64,000 nucleotides of DNA from Coptis chinensis (lineage: Eukaryota > Streptophyta > Magnoliopsida > Ranunculales > Ranunculaceae). This document shows, piece after piece, positions 1 through 64,000 of this stretch. How positions within the stretch are numbered: position 1 is the first letter of the stretch; each line of letters starts with the position of its first letter. The notes under the pieces were generated by a model. That model was not told where the DNA came from. It saw only the letters and a program-made list of their open reading frames with translations, and ran no database searches. The translations under genes and the position numbers were made by a program. The stretch lies in NCBI GenBank assembly GCA_015680905.1, contig CM027378.1, positions 104,987,501 through 105,051,500 of the forward strand, given 5' to 3'.

Positions 1-1170
1 GGATTTGATCTTCACATTCTTCATTTGAGTACTCAGTGGAGGTTGCATCAACTTCTTTTATTGAGTTACAATCACTAGGTGATTGTGGTCCCGATAAATC
101 AAAGACCATTATATCATCATGGTTCTGCATTTCATATCTATTCTCCCCCTGAAGTGAAGAATCAGTGATCTCTGTATAAAAAAGGTCGTGTTCATGGAAA
201 ATGACATCCATTGAGACAAAAAAAAAATTTAGAAGATGGATGATAACACTTATAGCCTTTCTAAGTAGAGCCATACCCAACAAAAACACACTTCAATGCA
301 CGTGGATCAAGTTTGGTGCGTTGTTGTGTATGTAAGTGAACATACACCACACACCCGAAGATATAGAGTGCTAAATGAACAATGGGTGGAAGCGTACAGT
401 GATCAGAAAGGTCATCTAAGGGTCTCCGAAATTGGACAACACTAGAAGGTGTACGATTCATTAAGTAAACAGCAGAGGTCAAAGCCTGACCCCATAAGTG
501 AGATGGGACATGACCATCAATTAATAAAGACCGAGTGATCTCCAAAAGTTATCTATTTTTTCATTCTGCAACCCCATTTTGCTGAGGGGAATAAGAGCAA
601 GAGGTTTGATGTAGAATACCAGCCGAATGCATAAAGCTAGTCAATTCCTTTTTTAACTCACCCCCATTATCAGAGCGAACAACCTTTACAGAGATGCCAA
701 ACTATGTGAGCACCATCTGATTGAAAAGGGGAAAAACAATACAGACATCACTTTTATGTTTTAAAAAATATACCCAGGTCATTCGAGTGCAGTCATCGAC
801 AAAAGTAATAAACTATTTCATCCCGTTATGTGTAGGACTTGGGGCAGGACCCCCAAACATCTGAATGAACTAAATAAAAAGGAGCAACAGATTTATTATC
901 ACTCGAAGGGAAAACAGTACGATGGTTTTTCGCCATTACACAGGTTTCACAAGCAAAATCAGAAAGACTACAACCATTCAATAAAGAGGGAAATAACCTC
1001 CTAAGATAACCAAGTGAGGGATGTCCTAGTCGTCTATGCCAAAGCCAAATCTCATTTTTATTTTTATTAACATTATCCTCACTCATAACATGAGCTTGTA
1101 CTCCTTGATTGGACCGTTGAAAACCATCCTCCAGATAGTAAAATCCTCCACTTTGTTTACCACAGCCAAT
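1..1170 (-). pseudogene. copia pol: GAG-pre-integrase and integrase
   Basis: From 1170 downwards the frame gives the GAG-pre-integrase motif HRRLGHPSLGYLRRLFP, then the C-x2-C half of the HHCC zinc finger (CETCVMAK). Next come integrase core motifs: HSDVWG with the first catalytic Asp, VRSDNGGE with the second Asp, and SPQQNGVAE carrying the Glu. After these, WGQALTSAVYLMNRTPS and KCVFVGYGS are typical of the copia integrase C-terminal part. In-frame stops occur near 825 and in the segment around 550-570, so no continuous protein is possible. The reading continues to position 1 as a poorly conserved linker before reverse transcriptase. A remnant of the split copia element. Confidence 0.9.
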
Positions 1171-2727
1171 TGATAAGCACATAAATGTTACATTATTTAT
1201 GCCCAATTTTATATCAATTAGTCTGTTTACTTTAATTGTTTGATTTAGTTAGTACGTTTTTAGTGATTTTGCAGGAATTGGAGTTAACTCGATTAAACAT
1301 GTCGAAACTGATGAGATACGTGAGTTCATGGTTTGGTTGGTGCAAGATTGGTTGTTGAGTTCAGTGGAGGTGCCGGCTAGTGTGGAGAATATGTTGGATT
1401 TCATCAGACAGCTTGATTTATTGGTTTGGGTCTTTGCTATTTTGGGCCCAACTAAGCAACAAAGGAATAAAAGGTAAATGACCCATGAGCTTAGTACACC
1501 CACGTGACCAGTATAAAGAAAGGCTTGTTAGCTAGCCTTTGTAAATATCAAAGCCCAAGTAACCAAAGGCCAAATAGCAAAGCCCATACCCACTAACTAA
1601 TGGCCATACCACTCACTGTCCACCCGAGAAGCACTGTAGCAACCCTTAGTTTCCTTCTCCATCCAATTCTCACGAACAGAAAACACCCTTTCCAATTAAA
1701 ATTCGTATCGAATCTCTCGGTTATGAATCTCTACCAAAACAGAACCTTTCCAAATTGAACCAAAACTCCCAAAACTCTTTCGGACCCAAAAAGGAAGCAT
1801 ACCAAACGATATAAGCTGGAGGGAGTTGAAATATCGGGGGGGGATCCATAAGACAAGAGAGAACACCGAAGGACGGAGAGCTGGAGTGATTGAAACAGAC
1901 AAAGTGCACAAAGCCAGGCTCGCTACAGTTGATATCGGTTTTGTTAATGGCTTTATTTTCTTCTGTTCTTGCTACTCTGTTTTCCATGTGTAACTAAACT
2001 ATTTCTAGGGCGTAGATGAAACCTTAGATCGATGTGGATGTTTGAGATTTGATATTTGGTATTCCTGAATTGTTATTAAAGATTAAATTCTTCTTTGAAC
2101 TTTGTGATTAATATATCTAGTATTTCTTTCACTGTTTCTGTGATGCATTTTCAGTAGTTTGAATAGGTGGTTATTAATCAAGCTTGGTATAACTGTTAGT
2201 ATTAAATCGTTTGATTGTTTGTGTTATAAGAAGACAAATAATGCTTTGGGTTTAATCTTTAGCTAAGTAAGAAGATAATTTTGCGAAGAAAATACAAAAA
2301 GAGTCGTAACGATGATATCCTCGAGGAAGCAATCGATTATCATCGATAATGCTACTCATAAATATATAATTGGAATACCAGAGGTTAAGTCGATAGTGTC
2401 TGCAGAGATTTAAGGTGGATTTGACCGTCCTAGAATTCTCTCCACTTAGCAAAATCCCATTATTTAGTTTATTCATTTCTTAGACCGTAGTTAAATTAAA
2501 TTGTTTTATATAATAGTTAATTTCAAATTCCATCAACAAATATTGTTCGAATTAGGTTAGGTAATATTTTAGTATTCAATTGTCCCTAGATAGCAATCCC
2601 TGTGGGATCGACCTCGGATTAACTTACGCCTATTACATTACAATAGACCTCGCCATTTGCGTATTATTATTATTATTAAAGTAGGGTTTAATTAGTCTAT
2701 TTATTTAGGTCGGTTAATTTCCTATCA
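1171..2727 (+). repeat. Athila 5' LTR
   Basis: Starts TGATAAGCACATAAATG and ends TTTCCTATCA. It is a 1557-bp near-copy of 8660-10213, with scattered substitutions and small indels. Short open frames inside it (for example 1249-1503, 1721-1987 and 2252-2476 on the minus strand) recur in both copies with no recognisable domain, so they are chance frames in repeat DNA. Confidence 0.93.
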
Positions 2728-2733
2728 AGTTTT

Positions 2734-2751
2734 TGGCGCCGCTGCCGGGGA
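2734..2751 (+). other. Athila primer-binding site (tRNA-Asp)
   Basis: TGGCGCCGCTGCCGGGGA lies 6 bases after the 5' LTR. It is complementary to the 3' end of plant tRNA-Asp apart from one position and is the usual primer site of Athila-lineage elements. Confidence 0.9.
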
Positions 2752-3279
2752 TTGTAGTGGCACAATTGAGTTTTAAAGTCTTATTTATCGTAATTCGTAG
2801 TTTAAGTTTAGTCGTAGTTATATTAATTCATAGTTTATATGTCTAATTTTAGTTATTTTTGCAAATAGTTAAGCAAAGATTTCTTCTTACAAGGTTCATA
2901 GTCGTGATTTTGTTGTGGACTTTGTGAAGTTACTTGCTTGTTATCACCCGGAGTCGCAAGTAGCCCTCGAAGTCTCACGCTGGAGGTACATCTCTTTCTT
3001 TTGTGGGCTTGGACTTTGTTTGTTTTGTGTGTTTTCATTGTTTCTTGCATCTAGGAAGGTTAAATCACCTTGACCAGCCTTAGGCATTTTGTATTATGAC
3101 AGGTTTTAGCCTGCTCACTAGGAAAACCCTTTTGATACGTGGATCGAGTGACAGTGCTTTTGCACAAGAACTAGGAATCGTGTTATTTGGGTTTAGGAGC
3201 AAATATATTAAACAATATTTAAAATTCAATATGGGTTGAAATATTTGTTTGATATTGTTTGTGTGTGCATCGTCTGCAT

Positions 3280-4573
3280 TAGGGGTTGGCAATGGGCCGG
3301 GTCGGGCTAGCCTAACTCTAAACATTTAAAGCCCTTCAGATATTAAGGTCGGGTCGGCTCAACCCTAAAGTCAGCATAGGGTCGGGCTGGGCCGGGTCAC
3401 AAGTCTAAATCTCAAGCTCTGACCCTACCTTAAGCCCTATTTAAAGGCTTTAAGGTCGGGCCTATATATTTTCTTCTTTTTACTACATCAGTTTTAAAAC
3501 TCATTTATATTACAAAAATGTACAAAGATCTACAAACTCAAAGTCCCACCAATCTAGTAATAATCCTAGATAAGTCCAACAATTTAAAATGCACATCCAC
3601 AATCTAATGAACTGAAGTACATCGAGAGTTCGGAATTTGTTCTTCCTTGTACTCAAACCTCACTAAAATTACATTTAACAGTGAAAAGTATATAGACAAA
3701 TAATTATATTATCATTTTAAAGGAAGAAGTAATAGATATAAAGAAGAAACATAATAGCTTTGGTTAAGGGCGAGGGAAGTTGTTAAACTGTTTCCAATAT
3801 TATAAACTGTTTCATAATAAATTCAAACGAATATAATATTACCTTTCTTCTAATTTAAAAGTGATTCAAGCTTTGTATGTGGAAATGTAAAGATTGGCTT
3901 TTGAACAAGTGATGGAGAAAGGTTTGAGATTGCAAATGCCATTTTTCTGACAAATGTTGTTTTTTGGTTTCTGTGTTACAAATGTCAACTCTGTATTTCG
4001 CTTTAATAGTGTAGAAGGAAACCTTTAGTTCTAGACTTGGCTTGGATGTGAATAAAAATATAATTTATAAGAAGTAAGTGGAAAAAGAAATTGAGGATAA
4101 TAAGTTATAGAATTTGATTTGATGATCAAAGGAATAAAGTCTTATTTTTTTATTAGGCTAGTGCCCATTGTTCTTCATGGTTGCTAAGTTGACAAATTTT
4201 TGTTATATAAGACAAGTTATTGGAAGTATCTTTGGGTGTAAGTGATAAATTACAAAGGACAATGTTATTTTAATTGAAAATATTTAATAAAGAATTGGAC
4301 AATTATGGTATGTGTATTTATAATGAAAGTGTGAAACTATAACTAGGGCTTGGTTTTTATTTCCGCTTTGGGGTGAATTAAAAATCAACCTATGTTTTAG
4401 AACCTTAATAGGAGCCTTGCCCTAGAAGGCATTAGGGTTTTGAAACTCAACCCCCCCCTAAACTCTGTGAGGGGAGCTTTAGTTGTGAAGGCTTTATAGG
4501 GCTTAGGGTCGGTCGGTCAAACTTTGGTTAATTTTGTTAGTTTTGAAGTTTTGGTTAAAAATTCCCACCCCTA
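3280..4573 (+). mobile_element. Non-autonomous hAT-like element, copy 1
   Basis: The left end reads TAGGGGTTGGCAATGGGCCG and the right end AAATTCCCACCCCTA, giving short inverted termini (TAGGGGTKGG). Flanking 8-mers GTCTGCAT (3272-3279) and GTTTGCAT (4574-4581) match at 7 of 8 positions, the duplication length of the hAT superfamily. Both ends are packed with GGGTCGGGC/GCCCTAA motifs; the interior is A/T rich with no coding frame. The body is shared with 26434-27654 in the same orientation, which proves it is a repeat family. It sits between the Athila primer site and gag. Confidence 0.85.
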
Positions 4574-4615
4574 GTTTGCATCATTTAGTAGAGTCCTAGG
4601 TTTTAGAAATAGTTT

Positions 4616-5815
4616 ATGGTAGAAACTTGGTCTGATAACACACCTTTTGCACCGTTTGATCCTGAGATTGAACGCACTCTCCATAGGAGAAGTAGAAATC
4701 CCAAGTTCGAGGTACCCGTAACTTTTGTTGGCAATACACATATTTTTGCTGACATGGAGGGTAATAACAATGACGTGGTTGCCCAAGTACCTAGATCTAT
4801 TAAGGAATATATATATATCCTACTAGGACAACCCGACCATCTTGCATCGTTCCCCCTACAACCAATGCTAATCACTTTGAGTTGAAGCCCAATCTGCTGG
4901 GGCTCCTTGAACGGAAGAGAGAGACTCATATCTTCATATGAGGGAATTTGATCGAGGATATTTGTGGGACTATTAAGCTTCAACAATTTAGTTACGAAGC
5001 TATAAAATTAAAATTATTCTCATTTTCTCTTAAAAAAAAAGCCAAGAGTTTGTTTCATAATAGGATGGGAAAAGTTATGCATTGTGTTTTTAAAGAATCA
5101 TAAGGCGACTGCTTTTAGAAAAGTTATGTCATCTTTTTGCCAAAATGATGGAGAGTCATTATAGAAGTGTATGGAGAGGTTTAAGGACATGCTCTTGCAG
5201 TGTCCTAACATGGCCTAGAAAAGGGTAGGCTGGTGCAGAATCTCTATGAGGGTCTTGATTTTAATTCTAAGGCTATGATTGAGACCATGAGTAAAATGAA
5301 CCAATTTTGTTTGGAGATTTCGTGATAAAAAGCTAGATGGAGCGTGGACATTTTTAGAAGAAGTCTCTGAAAAGGTCTAGCAATGGGAAACTAGTCGTGA
5401 GCCTAAGAAGGTGGCTTGTAGTACTAAACAGAAAGGTTTGTTCCACGTTGACAAGGAATTTGACACGAACGCTAGGATGGCCGCTTTAATTAGAAGAGTT
5501 GAAGCTCTCGAGCTAGAAAAAGAGGCTAACTTTCTAGCTCCAGTTAACAATGTTGAAGTCCCTGGGTGTCTGTTGCGTGAAAGTCTTGATCACACTATAG
5601 ATAATTACCCTGGCATAAATGCGCAAGTCAATGCTTTTAATTCGTACCAAAAGCCAGTTAATAATCTTTATTCTAACACATATAACCCTGGATGGTGTAA
5701 CCATCCCAATTTATCTTGGTCTAAAGGTATACATCAAGGAGGACCCGTGGGTAACTTAAACCCGGTGCAGCAGTATGCACCCCAATCACCGCTGGCGACA
5801 CGCCAGCTTTTTTAA
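4616..5815 (+). pseudogene. Athila gag
   Basis: A frame at 4616-4885 gives TPFAPFDPEIERTLHRR, an Athila gag N-terminus. The stretch 5050-5400 encodes a gag-like helical segment broken by stops (ATAFRKVMSSFCQN..., then LLQCPNMA). A frame at 5411-5815 has RRVEALELEKEANF and the Asn/Tyr-rich SYQKPVNNLYSNTYNPGW, typical of the Athila gag C-terminal region before the zinc knuckle. At least three stops or frameshifts separate these parts. The frame ends at the palindrome where the inverted segment begins. No intact capsid protein can be made. Confidence 0.85.
5791..5807. repeat. Perfect short palindrome at an inversion breakpoint
   Basis: GCTGGCG-ACA-CGCCAGC is a 7-bp stem with a 3-base loop. It sits where plus-strand gag ends and minus-strand integrase sequence begins. 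Confidence 0.8.
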
Positions 5816-6700
5816 TCTTTGCATTAGCGACCAGCGCCATGCCTTGACTAACTTACAAGTATTTTTAGGGCCACTGAAAGCACGTCGCTCGGTTTTCTCT
5901 TGCATATAAGGCGGCTCCGCTCATGCCTATTTCCGTGACAAAACTTTTTTTTTTAAAGAGAAAAATCCATGCCGTTTCATGCTCTCGACCCTTAATTTTG
6001 GCTAATTAAGACTCCAACAACACTTAAAAAGAAATGAAAATCAATAAAACATACATGATACTCAATCAGTCATGATAAATAGGATCAAGAAGACTTACCT
6101 CTTCCACATCCTGCCCAGCCAAACCGTCAAGGTATGGTTTCAAACGTTGACCATTTACCTTAAACACACGACCATCCGTAGGATCTTCTATTTCAACAGC
6201 ACCATGAGGAAAAACAGTTTTAACAATGAAAGGACCAGTCCACCTAGAACGTAACTTACCATGAAAAAGATGCAGACGAGAATTATATAGCGAGACTTTT
6301 TTATTAGGTTCAAAAGACTTTCGAAGAATCGATTTATCATGAAAAATCTTAGTCCGCTATTTGTAAATCTTGGCATTCTCATATGCCTCATTCCTTAACT
6401 CAGCTAACTCATTCAACTGAAGTTTATGTTGTGAACCAGCCTTACACATATCAAAGTTAAACATTTTAATGGCCTAAAAAGCACGATGTTCCAATTCAAT
6501 AGGCAAATGACATACCTTTCCAAACACAAGCCTAGCTATAAGGAGACATACCAATAGGAGTCTTATAAGCAATTCTATGAGCCCAAAGAGAATCATTAAG
6601 ATATTGAGACCAATCCTTAAGGTCAGGTCGTACAGTCTTTTCTAAAATCCGCTTAATTTTCCAAAAGAAATATTCTTTTTTATTTTTATTTTTTTTCAAA
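5816..6700 (-). pseudogene. Inverted Athila integrase C-terminal fragment
   Basis: Read on the minus strand from about 6650, this gives [20 protein letters not shown] and [19 protein letters not shown] second frame (6391-6188) encodes [20 protein letters not shown] and [20 protein letters not shown], then [11 protein letters not shown], ending near 6072. These are hallmark Ty3/Athila integrase core and C-terminal motifs. The host element's LTRs, primer site, polypurine tract and gag are all on the plus strand, so this piece is backwards. It is either an internal inversion with deletion or a fragment of another Athila. A nonsense codon after the ELRNEAYENAKIYK motif and other breaks make it inactive. 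Confidence 0.85.
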
Positions 6701-8644
6701 AAAATAAAAAATAAATAAATAAATAAAACTGATTTCATTGTTGTTGATGACTCCAACTCATAGCACTGATCAGTTGTGTGAAGCATTCGTCTGCTAGAGA
6801 CGTTAACTGTAGCGCTTGTGGGTGGCAACCCATGTTTTTATTTTTGTTGTGTCTTATGTACACATATCTCATACATTCCACTTTAGCACCTTTTCTCCTC
6901 CTTTTTGGAGAAGTGTAACTCTATGGAATGAGATACGTGACACATTATAGTCATCGTAGTACATTGGTTCCTTTTTCTATATTATCACTGTTCTATCTTT
7001 AGTGAGGTACTAATTTCTACAGGTGACTCGAGTTTTATTTTTCGTTCATGGAGTTATTGGTAACTTCTTTCCTTATTCTTTTACTTGTCCATGTGTTTAA
7101 TTTTTGGAATTGAGCATCTATGTCAACATTGAGGACAATGTCTACAATAAGTTTGGGGGTGGGAACAAAATGTTTTGTTTAGTAAAAAATAAAACTTATT
7201 TATACTATGCACTTAGGGGTAGTGGTATTGTTTCCTTTTCTATGATGATTATAGTCTAGAAATCTCAGTTAGCATTAGAATTAAAAGTAGTTATTAGAAA
7301 CTTAGGTTAATATATAGGTAATAGTCTCTGCATTTTTTCATAAATGTCTTGCATGAACATCATGAGTGTAGTTGGTAGTACTTTTCTGAGACCTAGGTTA
7401 GAGTGCTTAATTTTACATATCCGATGAGAATCTAGCCTAAAAAGCCTCATATGAGTTGATGTCTGAGTGATGACACAAGGGAGAAGTTAATTCCGAGTAG
7501 AAAAAACACAGGTCCACTTGCTTGATCACCATACCATATCCTAAAAGAGAATTTAGGTCATCTTTGGATCGATATAGCCAGAAATTCAAACCTAAAGAAT
7601 ATTTTTTCCGCTAGTCGCCCCACTAAGCCTTTCATTAGCTTTTTCATAAACCACACATTCTTTATCCTTTATAAAAACCGAATAAAAATAAAAATAGCCT
7701 ACCCATTTAGGTAAGTTTGAGAAATAGGATGAAGTGAAGAACTAGAGAAGAGAAAAACTTGTGCAGAAACAAATATTGGTTAGTTGCTTCAAAAGAAATA
7801 GAAAAGAAAAGAAAGTTTCCAAAATAATAAAATAAAAAGTTAGAACTCCAAAAACAGAATCAAATGAGTCAAAAGCCAAAAGCAAAAGCCAAAACAAAAG
7901 GGTTAAGGATGGAAACAAAGTGTAGAAGCAAAGTAAGAACAAGGCTTTCTCCAGTTACATAATTTGAAGACCTTATTTTCTCAGACTTGTCTATTTTGTT
8001 TATCCATTCCATTTATTCTTAATCATCACCTAAACCATCCATAATACCTAATAAAGACCTTTAGCTCAATTAGGAATAGGTTGGTGTGATAGTAAGTGGC
8101 AAATGTGGTTGATCGACCTCGGCTCCTTTGGACATCATTGAGATTGAGAGGAAAAGTGTGCCCACTGCACACTGGAGTGAGCAAAACCTGAGTGAAAAAA
8201 TCGAGTATTTTTGTCATGACACATTTGTGAGGACCTACTTAGGGACGCTATTCCAAAAGTTTCAGAAATGGACCTGCCATTGCATTTCATAGTATTGTTC
8301 ATTGCATGTATGTTTATTTTTAAATGATTTAATTATTATGCATATATTAACTTAGGTTTTACAATGAGTATTATTTATTCCTTGCTAGTGAGACGTATAA
8401 ACACCTGAGATTAAATTAAGGAAACATTACTATTATTTCTTAGTCGTTATAGTATAGATGAAGTTTGTGAGTATTTTTTCTGAAAACTCTCATGAGACTA
8501 AACTCGTCCACTAGGGTAAACTTAGGGGTTTAAATGGCTTGTTGCACATGCTGAGTGTAATCGTGATTCTTACGAAAGTGAGTTAGAATTTTTGTTTTTG
8601 TTATTAGTTTAGGATTTAGTTTTGCTCGAGGACTAGCAAAATAT
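6701..8644 (+). other. Athila 3' non-coding region
   Basis: No coding frame with a recognisable domain. The plus strand has TAGCGCTTGTGGGTGGCAAC at about 6811, a motif commonly found after Athila pol. AAGTTTGGGGGTGGGA at about 7150 is a second polypurine tract some 1.5 kb before the LTR-adjacent one. The remainder is A/T-rich filler. Confidence 0.6.
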
Positions 8645-8659
8645 AAGTTTGGGGGTATT
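8645..8659 (+). other. Athila polypurine tract
   Basis: AAGTTTGGGGGTATT abuts the 3' LTR start (TGGTAAGC). A G-rich tract next to the 3' LTR primes plus-strand DNA synthesis. Confidence 0.8.
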
Positions 8660-10213
8660 TGGTAAGCACATAAATGTTACATTATTTATGCCCAATTTTA
8701 TATCAGTTAGTCTGTTTACTTTAATTGTTTGATTTAGTTAGTACATTTTTAGTGATTTTGCAGGAATTGGAGTTAACTCGATTAAACATGTCGAAACTGA
8801 TGAGATACGTGAGTTCCTGGTTTGGTTGGTGCAAGATTGGTTGTTGAGTTCAGTGGAGGTGATGGCTAGTGTGGAGAATATGTTGGATTTCATCAGACAG
8901 CTTGATTTATTGGTTTGGGTCTTTGTTATTTTGGGCCCAACTAAGCAACAAAGGAATAAAAGGTAAATGACCCATGAGCGTAGTATACCCACGTGACCAG
9001 TATAAAGGAAGCCTTGTTAGCCTTTGTAAATATCAAAGCCCAAGTGATCAAAGGCCAAATAGCAAAGCCCATACCCACTAACTAATGGCCATACCAGTCA
9101 CTGTCCACCCGAGAAGCACCTTAGCAACCCTTAGTTTCCTTCTCCATCCAATTCTCACGAACAGAAAACGCCCTTTCCAATTAAAAAATTGCATCGAATC
9201 TCGGGTTCTGAAATCCCCACCAAAAACGTAACCTTTCCAAATTGAACCAAAACTACCAAAACTCCCAAAACTCTTTCGGACCCAAAAAGGAAGCATACCA
9301 AACGATATAAGCTGGAAGGAGTTGAAAGATCGGGGGGGTCCATAAGACAGGAGAGAACACCGAAGGACGGGGAGCTAGAGTGATTGGAACAGACAAAGTG
9401 CACAAAGCCAGGCTCGCTACAGTTGATATCGGTTTTGTTAATGGCTTTATTTTCTTCTGTTCCTGCTGCTCTGTTTTCCATGTGTAACTAAACTATTTCT
9501 AGGGCGTAGATGAAACCTTAGATCGATGTGGATGTTTGAGATTTGATATTTGGTATTCCTAAATTGTTATTAAAGATTAAATTCTTCTTTGAACTCGTGA
9601 TTAATATATCTAGTATTTCTTTCACCGTTTCTGTGATGCATTTTCGGTAGTTTGAATAGGTGGTTATTAATCAAGCTTGGTATAATTGTTAGTATTAAAT
9701 CGTTTGATTGTTTGTGCTGTAAGAAGACAAATAATGCTTTGGGTTTAATCTTTAGCTAAGTAAGAAGATAATTTTACGAAGAAAGTACAAAAAGAATCGT
9801 AACGATGATATCTTCGAGAAAGCAATCGATTATCATCGATAATGCTACTCATAAGTATATAACTGGAATACCAAAGGTTAAGTCGATAGTGTCTGCAGAG
9901 ATTTAAGGTGGATTCGACCATCTTAGAATTCTCTCCACTTAGCAAAACCCCATTATTTAGTTTATTCATTTCTTAGACAGTAGTTAAATTAAATAGTTTT
10001 AGTTAATAGTTAATTCCAAATTCCATCAACAAATATTGTTAGAATTAGGTTATGTAATATTTTAGTATTCAATTGTCCCTAGATAGCAATCCCTGTGGGA
10101 TCGACCTCGTTCTTGTGCACCTATTACAATAGACCTCGTGCGCTTGCAAGTATTATTATTATTAAAGTAGGGTTTAATTAGTCTATTTATTTAGGTCGGT
10201 TAATTTCCTATCA
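8660..10213 (+). repeat. Athila 3' LTR
   Basis: 1554 bp, begins TGGTAAGCACATAAATG and ends TTTCCTATCA. It is collinear with 1171-2727 and is followed at once by the CCAAT duplication and then copia coding sequence. Confidence 0.93.
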
Positions 10214-10218
10214 CCAAT

Positions 10219-11509
10219 CCTCTCTTTGGTATGGGTGTTCTGAAAAATACAATGAGTGGGAAAGAACAAGGCAACACAATTATTAGATTTGGTTAATTTG
10301 CTAACAGAGAGAAGATTACAGTTTAGTGACGGAACAAATAAAACATTATGGATAGATAAAGAAGGGGACAAAGGTACAGTGCCAATACCAACAACTGGAG
10401 ATGACACATCATTAACATTAGTAATGACTGATTTGGGACAACTAGAGGAGAAATGTTTAAATTTATATCGATCGCAAGTCATATGATCAGTAGCACTCGT
10501 GTCAATTATCCAATCACTATTTCTAGTAAAAGCAATAAGAGCAGAGTTAGATATACCTGACTGGGCAACAAATCCGGCAGCAGTGAGTAAGTGACTCTTC
10601 GAACTTGAACCATCTGCCTTAGAGTTAGAATACAAGGGAGACGCCTTACCCTTTGGATACCAATCTGGATAACCATGTAGCTTAAAGTAGGTGTCAACTA
10701 CATGGTTATCACCATTACAATGGGTACACTTACGAACTCCTTTTTTTGAATCAGGACGAGCAAATGATTTTCGAGCTGCCATAGCAGTCCCGTCATTAGA
10801 TGTCCCACCAAGCATGGCATCTTGACGATTCGCCTGAAGCACAAACCATGGCATAAACGGACTGTATGTCTAGAAGTGGCTTAATAGCAAGAACACAACC
10901 ACGAACCCCATCTAAATGAGAATCAAGACCGGCCAAGAAAACATACACACGATGAGAATTAATCTTTGTGGTATATTTCTTAATGTCATTGGCACACTCC
11001 ATAGTGCAATCTTCAATAGCGTCAAATTCCTGCCATATTTTTTTCAGTTTTCCAAAATAAAGAATAACATAACCTCCATTTTGGTGGACAGAAATTCCCT
11101 CACAATATAGCTGATAACCCTTCGATGCATCTTGGCTAATAGAGTAAGTTTGTTTTGCAGTATCCTAGATTTTCTTGGCCGTAGATAAGCAAAGGAAAAT
11201 TGACCTGATGTCCTTGGTCATTGCATCAAGAAGCCAAGACTTGACCAGACAGTTCTCGTCCTCCCAAGCTTCATATTCCTTAGAATTTATGTTTGTTGGG
11301 GCAACCTTAGTACCAGAGATAAAGCCCCAACATTTTCTGCCCCTGATCTTGTTCTGCGCATTCAATGACCACCCAATTTAATTAGTACCATCAAGTCGTT
11401 CTGGAGTAATTAGTGAGGGCATTTCTTTCATATAAAGATTAGACATGACCGCGGAATCGTTATTGGAATGCACAACAACGGAATCATTATTGGTAGTTAA
11501 GTCTGTCAT
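10219..11509 (-). pseudogene. copia gag and protease
   Basis: The probable start is the ATG at 11509 (MTDLTTNN...). The gag region contains WGFISGTKVAPT and YEAWEDENCLVKSWLLDAM, typical of UBN2-type copia gag. A zinc-knuckle-like CTHCNGDNHVVDTYFKLHGYPDW follows, then the protease motif WIIDTSATDHMT in place of the usual D-T/S-G-A. Two in-frame stops are visible: one after the LDGTN motif near 11375, and one where the usual Trp of KKIWD is expected near 11166. The frame ends exactly at the Athila insertion and continues at 1170. Inactive retroelement gene. Confidence 0.9.
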
Positions 11510-11705
11510 TATAATATAGAACACAAATAATTAACTATATCAAAAAAAAAAAAAAAAAAAAAAAGAACGATAAGTAGGAGAGGGTAATAAATAGTATGAT
11601 ATGACCAGAAAAAGAAACCAAGCACCAAAAAAAAGGACTCCGATTCCTATAATAATGGGGTAGTGGAAAAGAAATCGGAGTTGACTCTTGATACTATGTC
11701 AAAAA

Positions 11706-11866
11706 TGTTTTAATGGATATTTCTAATAATTTTATTGATCTTTACATTAGGTATATATACAAGAATACAGAAAATCTCTTAGATCCACATATCTAAGAGA
11801 AGATAATACCCTTACTAAATACACAAGATATTTCCTAATACTAAATATAGTAACAAATATTCTAAC
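11706..11866 (-). repeat. 5' LTR of the copia element
   Basis: On the minus strand it begins TGTTAGAATATTTG and ends ATTAAAACA, so it has the TG...CA ends of an LTR. It is A/T rich with a TATATATA segment and is only about 161 bp long, which is typical of some copia lineages. Directly inside it, around 11680-11700, the minus strand reads GACATAGTATCAAGAGTC, a decayed version of the initiator-Met tRNA primer site (TGGTATCAGAGC). The partner LTR is outside the window, so the ends are inferred from structure alone. Confidence 0.7.
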
Positions 11867-12234
11867 AATACTTTTATTTAATTATATATATAGGCTATTG
11901 TTCTTCTCATTTGATTGCCCCTTTCTTCAATTCCCTCTCTTCATCGGCTTATGCCTAGAACAAAATTCCAATACAGTCCAACCCTGATGATTTAGCGACC
12001 CACAATATTGTATAGTTACTCTGTACTAATCAGAGAGATCGCACGTGTAACATAATTAAGCAAAATTTTGCATCTTGTACTATGGGTTCCACTGCATCGA
12101 AAGCTAGAATTGGACCAAACCATGAAGTGGAGACGTCAGGTAGTTTGCAACAAAAGAAGAATCTATCGGTATGAATAGTTGTTCTAGAAGATCATTAATT
12201 CATTACTACAATGAATAATACTAGCAGAGAAATT

Positions 12235-12388
12235 CATTATCTTGTTGGGAGTCATCTTCATAAAGTGTCGGTAAATTTTTTGGATGATAATATCAGATAT
12301 ATGGAGTTCGAATCCTACCAGTATTAAAGAGTTATTGATCCTATTTAAAATAGATTTGCCAATCAAAATAAAAAATAATAAATAAATA
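12235..12388 (+). mobile_element. tRNA-derived SINE, copy 1
   Basis: Contains a degraded pol III box A region (AAAGTGTCGGTAA), a box B-like GGAGTTCGAATCC, the family body (TAAAGAGTTATTGATCC, then TTTAAAATAGATTTGCC) and an A-rich tail (AAAATAAAAAATAATAAATA). The same body and box order occur on the minus strand at 23925-24060, so this is a dispersed family. No clear target duplication was found because the tail abuts the Helitron array. The 11867-12234 flank has no other feature I recognise. Confidence 0.7.
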
Positions 12389-12815
12389 CTAGCTTGTAAG
12401 CCCGTTCATACGCACCGGCTCTTTTGAAAATATTTAGATTTTTTTAAAATTGGGACTACCATTTTAGTCGCCAACCAATTTTAATTTTCTAACAAATTGT
12501 TTTAAATTAAGTTTTAAAAACCTGTTTTTTCAATTAGGAGAAAGATCTTGTTTTAATAGGAGAATAATTCCCGTTTTAATTAGATAGGCTAGATTTTCCC
12601 TTTTCAATAGGGAAGGAATTCCCATTTTAATAGGAGAATGATTCCCGCTTTAATTAGAAGTGTTAGAATTTGTTTTAATAGGAGAATAATTCCCGTTATA
12701 ATAGGAGAATAATTTCCGTTTTTCAAATAAGAGAGAAATTCCCGTTTTAATAGGAGATGACGTGGAATTTTAATAGAGCTCGAAAAATATCTTTGTGGAA
12801 GCTTTAATATTAAGA
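12389..12815 (-). mobile_element. Short non-autonomous Helitron, array copy 1
   Basis: On the minus strand it begins TCTTAATATTAAAGC and ends with a hairpin (GCCGGTGCG/TATGAACGGGC), then TTACAAGCTAG followed by T. TC at the 5' end, a hairpin about 11 bases before a terminal CTAG, and an A/T junction are the diagnostic Helitron features. The body is made of repeated GGGAATTATTCTCCTATTAAAA-like units. It encodes no RepHel protein. Confidence 0.8.
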
Positions 12816-13275
12816 CTAGTTTGTAGGCTCGTGCATACGCACCGGCTCTTTTGAAAACATTTAGATTTCTTTTAGAAAATTGGGACTACTATTTTAGTCA
12901 CTAACCCATTTTAATTTTCTAACAAATTGTTTTAAATAAAGTTTTAATTAAATTTTAAAAAACCATTTTTTCAATTTGGAGAGAGATCATGTTTTAATAG
13001 GAGAATAATTCCCGTTTTAATTAGATATGCTAGATTTTCTCTTTTCAATAGGGGAGAAATTCCTATTTTAATAGAAGAATGATTCCCGCTTTAATTAGAA
13101 GTGTTAGAATTTGTTTTAATAGAAGAAGAATTCTCGTTATAATAGGAAATGAATTCCCGTTGTAAAAAAAAAATCTCGTTTTTCAAATAGGAGAAAAATT
13201 CTCGTTTTAATAGGAGATGACGTGAAATTTTAATAGAGCTCGAAAAATACCCCTTGTGGGAGCTTTAATATTAAG
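12816..13275 (-). mobile_element. Short Helitron, array copy 2
   Basis: Head-to-tail with copy 1: the terminal CTAG (12816-12819) directly abuts the TC start of copy 1 without a host base between. It has the same hairpin (GCCGGTGCGTATGCACG) and the same body, slightly longer because it carries extra copies of the internal GGGAATT unit. Confidence 0.8.
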
Positions 13276-13643
13276 ACTAACTTGTAGGCCCGTGCATACG
13301 CACCGACTTTTTTGAAAATATTTAGATTTTTTTTAGAAAATTGAGACTACTGTTTTAGTCGATAACCCGTTTTAATTTTCTAACAAATTGTTTTAAATTA
13401 AGTTTGAAAAAACCCGTTTTTTCAAGTGGGAGAGAGATCATGTTTTAATAGGAGAATAATTCCCGTTTTAATTAAAAGTGCTAAAATTTGTTTTAATATG
13501 AGAGAAATTATGAATTCCCGTTGTAAAAAAGGATTCCCATTTTTCAAATAGGAAAGAAATTCTCGTTTTAATAGGAGATGACGTGGAATTTTAATAGAGC
13601 TCGAAAAATACCTTTTGTGAGAACTTTAATATTAAGATATAGA
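13276..13643 (-). mobile_element. Short Helitron, array copy 3
   Basis: Third head-to-tail copy, with an internal deletion relative to copy 2. Its 3' terminus reads TTAG on the minus strand instead of CTAG. Its 5' end is TCTATATCTTAATATT, or TCTTAATATT if measured as in the internal junctions. The same family occurs singly and in the opposite orientation at 62700-63167. Confidence 0.78.
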
Positions 13644-14163
13644 TATAGAAATGTTGAGTGCCAAACAAAGGATCTTGCGTAAAAAGAAGTTGACATTGGA
13701 CCTACTAATTGCCAAAGCGCCACTTAGCATGTAAATGAATCTTTCTTTTAAAGCACAATTGATTGATCCATTTTTGCTCATATTTTGCCATTCTAGAAGC
13801 TAATTCATTGGAGGGATCCCTCCAGTGAATCCAAAGTGAAGCAACTACTTTTGTAGAGATGCACGCACTCCATGCCCGACATAATTGTGAAGCAACACTT
13901 TCAACTGGTTTTTTTTTTATCTACCAGAGTGTATCCGTTATCGTTTTTGCATATTAACTTTACATTATATATGTCCAATTTTGATTTTTAATTTAGCACG
14001 AGTAGATTTAGCAAAACCATTATCCCTTTGATGTCCATCTCCAACCCCTAGGCTTTAAATTAACTGCGAGATGCACATATACAATTATAGACATTATAGA
14101 TACCATCAATTCATTCAATAAACAAACTTGCCAGCCTTTACAAGAGTTGAAGGTCACTAGGTC
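13644..14163. other. Unassigned intergenic DNA
   Basis: No coding frame, terminal repeat or RNA gene recognised. Confidence 0.5.
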
Positions 14164-14510
14164 CAAGGCCCAAAATTTCCAATATATCCCCTATATATCG
14201 GATATATCGGATTTTTGGTGAAAAGTTTTATCGGATATCTCACGATATATGCTCATACATATATACATATTTCGAAATTTCAATATTAAATTATTAACAA
14301 TTGGTCAAAAAGTCAACTATATATATCGATTATCTCGGAAATATCGATTATATCGGCGATATAAACTTTCATATCGGAAATTCCGATATATCTCGGAAAA
14401 AAGGGGTTTAATATTCGGTGGATATATGTCGGAAATATCGATATCGGTGTACCAATTTACCGAGATATATAGGCGAGATATCGGATATCTCGGCGATATT
14501 TTGGGCCATG
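14164..14510 (-). mobile_element. ATATCG-rich MITE, copy 1
   Basis: Ends are CAAGGCCCAAAAT and ATTTTGGGCCATG, an inverted pair. The interior is a reiteration of (C)CGATATAT/ATATCGG words plus GTCAACTATATA and GGTGTACCAATTTACC blocks shared with 39493-39897, here in reverse orientation. A matching target duplication was not found for this copy. hAT-type assignment rests on sister copies with perfect 8-bp duplications. Confidence 0.75.
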
Positions 14511-14855
14511 GGTCAAGCAGCGAGTCGCCCACATGTACAAACATTGACAGATGAGAGTTCAAAGAGTAAACAAACCTTCTAGATCTGATGTCGATATCAG
14601 CGCGCCAAAGTGAATAATGAAGTTTGTGATACGATAGAAAAGTTATCGTTAACGTTTTGATCAAATTTGTGTCGTTTTCAAAATAAAATAAATTCCACAG
14701 CCCATATTACACTCAATCTCAAATGGATAAACAAACAAAGTTTACACGGGACTACCACAAGTGCCACGCACACTCGCTTGCTCACATTTTATTTTATGGA
14801 AGAGACAAACTACTCATTTCGGCAAAGTTTTTTCTTTTTTCTTAGAATATCTTTA
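14511..14855. other. Unassigned segment, partly repeated at 28136-28380
   Basis: Shares words in the same order with the DNA right of another ATATCG MITE: GTAAACAAACCTTCTAGAT, then the CACTCAATCTCAAATGGA region. This suggests an old duplicated or repeated flank. No coding frame recognised. Confidence 0.4.
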
Positions 14856-15434
14856 AGAGAGTATCTTTAGGACGAGACACTATTCTAGCATCAAACACTA
14901 AATTTTCAATAATTTGGTATTTTTTCATTTTCAAGATAGACATCTTTTGGTAAAAACACCAAAGCAAATACCAAAATTTAAATATTTTGGTGTTTGTTTT
15001 TGGTGCTATATCAAATTTCTCTCGCGGTTTTGGAAAAACTGCGCAGTATTTCAAACTCCATATGGGTTTGGGCTAGAGTGTGAGCTTCAATAACGCGGTT
15101 TTGCGAAAACCGCACAATATTTACAACATCGCGTGCTCTAAATGAAGAGATCTACGCAGAAAATACGGGTTAAAATATTATATAGCCGCGATTGTGATGA
15201 TATAATCTTGCGCAGCTTTCAAAAAACGCGGTGGGCTTGGACTTCTGTGGTGGGCATCTATGGTATGGTTTTGCAAAAACAGCTTAGACTATATGGCGCG
15301 GTTTATCTAAAATCGCAACATTTGATGTCAGCTTTTTGATATCACTCTTGAAGTTGGTTGGTGTAAATTTGGTTTGGTATTTAGTTTGGTTTAAAATTTT
15401 GGTATTTTTTTTGTATTGTTCCTAAAGATGCTCT
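14856..15434. mobile_element. MITE with TA flanks and GCGGTTTT palindromes
   Basis: The ends AGAGAGTATCTTTAGGA and TCCTAAAGATGCTCT are inverted repeats with small differences. Each is flanked by TA, so a Tc1/mariner-type (Stowaway-like) or PIF-like MITE is plausible. Inside are several GCGGTTTT...AAAACCGC palindromes in otherwise A/T-rich DNA, and the subterminal TTTGGTATTT/AAATACCAAA blocks are inverted too. The small open frame at 15142-15339 has no recognisable domain. Confidence 0.6.
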
Positions 15435-16728
15435 TAGCTCACTTATTAGTCACTTAATTACCTCTTTTCTTGCACTTTTATTACCATCCCCTGAACTTCC
15501 GTCACTATTCATCTAAAAGATTCTTTCCTACACCATTATTTGTAAGTTTACTCGATGATAGATAGTTTTAATTTTGCAAAACTAGCCCGCAATCTGAATA
15601 ACGAGATTCTTAAAAAATGTGCGCTTTTATACAAATAATGAGGCCCAAGCATGAGGCACCCGCTATTGAAAAAAAATACTAGCAAGCCATGATTTCTTCT
15701 ACAAATGACAATCCCCTGATGGCCGCCGCTACATATTTAGAACAAATTTGAATTGTTTTCCCCTTCAGGAAATCAAATTTTCAATTTTCAATTTTCAATT
15801 TGTAAACCAATTTTGGGGTGGAAATTTTATGCCATTAAAAAGCACATCCATCTTGATTCCTAAACTATACTAGTTTATGTAAAAACTTAAAAACTAAAAA
15901 CAAAAATAAAAAAATCAAAAGTCAATAGTCAAAAGGAAAGAGAGAGAGAGAGTGAGTGATTGATGGAAAATAGGATAGTGATAAAGAGGATAGAGAAGTA
16001 TAGACCCCACAATACCACATTTCCATTTTCCAAGCCATGGGTCTACATTCCACCTTTCCTACATTTCTACGTTCAACATGGTTAAGGCAGGCCCTCCGTT
16101 AATTCTGGTCTCATTTCTTCATGCTTGCTTCGTAGTTCATATTCAACATCCCACACCAAATGACTCTGTAACCAACGTGCAACCCACGTGCTGGGTCATA
16201 ACGAACATGGACACAATCTCTGCTTGTATGCCAAGCATATCATTCCAAACAAACCTGTTTGTCTTCTAGATTAGAACCTTTCTTCCACTAATTCCCCATT
16301 CTTTAATTCAAGCTGTTGAAATTTGAGTTCTTTATTGACATAAACATTTGTCGTCTATTATGTCTTCTAAAACCCTATAAAGGGACTATTCAGATGCTTT
16401 CAGCCATTAACTAATTCAAATCGAACTTATCGTAGTTATCTTCCTAACGATGTTGACTGCCAAAACTGAGGAATTAGATTCCAGTGGGCAACCGAACTTT
16501 TTTTTTTTCTTCGATGGGATGGGGGCAACCGAACTTTGGACTTACTGATTGTAGTGAATTTTATATGTGGACAGTTGGACACTTATTCTATATGGGCTTG
16601 TGGAACGAATAGGATATCGACATTTGTCAAAATTAGTTAGTCATTCTTAACTACGGTTAGCCCAAAAGTAATTAGTTTTAATTGGAAACTAATTATTGAA
16701 GAATCAAACAAGATTACCTTCCTAAAAT
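15435..16728. other. Unassigned intergenic DNA
   Basis: Low-complexity tracts (CAATTTT repeats near 15780; a GA run near 15940) but no coding frame I can support. The 63-codon frame at 16078-16269 lacks recognisable domain content or a gene context. Confidence 0.5.
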
Positions 16729-17113
16729 TAGGGCTCTCAATGGACGAGACAAGCTCAAAGCCGGATTGAATCCGAACCGATAAGACAAGGACTTAGACTT
16801 TAAATTTAGCCCGATAAAATTATTGGGCCAAGTCTGGACATACCTATATCCGATCCGATAATAGCCCAGCCCGAAATCTATAATAGTTTATGTGTTTTAT
16901 ATTTAATATTATTAATATATCTATTATATTTATTGAAAGTTGACATAGAAAATTGGAAGCCATATTGGTTAATATTGTGCCTACCACACACAAGAGTTGT
17001 GGGTTCGATAGACAAAAATAACAATTCCCCTGTATTGCTAACAACTTAGGTCTGGCCCGAATCCGAACTTGCCCAATAGGACCTAGGCTGGGTTTGGACC
17101 CGTTGACAACCCT
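16729..17113. mobile_element. hAT-like MITE with GGCCCGA/CCGAACC termini
   Basis: Inverted ends TAGGGCTCTCAATGGACGAG and CCCGTTGACAACCCT are flanked by CCTAAAAT and ACTAAAAT (7 of 8 match). Subterminal sequence repeats CCGATCCGATAA- and GCCCGAATCCGAAC-like words. Between about 16935 and 17045 is a tRNA-like stretch (GCCATATTGGTTAATATTGTGCC, then GAGTTGTGGGTTCGATAG), perhaps a SINE that landed inside. Confidence 0.65.
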
Positions 17114-17617
17114 ACTAAAATCTAGGGGGGAAAAGAGAGAGAAGTGCCAATTCCATTAACAACGCGTTTTCACCTTTAGTTTTCAATTTCGATCAGATAT
17201 AGCATCTTAATGTTTAGTGGACTACTAATCCAAGTGCATTAGAAGTCCATAATACACGTTGTTAGTTTCTGTTGAGATTATTCCACTCCAATTTTTAAGT
17301 ACGTTCGTCTATTTCTCTTCCGAACCTCTTCTCATATTAATAGAATTGACCATTCACATAACTTCAACTTTATGGAGAAATTGACAATTTAATATAGTAT
17401 CGGAGCTCAGATTTATAAGAGGTTTCGGGTTCAAGTCTTGCCCAAAAAATTTAAAAAAATACACACCTGTGTTTATTTCCAATGTGTCCCGCCCATTTCT
17501 CTTCCAAACCTCCTCTCATATTAATAGAATTGCTATAGAGAAATTGGCAATTTAACAATTTCACCTGTGTGTGCCAATGAAGGAAGTCAATTATCGAAAA
17601 AAAAAAACACACATGCT
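17114..17617. other. Unassigned DNA with a direct repeat and a SINE-like segment
   Basis: CATTTCTCTTCC-AACCTC and TCATATTAATAGAATTG occur twice (about 17310-17350 and 17495-17533). Between them is GTATCGGAGCTCAGAT followed by GGTTTCGGGTTCAAGTCTTG, an arrangement like pol III boxes A and B of a plant SINE with an A-rich end near 17450. Evidence is weak. Confidence 0.4.
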
Positions 17618-18099
17618 AATACAATCATAGTTCGGGATTTCGGAATTCCGACAAATCTAAAACTGAAATTCATCAAATTTCGACCCTATCATATTTTTTT
17701 TTTTTTTTTTGTTGGTAAGCGAGGTTTTTAGAGAGGTCCCCTACCCCTTTTATTGAAATAAAATGTTGTAATCAAACTTTGTTACATTCTCACTCTCTCA
17801 CATATTGCTTACCCCTCGCATCATCATATATAATTTTTTTACATCTTTCGGCCAAAGAAGGTGCATACTAATTCTAAAAATTACATGATGGGATATTAGC
17901 TGCAATAGCATCAATCCCTAAAAACATGAAAAATGGCAAACCCGTCAAAATGGGCCTTCATTCGCATAATAGCCCGGTACCATCTTCTCGGCCCGCCATG
18001 GTCAGCCGGCCCCTTCCTTTAAATATGCTATTACGCTCTTTGAATCGATCACGTGTTTTAACTTCCTTATTCCCTTTACTTAGCCATTTTCAGCCCCTG

Positions 18100-21000
18100 C
18101 TTTCAATCTGCTTCTAGCTTCGATGAGATCAATCGACATCTTACTTGCTCTTCCATGACTTGCCGCCACTACTTCCCCCTTCACTATTACTAATCATAAC
18201 CCCCTAAATGCCCTTTGAGTGTTCCATCCGTGTTGAGAGTATAAGTTCCCATTTCGATTTCTACCACCGTACCAATTTTTCCTTCTTTGTTTGATTTCTA
18301 CTTCCACATTCCACATATCTAACCTTTCAATTTCGGCCCGTACTCCATTCTAATCTCTACCGCCTTCAACTTTGCTCGACATCACCAAACAACACTCGAG
18401 CTTTGCTTGCTCGATATTCATCCTTTATTCTCGAAAATCCTATCATTTCTAGCTTTCCAAGTCACATAATTGTACCCATTCCACATTAGTCGCAAGACAT
18501 CCTTCTCAATTCCTTGCCCCCGTGTGCGTTGCTTCAACCCATGATACCTCTCCCCGCCATGTAGCTGCCATTGTTACGCTATATCCCATTTTCTCAAGTA
18601 TCATGCCCCATAAGGATTGTGATATAGAGCATTCATGGAATAGATCGTCTCGAACCTTTATACAAATATCCGACTCAACAACCTTTTGTTCTTTCAGTTT
18701 TGCGAGTTTTCACCCCCCACTTAAAGCCATCCAACCTCGATGAAGGAGTGTCCGGAATCTTGTTTGAGTACCACACCGGTTTATGCCATCAACTTCATGC
18801 CTTATCCCTCTCAGACTTTCATAAGTGTCCTTCATGTTGTACTCTCTAGTTGTGGATGCAGACCATACTATGTTGTCCTCGTTACCCATAATCTCCACTT
18901 CATTTTGTATTGCTTCAGTAATCTCGCCTATTTTATTTCTTACGTTACTCGTGAATTCCCATGTACCATCTGTTATGAAATTCGAAGCCGTGGCCTGCAT
19001 GTTACAACTAGAGTCATATAACAAACCTTGTGGAAACTGATCTCTTAATATCCCAAAAGGGTGCCAAGGATCATTCCAGAAACTCGTTCCTCTGCCATTG
19101 CCTATCTGATGAAATACTATTGTTGATGCTTCCTTTCTCACTTTAAGTATATTCCTCCAAAATTGAAGAACGGTCATTTGGTGTTTTCATAAATCTCTCC
19201 CTCGACTAGATTCCTTTGTACCCACTGCACCCACAGTTGTTGTCCGAATGAGCTTCCATAGTGGTTTCATGATTGCAATTAACCTTCTCTATGCTTCAAT
19301 CCCTAAGCCACCTTCCTCATATGGATAATGTATCATCCCATCCTATCAAGGCATGAGATTGTTTGCGGTCATTTTGAAAGTTCCTCGAAAATTTTATTGA
19401 TGTCATCAATTATTTTTGAGGTAGTGTGAATGCACCATCCAATACACACTCGGATTATTCAACACTACCTTTACTAATTGTAATCTTCCCGCGTAAGAAA
19501 GTAATCTTCCCTTCCAACTTTGAATATGTAATCTTTGATATTAAAGGACAACAATCGTGGACTTCAAAATTTGTAGTGATTAAAGGCGTAGATACTTCAC
19601 GGGCAGCAAACCCACCCCTAGGAAATAGAAGTATTTGCTCTATGGTTGTACTTGTACTACCATCCACCCAAAGAAAATATTGCTTTTTGTACATTCACTT
19701 CCAACCCGATATCAAAATATGGAGGTTATCCTTCAAATTTTAGCAAATGCTTCTATCATCTCCGTGCATATAAACACCATCAAGTCATCTCGCAAAGGAT
19801 AAATGTGTAATAATAGGTTTCGCAGACACTTAGCATGTAACCGATTTGGCCTTCTCTAACACCGTGATGCATGATTTCCGTAAATAAATCCATCTCCGAA
19901 CAAATAGATAAAAGCGATATTTGGGTCACCTGCCTAATCCCTCTTTTTCCTTTGAAGTATCCATACGACGATCCATTAATCATAATCAATAAGACGTCTC
20001 CATACACAATATTTCACCCATTTAATGAACCTTTTCGCATCCCAACTCTTCTCATAGCAAACTCAACTCATTCCCATCTAACTCAATCATATGCCTTTCT
20101 TAAATCTACTTTTGCCGCATATCTTGGTGGATATTCATTTCTGTGATAATTATGTACTAATTCTTGAGATAAATGACCGTTATCCCTCGATACTTCTTCC
20201 AATCGATAAAAGGCCGATTGGTTAAGATTCACTAATATTAATTCCTTCATTCTCCTTGTCATTACCTTGGTTATGCACTTATATATAACCCCCAAACAAG
20301 CAATAGGTCTATAATCTGATAAAGACAGAGGTACTTGTACTTTTGGTATAAGTGTAATACACGTAGCATTTACCTCACTGAGCATCTGGTTCGAGTAGAA
20401 AAAATTTTGTATAGCCTTGATGAAATCATCACCAATGATCCTCCAAGTGCATTTGAAGAAAAAAGGCAAAACCATCACTTCCGGTGCTTTTTCATCACCA
20501 ATGTTTGCTAGAGCTTCTATTATTTCATCTCTAGTTACCTCTCTCTGTAACTCCTCATAGTTCTGTGTGCTGATTTGCTGCCTTTACCCAATACCATTAA
20601 AAATCGAGACATCCACATCCATCATCATATTAGGGGCAGTAAATTCCTTTGTAGTACTCCACACATTCATTACCAATCTCATTGTAGTCCTCAGATACAT
20701 TCCTCCCCGCATCCCGCAAACATGTAATCTTGTTTGTAACTCTCCTTGCTTGCAATTTAAAAAGTAAGTCAATTATCTCCTCCCCTATCACTTGATCTCT
20801 TGACTTTTGTCTATACATATCTTCCTCGGTTGTCGCTTAGCGTGCATAGGCTGTAATCACTTGTCTTTCTTTCATAATAATCTCACCGCTCATACTGAGT
20901 TTGTAGTTCTGTTTGCACCTTATCCATTTCTTGTTTTATTTCTCTAACCCGTCCACTACACTTCCCACTCGCCTCTATTCCATTGTATAAGTCTTTTTTA

Positions 21001-21830
21001 AATCGGTTTAACTTTCTCATGAAGACATACATCGGATTCCCCGACCACCTCACTTCCCCAAGCCTTTGCTACTGTATTCATAAAATCCTTTTCTCTATAC
21101 CGGTTAAAAATTTAAATGCTCGCTTCTTTTGATTCCCTTGTATCCTGAATTCACTATCATGGGCGATGGTCGAGATCGCACTTGAATTCAAGAACTCCGC
21201 TTCATGGTTCTCATATGCCCCAACCCACTATTCGCCATTACCGATCTAGTTTGAGCTAATCCTATCAACTTGCCTGTTGTTCCAAGTATATAGATTACCT
21301 TTAAACTTGATATCTACCATTTCCTTTGGTTTACGTCAAAAATCTGCATAGTTACGCTTTACTTCCAACCCACCGACTTTTTTCACTTGAGTTCAAGATT
21401 ATAGTTGAAATCACCCATTAGCATCCAAGGCTTCTGAATTTGGCATGCTAACTCTCCTAGGCTTCTCCATAATTCTCTCCTTGCATTCATGTTCGACTTT
21501 CGCATACACAATGATATTACCACCTCATCTCCGACATCGTGCTTACCTCCATTGTTATGTCTTTGAGTCCTTCTTTAATAACTTCACAGACACCGATCCC
21601 AACAAACCCATATATTACCTCCATCAATGTCATTGTAATTGTCCTCTAGTTGCCATTGATTAAAAGTTTTCCTAAAAATCCTCTCTCGAATTTTCTTTTT
21701 AACTCTTGTTTCTACTACTCCCATCATACTAATATCATACTTCCTCAACATTTCTTTAACTTCTACTTGTTTGAATCCTTTATTGAAACCCCTCACATTC
21801 CAACAGGCGTAATTAATCATTAAGATTTTG
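18100..21830 (-). pseudogene. LINE ORF2: endonuclease and reverse transcriptase
   Basis: The endonuclease starts near 21820 with MINYACWNVRGFNKGFKQVE and MMGVVETRVK, containing the conserved N-x-R-G and V-E-T/R residues. Reverse transcriptase motifs at 20478-20083 are FFYSNQMLSEVNATCITLIP, then LSDYRPIACLGVIYKCITKV and YAAKVDLRKAYD, the first catalytic Asp block. The zf-RVT-like tail is at 19177-18600 (IGNGRGTSFWNDPWHPFG, then DDLFHECSISQSLW). Multiple stops and frameshifts lie between. The catalytic YADD block was not identified, so activity is excluded. Confidence 0.87.
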
Positions 21831-21835
21831 AGTTT

Positions 21836-23679
21836 GTGCTAAGAGGCTTAGCTTCTCCCCTTCTTTGTCTTTGCCTTTACGCCCTCCGCGCTTTATGTGA
21901 TTTCCCATATCTTTGCTCCATCCGATCGTGTAACATCACCATGGTTCATTCAAACCTTCATCCATCCCTCTTCCCGCCCGAACTTCGGCCAAGATGTTTA
22001 AAACGATTATCTCCTTGTGGCGACACCATCCTTTCATTCAATTTCGTTCATTACTATTTTTTCCATTTCCAAATGCATTCCTTTCACTTTTGGCCGTGAC
22101 TTGTACCAATTATCGCGACTCTACTACCTTTCCCCATTGATGCTTCTCGCCTTTATAGCTATGTTTCTTCTTTGGCGATTGCCACTCAGGTTCCTCACCG
22201 GACCGATGTACTTCCTGTATTTCTCTGCTTCTAACACCGCCAATTGTTCCCCTTAATACCATCCGTATTTTTCCATTACTATTTCAGCCCCTTTTCCCTT
22301 CGCCAGATCCTCTCTCGCCACTCTCCTTCTCGCACCTCTATGTCCGAAGTTTTGGATTGTATTCCTTCGTAATTCCTTTGTCTCCCTTTTTCAGCCATAC
22401 TTTCGTGCTTTTTGCTTCGTACTTGGCTGCCTTTCAAGGTAATATCGATGACCAAACACCTTGCAACCACTACAAAGACGGTGGTCTCCAATTGTACTTT
22501 CGAACTCTATCTTGTGCGCTCTTCGTTGATCCATACTTCATTTGATTCCCTCCGGATACGGACATGAGGTATCTATCTCTATACACACTCTTGCATACGG
22601 TTCTTGCCATATTCTCCGTTAGGGCGATCAGGAACATCGGTATCCCAATCGCATCTCCCCACTTGGCTAAAGCCATTCTTATTCCACATTTCCATAGGTA
22701 ATCCTTTTACCACTACCCAAATAGGTATCGTTTTTCAACTCTCGCATTTCGCCTCAACAAAAGTCTCCAAGGCCTAACAACGCGACGAAATCCAATATCC
22801 AACGCTACCTTTATGTTCTTCTTCCTTCTCAAACTGAAAAGTGAACATTGTATCTGCATAAAGGCTTCATAATAAACTTTTTTGTCCTCCATGTTCTCCC
22901 TACTATCTCCTTAACATAGTTGTAATTCATAAACTTTCCCACAAACGACCCAACCACCAAATTCTCGAATCTTTTATTGAACTTCGGTTGAATCTGTGAG
23001 CTCTGCAATGGATAATGTGCTTTCCATTGACAACGGTCGGTGGAATGTAACTTCGATTCATCTTTTCCAAAGACCCTTTTTCCCAATTACCTCCCAAGAG
23101 CTTTTGACTCTTGATGTTCCCTTAACATTAACATTAATCGGATTTCCACTCGTTCACCACCGTACTCTTTCCAATCACTTCAAATATCATGGTTATCGGT
23201 CCTCTCTTTTCCCTTTCGCTTCGGATCCTATAATATCGGTGTTGTCATCATTGGTGATACCTTCAACTCCTCGAAGTTCTTGTTTCCTTACCATAAATAT
23301 CAGACATCTTCTTGTAGTTTATTCAAATTTCTTGAGTGCTTTCGAGACGCGTCCCACTACCAAGTCGTGAGTTTCCTTTCCCTTCCCATCAAGATGCTCA
23401 AGAAATAAAATATATCAAGGGCAAGGTCCTTTAATACATGTTTTCCTGTTCGAAGTTATGTCCCTCTAGCAAACCCAAATTTGCAAAGTCTATTCTTTTC
23501 CTGAATCTTTCTAACGAACCCACTCCGTACTTCTTGATGAAAGCAAAGTTTACTAAATCCATATCACTCTCCTCACTCGATGGTGAAATACTAAAAGAGT
23601 CATCTTCCTCATCCCTAACTCTAGCTGGTGTGCTAGGGTTTATTGCATTTGAAAAACCTAAACATTGTGTTTTTTTCAT
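21836..23679 (-). pseudogene. LINE ORF1 (DUF4283-like gag)
   Basis: Starts near 23679 (MKKTQCLGFSNAINPSTPARV, with an acidic segment). At 23086-22829 it has LVVGSFVGKFMNYNYVKEIV and GRTWRTKKFIMKPL, resembling the DUF4283 nucleic-acid-binding domain of plant LINE ORF1. Further downstream is PMEMWNKNGFSQVG-like sequence with frame changes. Interrupted by several stops, so a remnant. It lies directly upstream of ORF2 as expected. Confidence 0.75.
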
Positions 23680-23781
23680 GTTTTTTGTGTTTATTTTGTA
23701 AAAAGACCTAACTACCCCTAAGGTTTAAAATCCCCCCTAAGAAGTCCCCATTAACAACTAACAAGCTCCTACAACAAAATA

Positions 23782-23900
23782 GGGGTGCAACACGAGGACT
23801 TCCCAGGAGGTCCCCCATCCTAGTACTACTCTCGCCCAAGCACGCTTAACTCCGGAGTTCTGATGGGATCCGGTGCATTAATGCTGGTATGGTCGCACCC
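23782..23900 (-). rRNA. 5S rRNA sequence, probably a dispersed pseudogene copy
   Basis: 119 bases read on the minus strand from GGGTGCGACCATACCAGC to GTGTTGCACCCC. It follows the plant 5S sequence along its full length with about four differences that I can see, including ATTAATG for ACTAATG and GGGGGACC for GGGTGACC. The internal control region (AGTTAAGCGTGCTTGGGC) is intact and a T-run (TATTTTG) follows the 3' end. It is a single copy embedded in retroelement debris, not a tandem 5S array, so expression is doubtful. Confidence 0.85.
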
Positions 23901-23924
23901 AAACGATATGGGAACGCGAAACAT

Positions 23925-24060
23925 TTTTTTTTTGTTTGGTAAGCCTATTTTAAATGAGATCAGTAACTCTTTGATGCTGGCGAGATTCGAGCCCCAGACC
24001 TTTGGTATCATCACCCAAAGGTTTTACCGACTTTGCTAGTCGGCACCTGCAAAATGGAGG
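23925..24060 (-). mobile_element. tRNA-derived SINE, copy 2
   Basis: On the minus strand: GTGCCGACTAGCAAAGTCGG with a good box A (TAGCAAAGTCGGTAA), then GGGGCTCGAATCTCG as box B, then CATCAAAGAGTTACTGATC and an A10 tail. The same layout appears at 12235-12388 on the plus strand. It lies between two copies of a 5S segment. Confidence 0.75.
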
Positions 24061-24070
24061 GCAGGCAAGT

Positions 24071-24098
24071 ATGGGATCCGGTGCATTAGTGCTGGTAT
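24071..24098 (-). repeat. Second, partial 5S rRNA piece
   Basis: Covers 5S positions of about 10-37 (ATACCAGCACTAATGCACCG and onward to GATCCCAT), matching 23866-23892. It sits immediately beside the right half of the split MITE. Confidence 0.8.
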
Positions 24099-24484
24099 TC
24101 GGAATTCCAAATGATTTCGGAATATTTAATATTTCGACTTTATATTCGAAATTCTGATTTTTTTTGAAAAACCAAAATATTAGGCGAAATTCCAAAATTT
24201 CGTTCGGAATCACGAACACTGAATACAATATAGTGAATCCACGTTAGAACATGTATAGCTTTAAGAAGTTTACATACACTTGACTTAGACAAGAATTTCA
24301 TTAACATCTCACCACTAGTATTAGTCTATGGCTCTATGCTATAACTTGAAATCATTACAGTTGTTATCTCCCATAATCCAAAAACAAATGCTCATGGGAA
24401 TGGAAAAAAATATATAATATTATAATCATTTAACTAAATATGAACCTTTAAAATTATGAAGTTTGATATGATGTTAGTATTGAT

Positions 24485-24888
24485 CAAGGCTGAAAGTTTC
24501 GGGATTTGAAGATATTTTGGACCCTCCTAAAACCGATATATATTGGAAAAATCGAAAAATCGGATTGATATATCATTTTTGCCTATTTTGGTGATAATAT
24601 TAAAAAAAGTGAAAAATTAGGATATATCAGAAATATCACCGATATGTAACAATATATATCGGGATATATCGGTCAACAGTCAACAAAATCAGTCAAAAGT
24701 CAAACTGTTCAACTAAGTCAAATGATATATATCGAATATGTCAGAATATATCGCCAATATATATTTTTATATTGGTTTAAAATTAATTTAATTTTCGGCC
24801 GATATTTTGAATATTTCAAAGTCGGTAAGTTGAAAAAACGATAAATATCAATGAAAAATCGATTTTTCGACCGATATTTTTGGCCCTG
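24485..24888. mobile_element. ATATCG-rich MITE, copy 2
   Basis: Ends CAAGGCTGAAAGTTTCGGG and CCGATATTTTTGGCCCTG. Perfect 8-bp duplication GTATTGAT at 24477-24484 and 24889-24896. Interior of reiterated CGATATATC-type words. The 8-bp duplication and CA...TG ends point to the hAT superfamily. Confidence 0.85.
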
Positions 24889-24896
24889 GTATTGAT

Positions 24897-25687
24897 TGAC
24901 CGTTCCGATTTTAACGGGACATAACGTTAGATCAATGATACAATTTTGTTTACTATTATTTTGTTTTTTGAGGAAGAAAGTGTAGAAGAAGAAAAAGGAG
25001 GGCAAGGAAGGAGAACGCCCACTCAATTGAGGAAATCGGCAATTCTCTTTCTTTCTTTTTTCCTAGATTTTAGTTAATCTTGTTAATCTTACTAACCATA
25101 GTTAAGAATTTACAAATTAGTTTTGACAAGTGTCAATTTCCTAATCGTCCCATAGAAAATGTGCCCACATATAAAATTCACCGTTACTAATTGTGAAATT
25201 GCCTTTTGGCTCTTGGCATATTTGATTGGGTTTGTCGTTTGCATTCTTGATTTCTTTTAAGCGCCAATTAAGTAACTTTTGCTGAGCTATGTCATTTTTA
25301 GTTTATGTTTTTGGTTGATAGCAAAAAAAAAAAGAAGTTTATGTTTTTTATGTATGTCCTTTAGTGCTGAAGTGTTTCTTCAGGTATGTCCTTGCCTAAA
25401 CTTTAGTCACTAACAGGAGGGCTAGCTAAATTTATCGAAAAATATAAGCAATATGTATCGAAAAATTGCGTAACCCATATTGATAATTCGATACTACTTT
25501 TTATGTCAGGATTTATATGTCCGAAATGAACAATGTAAGGATAAATATGTCTTTAAACTGAAGATTAGGGAGTTTATAAGCAACTGTATAGTTTTGAGGC
25601 AAATTTTATGTTTAGAAAACGAATTGAATTGTGCTTCTACTAGTATTTGCTTGTGGCGTACGGCACAGATACGTGCGCCTTCGGCGC
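24897..25687. other. Unassigned intergenic DNA
   Basis: A/T-rich DNA without a recognisable gene or complete element. Confidence 0.5.
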
Positions 25688-25695
25688 CCTGAGGC

Positions 25696-25891
25696 CATAG
25701 TTCGTGATTCCGAACGAAACTCCGGAATTTCGCTCGGAATTTCAGTTTTTCAAAAAATCAAAATTTCAAATATAGTGTCGAAATAATCGAAAAAACTCGA
25801 ATGAATTTGAAATTCCAACAAAATAGGGGTCAAAATTTTCATGGATTTCAGTTTTAGAATTACCGAATTTTGAGAATTCAAAACAACTATG
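25696..25891. mobile_element. CATAGTTC-type MITE
   Basis: Starts CATAGTTCGTGATTCCGAAC and ends AATTCAAAACAACTATG, with the same CGGAATTTC and AAAACTGAAAT words as 17626-17692, 24099-24221 and 31582-31761. Flanking 8-mers CCTGAGGC and CCTCGAGG are similar but offset by one base. Confidence 0.65.
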
Positions 25892-26425
25892 CCTCGAGGC
25901 ACATCCAAAGCCCTCGTCACAGTATGCGGTATAGATATCCAACCCCCCGGCCAAGATCCGCCTCCGTCAACAAAATACGCTACGTCAATTATTCAGTGCC
26001 CCGATCTTGCGATTTTCCTCCATACTAAAAAAACTCCAATTGAAGTCCGATTAAAAAAACTCCAATCGAAGCCCATTAAAAGCCCAACAAAAAAACCCAA
26101 CCGAAATTCACTAAAAGTCCAAAAAAATAATAGCCGCATTTGTTGACTTTAAGAATGATGCAACACTCTTGTTCCACACTATTAAACAACTCACACCTCA
26201 TAAGCTATATCCAAAGGTTAGGAGGGGGTGTTGGATGTCCAGCACCACCCTTCTTTGTTATATGTATTTTACTTCCAGACCAACTCCTATTTACTCAAAT
26301 ATCTATTCTCTTAATTCTAGTCTTTTTTTTTTTTTTTTTAAATTTTCTGGTGAAGTTTAATTATTATTATTTTTAAATAGTACAAATACAAAATATATGT
26401 GCTTCGAGACATTTTGCAAGAAGAT
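25892..26425. other. Unassigned intergenic DNA
   Basis: Contains a T run at about 26322-26339 and repeated AAAAACTCCAAT and AAAAGCCCAA words near 26030-26110. No supported gene. Confidence 0.5.
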
Positions 26426-26433
26426 GATCAGTT

Positions 26434-27654
26434 TAAGGGTGGGCAATGGGCCGGGCCGTGTCACAAGTCTAAATCTCAAGCCCTAACCCTACCTTAAGCC
26501 CTATTTAAAAGCTTTAGGGTCGGGCTTTAAATAGGGCTTAGAGTAGGGTTAGGGCCGGGCTTATATATTTTCTTCTTTTTACTACATCAGTTTTAAAACT
26601 CATTTATATTACAAAAATATACAAAGATCTACAAACTCAAAGTCCCACCAATCTAGTAATAATCCTAGATAAGTCCAACAATTTAAAATGCACATCTACA
26701 ATCTAATGAACTAAAGTACATCGAGAGTTCGGAATTTGTTCTTCCTTGTACTCAAACCTCACTAAAATTATATTTAACATTGAAAAGTACATAGACAAAT
26801 AATTATATTATCATTTTAAAGGAAGAAGTAATAGATATAAAGAAAAAACATAATAGCTTTGGTTAAGGGCGAGGGAAATTGTTAAATTGTTTTCAATATT
26901 ATAAATTGTTTCATAATAAATTCAAACAAATATAATATTATCTTTCTTCCAATTTAAAAGTGATTCAAGCTTTGTATGTGGAAATGTAAAGATTGGCTTT
27001 TGAACAAGTGATGGAGAAAGGTTTGAGATTACAAATGCCATTTTTCTGACAAAGGTTGTTTTTTGGTTTATGTGTTACAAATGTCAACTCTGTATTTTGC
27101 TTTAATGGTGTGGAATGAAACCTTTAGTTCTAGACTTGGCTTGGATGTGAATAAAAATATAATTTATAAGAAGTAAGTGGAAAAAAAAATTGAGAATAAT
27201 AAGTTATAGACTTTGATTTGATGATCAAAGAAATAAAGTCTTAATTTTTATTAGGCTAGTGTTCATTGTTCTTCATGGTTGCTAAGTTGACAAATTTTTA
27301 TTATATAAGACAAGTTATTGGAAGTATTTTTAGGGTGTAAGTAATAAATTACAAATGACAATGTTATTTTAATTGAAAATATTTAATAAAGAATTAGACA
27401 ATTATGATATGTGTATTTATAATGAAAGTGTGAAACTATAACTAGGGCTTGGTTAGGGACGGGCTAATAAGGGCTGAATTAGGATCAGACCTATGTTTTA
27501 GAACCTTAGCCCTAGCCCTGCCCTAGTAGGCATTAGGGCCGGGTCATCCCTGTCCTAATCTCTGTTAGGGCTTTAGTTGTGAGGGCTTTATAGGGCTTAA
27601 GGTCGGGTCGGTCAAGGCCGGGTTAGGGTCGTTAGGGCCAAATTCCCACCCCTA
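26434..27654 (+). mobile_element. Non-autonomous hAT-like element, copy 2
   Basis: Same family and orientation as 3280-4573. Ends TAAGGGTGGGCAATGGGCCG and AAATTCCCACCCCTA; flanks GATCAGTT and GATCAGAC agree at 6 of 8. It lacks roughly the first 80-90 bases of copy 1 but keeps the GGGTCGGGC/TTAGGGCC subterminal motifs in better shape. No transposase. Confidence 0.83.
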
Positions 27655-27772
27655 GATCAGACCAACTCCTATGAAAAGTTCACGATAGTTGACTTTTAGA
27701 CAAACTTAACGTTGGTTAATCACTTAATCATCGATATGACGATTTGAATGGAAGCATGCTACACGCCTAGAT

Positions 27773-28135
27773 GAGGCCCAAAATATCGCCGAAATATCCG
27801 ATATATCGCCGATATATATTGTTTTTTGGTACATCGACATTGATATATCCGATATATATCCACCGAATATTAAATTATTTTTTCCTGATATATATCGGAA
27901 TTTCCAATATAAAACTTTATATCGCCGATATAACCGATATATGTGATATATATTGTTTGACTTTTTGACCATTTTTTAATATAAATATCCGATATTTTTA
28001 ATATTTTACAATATTTTTTTTACCTATATTTCTGATATTTTAGATAATTTAGACTGGTCACAAAAAATATATATATCCGATATATATCGATATAATACAC
28101 CGAAATATTAACCGAATTTGATATTTTGGGCCTTG
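27773..28135 (+). mobile_element. ATATCG-rich MITE, copy 3
   Basis: Left end GAGGCCCAAAATATCGCC, right end GATATTTTGGGCCTTG; interior blocks (TGGTACATCGACATTGATAT, CCACCGAATATTAAA) parallel 39493-39897. Flanks are only weakly alike, so this is an older copy. Confidence 0.75.
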
Positions 28136-29700
28136 CTCTAGACACCGAAGGTATATGTGGCAAATCAAGTTAGTCGAGTAAGCAAACCTTCTAGATTTAA
28201 CGTCAACATCGACATCAACAATGTTCTACAGTTTTTTTTTTGAAGAGTCTATTTTTAATTAACAAATATAACAGTCAAATTTGATCTATTTGCGTCTTTT
28301 TCAAAAAAAATTTAAATAACGAAATAGTGGAAATACACACTACACTCAATTTCAATTGGAGAAACAATCGAATATAAATATATAATTAGAACACAGTCAC
28401 TATGAGAAGCAGAGGGCACAAAACAAAATTGTCTGCCGTCCAACTTTTGTACTCTTCCCCAGTTCCCCTCCACATTTTTCCTTAGACAGATTATTATATT
28501 GAACATGAAGACCTTAACAAGCTAAGATAACAATCTGACTCGGATACTGGATGTGGTATATGACACCATTTAAGAAAATGAAAACAATAACGTCAAATGA
28601 ATTATCTATGGGGCCTAAAACAGGTATCGGTGATTGACAGTGCTAATGGTGTGCATCGTCGTAGTCAGAGTAAATCCTGAATAAATCAGGCGGCGTACCG
28701 GTTGTTGCTTGAAGTGAAGTGGAACATATGGTGTCGGTGCACACGAATTAAGGTTGCACATGCCCTCAAGAGTCAAGATGGGATGTGCAATTTTCATGTG
28801 CCCCAAGCCAGCAACTAGTCTTGAGTCATACTTTTCTAGTGCAAGATCGAGCGATGATTGTGCTGAATTAAGAGACAAATACTAGGATTTAATCCACTGT
28901 TAAGGCAGTTAAGACCCGATCTGAGTAAATAAAATGAAACGTTTCTCAAGTTGTTTGAGTATAGGGACCAATATACTTGCGGCAGTATTTGGAAATGTAT
29001 AATGAATTTTGTCTCATAAAATGTTTTTATACTTGCAACTCTTAAAGTATCTTTTATCTCTTAATCATCTCAGAATAGAATGTTGAACTAGACACGATCT
29101 TGAAAATAGAATGCTGAACTAGACATGATCTGGTAATTCCGCGTCTTCAATTAAGAAGAGGGATCTCCCTTATTCCAATTAGTGCCTTTGTCTCATAAAA
29201 TGTTTTTATACTTGCAACTTATAGTATCTTTTAACTCCTAATCATCTCAAAATAGAATGCCTCGTCAATTAGAGTCATTTGATATATTGGTGATTTGTAT
29301 AAAAAATCCTTAGGTCGAAAATCTCAGACCATACTGGGTATCTGTTTGGCCTTGTGAGTTGTGACTAAGAAAAGGCTTGTCGACAGGAACAGGAACAGGA
29401 ACTTTTTAGCCAGGGAAAATAATGCTCAACAGAAAATGAGTGGGGCAAAAAGGAACATATTTATTTCTCAAAGTTCCAAAAAAATAGCAAAATATTTACA
29501 GCGTGACAGCGGTTTTCTAAATAAACACCAAAGTCATCTATGGATTTGAGCTGGCAGTGTTCATAGTGCACCTATGCTCAGTCAATGACAAGATCTGATT
29601 GGACGGTTCAGATTGCACTTAGCGAGCTCTGTACAAGTCGAGTCCCAAAATTCCATCGAAATATCTTTTTTGTTACTCCTCCGTTAATAATGCCATTGAA
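28136..29700. other. Intergenic DNA with a 72-bp direct repeat
   Basis: GTCTCATAAAATGTTTTTAT and the following bases through AATAGAATG occur at about 29011-29082 and 29190-29260. A shorter repeat (AATAGAATGYTGAACTAGAC) lies between. The 87-codon minus frame at 28615-28878 has no recognisable domain. Left part resembles 14511-14855. Confidence 0.5.
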
Positions 29701-29758
29701 TAAGAAGGGCTTCGTCTAAGTCTAATTAGTGTTAACTAAACATTCCCTAATTTCTCGC

Positions 29759-30256
29759 CTACCAGCACTGATCAGTCTCCCAATTACTACGCCGATTAGT
29801 ATAGCCCGAAGTCTTAATAGGTGATGACGTGGCATAACTGAAAGGTGACCTCCGATTAAATAACTTGCGATCATAATCAGCTCTTTTCTGTGGATCTGAT
29901 AGCGTAGAATAAGCGGCGTGGATCTTGATAAACTCATCGGCTGACGTGTCTTTTTGATCCATTGAAGCAACATCTGGATGACAAACCCGAGCTAATTTTC
30001 GATACGCCGTTTTAATTTCTTGACACGATGCTCCCATTGAAAGCCCAAGCACTTCGTATAAAGAAGATGGGGAAGAATTCAGATTGAAAGTAAGATATCG
30101 TGATGTGGGTCTTTCTGTTGATGTGGCAACAGCTGAAATACGATGGGGCTTAAATCTAATTGAATCTGGAGCAGTAGAAGAAGATGATTTGTGATTAAGG
30201 ACGGAGATTTTGGGGCCGAGAAAATGTGAAGAAGAAGAGGAAGAGAAAGAAGACAT
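29759..30256 (-). CDS. Chloroplast J-domain co-chaperone, DnaJ11-like (small HSP40)
   Basis: A 165-residue, single-exon protein. Residues 1 to about 50 are Ser/Thr-rich and poor in acidic residues, typical of a chloroplast transit peptide. Residues 65-133 form a J domain: [20 protein letters not shown], helix [17 protein letters not shown] with the HPD motif at 93-95, and helix [15 protein letters not shown]. The HPD loop stimulates Hsp70 ATPase, so it should serve a stromal Hsp70. Size and layout match the plant DnaJ 11/DnaJ 20 group. The ATG at 30256 is the first in frame, about 83 bases below a TATA box. No breaks are seen; it is the only convincing intact host gene here. A function specific to this protein cannot be read from sequence. 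Confidence 0.93.
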
Positions 30257-30338
30257 GTTTGTTTCACAGGTATGAGTGGTGAGATAAAAGCGAGGAAGGC
30301 AGTTGGAAAGTGGAGAGTAGTGTTGTTTATAAAAAGGT

Positions 30339-30346
30339 TTTATATA
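30339..30346 (-). promoter_or_regulatory. TATA box of the DnaJ gene
   Basis: TATATAAA on the minus strand, in TCTATATAAAACC. It lies about 83 bases upstream of the ATG, leaving a 5' UTR of roughly 50 bases. A second weaker TTTATAAA lies at about 30325. Confidence 0.65.
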
Positions 30347-30349
30347 GAA

Positions 30350-31113
30350 TGAGGAGAGAGAGGAAAAAGTTAACCGGGGTTAAGATTGGAATGTTCCGGG
30401 TTAAAGGAGTTTTTGATTGACATGCTTATCCATTGGATTGGATGGTAGTGTGTGGTTTTGATCTGAGTCAGCAATTGGTTTATTCTATCTGCGGCAGTCC
30501 GCGTTTTTTGTTTGTTTCTAGAAGGTGTGTCAAAATTTGTCTAGGGGTATACTTCCAGATCTTTGTTGACATACTGGCAGTTGTTTTTAGTTTCTGAGCT
30601 GGGACTGGCTGGCCTTGATATTTATAATGGTTTACGTTTGGACATTTAGAGGCTGTCGCTGCATACCAGTTAACTTTACCAAATATAAAAATGGCGGTGA
30701 AAATTTGGAATTTTAGAGGCTGTTAGCCTAATACCAGTTAACCTTACCAAATGTACAAATTTATAACCAGTTTAATCGAAACTGAAATGGCAGGTCTTTT
30801 ATTTTATTTGAGAGGCTAGATGTACAAATTTCAGAGTTGCTCAATATATTATGACAGATTCAGAAAACGGAATTTTAATATATTCTGACCAAAATTCAGG
30901 AATTACATTTTTCGTCCCTAATATTAATATTAACACTGTTACTTGGATTTCTTCGAAAGCCGAAATATTCGGCAAAATTATAAGATCCCATTGGGAATCA
31001 CGAACTATGGATTGTCCAATACATTTGAGAACAGAGATTTTGTTACAAAGACATGTGACCTAATGTATTTTGGACTTATTGCGTGGACATCTGTAACTTT
31101 AAATTCAGGCCCA
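30350..31113. other. DnaJ upstream region and unassigned DNA
   Basis: Probable promoter DNA of the minus-strand DnaJ gene. GAGGCTGT and ATACCAGTTAACYTTACCAAAT occur twice (about 30650-30690 and 30715-30765), a short direct repeat. No gene seen. Confidence 0.5.
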
Positions 31114-31121
31114 CATGGAAT

Positions 31122-31548
31122 TATAGTACAAAATATCGTGATATATCGTGATATATATTGAGATTTTATAGATAAATTTTATGATAAATAAATATTTACT
31201 ATTATATGTTTAGAGATATTTCATGATATATCAAGCAAATCCATATATTCGATGATATTATCGATGTTTTATGATATATTGTGATATTTATAGATATTTG
31301 GCGATATTTTATGTATGTAACAATTTTATTTAATATTTACTATTATATTTCAAATAAATATAAATTATATATCATGATATATCAAGAAATATCCATAATA
31401 TTCATGATATTTGTTGATATTTTGGATATATCTACGATATTTGCATATGAAACAATGTCAAATATCCTCAAAGAGGGGGGATATATCCACAATACTATCC
31501 ATAAATCTGGGATCGATATTTTGTCATATTCTGATATTTTGTACTATG
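31122..31548. mobile_element. ATATCG-type MITE, diverged copy
   Basis: Ends TATAGTACAAAATATCGTG and CTGATATTTTGTACTATG, inverted. A perfect 8-bp duplication, CATGGAAT, lies at 31114-31121 and 31549-31556. Interior consists of GATATTT and CGTGATATATC repeats, so it is a relative of the other ATATCG MITEs. Confidence 0.82.
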
Positions 31549-31581
31549 CATGGAATGTCTTTAGGAAAGCGGAGGTATTGT

Positions 31582-31761
31582 CATAGTTTTTGGGATTTCA
31601 TAATTCCGACAAATCTAAAAACCGAAATTTATAATATTTCAACCTTTCAACCCATGTTATATTTGAAATTTCAATTAATTTCATAATTATCAATATTTCG
31701 ACTCTACTGTTTTTTCCGGTTTTTTGAAAAACCAAAATATTGGGCGGAATAATGAACACGG
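31582..31761. mobile_element. CATAGTTC-type MITE, complete copy
   Basis: 180 bp, from CATAGTTTTTGGGATTTC to CGGAATAATGAACACGG. Flanks GGTATTGT and TGTATTGT agree at 7 of 8. It gives the uninterrupted order of the element that is split at 17626-24221. Confidence 0.75.
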
Positions 31762-31774
31762 TGTATTGTTGATA

Positions 31775-31956
31775 GGAAACTGAATTTTCCACATACGTTT
31801 TTACCACTTCCACGGATTTTCAGTACATTGGACATAAATACTCCTAACTTCCACTCTTTCTATATTTTCATATCAAATAATATTTAGGAGTAGTTTTGTC
31901 CAATGCACTGAAAATCCGTGGAAGTGGTAAAAACCTTCGTAGAAAATTGTGTTCCC
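31775..31956. mobile_element. Foldback MITE with 70-bp arms
   Basis: The arms (31775-31845 and about 31887-31956) are inverted copies: TTACCACTTCCACGGATTTT on the left and AAAATCCGTGGAAGTGGTAA on the right match exactly, with more around them. The loop is about 40 bases. ATA flanks both ends, but a 3-base match is weak evidence for a duplication. Confidence 0.75.
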
Positions 31957-32352
31957 ATATTATCCAACTTTAAAACATGGCATTGTGTGTGCGTTTTTAC
32001 TAAAACCTCTGCAGATTGAATACACATGCAATGATTTTTTTTTTGTCAAAACTTAAAATTATAAATACCACTTCACTACAAAGTGTTTGTTGATATAAAA
32101 GTTCATTGTGACATTACAAGAGGTCCAAACCTAAAGTTGTATAATTTTATGTAAAATGATAAGAAATAAAACCTAATTACACAATCTACTTTGTGTTGTT
32201 GCCTGTACAATCTACTTTGCCTAGCTTGCAAATTGACTATACAATCATCTTTAAATTGCAGTGCCATGTTTCTTGTGTACAATGCTATATTTTTTTGGGG
32301 ATGATTGCTCTTGCCTTTGGCTAAGGACACTATCACGTAACAGCAGTATTGA
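31957..32352. other. Unassigned intergenic DNA
   Basis: Short direct repeat ACAATCTACTTTG (32179 and 32208). No supported gene. Confidence 0.5.
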
Positions 32353-32694
32353 CATAGCAGAAGCGATATTAAAAATTCATTAGAACATTAAAGAGATAAA
32401 TTGAAATATAATTTTATTGATAATATTTAAGAGTTGATTATAATTTTCGTCCATAAAACTCTTTATATAGAGAAATCCATCAAATCATCTTAGAAACCTA
32501 TTAAAACGTTAAGAAACATTTTCCCAATCTATCTATATCATAATAGTAACCTTCTAAGACTACTATAACTCATAAACTAGACTTTAGACATTTCTAAATT
32601 AGGCTTAAAAAATAAAAACGAAAATTACTTGTTTTTAATAAACTTTGATTTACTAAAAACAATTAGACAATAACCATAGGCTTTATGTTCTACA
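32353..32694 (-). repeat. LTR A' (3' LTR)
   Basis: Matches 36795-37135 along its length with many substitutions. Contains TATATAAAGAG (promoter-like) on the minus strand and the shared terminal CGCTTCYGCTA. Confidence 0.82.
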
Positions 32695-32729
32695 TCATTC
32701 TCCCATTCTTTAAAATACTCGCAATCGAG

Positions 32730-33224
32730 TTATGCATAGGAATGACAATTCTTCGATTGGAGCAAGGCAAAGTAAACACAATAGCATGATTTTCCATATT
32801 TTCTTTTGGACAATCCCAACACAAATTTTTTGAGGCAAACACGAACATCAATCAATTTTTCACAAAATTTCAAGTATGGGTATTCACAAATAAATTTCTT
32901 TGGAAAACTGTGATATACCATATTCTCCTCCTCTCTAACAATTAATTCGTCCTCGAGTTCTTGCTCAAGATTAGAAACATTGACAACTTCTTTAGCAACA
33001 AGTGACATTATCTCATGCAAATCAACATCATCTCCTAAAACTTTAGCAACATTAACCTTCTCTTGAAAAAATTTCTCCTCCTCAAAACAAATATCTACTT
33101 CTTGTTCTTTCTCCACAATTTGATAGGATATTAGAACAATTGTAAGCACTTGAGTTCCATCTTTCTGCGGAGTAGAAAACACAATACAATCTTTAAGAGT
33201 GGTGGTAGAAATTACATTTTTCAC
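32730..33224 (-). CDS. Unrecognised ORF of the LTR mosaic, next to LTR A'
   Basis: 164 codons, Glu/Val/Lys rich (DICFEEEKFFQEKVNVAKVL). I do not recognise a domain. It ends just before the purine tract and the 3' LTR, where gypsy-type elements often carry a poorly conserved 3' reading frame. The frame at 34643-35388 occupies the same place relative to LTR B. Probably an element-borne relic; expression is doubtful. Confidence 0.35.
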   Translation of the reverse strand: MKNVISTTTLKDCIVFSTPQKDGTQVLTIVLISYQIVEKEQEVDICFEEEKFFQEKVNVAKVLGDDVDLHEIMSLVAKEVVNVSNLEQELEDELIVREEENMVYHSFPKKFICEYPYLKFCEKLIDVRVCLKKFVLGLSKRKYGKSCYCVYFALLQSKNCHSYA

Positions 33225-34126
33225 ATAGTAGTGGAGATGGAGATGACTTCTTAGTAATAGAAGTTCGACTTTCAGAAATCACTCTTTTACTCATGTCAGA
33301 AAGCCATCATCTTTGTTCCTCTTGTCGTCTCATTTTTTTTTTCTTGTTGCAATCTACGATGATTATCTTCTTTTTTCTTGTTGCAAACGACAATAATTCT
33401 CTTCTCTTTCTTGTTGCAATCGACGATAATTCTCTCCAGCAATTTGATTTGCATACATATGTTCTCCAGCGACTCATTGTGCATAAAATTGTTGTTATCT
33501 TATACTTTCTTGATAACGAAATTCATAATCTTGAAGTGCTTAAGAATATTTTTTATGAGCAGTTTGTAAGAACAATCAAGATAGTTTTTTTCATGCCATA
33601 AATGATCGTAATAATCATGGTGAGGAGATTTATAATACTCAAAATCAATATCTCGAAGATCGTCTTATATCTCACATATTTTTGTTTCGATAGCACAAAT
33701 TCAAGCATGAAGTTGTTGTGGATTTAAATGAGAAACTTTCATACATTTTTTTTTGGGTTTGTTTGGGTGGTGGTGGTGGTTTGATGAAAACAATGGTAGG
33801 CAAGGATCGGTGGTGGTAGGGAGATGGGGGTAAAAGATGAAAAACGTGGATGGTAGAAAATAAAACCTGAAGATGTAGAGGTTGCACTATGGTTAGTGCG
33901 TTGGAATTGATTGAAAATTCCTACATTTGACTTCTTGTGGTGGTTATTTTCAATGGGGAAAGATTGTGTCAACACTATGGGTGGTGAGACACAAATCCTT
34001 CAATAAAAATCTCAAATCCAAAGATACTTTGAATAAAAGAAAACCAATATTTACGTCCTGAGAACATTCTTCAACTTTGAACTGAATATCAACCCTAGAA
34101 CACTGTCAGAATCTTATACCAATTAA

Positions 34127-34503
34127 TGTAGAACAAATAGTGATTTGGAATAAAGAGATTTGAAAATCTTGATTAGTAGAGAAGTGAAGAAGAAAGATAA
34201 GAAATATAGAATAATTAGAACAATAAGTAAGAAGAAGATGAATATTTAGAGTAGAAAGATAGATAATAAACAAAGATATAAGTCAATTTAGAGAATTCAT
34301 GATTGTAATTCAATTCATAATAATCATAATGGATTCGTTCACAAAATACTATAGAAGCCATATTTATAGATATGGTTTCTTGGACTATAAGCAGTACAAA
34401 ATAGAAACTAATACTATTTCTAATTCGACACAAATTAAGAAATAACTTAACTACTAATTAAAACTCTTCTAGGACCAACTAAAGATAGGTATCCTATCCT
34501 ACA
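34127..34503 (-). repeat. LTR B (unpaired LTR)
   Basis: 377 bp on the minus strand, TGTAGGATAGGATACC to ATTTGTTCTACA, with CTATAAATATGG as a TATA-like site. The inside-facing primer site (TTAATTGGTATAAGATTCTG) follows it and a purine tract (AAAGAAGAGAAGAATGA) precedes it. So it is a retroelement LTR, unrelated in sequence to LTR A, and its partner is missing. Confidence 0.7.
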
Positions 34504-34642
34504 TCATTCTTCTCTTCTTTGAAATAACTTGTCCTTGAGTTGAAAATTGGAGAAAACAACCCATATGTTTAGAAATTAGGTTCCCTTGATATTTTTCTTT
34601 GAAAGAACTCACCCTTGAGTTATGCATGGGAATCATGAGAGC

Positions 34643-35388
34643 TTAATTTCCAAAATCCTTAAGACTTATGTCGATCTCCTGGAGTTTTCCATCTCTTCTT
34701 GCGATTTCTTTTCTTTTCCTTCTGAGACGATCTTCCAAAAAGTTCAGGAACACGTGGAAGTAGAATTCTGAAATTTTGAATTTGAAAATTTGAACTTCCA
34801 AGCAAGTTCTTGATATCACCACTAGTAACAACCAACTTGTTGCAATATTCAGCAAATGGGTCTTCAAAATTCAAGATGTTTCGGTACAACTTCAACCTCC
34901 TATTCTTTAAAAGAACTCATCTTCAAATTGTTTTCTAGAGGTGAATCTCCCTGTCTATCAATATCCACTTCAAAAGGTTTCTTCTCAACAAAGTTTTGAT
35001 TTTCAATAAAGCAATTATGGACATCTTCCTTAGCTTCAACAATGACGGCAACAATATCTTTGGTGGGTGGAGGAATTGGGTGAGTGGGTTGAAGTTTTGT
35101 GTTGGAAATTTTGAGCGGTGATGTAAGTGACATATGTATTGGTAATGGTGGTGGTGTAGGCAATATAGGTGTTGAAATTGGTAATAGTGTAGGTAATATG
35201 AGAGTTGATATATATTGGTGGTGGTGTGGTGGGTAATATGGGTGTTGATATGTATTGGTGTTGGTATTGGTTGTTGTGATGCCCTTGGGCGAGGCCCGAG
35301 GAGGGGGTATGATGGAAAGGTGTCTAGCCCGAGTATGGGTGAAGGTTGTGCCATGGTGTGATCTCATTTCGCTTAAGCGGATGTCCAA
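34643..35388 (-). pseudogene. Low-complexity 3' reading frames upstream of LTR B
   Basis: Two overlapping frames. The upstream one has a Thr/Asn/His/Pro-rich tract (TTTNTNTNTYQHPYYPPHHH) derived from GGTGGT-type repeats on the plus strand. The downstream one reads NFEDPFAEYCNKLVVTSGDI and SSQKEKKRNRKKRWKTPGD. No domain recognised. The position just before a purine tract and LTR suggests the 3' part of a defective LTR element. Confidence 0.45.
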
Positions 35389-35465
35389 AGATCTTGGCTA
35401 TGAGTAATTGATCTACCAAATCCTAACGTCGAGACATTTTAAAGCACAATTGGCTATGGGGTTGG

Positions 35466-36040
35466 TGAGAACTCATTAGGATTATATTTTCAACTCTAAG
35501 AAGAAAAACACACCATAACCCTTTCCAGTAAAAAAACCGTTGACCCATCATCCGGTAGTTTTCCGGGGATGGGTGACCTCCTTGGAAGTCCCAAGATGGG
35601 GCGGTGGTCCCAATCCCGTTGGCCAGGTGGTTGTATTTTGTTTAAATGTTTGGGAAAATACAAACTTATGAGTTCAATATCAATTCACATATTCAAGGCT
35701 TAAATACATTAGGATTATATTTTTTGTAACTCTAAGAAGAAAAAATCATTTACCAATGGTAACACCCCAAATTGGTTTTGGATTCAAATTCAAGTTTTTT
35801 ATTTTTGTTTATTTTTATTGATTGATTCCATTTTTTCTATGGGGACAATATCGACGAATTAGGTTTTTTTTAGGATGGGTTAAAATGATAATTTTCACCC
35901 GACCCGATGGTGGTTACAGTTATGGTGTAGATAATAGTGGTGGAAGTGTTTGGGAAAGCGGCGGTGGAGGCTTAAATACATTAGGATTATATTTTCAACT
36001 CTAGAAAGAAAAACACACCTTAACATACCTTTTATGCAAT
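35466..36040. repeat. Triplicated ATTAGGATTATATTTT block
   Basis: ATTAGGATTATATTTT followed by CAACTCTA(R)GAARAAAAA appears at about 35474-35510, 35708-35746 and 35979-36014. The last two are also preceded by GGCTTAAATAC. It looks like local duplication in the mosaic. The piece GGGGATGGGTGACCTCCT at 35565 with GGAAGTCC after it resembles 5S rRNA positions 72-96 on the plus strand, but the flanks do not continue the match. Confidence 0.55.
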
Positions 36041-36078
36041 GCTAACAATAAATAAAATTATATCGATTATTGTTCATG

Positions 36079-36342
36079 TTAGTCCAAGCACGATCGATAT
36101 GTTTTTCCCACAAGAAGTTCATCAACAATAATCATTTTGGATTTATCTGTATATCTATACTTTGAAAAGTAATCTTCAACTAACTGAATCCAATTATCAA
36201 TATGATACTGACCTTCAAAGTATGGAAGCTTGAATTTTTGATGGAGTTGAAAACCATTGCATTGATCTTCCTTGAATTTTGCATGATCATGAACAAGATC
36301 TCTATGGAGACGAGGTTGAGTGACAAGAGCATTAAAAATCAT
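36079..36342 (-). pseudogene. Retrotransposon gag fragment
   Basis: 87 codons including FKLPYFEGQYHIDNWIQLVE and DYFSKYRYTDKSKM, the pattern of the start of Ty3 gag (a KLP-FEG motif, then W-x-x-x-x-E-x-Y/F-F). Truncated after VDELLVGKTYRSCLD. It follows the primer site of LTR A by about 450 bases of non-coding filler. Confidence 0.65.
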
Positions 36343-36794
36343 GACGTCACCCTTAGTGTACTATAAATTAGAGTGTGATAATAAGGAGTGGCTAGAAGAA
36401 CTCATTTCTATTTGTTTTTCTTGCCAAACTCGAAACCTGTCTAAATCTGACACCTTAGATGAAAACTGATGTATTTTTTTACTCTGATGTCGAAACATGT
36501 ATCCGTTTTTTTTTTAGAAACTAGATTCAATAAGCTTCGTATTGATATATGACTCACAAGCTAATACAAAGTATTACGATCTGGAGACTTTTTCAAAGAT
36601 GTCATTTTTTTTTTGTTAAAGGGGTGGCCAAAGGACGAATTTTTTTATATGAGTTGAAAGTAAAAGTGAGCGGAAGTGATTTGATGATGAAAAAAAACCC
36701 GATGGTGATGAGATGGTGGGCAAATAAAAATAAAATGGTGATTGATCATTTTCTAGATAGAAATCAAGAAAGTGTGACTCTAAATACCAATTAA

Positions 36795-37135
36795 TGTAGC
36801 GGAAGCGATATTAAAAGTTTATTAGAATATTAAAGAGATAAATTGAAATATAAATTTATTGATAATATTGAAGAGTTGATTACAATTTTTATCCATGAAG
36901 CTCTTTATATAGAAATTCATCAAACTATCTTAGAAACCTATTAAAACACTAAGAAACACTTTCCTAATCTATCTATATCATAATAGTAACCTTATAAGAC
37001 TACTAGAACTCACAAACTAGACTTTTAGACACATCCAAATTAGGCTTAAAGAACAAAAACGAAAATTACTTGTTTTTAGTAAACTTGGATTTACTAAAAA
37101 CAATTAGATAATAATCATAGGCTCTATGTTCTACA
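36795..37135 (-). repeat. LTR A (5' LTR)
   Basis: 341 bp, minus strand TGTAGAACATAGAGCC to TCGCTTCCGCTACA; the partner is 32353-32694. Confidence 0.82.
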
Positions 37136-38025
37136 TCAAGTATGAATTATGAATTTTGTCGAAATGATAAAAAAAAATCAAGTTATTAGCGTTTAAAGGA
37201 TTCATACAATGGACCGATATTATAAATGAATTATGTTTTTTATATTATTTATTTATTTATTATTATTATTAGCGTTTAAAGGATTCATACAATGGATTGT
37301 ACATGAATTTTGTTTTTATCCCTCTCTCATTTATTCGATTTTATTTTAGTTCACAATTTAAAGAGAAAATGTCGTATAACAATGTTAATGCACACCTCCA
37401 AAGTTGCTTATAAAAAATATAGTAACTAACTGTCCATGGAAATACTATGCCTTCAAACAGAAACACCGTGATTTTGGTGCTCCGGGCGAAGCGTGCTTGC
37501 ATTGACTCTGGTGATTTCAAACACGCCCAGCCTGTTTGAGTGTTGTATTCTACGCTTCCAACTGAAAATGGCTTGCGCAAATCCGATTTTTCCTTGTGAC
37601 GTTTAGCCAAGATTAGTTTCTGCAAATATTCGCTTAATTCTTCACCACTAGCTGGTCGACACAATATCCAAATTAATGCATGATTGTTTCTTCTACCAAG
37701 ACATTTAAAAAAAAAAACATAAGACTCTCTATTAATATAAAGCAAACAGAGAGTAAAATTCAGTCTTGACTCGATCAAAACACACTTGTACATACATAGG
37801 CACTAAGTTATTACAACTCAATTGCAAATTAACTTACAACTCAATTGCAAATTAACTTTTGCTACTTCAGACATGATATGGGCATGTTGAAAGAGCTGTC
37901 TGGACAAAAGACAACTTTCACAAACTCTAAAGATTGTTTAAGAGAGATATTCTCTTGCAAAAGACTCTGAAGACACCAATGAAAATCAGACTTGCCGCCA
38001 TTAACAACATTCACCATGTTTTGCA
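37136..38025. other. Unassigned DNA with an unrecognised minus-strand frame
   Basis: A 28-bp direct repeat (ATTAGCGTTTAAAGGATTCA onwards) lies at 37185-37213 and 37268-37296, and a 23-bp tandem (ACAACTCAATTGCAAATTAACTT) at about 37814-37859. The 150-codon minus frame 37341-37793 contains ASGEELSEYLQKLILAKRHK and SVGSVEYNTQTGWACLKSPE; a further minus-strand stretch at 38030-37860 reads LQNMVNVVNGGKSDFHWCLQ. These could be exons of a decayed host gene, but I do not recognise the family. Confidence 0.35.
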
Positions 38026-38033
38026 ATCTGAAC

Positions 38034-38423
38034 TAGGGGTGGAATTTGAGTTAATCGAGCCGAGCCTCACTATGCTCGGCTCGTTTATTTAAACAAGTTT
38101 TAATATAAGCTCGGCTCGGTTCGTTTATTTAAACAAACTTTAATATAAGCTCAAATTTGGCTCATATATTATATGAATGAGCCTGAGCCGAGCTTAAATG
38201 AGTCGAACCCAAGCCAAGGCTGAATAGTTTGGCTATTTTATACTGTGATGATGGTACTTGAGCTTATTGAACCAAGTTTTATTCTTCTCGTTTATTAAGC
38301 GAGCTATAATATAGGCTCAAATTAATTGGCTCATTTAGTTAAATAAACGTGTTTGAGCCGAGCTTAAACAAGCCAAGCCAGAGACAAGCCGAGCCTGAGC
38401 TAATCGGCTCAAATTCCACCCGA
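38034..38423. mobile_element. hAT-like MITE rich in GCTCGGCTCG
   Basis: Inverted ends TAGGGGTGGAATTTGAG and CTCAAATTCCACCCGA; flanks ATCTGAAC (38026-38033) and TTCTGAAC (38424-38431) agree at 7 of 8. The interior repeats GAGCCGAGC/GCTCGGCTCG and AATATAAGCTC words in both orientations. Confidence 0.82.
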
Positions 38424-38431
38424 TTCTGAAC

Positions 38432-39484
38432 ATACTATCAACCTGTTAACGCCAGCACACTTGCTCTAGCCCTTGCTTTAGTGATTGCTGCTCGACTTCC
38501 TATGTGGAGTTGGCTTTGAAGTGCCTGCTTCCTGCAAACATTATTTTGTTGCTCCACTGATTTATTGTAAAGCCAAGACCAGATTTATTGCTAGTAGGAT
38601 CATAGTCACCATCAGTACATAACAAAAAAAGATCATTCACATTGATTGAGGAATCAAGTATTTAATGGAAGGGGGTGGCTTAGCACGTATAATAGATTTC
38701 ATATAGCTTGGTTTAAAATATGAGAAGTGTCTAGGGGATAATAGTTTGGATCAAAGGTGAGATTGTTTCTATCTAACCAGATAAAGTATGGTACATTTGC
38801 AAAGGTAGTTAGAGATGCTACATATTTTTTTTTTGGTAACTAGAGATGCTACATTTACTTCTACCAAGTCAGGGCTAATCTAATAAAAACTTCAAATTAC
38901 TTGTCAACTAAACTCAAATCAGCAACTAGTTTTGCCAATTGTTTTTGCTAGTGGATCCACGGACTGCGACATATGAACTCATTATTTTTATGCAAGTTGA
39001 CCGGTAAGTCTGTAACTATAGATAGCTAGACTACTTTGGTTTTGTGTAGTATTTCTGAAGGGCCCATTTCTGAATTTTAACATAATAAAATCCCTCAATA
39101 ACACTCAAAAGATATTTATTTAAATTTTCTTCTACATTATTTTATTTTATTTTTTGAAACTACTTTTCTTTGCCGGCAGTATGACAAACACCCTTTGTTA
39201 ATATATTCTCAAAGCAAGTAGGAATTACACGCAGTTGTGAACATACTTTACAGTGTCATCCTGGATAACTGGATAAGGATGCAGTGTATGTGTACCTTTC
39301 AAAGTTTTGTACAATCACAGGCAAGAAAATATGGACATGGATGAAGAATAATGAGTGAACGGGTTGGATAAGGCAAATATGAGGTGAAATACACTGGGAC
39401 AGTTATCCATTTGAGTATTTGTGGTGGGTCAAGCACTCAAGCTTCAAAGGGTCCAAATCAAATTCTTGGTTCAAATCCTCTGTT
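38432..39484. other. Unassigned intergenic DNA
   Basis: No gene or complete element recognised. Contains a short local duplication GTAACTAGAGATGCTACAT near 38836 that echoes GTTAGAGATGCTACAT at 38810. Confidence 0.5.
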
Positions 39485-39492
39485 GTTTCAAC

Positions 39493-39897
39493 CATGGCCC
39501 AAAATATCGCCGATATATCCAATATCTCACCGATATATTTCGGTAAATTGGTACACCGATATCGATATTTCCGACATATATCCACCGAATATTGAACCCC
39601 TTTTTTTCCGAGATATATCAGAATTTCCGATATGAAACTTTATATCGCCGATATAATCGATATTTTCGATATAATCGATATATATCGGTTGACTTTTTGA
39701 CCATTTTTAAATATAAATCCGATATTTCCAATATATTTCCAATATTTCTTATATTATATTTCCGATATATCCGATATTTTCGATATTTTAAATAGTTTGG
39801 ACTGGTCACTAAAAAAACCGATATTTCCGATATATCCGATATATCTCGGTTTTTGGGTACACCTATATATTAACCGATATCGATATTTTGGGCCTTG
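39493..39897 (+). mobile_element. ATATCG-rich MITE, best-preserved copy
   Basis: Ends CATGGCCCAAAATATCGCCG and CGATATTTTGGGCCTTG. A perfect 8-bp duplication GTTTCAAC lies at 39485-39492 and 39898-39905. About 405 bp of reiterated (A)TATCG(A/G) and TCCGATAT words. This copy fixes the family's termini and its hAT-like 8-bp target size. Confidence 0.88.
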
Positions 39898-39905
39898 GTT
39901 TCAAC

Positions 39906-40941
39906 CAATTTGTGTTGAAGGCTGTGCGTCGTAGCATTCATTGCATCTTTGAGTCATAAGCTTCCTATATTAATATCCCTTTTAATATCCGTTTCTCCCA
40001 ATATACTCATACTCATAGGGGAGCCACATCAGCAAATGTTTAAAAAAAGTCTCTATTTGAAAAATATTTAATTCGTAGATTACCAATTTAACTTTATTAT
40101 TAGTGTATTTAGTAATTTACAAAAAACTGTTTTGATCTTTTCACCTCTTATGGAATAAAAAAAACAAAATATACGGCCTTATTTGAATTGTACATTGGGG
40201 GTATTTAAGTAATTAACTACCTGAAAAAGAAACACAAACCTTCGTTAAACACTCCCCTATTTTCCAAAGCTTTGGCAAGCAAGAGAAAAAAGAGAACATA
40301 AGGGTTTGGAGAAAAAAGCCTTCGGCAAACCACACCCCATCCGTCTCTTGGAAACCCTATTCTCTCCAAAATAAAAAAATCTCCTTCCTCCAAAGTCAAA
40401 ATCCTTTCTTTGATATCATTTTGCTAAGAAAAACCAAACAAAATGATTTTGAATAATCGTTTGAAAAAATAAAAATAAAAAATCACAATTTCTCTCTAAA
40501 AATTGAAGATCTCTCACTAATGAAGAAGGAACTGTCATTCACGAAGAAGACGAAGAAGGAAGCCATTGATTTGTAAGTTATTTTTTTTGTTAATTTATTT
40601 TTTCACACATGTTTTATTTTTTTTGGGATTTTGAAATCTAAGAAAAATGTGAGTACGGATTTGTAGGACACTGTTAAATGTAAATCAATACATTGCAATA
40701 ATAATATACTTATTGATCTTTTTTGGGTGATGGTTGCTTTTGTGAGAAGGGAATATGGATTAATTAGGGAACTGACTTTTATGTCACTTTATACCGAGGA
40801 AATTAATAGTTAACAATAAAGGACTTTATGTTATTCCTCAAAGCTTTTGGGTGGACTCACGTACTGTTTCATATGAGTTTTTCATTTATAATAGTTTTGG
40901 TTTCTATGATATTATTTTATTTTTATTTTTTTTAAATGTGT
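39906..40941. other. Unassigned DNA left of the first MULE
   Basis: The stretch 40165-40260 (CTTATTTGAATTGTACATTG, then TGAAAAAGAAACACAA) recurs in decayed form at 57158-57215, so it is a repeat of unknown kind. ATGAAGAAGGAACTG at 40520 opens only a short frame. Confidence 0.45.
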
Positions 40942-40950
40942 TTATGATAT

Positions 40951-41215
40951 GGGTTAACTATCGATTTAACCTATGAACTTGGCAAAATATTCCACTTTGC
41001 CTCATGGACTTTTTTTAGAGCGAAATAAACCTAATACTTGCCATGAAATTCCACTTTGCCTATGCCCGTAGATTTCGGTCCACGGAATGATGATGTGGCC
41101 AGTTTATTTCATACGTGTTTTTTTATCAAATAATAAAAAAACAACATAAACAAGTGATTGTGCAAAATGAAACACATTACCACATCATGTGCATCTCAGC
41201 CTATCACGTGAGTCT
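40951..41215 (+). repeat. MULE-1 left TIR
   Basis: Includes AACTTGGCAAAATATTCCAC and GATTTCGGTCCACGGAATGA, both found inverted in the right TIR. It contains the transposase promoter region. Confidence 0.93.
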
Positions 41216-41611
41216 ATTCTCTCTTCTCCCACAAAATAGAAACAACCCATACACGGAAAAAGAAAAAATAAGGATAAAAAAAATAAAAAATGAGAGGGAA
41301 ACATAAAAAAAGGGAAAACGAGAAAGGAAGATTGCACTGAAATTGGAAGATCGAAATTGTGCTTCGACTTTGCATTGTAGGAGAATCAAGTAAGTGTAAT
41401 TGAAATTTAGAACTTTAGGGTTTGTGAACAAATTAGGGGTTTTATATAAGTTAGGGTTTTGTATGTTCTGATTTCATTCAATTATCATTTATTTTGTGTC
41501 CATTTGCTCTAAATCATTATGATTTGTTGTATTGATTCGAATAAATTAGATTTGTCTATTTTGTTATTGTAACATGAAAATGGTTCTAAACTTTCGTTTT
41601 ATTTGTTTAGT

Positions 41612-44600
41612 GGATGAATTTGTTTTGGAATTGCATTATGGGGAAGAATTTGTTGGAAATTTATAATATATTGGTGGAAAAGTGAATAGTGAATATCATG
41701 CTGGTTATTCAATGTTGTCTTTCATAGCTTTGACTGATATGGTTGCAAGTATTGGGTATAGAAATTTCACTAGGATTTACTATAGGGTTCCTGGTGAAGC
41801 TTTAGCCAGTGGTCTTAGGTTGATTCAGGGTGATAATGAAATTACAAAAATGTGTGATCAAGCTAAAGTTTTTGCTGGGATTGAAGTGTATGTAGACCAT
41901 ACTGAGGTTGGAATAGGGAGTGATGGAGATGATACAAGTGAGGATTATGCTATTTTTTATGAAGAAGAGGATTCAAGTGATGATGAGAGAGTGTTGCTAG
42001 TTTAGATCATTGTTCTGATAATGAAGAGGTTGTTGAGGTTAGAAAGAAGATTATAGAGTTGAGGAAGTATAAGAATAAGGGTAAAGCTAAGGCTAAGGTG
42101 GGCTGTGAGGAAGATGGGAATACAGTGGGCTCTGAGGAAGATGGGAATGCACCAGTTGAGGTCATTAGTGTTGATGTTGATGTAGGGGATATGGAGAATG
42201 ATGTCTTTACTGCTGTAGGGGATATAATAATGTGGAAGAAGATATTGAGATTGGTGATGATGACTATGATAGTCCTGAAGAAGATGAATTTGATGTGGAA
42301 GCAGATGTTACAAGAAAGAAAGATAGGTATCTTGTTTTCAATCCCAAAACTGAAGTTAAGTTACAAAAACCTGAACTTGGAATGAAGTTTGCAACCATGG
42401 AAGAGCTAAAGGAATGTTTAAGAAACTATGCAGTTTGCAATGGCCGTCCGATTAAATTTAAAAAGAATGAAGCTAGATTCTTAGAGGCTCATTGTGTTGA
42501 GAAGTGCACCTGGAAATTGTATGCAAGCTACATGCAAGGTGTGGAGATAGTTCAGGTGAAAACTTATATTAAAAAACATGCATGTTCAAGAGAGTTTAAG
42601 ATCAAGCTTGGGAATGCTAGGTGGCTTTCTAGGAGATACAAAGATAAGTTAATTGACACCCCAAGATGGAAGTTAACTGAGTTTGTGCTAGATGTAAGAA
42701 AGACTTATGGCATCAATGTGTCTCAATCATAATGCCTTAGGGCTAAGAGGCTTGCAACAGGAGAGATTGATAAGGCTTTGATTGAGCATTATAGTAAAGT
42801 GAGGGACTATGCTGGGGAAATAATGAGAAGGAATGAAGGACGTACTGTGAGGATTGAACTTCACTAGCCAGTTGAAGGTCAGCCTCCTGCCTATTTTCAG
42901 AGGATGTACATTGGATTTGAAAGTTTGATTAGAGGGTGGAAGCAGGGATGTAGACCTGTTTTTGGTCTTGATGGTTGTTTTTTGAAGGGGCATGTTAAAG
43001 GGCAATTACTTACAGCAGTTGGAAGGGATGGGAATAACCAAATGTACCCCATTGCATAGGCTGTGGTGGAAGGTGAAAACACTCAGTCTTGGTTATGGTT
43101 TTTGGGTTTGTTTGCTGCAGACATTGGGACATCAGATGGCCTTGGCATGACAATCTTATCAGATCAACAAAAGGGTCTTGTGCAAGCTATAACACATATG
43201 TTACCCTTGGCTGAGCACAGGTGTTGTGCTAGACATGTTTATGCCAACTTTAGAAAGAGGCATGGCGGTGCACAATTCAAGAATTTGTTTTGGCAAGTAT
43301 GTAAAAGTGGTATACCTGAAGAATTTGAGAATGTTATGGATGAAATCAAAGTCTTATCCGATGATGCATATGATTACCTAATGAAACAACAAAACCCAAA
43401 ACAATGGTGTAAAGCCTATTTCCTAAACAATTCAAGATGTGATGCAGTGGAGAACAATATGTGTGAGACATTCAATGCTTGTATATTGGGGGCAAGGGGC
43501 AAACCAATTATTTACATGTTAGAGGAGATAAGGCTATATGTAATGAATAGAATGCAGCAAAGGAGACAGATAGTTAATGGTTGGCAAGATGTTTGTGCAC
43601 CAAAAATTAGGGAAAAGATAGAGGCAGCTAAGGTGGACAGTAGGTACTGGATAGCTCATTACAATGGTGATACTGAGTTTGAAGTGAGGCATGTGGTCAA
43701 TACAGATGCTTATATAGTTGATACAAAAGCATGGACTTGTGCATGCAGGGGCTGGGATTTGAGTGGTATATCTTGTTGTCATGCAGTTACAACCATTGCT
43801 TTTAATGGTAAGAATCCTGATGACTTTGTGCAGTCATGCTACAAGGTGGAGACCATCAAGCAAGCTTATGAAGTAACCATGAAACCTTTAAATGGAGAGA
43901 AAATGTGGAGAAAAACCAAAATTAGTGGAATGGTGAAGTTTTTACCCCCACTTGATAGAAGAATGCCAGGAAGACCAAGAAGGAATAGAAGAAAGGATCC
44001 ACATGAATCCCCGAAGAAACCAGGGCATCTGTCAAGGAAGGGGGCACAAATGCATTGTTCTAATTGCAAGGAGGTTGGCCATAATAAAAAAGGTTGCAAA
44101 AAGGCATTTGTTCCAGCACCTCCACCAGCACAGTCAAGGAATAAGGTAAGTATGATATGATATTAATATATAGATAATTTTGTTTTCTTTGGAACATTGT
44201 TAATAATAACTTGATTTAATTAAAACTATTAATGCAGGCTAGGAAAAAAAGGAATACAGTTCAAACTGAGACAACACCAACTGATGAGAGTGCAACTACT
44301 TCAAAGAAAAGGGTGAAACCACCAGTTGGGTTTGGAGTGATTGATTGTCCAAACACTGGAGACCAATACATAAAGGTTAGTGCATTTGTTATTTTGAAAT
44401 GATTGTTATAATTTTGAAGTGATTGTTATAATTTTTATTTCCGCAGTTACCAGGTCAGAAAAGAGGAAAGTGGTCAAAGAAAAATGCACCAGATGTTGCT
44501 CCTGCTCCAGGGGATAGAGCAACAAATGCTGCTAGTGCTATTGCTACTTCACCAAGGAATAGAAGATCAAATGATGCAACTCTTTCAAGTCAAACTTCTT

Positions 44601-45082
44601 CATTTGGACCTCCACCTCTAAGCCAAACTTCTTCAAGTTCACCAAGGAATAGAAGATCAAATGCTGGTCCTGCTGCTGCCACTCCACCAAGAGTAACAAG
44701 GTCAAGTGTTATTGCTGTTGCTGCTGCCACTCCACCAAGGGTGACAAGGTCAACTGTTGCTGTTGCCACTCCACCAAGAGTAACAAGGTCAAGTGTTGCT
44801 GCTGCCACTCCACCAAGGGTGACAAGGTCAAGTGTTGTTGCTGCCACTCCACCAAGGGTAACAAGGTCAAGTCCTAGGAATTCAAGTCCATCAAGAGTTG
44901 AAAACATGTATGCCTGGTTTAACTGCAACAATGATCCAAGTCCATCAAAGGCTACAAGGTCAACTGATCATGCAGGTGCTGCAAGGTCAACTGCAGGTGC
45001 TACAAGTTCAAGTGTAGCTGGTGGTACTGGTAGAGGGAAAAAGACAGTAGGTGCAAGGCATAGTAGGGGGGAGAAGGAGTAG
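41612..45082 (+). pseudogene. MuDR-type transposase (MULE-1)
   Basis: Domains in order: a PB1-like N-terminus (41612-42005, YYRVPGEALASGLRLIQGDN); an acidic linker with two frameshifts (about 42000 and 42230); the MuDR DNA-binding region (MKFATMEELKECLRNYAVCN, then CVEKCTWKLYAS); the MULE catalytic domain with GLDGCFLKG (first Asp, about 42970) and ILSDQQKGL (second Asp); a SWIM finger CACRGWDLSGISCCHAV; a CCHC knuckle CSNCKEVGHNKKGC; then a tail. From 42232 to 44145 the frame is single but has stops at 42730, 42865 and 43057; the last replaces an expected Trp. Introns at 44146-44237 and 44376-44446 have GT/AG borders and keep phase 0. The tail (44447-45082) has five ATPPRVTRSS-like repeats. 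The first ATG is uncertain. Confidence 0.92.
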
Positions 45083-45587
45083 GTTAGGCTTTTGTTATTG
45101 CCTTGTATGTATGCTGCAAGGTGATTATGCTTTTGTTACTGTAGTTATTTTATTTTATTTTTTGTTTTGTTTTGGTGGATATGTATGCCAACAGAAACAG
45201 AAGAATGTTATGTTGCAATTTCTAAGTACTATGAGAAACTTTGCAGTTTTTTTGGGATAATATATGCTGTCGTTTTTTTGGATAATATGCTGCAGTATTA
45301 ACAGTGACTACAAACATAAGAGATTTTCATATATGCATTTTATCGTATATGTATTATGTCATCTCCCGTACTATGTTTGTTCTTTTTTTGTATTGTTTAA
45401 TTTTTAATTTTTTTTCACTCTTCCGAGGGTTTTAGGAATTGTCGGTCTGTTAGTTGTCAAGCTAATTTTGGTTGCAATCTCAAGAATAACAACCAAGAAG
45501 GCAATCATTAAATTGGTGTCAAGTTTTGTTTAGAATGTTGCCGGGTATTTCTCAGATCGGGGCTCTACTAATATCCTGTGTGTGAAC

Positions 45588-45661
45588 CTATGGCTAAGTG
45601 GTTGTGCGTCCCACCTCACATGTGTCATGCGGGAGATTGTAGATTCAAAGCTCACTATAAG
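45588..45661 (+). repeat. tRNA-like SINE fragment beside the captured exon
   Basis: CCTATGGCTAAGTGGTTGTG resembles a pol III box A and GTAGATTCAAAGCTC a box B, in the spacing of a tRNA-derived SINE. It ends at the AG that precedes the captured exon, so it probably sat in the host gene's intron before capture. Confidence 0.5.
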
Positions 45662-46059
45662 ACACTGAGATACTTCCCTGCAGACAACAGAAAATATTGC
45701 TATACACTTGACGTCAAAACTAGGACGACTCGATATCTTGTCAGAGCGAGCTTCATATATGGGAATTTTGACAACAATAACGTCTACCCAAAGTTTGACT
45801 TATCACTTGGGGCAACCCATTAGTCGACCATAGTTATTTCTGATGCTACTACCATAGAGATGCAAGAGTTAATTTTTTTGGCTACGTCACCTATAGTTTC
45901 AGTCTGTTTATCCAATGCTACAACTGGGCAACCTTTTATTTCTGCTCTTGAGCTTCGCCCATTCAATGGTTCTATTTATTACACCAATCAGGAGACACAT
46001 TTTTTTCTCAGTGTGGCTGCTAGAATTAACTTTGGGGCGGAGAGTGATGAGCCTGTCAG
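45662..46059 (+). pseudogene. Captured exon of a malectin-like LRR receptor kinase
   Basis: The frame gives [49 protein letters not shown], then MQELIFLATSPIVSVCLSNA, LELRPFNGSIYYTNQETHFF and ARINFGAESDEPVR. This is the malectin-like extracellular domain of plant LRR receptor-like kinases (the At1g67720/At2g37050 type, from memory of the family). An AG precedes it and GT follows CAG at 46059, with phase 2, so the piece looks like a genomic exon with intron flanks, not a cDNA. A TAG at 45821 replaces the Trp expected after GATH. There is no kinase, signal peptide or membrane segment. It lies wholly inside MULE-1. Confidence 0.88.
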
Positions 46060-46456
46060 GTTTGGTCTCTATTTGAGTTATGGATTGATGTTGTTTTTTG
46101 TTCTTAACTTTTGAATGAACCACGACAGTAGTAGAGCTTGAGAGCAAAATAACTCTGCTCTTGGTTTTATTCATTACTTTCAGTAAATATCTGTCTCCCC
46201 TCATACTTTGTAATCATGTTACTTTGTAATCTGTCGCCCATTCAATTGCAATCCACTTGTGGATGATGCCACCAGGTCGTACCAACATATATGGTAAGGG
46301 ACCCAACAGAAATTGACGTTGAAAGATTAAAGAAGTGCACAAATAGTAACTAAAAACTAAAACTCTGATCCATTCCATTATAGTGACGTTACAATCAAAT
46401 TGGAAATCATAACACAACTTACAAACTCTACTTGCATCCACCCTAATTCAACATCC

Positions 46457-46774
46457 CTACTTCAACCAAATAAAGAAAACAACAAATAGAAGAAACACAA
46501 TCAACCATTTTTTCGTTTCATTCTTCTTCTTCAGCATCGTGTTTTTGTTTTTCAACTCAACAATTGTCTTCTCAAGCTCCTCGATTTTTAGTATATAAGG
46601 TGGAGGAGGAGGGGGCGGATCAATCCAATCAAATGTCCTGCACTTTCTAGGAGTATAGTAGTTGATACATCCTACAAATTGTCTGCCAAAGTTCTTCTCA
46701 TTCCATGAAGTTTTAAGAGACACTAGTTCTCCACACTCACAAGTACCAGACGAATTGATTGACTGTTGAGACAT
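46457..46774 (-). CDS. Small GRF zinc-finger membrane protein of MULE-1
   Basis: 105 codons without breaks. Residues of about 12-51 form a GRF-type zinc finger: CECG, SWNEKNFGRQFVGC, then CRTFDWID. A Pro run (PPPPPPP) is followed by a coiled coil (LKIEELEKTIVELKNKNTML) and a C-terminal hydrophobic segment (WLIVFLLFVVFFIWL) that should anchor it in a membrane. Small plant proteins of the same layout (At4g04775 type) are known; their role is unclear to me. It starts 142 bases inside the right TIR and converges on the transposase, the place of mudrB in maize MuDR. A role in transposition is inference only. It could be an unrelated captured gene. Confidence 0.75.
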   Translation of the reverse strand: MSQQSINSSGTCECGELVSLKTSWNEKNFGRQFVGCINYYTPRKCRTFDWIDPPPPPPPYILKIEELEKTIVELKNKNTMLKKKNETKKWLIVFLLFVVFFIWLK

Positions 46775-46915
46775 ATATATTTGACTTAAAACAACTAAAA
46801 GAAATGATAGAGATTGAAGAGAAACGTGCAGAAATTTAAGAGAAAAAAAATGAGCATTGGAGAATGAAGAAGACGTCCCTGGTTTCCTTTTATTACAGAA
46901 GAGAAGACCGTTAGA

Positions 46916-47171
46916 GACTCACGTGATACGCAAGTGATGTGGTGATGTGTTTCATTTTGCACAATCACTTGTTTATGTTGTTTTTTGATTATTTGATAAA
47001 AAAACACGTATGAAATAAATTGACCATGTCATCATTCCGTGGACCGAAATCTACCGGCATAGGCAAAGTGGAATTTCATGGCAAGTATTAGGTTTATTTC
47101 GCTCTAAAAAAAGTTCATGGGGCAAAGTGGAATATTTTGCCAAGTTCATAGGTTAAATCGATAGTTAATCC
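46916..47171 (-). repeat. MULE-1 right TIR
   Basis: Inverted partner of 40951-41215, with a few substitutions and small indels. The start of the GRF gene (46774) lies 142 bases inside it. Confidence 0.93.
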
Positions 47172-47180
47172 TTATGATAT

Positions 47181-47485
47181 AGTTAGTTGTTTCAATGATT
47201 AACATAGAGAATGAAGAAAACTAGGTTCTTATTGTTAATGATGGTGTGTTATTATTTGCTATCAGCTACCAACAATTACTAATTTAACAAGAAATATGTA
47301 GTAGATTGTGATAACATATTATCGGTAAATTTGATTTTAGAATCTTTTTATGTGCTACTGTTTGATTGCAGTAACTGACAACCATGCAATGTATCTTGCC
47401 ATCTAATTCCAATCAATGTCTTTGTTGATTTGAATTATTTGGTTATAAAAATTCAATTGCATAAGCTCTTAAAGGGTGTGAACTA
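47181..47485. other. Spacer between the two MULEs
   Basis: A/T-rich host-like DNA; nothing recognised. The two MULEs are separate insertions because each has its own 9-bp duplication. Confidence 0.6.
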
Positions 47486-47494
47486 ATTTGTTAA

Positions 47495-47952
47495 GGGTTA
47501 GTTAGACTTACCCCCCCATTACTAGTTCCAACTAGGGATAAACCCCCAATTTTCAAAAATTTTAACCCCCATTTTAGCGTCTTGTCCAAGTTAACAAGTC
47601 TTGACTGTTATCTCGAAAGTCAACTGTAGTGAAAAGACCAAACTACCCTTAGCCATGACTTTGAGTCATCACAATAGGTCAAATTAGACACGTGTCACGA
47701 TCTCCAACGAAAAAATCAAAGGTCAGAATTGATCCAAAGAAAAAGACACCAACTACCCCTGATCTTGTAATTACTCTTTTGCCACCGAACTATTTACCAA
47801 AGTTTGAACTATGAAACACGTGTCACCATCTTGTGAAAGTAATCCAACGGTCATAATAGATTACCAAAGAAATTACTTCTCAGTCAAAGTAGATAGACAC
47901 GTGGAGTCATCCAACGCATTCTATCCAACAGATTGAAACTAAAGTAAAACTA
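47495..47952 (+). repeat. MULE-2 left TIR
   Basis: Contains ACACGTGTCACGATCTCC, AACTACCCCTGATCTTGTAA and GACACGTGGAGTCATCCAAC, each found inverted at 55800-56275. The plus-strand zinc-knuckle gene starts 75 bases inside it. Confidence 0.93.
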
Positions 47953-48026
47953 GCTATTGCCTAAAGCCACCAAATTGACTTCATCTTCTCCCTATAAAAA
48001 ACAGACTTCATCTTCTCCCTAAAGCC

Positions 48027-48817
48027 ATGAAATTGAAGATGGGTGGCGGTCATGAGTCAAACTCCAACTGCATTCCGATTTACAAGGTACTTAATATTGT
48101 CTTCTTTATTTGCTTTGAAAGGTAAGACATTAGACCTTTTTGGTTTATCGTTAATTTGAACTTTGGGGGGCTATTACTAATTAATGTTTTAACAGTGGGG
48201 TGGTATGTCTAAAATATGTTTATAATGTTTCAGGATTGTTCATGCTTATTGTGTGGCCAAAAGACACATAAAATAGCTCAATGCCCTTGGATGCACGTAA
48301 TTTGTAAGAATTGCAACAACGAATGCGACTTGCTTGAAGACAATAACAAAAAAAGGTTTATCAAATGTCATAAATGTGAATCGGCGCAATGGCTAGATGA
48401 TTTAATGGGAAATTCAAGTGACAAACCCAACGATCTTGGTAGTCCATTCTTGGGTTGAAAGGCAACGGATGCTTTGTATGTAAAGCAGAGGACCATTGGT
48501 CATATACTTGTCCTTGGAAGCGGTCTCCGTGCAAGATGTGTACTACTATTAGGGACGTGAGGACTTCAACTCAACTAAGAAGCAAGGGCGAGAAGTTTCT
48601 AAAATGCCCAAGGTGTGATCAGTTTGAATGGTTGGACCTTGCAATTGCAGGTTGTAAGAAGGAGAAGTCTGAACCAAAGAAGTTGGTTTCTGAAGAAGAG
48701 GCGAAGGAGTCATCGTCTTCGAAGTCCAATTCCAATTTGAAATTGAATATTGAGTTAGTCATAGAAGATTTATCTGAAGCATTTAATGCAAAGATTCTTC
48801 TTAAAGGAAAGGAATGA
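48027..48817 (+). pseudogene. Two-repeat zinc-knuckle/GRF-like companion protein of MULE-2
   Basis: Exon 1 (48027-48086) encodes MKLKMGGGHESNSNCIPIYK and ends AAG|GT; exon 2 starts after TTTCAG at 48234 in the same phase. The protein contains two copies of one module: a zinc knuckle (CLLCGQKTHKIAQCPW; CFVCKAEDHWSYTCPW) followed by a C-x2-C...KCx2C...WLD finger (CKNCNNECD...FIKCHKCESAQWLDD; CKMCTT...FLKCPRCDQFEWLD). A one-base shift at about 48452 puts the second module in another frame, ending at 48817 with a Ser/Lys-rich tail. The position and orientation, convergent on the transposase, match the GRF gene of MULE-1. No family name recognised. Nucleic-acid or protein binding through the zinc fingers is likely but inferred. 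Confidence 0.72.
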
Positions 48818-51800
48818 TGAAGCAAATTTAGCATGTTAATTTGCAGGGACTTGATGTATTATTTTGTATTGTTGTCTTGTTAGCTATTAATCAAAATTGT
48901 GGTTTGTTGACTGTTATTAATTGGTGTTAAGTTTACTATCATAAAAACATATAAGTTATTCCCTAATACAATAAGTTTAGGGTTTTCCTAAAACATAAGA
49001 TAAAACATGACAGAATTAGAAATAGGGTACCCTTAGAAATATATAAGTCATTCATAATATCTTAGGTCCAAAACCAAACATTGTCCAAGTACCATCCACA
49101 AAAAAGATCAAAATAACAAAACAAGTCATTACATGCCCAAAATGTAACAGTCTTGCAGAGTTTCCAACCATCCAAAATAACAAAGGTACCCAAATCACAA
49201 TAACCCTTCCTGCAGAGTTCAGAGTTTCCAATCTGGCCTCACAGTTTGGAACTTCTGCCTTGATCCTGGATTTGGTGGAGGAGCTAGTGGTGGTTTGTTT
49301 TGTTTTGTGGCCTTGGCCATTTTTGGTGGTGCACCCGAATCTTTGTTTAGTTTCTCTGGCGCGTGGGTGGCATGTAGGTGTCTCTCGAGCCTCTTCATAA
49401 GGTCGACAAAAAAGTATGCCTTTGCTTTGGAGCCTAATCAAATAAACACTAGATCAGCCAATTTACAAAACGGAGTCAATTTGATATAAATCAGTTTAAC
49501 TTATCAACCCATAAACTTATATTATACTCTACCTGGAATGTATTAGCCTTATGTGGCTTCTGTGGTAATGGCACTCCACCATCTGCCAATGTTTGTAGTT
49601 GCTTTGGTGTTGGTGGTTGAAAATTCACAGTAGAAGGCTTTGTAGTGGCCTTTGTTGGTATTGTCACAGTTGAACATGCTGCCTTGGTTTTGGCCCTAGT
49701 GTTAGGCTGTGATGATGCTGGCTGACTAACAACTATTTCCTTAGACTTGTCCTTAGTCTTTGGATGATGAAGCCGCTTCCTTGGTTTTGTCCCTAGTGTT
49801 TGGCTGTGATGAAGCCGCTTTCCTTGGTTTTGACCCTAGTCTTTGGTCACGTGATGAAGCCGCTTCCTTGGTTTTGACCCTAGTGATGAAGAAAGCTTCC
49901 TTGGTTTTGGTCCTAGTGTTGGGCTGTGATGAAGCTGCTTCCATGGTTTTGGCCCTAGTGCTGGGCTGTGATGAAGCTGCTTCCTTGGTTTTAGCCCTAG
50001 TGCTAGGCAGTGATGAAGCTACTTCCTTGGTTTTGTCCCTAGTGCTGGGATGTGATGAAGTAGTTTCCTTGGACTTGCCCCTAGTGATGGGCTGTGATGA
50101 TGCTGGCTGACTAACAATTATTTCCTTGGACTTGTCCCTAGTGCTGGGCTGTGATGATGGTGAAGGTGGTACTTGACTTGAACTTGCAGCTTTGGACTTG
50201 CTTCTAGTGCTGGGCTGTGATGATGGTGAAGTTGGCACTTGATTTGAACTTGCACAAATGGACTTCCTTTTAGCGCTGGGTTGTGAAAGTGAAGCTGGTG
50301 GTTGACTTTCAGTGGCAACTTTGGACTTGTTTCTAGTGATGGGTACTTGACTTGGTTGTGATGAAGGTGAAGCTGGTGGTGGTTGACTTTCAGTAGCAAC
50401 TTTGGACTTGCTTCTAGTGCTAGGTACTTGACTTGGCTGTGATGAAGGAGAAGCTAGTGGTGGTTGACTTGAACTTGCAACTCTGGACTTGCTTCTAGTG
50501 CTGGGTTGTGAAGGTGAAGCTGGCAATGGACTTTCAGTGGCAACTTTGGACTTGCTTCTAGTGTTGGGTTGTGAAGGTGAAGCTGGCATTGGACCATTTG
50601 ATGCTTGTGAAGATTCTACATCTTTGGCCTTAGATTTACCTATTATCCCAAACAAATGAGAATTCCTGACATGTAAGTAATTCCTGACATGTCATATGTA
50701 ACCACATAGTGATGAGTGTCCTTACCTTTTGGCTGTGCAGGGAGGCCTTTGCATCTCTTGGAATTATGCCCCTCTGTCCTACACAACCTACACTTCCTTC
50801 TCTTCTTGTTTGGTGCTTCCTCATCTTCATCTCTCCTTCTATTCTTTCTTGGCCGCCCAATACCCCTGGTGTGTGGAGGTGGATGGTATAGCTGTTCTGG
50901 TGTCTACATGCAAACAAACACATAAATTAATAACTAAAGAACAATATTATACCTGTACAGATAAATACTTAACACACCTCCACAACCTAAAACATATGCC
51001 AAATTCAATTCCACTAAAACCAGAAAATCCTCAAATCCAACCAAGTAATATGCACACAGAAAACCCACAGAAAACCATCCAACACAAGAAACCAGACAAA
51101 TGTTTCATTGATGGTGCTATTCTTGTTAGCACTCAATTTACATTTCAGCTTGAATCACCAAGGTTACAACTTACAACCATACTACTAGGCACTTTAACTT
51201 GTTAAACTACCAGCCATACACAAAAATTCAACCAAAGAAACATACTCCATGATCCCCCAACTATAGCTCAGCACTTGAGTTATAAGTAATTAGTTATAAC
51301 TATAGCTCAAATCCAACCAAAGAAACAATCTTAGGCAAAAGTCAATAATCTAGATGGAAAAAAGCACAACTGAAAGATAAATGGACTACTTACCAGCTAA
51401 TAGTGGATCCAATATAAGTCAAGGTGGTGGTTGCATGATTAAACTTGGAGGTAATTTAGATACTTGTACAACAACAACAACAACAAAAACTTATGGACAC
51501 TAATTAAAAAACAACATGTGATAGATGTTGTCTTCCACTTTCTAGTCTTTTTCAGATAAGATTAACAACTAAAAGTGAAAAAGATGCAAATGAAAATTCT
51601 CCCAAGTAAGCTAACAACAATTAAAATTTCAATAAAAACCATAACACTATTATTACATCTAGAGTGACAGTAATCACACATTTTAACATTCTAATTATTA
51701 TTTTTGTTTTCTTAAAACTCATTAGTATAACCAACTAATACACAATATACATCAAAATGTAATAATAAAGAATGCCCATTTCTAAACAAACTCTATATAT

Positions 51801-51883
51801 ATTTAAATACTGAATACAAATTCTAATGAACAATAAATAAAGTAAGGAATTTAAATAAACTAAACAAGTATTGAAATGTAAAC

Positions 51884-51886
<3 letters not shown>

Positions 51887-51952
<66 letters not shown>
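51887..51952. repeat. (GA)33 microsatellite
   Basis: Uninterrupted GA dinucleotides over 66 bases inside an intron of the MULE-2 transposase. It is likely to vary in length. Confidence 0.97.
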
Positions 51953-51954
<2 letters not shown>

Positions 51955-52479
51955 CTTACACGATGTAAACTTTGGTTGCCATTAGTGAAATGAAGATTAA
52001 TTTCTCTTCTGTTTTCTTTCTTTGTGTTTTGAGCAAAAGTTTGTTTTGAAGAAAAACAAACTTTATAAACTTTGAGCACATATATTCAAAGGTGTACTCT
52101 TAACAAGCAATTCTGACTTTCTTAACTTGTCATAATAATTTGGAAGAGTGATTTGAAACTTCTATCAATCTACTACTATAGAGTGATTTCAAACAGACTT
52201 CTATCAACCAAAAAGGATACTACTAGCTATATGATCCTCATTATTGTCTGATGGCCTTCTATAAGAAAATTAAATTATATTCCATAACAAAGATTTGTGT
52301 CCATCTTCTGATTGATTTGAAGAAATATATGGAGTGGTAATGAAGCTAGATACATGTGGAAAAAAAGACCAGCTCAACACCTTTTTTTTATATATAATTT
52401 AAGAAATACAAGTGTTTGTTTGGTGTGAAGCTGGATACAAGTTTGGAATCAACACTTGCTTGTTACTTGCAAATTAATG

Positions 52480-52700
52480 CAACAACATGAAACAGAACAA
52501 CTACAGTGTTACCTACTACAGAACAACACTACTACAGAAGAACTACTACTACAAAAGAACTACAGAACAACATTACTACAGAAGAACAAATTAATGCAAC
52601 AACACAGAACAAATTAATGCAACAATACAAGGAAATGCAAGAACACAAAACAAAACAACACTACTACAGAAGAACTACTACTACTATTACTACTGCCCAT
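52480..52700. repeat. CTACTACAGAAGAA low-complexity block
   Basis: Imperfect reiterations of ACTACAGAAGAACTACTAC and AACAAATTAATGCAACAA. It probably lies in an intron of the MULE-2 transposase. Confidence 0.8.
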
Positions 52701-55700
52701 TTTCCTTCTTTGTTTTTTCTTTCATTTATTATTAGGGACCCTTCTTATTATTATTGTGAAAATAAATTAGTCGGGCTCAACAAACTCAACACCAGTATCA
52801 ATGAAAAAGAGTTTAGGGTAACTTACAGGCTTGGGCCAGTCTCTTGGATCTTCCATTGGCTTGATGTGTCCCTTGTAAGCCATTAGATATGTAGACACCC
52901 AGAAGTAGGAACTGCAATACTCTCTCCAATCAGCTCTCATTTTGTATAAAATAACTAATGTGATGCACACAAACAATCCTGAGAGCTGCCATCTCCTACA
53001 ACCGCACTCTTGATCTACTATGTTCACAAAGTGTATCTATAATCGGACTTGACATCCCCGATACAATACTGATCGCTATTACTTGCTTCCAAATCCCAGT
53101 TAGGAATGTATTCTATCATCTCTTCTATTTTCTTCACAACTGCAGAACTAACCCATTTATATCCCATTCTTCTCCCTTCTCTCCTCTTATACAAAAAAAG
53201 ACATCAACAATGTATGATACTTATCTAAGAAAGGAACAATGGGAATATCCCTCAAGTCCAAAATCCAGGTTGTTAAATGATTCAAAAATTGTTTGTGATG
53301 TGATCACATTTTGTACAATCATCAAAGTGTGCCCTTGCCCAACTCTCCACTTTCTCTCTCATAAGCCAGGCCCTAGCTTCTGGACATTCAGCTTCTAGTT
53401 GAGCCATACACCTATCAAAATCAGTTATCTTATAACATTTTGTAGCACCCCAGACTAGCAACTCCAAATGTTTTGCCTTGAAAACTTTCTTAAAGTTTTT
53501 GTACATATGCCTAAAGCAAAACCTGTGGGGATTGTTAGGGAACACACTTGACACAGCTTCAATTAATCCCTTTTGTCTATCAGACACAAATGTCAACTTG
53601 TACATATGACAATCTAATCCATTCCTTTTCATTGTTTGTAAAGAATTAGTCCAACTCTCTTTCCCCTAAGATCTTGTGATATAGACTGCTATAGGAAACA
53701 AACCATTGTTCCCATCCAATGCTACCATGCTTAGACATTGTCCTCCATACTTACCCTTAAGAAAACACCCATCTAATCCAATAATGGGTCTACAAGCAGT
53801 CAAGAATCCTGACAAAGAAGCAGTAAAACACACACATACATCTTCAAACTACAAGGTTTGATCATTTCTAGAACAAAAAGCAATTGACCCTGGATTACTT
53901 CTCATTATCTGATAAAAAATGGAGTACACACAATATATAAGAAACAATAACAATATATAAGTAAGAATAACAATGCATAAGTAACACACATATAGATAAC
54001 AAACAATATATAAACACAGAAGCAACATTTAGGGTTTACCTGATCACATAACACAGGTACTAGTTTGTAACTCTCTGCAAAATCTCCATGAATCTGTTGC
54101 AAGCATCTAATTCTTGCACTCCATGCAGTCCAGTAAGAGATTGCCACATGCTGCTTCTGCTTAATGTCATCAATGATGTTTTGTGGAGTACAAGTCTTGT
54201 GATGTACCTTCATATGTTCCAACATAACAGTGGTCACCCAAACTGCATCAGCCATTCTATTCTCGTGGTCTGTATCAGCAGCACATCTATGTTCATTGTT
54301 AAAGGTGCTCAATCTCATTGTAAAACCATCACTCTTCTTCTTCCTCCAGTAAGCCCTCCAGGGACACCCACTAGCCTCACAGATAGCTAGAATTCTGTAT
54401 GACTCATTCACAACCATCCTACCCACAAATCTATTCTTAATGCAAATAATCCTTAATCTCCTCCTCTCAATATTTTGATATTAGGCCACTCCATACCTCT
54501 TTTCCCACTCATCTTCAACAATGTGTGGCCTAACATCATTGGCCTCTCCTATTCTATACACATCTACAAGATCACCTTTCATAGTTATAGTACTCTACAG
54601 AACTTGGAATCATATACTCTAATTCATCTTCAGATGAGTGTGCACTGTGATACTCCTCTTCAGGTTCCAATTCTTCAACATTTGGAGGTGGAGACTTTGC
54701 TGCTACTTTTCTCACAACAGGAACTTCAATACCTTCATCATCATCTAGGTCATCTTCAGACAGGACATTGTATGTGTTGACATCAAAGGTCCCCACATTA
54801 GACCAGAACGGGTCATCTTCATTAACAATGACACCCTTTCCTTTGACTTTTCTCCCACCCTTTCTCTTCTCAGTTGTCTCTCCAGACTTGGCATACTTAG
54901 TTGGTTGTCTCTTTGCTGGTGTGGACTACTTCCTTTTTCCATTCCTACCAACTTCTTCTTGCACAACTTCTTTTCCTTTTGCATTCAAAGCTTCAACTGT
55001 GGGGTCTTCAACTTCTACTTCAGGTATGGCTTTAGTCATGTCATAAACTTTATTTTCAACATAAACATCACAGTACCCATCCAGATTGCTAACCAACTGT
55101 CTCCACATCTCCAAAAAATCAGCATCAGTCACTACATGAACTACTTTACCACCAACAATGTAAGCCAGCTTGACCTCTTCCATGTTGACATCCAACAATA
55201 AATCTTTCAAGTCTGATTGCATGTCCAACATATTTAGTTTATCACCATCTACATTCATCATCCAAACTTCCTTTTACCGGTGAAATCTTTTTTGACAAGT
55301 GTTAACCTTCTACGAGGTGTCTTAAAGAAACCCCCATAGTGAATCAACAGGTTTCTCACTTCATCATCAGCCATGACTGTACAGAATGAAGAAGAAAATC
55401 ACTGTTAAACAACTATTTTAGAAGCAAACAAGTCTAAAAGCATTAATAAATCATGAATTTTAGTTGATTACCTTCGGATCTAAGACAAAGATGATGCCTT
55501 GCAGTTGATAACACCTTCAAGTTGATGAGGCTTGCACGGTTCTACTGAATAATGTATATAACTACATCACCTTTGACAAATTAAAATGCCTACAACTTTA
55601 AACATACAGTTCTATCAAAATAATTAAGTGTTGTTGTGATGTTCTAACAAGCACGCTCAAACACTAGATCAGTGATAACTCAAGCATGCTCAAACACTAG

Positions 55701-55799
55701 ATCAGTGATAAATCCTCACAACAATGGAGACAATAATGGAGTTTCTTCCCGCTTAAAAAAATAGACTTGGCTCTTTATACAAGGTGATTGGACGTAAAA

Positions 55800-56275
55800 C
55801 TGCAGTTTAGTTTCGATCCGTTGGATAGAATGCGCTGGATGACTCCACGTGTCTATCTACTTTGACTGAGAAGTAATTTCTTTGGTAATATATTATGACC
55901 ATTGGATTACTTTCACAGGATGGCGACACGTGTTTCACAGTTCAAACTTTGGTAAATAGTTCGGTGGTAAAAGAGTAATTACAAGATCAGGGGTAGTTGG
56001 TGTCTTTTTCTTTTGATCAATTCTCGACCTTTGATTTTTTCGTTGGAGATCGTGGACACGGTCTAATTTGACTGGTGTGATGACTCAAAGTCATGGCTAA
56101 GGGTAGTTTGGTCTTTTCACTACAGTTGACTTTTCGAGATAACAAATAAGACTTGTTGACTTGGACGGCACGTTAAAATGGGGGGGGGGGGGGTGACCCT
56201 AATATTTTTGAAAATGGGGGGGTATCCCTAATTGGAACTAGTAATGGGGGGGGGGGGGGTAAGTCTAACTAACCC
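55800..56275 (-). repeat. MULE-2 right TIR with two G14 runs
   Basis: Inverted partner of 47495-47952. The C-runs of the left copy (CCCCC) are expanded here to G14 at 56180-56193 and at 56246-56259. Confidence 0.93.
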
Positions 56276-56372
56276 ATTTGTTAATTTTCTTTCTTTTACG
56301 TGGTAACACTCAAACACCTGTGTTCTAATGTATCATATTTTCAATAGTTTTATGCTTTTGAAGTACATTACC

Positions 56373-56766
56373 TAGGGGTGTGCATAAAACCGGCCCAACC
56401 GACAAAACTGAGCAAACCAAACCGAACTGGTCGGTTATATTTATGAGTCGGTTTGGTTCAGTTAAGTATATTTGAAAACCGATTTGGTCGGTTTGGCTAT
56501 CGGTTTAGTCTTAAATCCGACCCGATATATTTAATTTAAAAATATGTAAAAATCGGTCGGTTTGGGTTGGTTAACATCGGTTAAACTGTAACCCAGTCGG
56601 TTCAGTTCGGATATTGGTTCGGTTGGATATTAATTCGATTCGGTTCGATTCGGTTAATATAATATTGCCAGTTCGGTTTGGTTCTATAATAGTATAAACC
56701 GATAGGGTCTGTTTGGTTATCGGTTTAGACCCAAACCCAACCCGAACCGACCCGTGCACACCCCTA
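56373..56766. mobile_element. hAT-like MITE rich in CGGTTTGGTT
   Basis: Ends TAGGGGTGTGCATAAAAC and GTGCACACCCCTA. A perfect 8-bp duplication, ACATTACC, lies at 56365-56372 and 56767-56774. The interior is made of CGGTTTGGTT/AACCGAACCG words in both orientations. 394 bp, no coding frame. Confidence 0.9.
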
Positions 56767-56774
56767 ACATTACC

Positions 56775-57667
56775 TATGTAATTTGTTGAGGAAGCCTTGC
56801 ATAACTAAGCGTAGTTAATATTACGATAATTAGATAGTGTGACTTGATTGATACAATTGCTTAGTCTGCTATTGATAAAAACAATGCCAAGATGGTTTTA
56901 ACCATTTTGAATGAGAGAATGAACTTACATGACGTCTTCGTATTGATAAAAAATTGTTTATAGATGCTACTACTTTTAGCGTGAATGATTGCACATTTGC
57001 ACCTGTTCGTATCAATTTTAGTGAATCCCATCTAACTTGGGTGTTTGTTTGGAATTATAGGCTTATATATAGCTTTAGTAAATCTTCATGGCTGTCATCA
57101 TTTGATCATATCTTGGTGGTTGCAAATCTTATAGAATAAGAATAACCAAATACACGCCCTTATTTGATTGTACGCCAGGGGTAATTAAGTATTTAAAATC
57201 TCGAAAAAGAAACACAATTAAACCTCAACTCATCGTCAAACTCTCTCACCAAAACAACATCTCACATCTTTCAAATCTCTCTGAACAAGAATAAGGATTT
57301 GAAAAACCTTTGCCATTTCAAATGTTGCATATGATTCACGCAGACTATCGTACTGAACTCGGGAGGTACAATTATGAATTTGGATTTATTTTCTTTTTAC
57401 TAACGTCTAAATTTAAATTTATAGTCCAGTAAACAAAGTAAGTTGTAGAATTAAAACAAAGTAATTTATAGTCTAGAATACTGTCATTAGAATCTTTACT
57501 TTTAAATTACGTTTGGTTTGGTTGACATAAAATAAGTACCCTTAACTATGGAAAGTATCTTAGATACCCGAGTTGTATAATTGATGCATGTGATAAGAGT
57601 ACAAAGCAAATTGACAAACATACGAAGAAGCATTCTAATAATGCTAATAAAGACTCGATGATTTGAG
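56775..57667. other. Unassigned intergenic DNA
   Basis: Contains the decayed repeat shared with 40165-40260 (at 57158-57215). No supported gene. Confidence 0.45.
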
Positions 57668-57679
57668 GAATTAGCCAAA

Positions 57680-58114
57680 TAAAAATGCCTTGGAAATGGG
57701 TTGGAGATATATATGGGTGGAATGTGATTCCTCCTCGGTGGTTAAAGCTTTCTAGAATAATTATGTGCATTGGGGATTCAAGCATCTGTGGCAAAGGATG
57801 AAGGATGCAGCTGCATGGATCATTATCACTCCAATATGGAGAGAGACTAACTTGGGAGTTGATAGCTGTGCGCAACATGGAGCTACTCTTCTTCAAGGAG
57901 AAAGTATGTGGTGGGACTCCATACCTCCTTTCATGAAGAATTTAGAGAACCACTATACTACCTATTTCAGATTTGTCAACTAGAGCCTCTTGTACTAGGA
58001 AAGATACACATTTGTTGTTGTTATCTTTCCTTAGCTACTCTTTTCCAACTGTATTTCCTTTTCATGTAACTCTTATTCTTTTATTCTTAATCAATTACCT
58101 TTTAGCAAAAAAAA
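57680..58114 (+). mobile_element. 5'-truncated LINE fragment with poly(A) tail
   Basis: The plus strand encodes WRETNLGVDSCAQHGATLLQ and WWDSIPPFMKNLENHYTTYF, resembling the RNase H-like C-terminus of plant LINE ORF2. A 3' UTR and an A8 tail (58107-58114) follow. Perfect 12-bp direct repeats, GAATTAGCCAAA, flank it at 57668-57679 and 58115-58126. That is the signature of target-primed insertion of a truncated LINE, about 435 bp long. Confidence 0.82.
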
Positions 58115-58126
58115 GAATTAGCCAAA

Positions 58127-58754
58127 CATTGGTATATTTGTCATTGAAAAGAATGTTTAATGAGACTTCTTTCTGGATTCTTCGATAGTGACTATATTTT
58201 TCCAGTTAGTGATTTATAGTGTTACTTTTTCTAGTTGTTGTAAACAAACAATCCCAAAAAAAATAGAGCATACAAACTCCGCCTCATGATTCTTTAGCAA
58301 TGCACTAACCAAAGCAAAATTCCCTAATCACTAAGGTCACAATACGGTTTTCCCATGCTAAATGTTGCCCCATGCTAAATGTTGACTCCACTTAGCCCAA
58401 GACCTTTTGCCATCGAGTATGACCATCTGAATTTCCCTCGATTCATGACTTCCATTTGTATCAGTTTTGAGATTCTGACGTTTACGTCATAACCTAACAA
58501 GTCATGACAGCATGTATTCGAAGGGATTATTGTGTAAGATTATAAGTACTAATTAATTAGAAATAAATATATATGTTAGTGAGTGTTTTTATTTCTATTT
58601 TCTCATTTTCAAAAATTAATTTCATATTCCTGTAGGACTATTTACTCCTCAAGTGCATAAACACTTCAATATGCTCATATTAATTGGCAAATTTCCAGTA
58701 CCAATGAAAATTGGTCAGGTTTCACCAGTTTTTGTAATATTGTGCTTGAATATT
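58127..58754. other. Unassigned intergenic DNA
   Basis: A/T rich; CCATGCTAAATGTTG is duplicated in tandem near 58353-58385. No gene seen. Confidence 0.5.
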
Positions 58755-60374
58755 GTTAAGAGTCCAAAACTGTAGTTTTAACTCCTTAATAATATTACAT
58801 GTAGACCAATTATGTTTATAATAAATAAGAGTTAGTATTGTTTATATATTTTTGTGTATTTTAGGTCTTGGAGTCAATTATGTGAAGAAATATGACACTT
58901 TTGCAAGAGAAATGAGCAACGGTTGGTTGCTAAGAAGTTCTATGGTTAAAGCCCAAGTTTCAAGGAGAAAAAATCTTTTTAAAACCCAGTCAAAGCTGAA
59001 AAGTCAAAGTCGACGCGGGCAGAAATAGAGCATAAAAGTCAATAGAACTTTCGCAGGCCGTATCTTTAATTTGGACTCAGACCTCAGAATTTGGCCTATT
59101 ATATGTCAAAATGACTGGCTCGGAAAGAGCTTTCTAATGGTCTAGGCCTTGATCTAATCAAAGGAGTAAAATTAGATGAAAAGGCTATTGCTTAAACAGC
59201 ATGAGAGTAATGATTTTAAATATAATCAATATGGTGAAAACTAATATTGAATATATTCTAAATTAAACAAGGGCAAATAAATATTAAGATGTTAATATGA
59301 AGAAAGAATTAGGGAGATTTGAAATCCACTTTGATTAATCCCTAACATGCTAGTATAGAGTTTGTTGTAACCCTAATATTTATGTTTTCACACAAGGTTC
59401 AACATAAATGTTAAGTCTTTTTATCCCTAATTATTCATGGTATCTCTAGACAACTAATAATTAGTATGAGAGGAAGTTGAAACCCATTCTCATGGTGAAT
59501 GAACTACCCTATAGTCTAGGTTTATTTTACTTATTGCTAAATAGAAAACCCTAGACTTGAAGCTCTTTAATATAACAATTCTATACTGACACATTAAGTC
59601 TTCATCAAAGCTTCAATCAAACCCCTCTAATGGAAGTTTAGCTATGGTTCATTAGACTATCAAAGAATAAATAATGAGAACAAGAAAACATAATTAAAGG
59701 AATAATTGTATTAAAATAACTTGAATTGTATTAATAGTGGCTATACTAATAAAACATAAACTAGGTTAAACTAAAGAGAAGAGGTAGGAGTCTCTTAGAG
59801 TTTTGCCTTAGTCCTCTTTATATAGGAGAGGGCTAGGTTTACAATTTCATGCATGGGCCTTGGAGCTATGTTTTGGGCCACTAAATCAAGCCCAAAACCT
59901 AATTACTTAAGTCCAAAAAAAGTTTCTCTACTAGAAATTACTGCAACAACCTTTTTATCCACCTTTACTCCTTTGATTGGATCAAAGCCTGGACCATTAG
60001 AAAGCACTTTTTGGGTCGGTCATTTTGACATATAATAGGCCCAATTCCGAGGTCTGAGTTCAAATATATGGCCTGCGGAAGTTCTATTGACTTTTATGCT
60101 CTATTTCTGCTCGCGTTGACTTTGACTTTTCAGCTTTGACTGGGCTTTAAAAAGGCGTTTTCTCCTTGAAACTTGGGCTTTAACCATATAACTTCTTAGC
60201 AACCAATTTTTGCTCTTTTCTCTTGCAAAAGTGATATATTTCTTCATATAGTTGACTCCAAGACCTGAAATACACAAAAGTACGTAAATAGTACTAACTC
60301 TTATTTATTATAAATATAATTGGTCTAAATATAATATTATTAAGGGGTTAAAACTACAGTTTTGGGCTCTTATC
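58755..60374. mobile_element. Foldback element with inverted arms of about 440 bp
   Basis: Left arm 58755-59198 and right arm 59938-60374 are inverted copies. Examples are TAAGAGTCCAAAACTGTAG against CTACAGTTTTGGGCTCTTA, and GCTGAAAAGTCAAAGTC against GACTTTGACTTTTCAGC. The 740-bp centre is A/T rich and non-coding. Long arms and an empty centre fit a non-autonomous MULE or foldback element. No matching flanking duplication was found, perhaps because it lies at the truncated edge of an LTR. Confidence 0.75.
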
Positions 60375-60550
60375 AACTTCACACATATTTAAAGGGTGAA
60401 GAGTTATCAATAAAAAAAGAAAATAAATAGTTAAATAGACTTGTGAGCTATAGAGGTCAAAGGTTAAGGCTCCTCCATCAACCTTATTTCTTACTTTTGT
60501 CATTTTATTTGTTGTTTCACACAATTGGTACTAACGAGTACGTACCAAAG

Positions 60551-60562
60551 TGGTATCAGAGC
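60551..60562 (+). other. Primer-binding site (initiator Met tRNA)
   Basis: TGGTATCAGAGC exactly matches the usual 12-base site, just after the 5' LTR remnant. Confidence 0.85.
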
Positions 60563-60792
60563 TCAAGCATAGACTAGCGTGTAGAGCACTTGGAACAAGC
60601 TATGGAGAAGCTCTCAACTGGGCAATCAGATCTCTTGAACTGAATGACTGAAATGTGTGAAAAACTCAATGTTCGTATCGACAAGATGTCTTTTCAATAT
60701 GCTAAATAAGGTGGAGAAACTTCTCAACTATCAGCTACAGTTTCCATTGGGCGGAATGGTGGTTCAAACACTTCATATATGCGCCTAAGCTT

Positions 60793-61482
60793 GTGAAGTT
60801 GGACTTTCTGCGTTACAATGGTGAAGACAACCCAAGTAATTGGCTATACAGGGTGAAAGAGTTTTTTCATATGAACCACATTCCTATGGAGGAACATGTG
60901 CCATTGGCAGTTTTCCATTTCGAGGGTCCTGCTCAATTGTGCTACCAAATTTTGAAACAGGAGATGACCGTCATAACATGGGAAGAATTCGAACAAGCCG
61001 TGTTTATTTGCTATGGTCCGAACCCATTTAGCGATTTTTTCGGTGACTTGGCTAAACTACAACAAGTTGGATCTATACGAGAATATCAAAATCAATTTGA
61101 GCAACTGCTTGCAAAGGTTGGACATCTTCCACAGGAACGACAAGTGAGTTGCTTTGTTAATGGGTTATGTCCTTCAATTAGAACCGATGTTCATGCTGCA
61201 AGACCAAATTCATTATCTAAAGCAATAGGATTGGCTCGTCTGTTCGAAGCTCGTGATAGAGTTCACATTGATTCCAGCGGCAAGGCTGCTAGCACTTCAC
61301 TAACAATTCCAGTGAAGCAATTAATTGCAAACGAATTACAAGAGCGACGTTCAAAAGGGCTATGTTTCAATTGCATCGAAAAGTTTTTTCTGGGGCATCG
61401 TTGTAAAAAATTATTCTTGATTTTGGTGTTCAATGAAGAGGCAGATGGAGACATTGCCATGGAGAACAATGAAAGTGGCTAA
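60793..61482 (+). CDS. Ty3-type gag
   Basis: 229 codons. The capsid (Retrotrans_gag) domain is visible as KLDFLRYNGEDNPSNWLYRV, WEEFEQAVFICYGPNPFSDF, GDLAKLQQVGSIREYQNQFE and VSCFVNGLCPSIRTDV. A zinc-knuckle-like CFNCIEKFFLGHRC lies near residue 193. The frame is unbroken and ends with TAA. About 20 bases later, in another frame, LEDKGNFKGEG-like residues resemble the very end of Ty3 pol, so protease to integrase appear to have been deleted. The true gag start is probably further left near 60603 (ATGGAGAAGCTC), but a TGA and a TAA interrupt that frame. The protein could package RNA only with help from an autonomous relative. Confidence 0.85.
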   Translation: MKLDFLRYNGEDNPSNWLYRVKEFFHMNHIPMEEHVPLAVFHFEGPAQLCYQILKQEMTVITWEEFEQAVFICYGPNPFSDFFGDLAKLQQVGSIREYQNQFEQLLAKVGHLPQERQVSCFVNGLCPSIRTDVHAARPNSLSKAIGLARLFEARDRVHIDSSGKAASTSLTIPVKQLIANELQERRSKGLCFNCIEKFFLGHRCKKLFLILVFNEEADGDIAMENNESG

Positions 61483-61526
61483 AATTCCTTGCTATTCGTA
61501 GTGCCCTTGAGGACAAGGGCAATTTT

Positions 61527-61540
61527 AAGGGGGAAGGAGT
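61527..61540 (+). other. Polypurine tract
   Basis: AAGGGGGAAGGAGT directly precedes the 3' LTR start TGTTATATG. Confidence 0.85.
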
Positions 61541-61680
61541 TGTTATATGTGACGTGTAGGACTGGTTAGTAGTAATTCTTAGCAGTGGGAGTTAGTAGTG
61601 GGCGAGTAAATGTTAGTAGGAAGTGATTTTTCAGTTGGAGAGTGGTTTGTTATTTGAATAGAGTCCATGTTAGTCGTAAG

Positions 61681-62674
61681 TAGGGGTGTCTCTTTTTGCC
61701 GAATTTCCGATTTTTCCGAAATCCGACCCGAAATTGGTCTGGCTCTGGGTGTAGTTTTCATGGGCCGATTTTCCGATTTCCGAAAATTCCGAAAAAAATT
61801 TGGATTGGATTTGGATATAACTCTAAAAACCGATCCGATCCGATATCCGATCCGAAAGTTCCGATATATAGCCGATCTGAAATTTCCGATATTTTTGCCA
61901 ATTTATTCCGAAAATATGTACTTCTCTCACTATCCACTTGATTAGATCTCAACCAGATCTCGACCGTTCATTCATTTTCTAGTTTTTTACTTCCAAAAAC
62001 AAAAACAAAAACATAACCTAGCTGCTACTTCTCCACTTGAATTGGACCACTCCATTATCATTACACCGTCTACCATAACAATAATAATATGAAAAAAAAT
62101 GTCATTGAGTCATACAATGACTTCCAGACCAATCCAAAAGCCAAATTCCAATAGATAGAATGTTATGTAAAGCTACATAGAGTCCAAGACCAAAATCCAT
62201 TATTCATGCAGACACTTCACGCTTCAATTTCAGCACACGAAAAAAGATTGAAACATTACAAATACCCAGACCTCAACAGCTAGAATGCAATGCTTGCTGT
62301 TGGTGGTTGCAGGTTTTTTTTCTCATTTTTTCTTGGATCACTTGTTTGAATGAAAATGGGGTTTCTCAGTAAACAAGTGCGTATTGCTGTTGGTACATAC
62401 ATTGGTGTTGTGGACATAGTTTTCTCTTCCTACAATGAACATTGGCGTATGGTATTCCAAATATAATTGAAAGTAAAGAGATCTTTGAAAATTTACCAAG
62501 TATTCCGAAATTTCCGAGTTATTCCGAAATTTCCAAAAGTTCTGAAATTGGAAATATATTTTGAATCTGAAAAAAAATTGGATCGGATTTGGCTAGCATA
62601 TTAGGTTCCGAAAAAAATTCGGAAAAATTCCGAAGGAGGTTAATCCGATCCGATCCGATCTGAAGTCACCCCTA
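61681..62674. mobile_element. hAT-like element rich in CCGATCCGAT
   Basis: 994 bp, ends TAGGGGTGTCTCTTTTTGCC and TGAAGTCACCCCTA. A perfect 8-bp duplication, GTCGTAAG, lies at 61673-61680 and 62675-62682. Both subterminal zones carry CCGATCCGATC, TTCCGAAA and CCGATATA words; the centre has no coding frame. It is inserted in the 3' LTR of the gag-only element. Confidence 0.92.
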
Positions 62675-62699
62675 GTCGTAAGCGATAAGTGTTTCCTTA

Positions 62700-63167
62700 T
62701 CTATATCTTAATATTAAAGCTCCCACAAGGGGTATTTTTCGAGCTCTATTAAAATTTCACGTCATCTCCTATTAAAATGGGAATCTTTCTCCTATTTGAA
62801 AAACAGGAATCTTTTTTTACAATGGGAATTCCTCTCATATTATAACGGGAATTATTTTCCTATTAAAACAAATTCTAGCACTTCTAATTAAAGCGGGAAT
62901 CATTCTCCTATTAAAATGAGAATTCCTCCCGTATTGAAAAGGAAAAATCTAGCATATCTAATTAAAACGGGAATTATTCTCCTATTAAAACATGATCTCT
63001 CTCCCAATTGAAAAAACAGGTTTTTAAAACTTAATTAAAACTTTTTTTAAAACAATTTGTTAGAAAATTAAAACGGGTTAGCGACTAAAATGGTAATCCC
63101 AATTTTCTAAAAAAAAATATAATTGTTTTCAAAAGAACCGGAGTGTATGCACGGGCCTACAAGCTAG
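62700..63167 (+). mobile_element. Short non-autonomous Helitron, single copy
   Basis: Begins TCTATATCTTAATATTAAAG after an A and ends with a hairpin-bearing GTGTATGCACGGGCCTACAAG, then CTAG followed by T. It has no flanking duplication, as expected for Helitrons. Same family as the array at 12389-13643, in opposite orientation. Confidence 0.85.
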
Positions 63168-63257
63168 TTTTTAGTATTTTAGTTCTTCACACCTATTTAA
63201 AAGGGTGGAGATATCAATAAAAATAGAAGATAAATAGTTAAGCAGACTTGTGAGCTC

Positions 63258-64000
63258 ATTGATTTACAAAATACCTATAGTAGACGAGTGTTGCCCAAAC
63301 TCAAATTAGATGAGAGCAGACGGTGGTTGCCCAAACTCAAAGTGAATTGTCCAAACTTGAATTGGTGAGAAAATGTACGGTTTTTGGTTTTTGATTTTGG
63401 GTTTTTTTGTGAGTGAGTAGGCGAGAGAGATGATACCAGTTGAAAAGGTTTTCCCGATTTTCACAATTTAGGTGGAGATGTACTGGGCTTTCTTTTGGAC
63501 TTTGCTGTTTGGGCTTGGGCTAGAGGCTGTCCAATCCAATTTGTGACTCTTAGATAATTGAGTTCGCAAACTTCTTTCAAGCAGTCTATACCATATCTTC
63601 AAGCAATGTCCATCGTGACTTGTGATAATTGTTCTTGACACACTTATGACTCTGTCCTAACCTCAAGGGACTTGACATGTTTTTCAGTATTTATCCCAAC
63701 TGGCAAAATCGATTAACTTCCAAAATCAAAATTAACATTCTTATAGAAATCAACTTAACAAAACAGAGCTGCTTTCTGACTCGCGGCTGGGATTCAATCT
63801 AAGGGTGGATAAATTGATGGTCCCAAATGTGCCACAATATGAGAGAGATGGTTAGAAATTAATTAGAAGTTTTAATTATGAAATTAAACAGAATAAAACC
63901 TTTCGCCTCTTACCTCTTCTTCTTCCTCACATCGTGTTGTTGTACTGTCATTCGCTCTAGCATTTTTCTTTCCAAAATCCTTTGGTCTCCAATCTTTCCA
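63258..64000. other. Unassigned DNA at the right edge
   Basis: TTGCCCAAACTCAAA occurs twice (about 63292 and 63329) with a third related TTGTCCAAACTTGAA. No gene or complete element recognised. Confidence 0.5.

Follow-up and report, generated by a model that had tools for sequence, protein, structure and literature searches.

Foreign DNA of about 1 kb, mostly from a malectin-like receptor kinase gene, in a Mutator-like element of Coptis chinensis

Mutator-like elements (MULEs) of grapevine and other species have been described with ULP sequence beside a transposase ORF, and one grapevine Mutator family contains both intronic and exonic cellulose synthase sequence, with presence of a transposase not stated there; the same source calls transduplications common in all superfamilies (PMC2528002). 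A 2026 review covers Kaonashi, the Pack-MULEs of rice and siRNA from captured sequences in maize (PMC13317346), and a further paper describes Pack-TYPE elements as non-autonomous (PMC8903248). For the Pack-TIRs of animals, capture has been attributed to gap filling or to fork stalling with template switching, the latter coupled to transposition being favoured for multicopy cases (PMC8277862).

The window analysed here is a stretch of 64,000 nucleotides (C2:104987501-105051500 in a 935.6-Mb assembly) containing a MULE of 6,221 bp at 40951-47171. The best explanation overall, which we consider very probably correct, is that roughly 1 kb of foreign DNA, mostly from a kinase gene on contig C7, entered a MULE whose mudrA-like and GRF-like genes are convergent. 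The element resembles Pack-MULEs of rice and other plants in its terminal inverted repeats (TIRs) and 9-bp duplication around host fragments and in a cargo drawn from more than one source; unlike strict Pack-MULEs, it holds, beside its captured fragment, a mudrA-like gene, although broken, and one further gene, and so departs from their non-autonomous make-up. A host gene piece beside a transposase gene is also what characterizes the transduplicating MULEs (KI-MULE/Kaonashi of Arabidopsis, and grapevine), but KI-MULE is a non-TIR element with Ulp1 cargo, whereas the present element has TIRs and its cargo is a malectin-like kinase exon that is recent, non-coding and present in two copies. No Ulp1 domain was found among the Pfam hits of the six window pieces scanned. 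With the animal Pack-TIRs (PMC8277862), it would share a break in the element and a template switch to filler, along with short overlaps or new bases at the joins; it differs from them in being a plant MULE whose donor lies on another chromosome, in having two copies and in showing the tip of a long terminal repeat (LTR) at one junction. The first-pass annotation of this DNA had treated the coexistence of a gene fragment with a transposase gene as less common. A mudrA-like gene is present, although disrupted, and the implied rarity is not supported: the combination is a known one, since such MULEs are published (PMC2528002 and PMC13317346). A malectin cargo captured by a Mutator-like element was found in no paper retrieved by those words in the literature searched.

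The ends and genes of the element are as follows.

40942-40950, no strand: left 9-bp target-site duplication TTATGATAT, identical to 47172-47180
40951-41198, plus strand: 5′ TIR, beginning GGGTTAACTATC, outer edge set by the duplication
41667-45082, plus strand: mudrA-like transposase gene (DBD_Tnp_Mut, MULE, SWIM), disrupted, from Pfam and ORFs
46460-46771, minus strand: second, convergent MULE gene, a GRF-zinc-finger-like ORF, from the ORF and a sub-threshold PF06839 match
46924-47171, minus strand: 3′ TIR, from arm comparison and the duplication edge
47172-47180, no strand: right 9-bp target-site duplication TTATGATAT, identical to the left one

Long TIRs, a 9-bp duplication and mudrA-type transposase domains together place the element among the MULEs. 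The inverted arms (40943-41198 and 46924-47179) extend over 256 nt, a length that includes the duplication, and are 94% complementary, while TTATGATAT is perfect on both sides, so the earlier claim of an element with both TIRs and a 9-bp duplication is borne out. The DBD_Tnp_Mut, MULE and SWIM domains of the mudrA-like gene score above the Pfam cut-offs; its outer limits and introns were set by eye from the ORFs, the Pfam scan covered six window pieces, and chance in the homology claims was judged by E-values throughout. Read in one frame, 42202-44160 meets stops at 42730, 42865, 43057 and 44158, the last of which lies past the presumed splice site. A full transposase from the window copy is unlikely, because the other three stops break the conserved mudrA-like part, and the copies on contigs C6 and C5 likewise have only broken ORFs for this gene. 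The GRF-like ORF matches PF06839 with an E-value of 4.1e-05 and 24.0 bits, below the cut-off of 25.9 bits. The same convergent ORF occurs in the C5 copy. Among the literature matches listed, none mentions a GRF zinc finger together with MULE or mudrA. The foreign DNA sits between the 3′ ends of these two convergent genes.

The window holds other inverted repeats. A second long inverted-repeat element of ~8.7 kb lies directly downstream (47511-47943 / 55806-56252; arm pieces 87-100% complementary), and a third inverted pair (58753-59191 / 59943-60376; 315 nt at 90% and 123 nt at 85%) is foldback-like, with 751 bases between its inner arms.

Foreign DNA occupies 45294-46308, and in it two collinear pieces, which we call A and B and which make up ~925 bp, derive from a single malectin-like receptor kinase gene on contig C7. 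Its parts, compared with a 9-kb stretch of C7 (L007), are as follows.

45294-45656, plus strand: captured piece A, donor DNA upstream of C7 exon 2 (L007 4223-4580, 331/370 identical, 89%)
45657-45660, no strand: internal junction with the 4-base filler ATAA; the C6 copy has the identical junction
45661-46059, plus strand: exon part of captured piece B, malectin-like domain, the 3′ 396 of the 532 bases of C7 exon 2 plus a 3-base insertion
46060-46221, plus strand: remainder of captured piece B, the start of C7 intron 2 (GT...), a real donor splice edge
46222-46248, no strand: junction filler of 27 bases, starting with a repeat of CTTTGTAATC; the C6 copy holds 8 extra bases
46249-46308, minus strand: terminal 60 bp of a Copia-type LTR with its tip ..CCCAACA at 46308, from repeat comparison

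Piece A presumably represents intron 1 of the kinase gene. Piece B is much closer to the donor, with 551 of 569 bases identical (97%) between 45653-46221 and L007 5535-6100. Between the two, ~960 bp of donor DNA are absent from the element (954 by alignment ends, 962 if B starts at L007 5543). This identity, together with matches to PF12819 in the frame pieces on either side of a TAG stop at 45821-45823 (E 7.8e-17 and 2.2e-15), establishes the segment as a malectin-like receptor kinase exon, as had been proposed from the letters. The corresponding exon fragment of the C6 copy carries a +1 frameshift, and dN/dS for the two MULE copies against C7 is 0.44 (5 counted changes) and 0.57 (12). A coding role for the fragment was considered and rejected on account of the stop or frameshift in both copies, and we infer that it is now non-coding passenger DNA.

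The parental locus that capture implies was found on C7. Searched as DNA against the genome, 45588-46075 found five matches: the window itself, the C6 copy (96%), two pieces on C7 and one on C8 (79%). A protein search gave 13, comprising C7 at 100%, a paralog on C8 at 79%, three from the window and C6 MULEs, and eight others at 28-34%. The parent is an apparently intact malectin-like receptor kinase gene, its integrity judged, and only partly checked, from exons 2 and 3 and five downstream pieces. Exon 2 comprises L007 5407-5938 (532 bp, with edges set by AG/GT and frame), and exons 2 and 3 each hold one half of the malectin-like domain by Pfam. Two of the five downstream ORF pieces pass the Pfam kinase cut-off, two match below it and one has no match, and the four that match run along the kinase profile in order; the donor thus combines a malectin-like extracellular domain with kinase exons, with two of five kinase pieces above the cut-off. 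Across the region shared with the C8 paralog, 8 of 12 matching stretches are collinear, the other four being a locally repeated or inverted stretch. Exon 2 appears constrained between C7 and C8 (dN/dS 0.114), on a dS of 1.39 that is near saturation. The transfer ran from the kinase gene into the MULE, since the remainder of the gene stands at C7 and the 9-kb L007 gave no match to MULE sequence outside the insert.

How far the fragment preserves the borders of the gene differs at its two ends. At the 3′ end, the split Arg codon (AG|G) and the GT that follows 46059, both reported previously, hold, since C7 exon 3 starts with G and continues R-Y-P-D. At the 5′ end, the AG at 45660-45661 had been read as a splice acceptor, but the equivalent bases of C7 fall within exon 2, 136 bp past the exon start, which was itself placed by the AG at L007 5405-5406. 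The first 136 bases (26%) of the exon are missing from the MULE and the 3′ 74% are present; the supposed acceptor falls on a rearrangement join, next to the 4-base filler. The view that the segment was copied as genomic DNA with intron edges therefore stands for the exon plus flanking non-coding DNA and for the 3′ edge, and fails for the 5′ intron edge. A tRNA-like SINE had also been proposed in the upstream part. ARAGORN finds no tRNA in 45400-45800, which leaves this proposal unsupported. The stretch in question falls within piece A and is present also upstream of C7 exon 2; it came with the captured DNA, since the same stretch precedes the C7 exon. In a genome DNA search that skipped very common words, 45588-45656 matched only the window, C6 and C7. 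Overall, the original observation is confirmed and its interpretation partly supported: the core was right, the 5′ edge wrong and the SINE unsupported.

The last 60 bases of the insert have a different source. Nine further genomic matches to 46249-46308, at 84-93%, raised the prospect of a second captured gene, a candidate we rejected on finding the segment to be an LTR end. Two pairs among these matches, one on C9 spaced by 4.9 kb and one on C5 spaced by 4.2 kb, are repeat copies of 752/767 and 721 bp, and the C9 pair has TG...CA ends with AAATG on both outer sides. A Copia-type gag ORF (PF14223, E 2.7e-34) stands beside one copy of the family. The segment is therefore the tip of a Copia LTR, because its matches are paired repeat ends with an adjoining gag ORF; its presumed strand follows the gag ORF adjoining another copy of the repeat. 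The tip base at 46308 directly adjoins MULE base 46309, where the match to the C5 copy resumes. The origin of the filler was sought by comparing 46222-46262 with 15 sequences, and beyond the window and C6 only short, chance-sized matches were obtained.

Sequence matching the 3′ body of the MULE occurs at eight places in the genome: three long close copies (window, C6 and C5), two short deletion derivatives and three distant matches at 66-70%. The C6 copy holds the complete insert, its joins identical except for the 8 additional bases in the filler, and is flanked by its own perfect 9-bp duplication, TTATGAAGC. The C5 copy (L039) also has its own perfect 9-bp duplication, ATCTTGATG, and has no insert: it matches the window in pieces up to 45294 and then over 46309-47171, with nothing between. 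It is without ~95 bp near 43584-43678, while ~70 bp at its insertion point, seen in the C5 copy only, are missing from the window. Because this close copy has no insert, the capture is derived. In all, 302 of 5017 aligned bases differ between window and C5. Their divergence is ~4-7% in most sections and reaches 7.2% in 44144-45082, 11.2% in 45083-45290 and 10.5% in 46461-46923; the C5 copy may be a mosaic. The short derivatives, L040 (C38:238.1 kb) and L041 (C8:16.4 kb), have the duplication CTTGGGAAC in common and are 97.6-97.7% identical in their main matches, flanks included; they look like a single locus that the assembly contains twice, or like a segmental duplication. On C3, a ~600-bp foldback of the same TIRs (L043, about 34.202 Mb) lies inside a longer palindrome of flanking DNA, and a further TIR pair occurs at C3:51.23 Mb.

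These copies bear on whether the fragment was captured recently and once. Its occurrence in two of the three long close copies speaks for the alternative that it is an old component of the MULE family, passed on to every copy, but the third, on C5, shows none of it at this position. Searching with mudrA gave at least 41 matches (best 40 of 246 candidates scored), four of which belong to the window, C6 and C5 copies, and by coordinates no other mudrA place among the matches listed lies near a malectin match. Piece B, moreover, resembles C7 (97% identical) more closely than the window element resembles C5. We accordingly give the old-module history almost no credence. Hardly more credible is a history of two independent captures, or of gene conversion between MULE copies that had already split. 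It draws on the difference between window and C6 being smaller in piece B (3.0%) than in the body of the element (204/5043, 4.05%), but piece A differs more (7.7%), pieces A and B together (44/914, 4.8%) come near the body value, and the internal junction and LTR piece are common to both copies, with only the filler differing, by 8 bases. A single capture is most likely and strongly supported, as is a later transposition of the loaded element: the same junctions in window and C6 point to one capture before the copies split, and the separate 9-bp duplication of each points to later transposition.

Since the divergences of the body and of A+B are close, cargo and carrier are about equally old. 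Across 902 sites compared among window, C6 and C7, 21 changes are private to the window, 21 are private to C6, 12 set C7 apart and 1 site differs in all, counts that favour one capture event. Piece A (345 sites) holds 16 of the window-private and 9 of the C6-private changes, and piece B (557 sites) holds 12 of the C6-private ones. If rates were equal, 21 private changes in each MULE copy would be more than 12 changes on the C7 side permit, an excess that a slower-evolving donor would account for. Capture thus preceded, probably not by long, the separation of the window and C6 copies. At about 7e-9 substitutions per site and year, a divergence of 2.3% per lineage corresponds to roughly 3 million years, as an order of magnitude only.

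One join ends exactly at the LTR tip, which suggests that the Copia insertion came before the capture. Break repair with template switching is likely as the mechanism, and we infer the order Copia insertion, break and repair: a Copia element would have inserted into the MULE between the 3′ ends of its genes, and a break at this insertion would have been repaired by copying the C7 gene with template switches, a repair that would have erased most of the retrotransposon along with the ~70 bp still seen in C5. Transposition of the loaded element would then have given the window and C6 copies. GAAAT, read from the C5 copy, is our guess at the Copia target site, the left half of any duplication being gone. 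The ~960 donor bp may have been deleted once captured instead of being skipped by template switching, and fork stalling with template switching and transposition, in place of break repair, could on this analysis apply equally well.

Whether the fragment might act on its parent was raised in the first-pass annotation, which suggested antisense or small RNAs. The fragment has the orientation of mudrA and runs opposite to the GRF gene; read-through from mudrA would give a sense kinase-fragment transcript and read-through from the GRF gene an antisense one. Small RNAs against C7 are possible in principle: 426 of the 905 24-mers of 45294-46221 match C7 exactly, the longest exact run being 105 bp, and the location between convergent genes allows antisense read-through. 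None of 376 exon 24-mers matches the C8 stretch (L008). That such RNAs silence or tune the C7 kinase in trans is nevertheless unlikely in our estimation, given that the transposase gene is disrupted and that only two insert-bearing copies exist in the assembly. Still less probable is a fuller scheme making the MULE a recent trans-regulator, in which antisense transcripts running through from the GRF gene would feed small RNAs against exon 2 and the Copia insertion would have been the triggering break.

We judge this case to be a well-resolved, ordinary instance of a familiar process, one that leaves knowledge of MULEs in general unchanged. Its value lies in having the donor gene, an insert-free copy and two loaded copies in one assembly, with junctions readable to a few bases. 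The locus may serve as a test case for the gain of host DNA by a MULE near an LTR insertion, through break repair or through fork stalling with template switching, and likewise for asking if small RNAs arise from a captured receptor-kinase exon.
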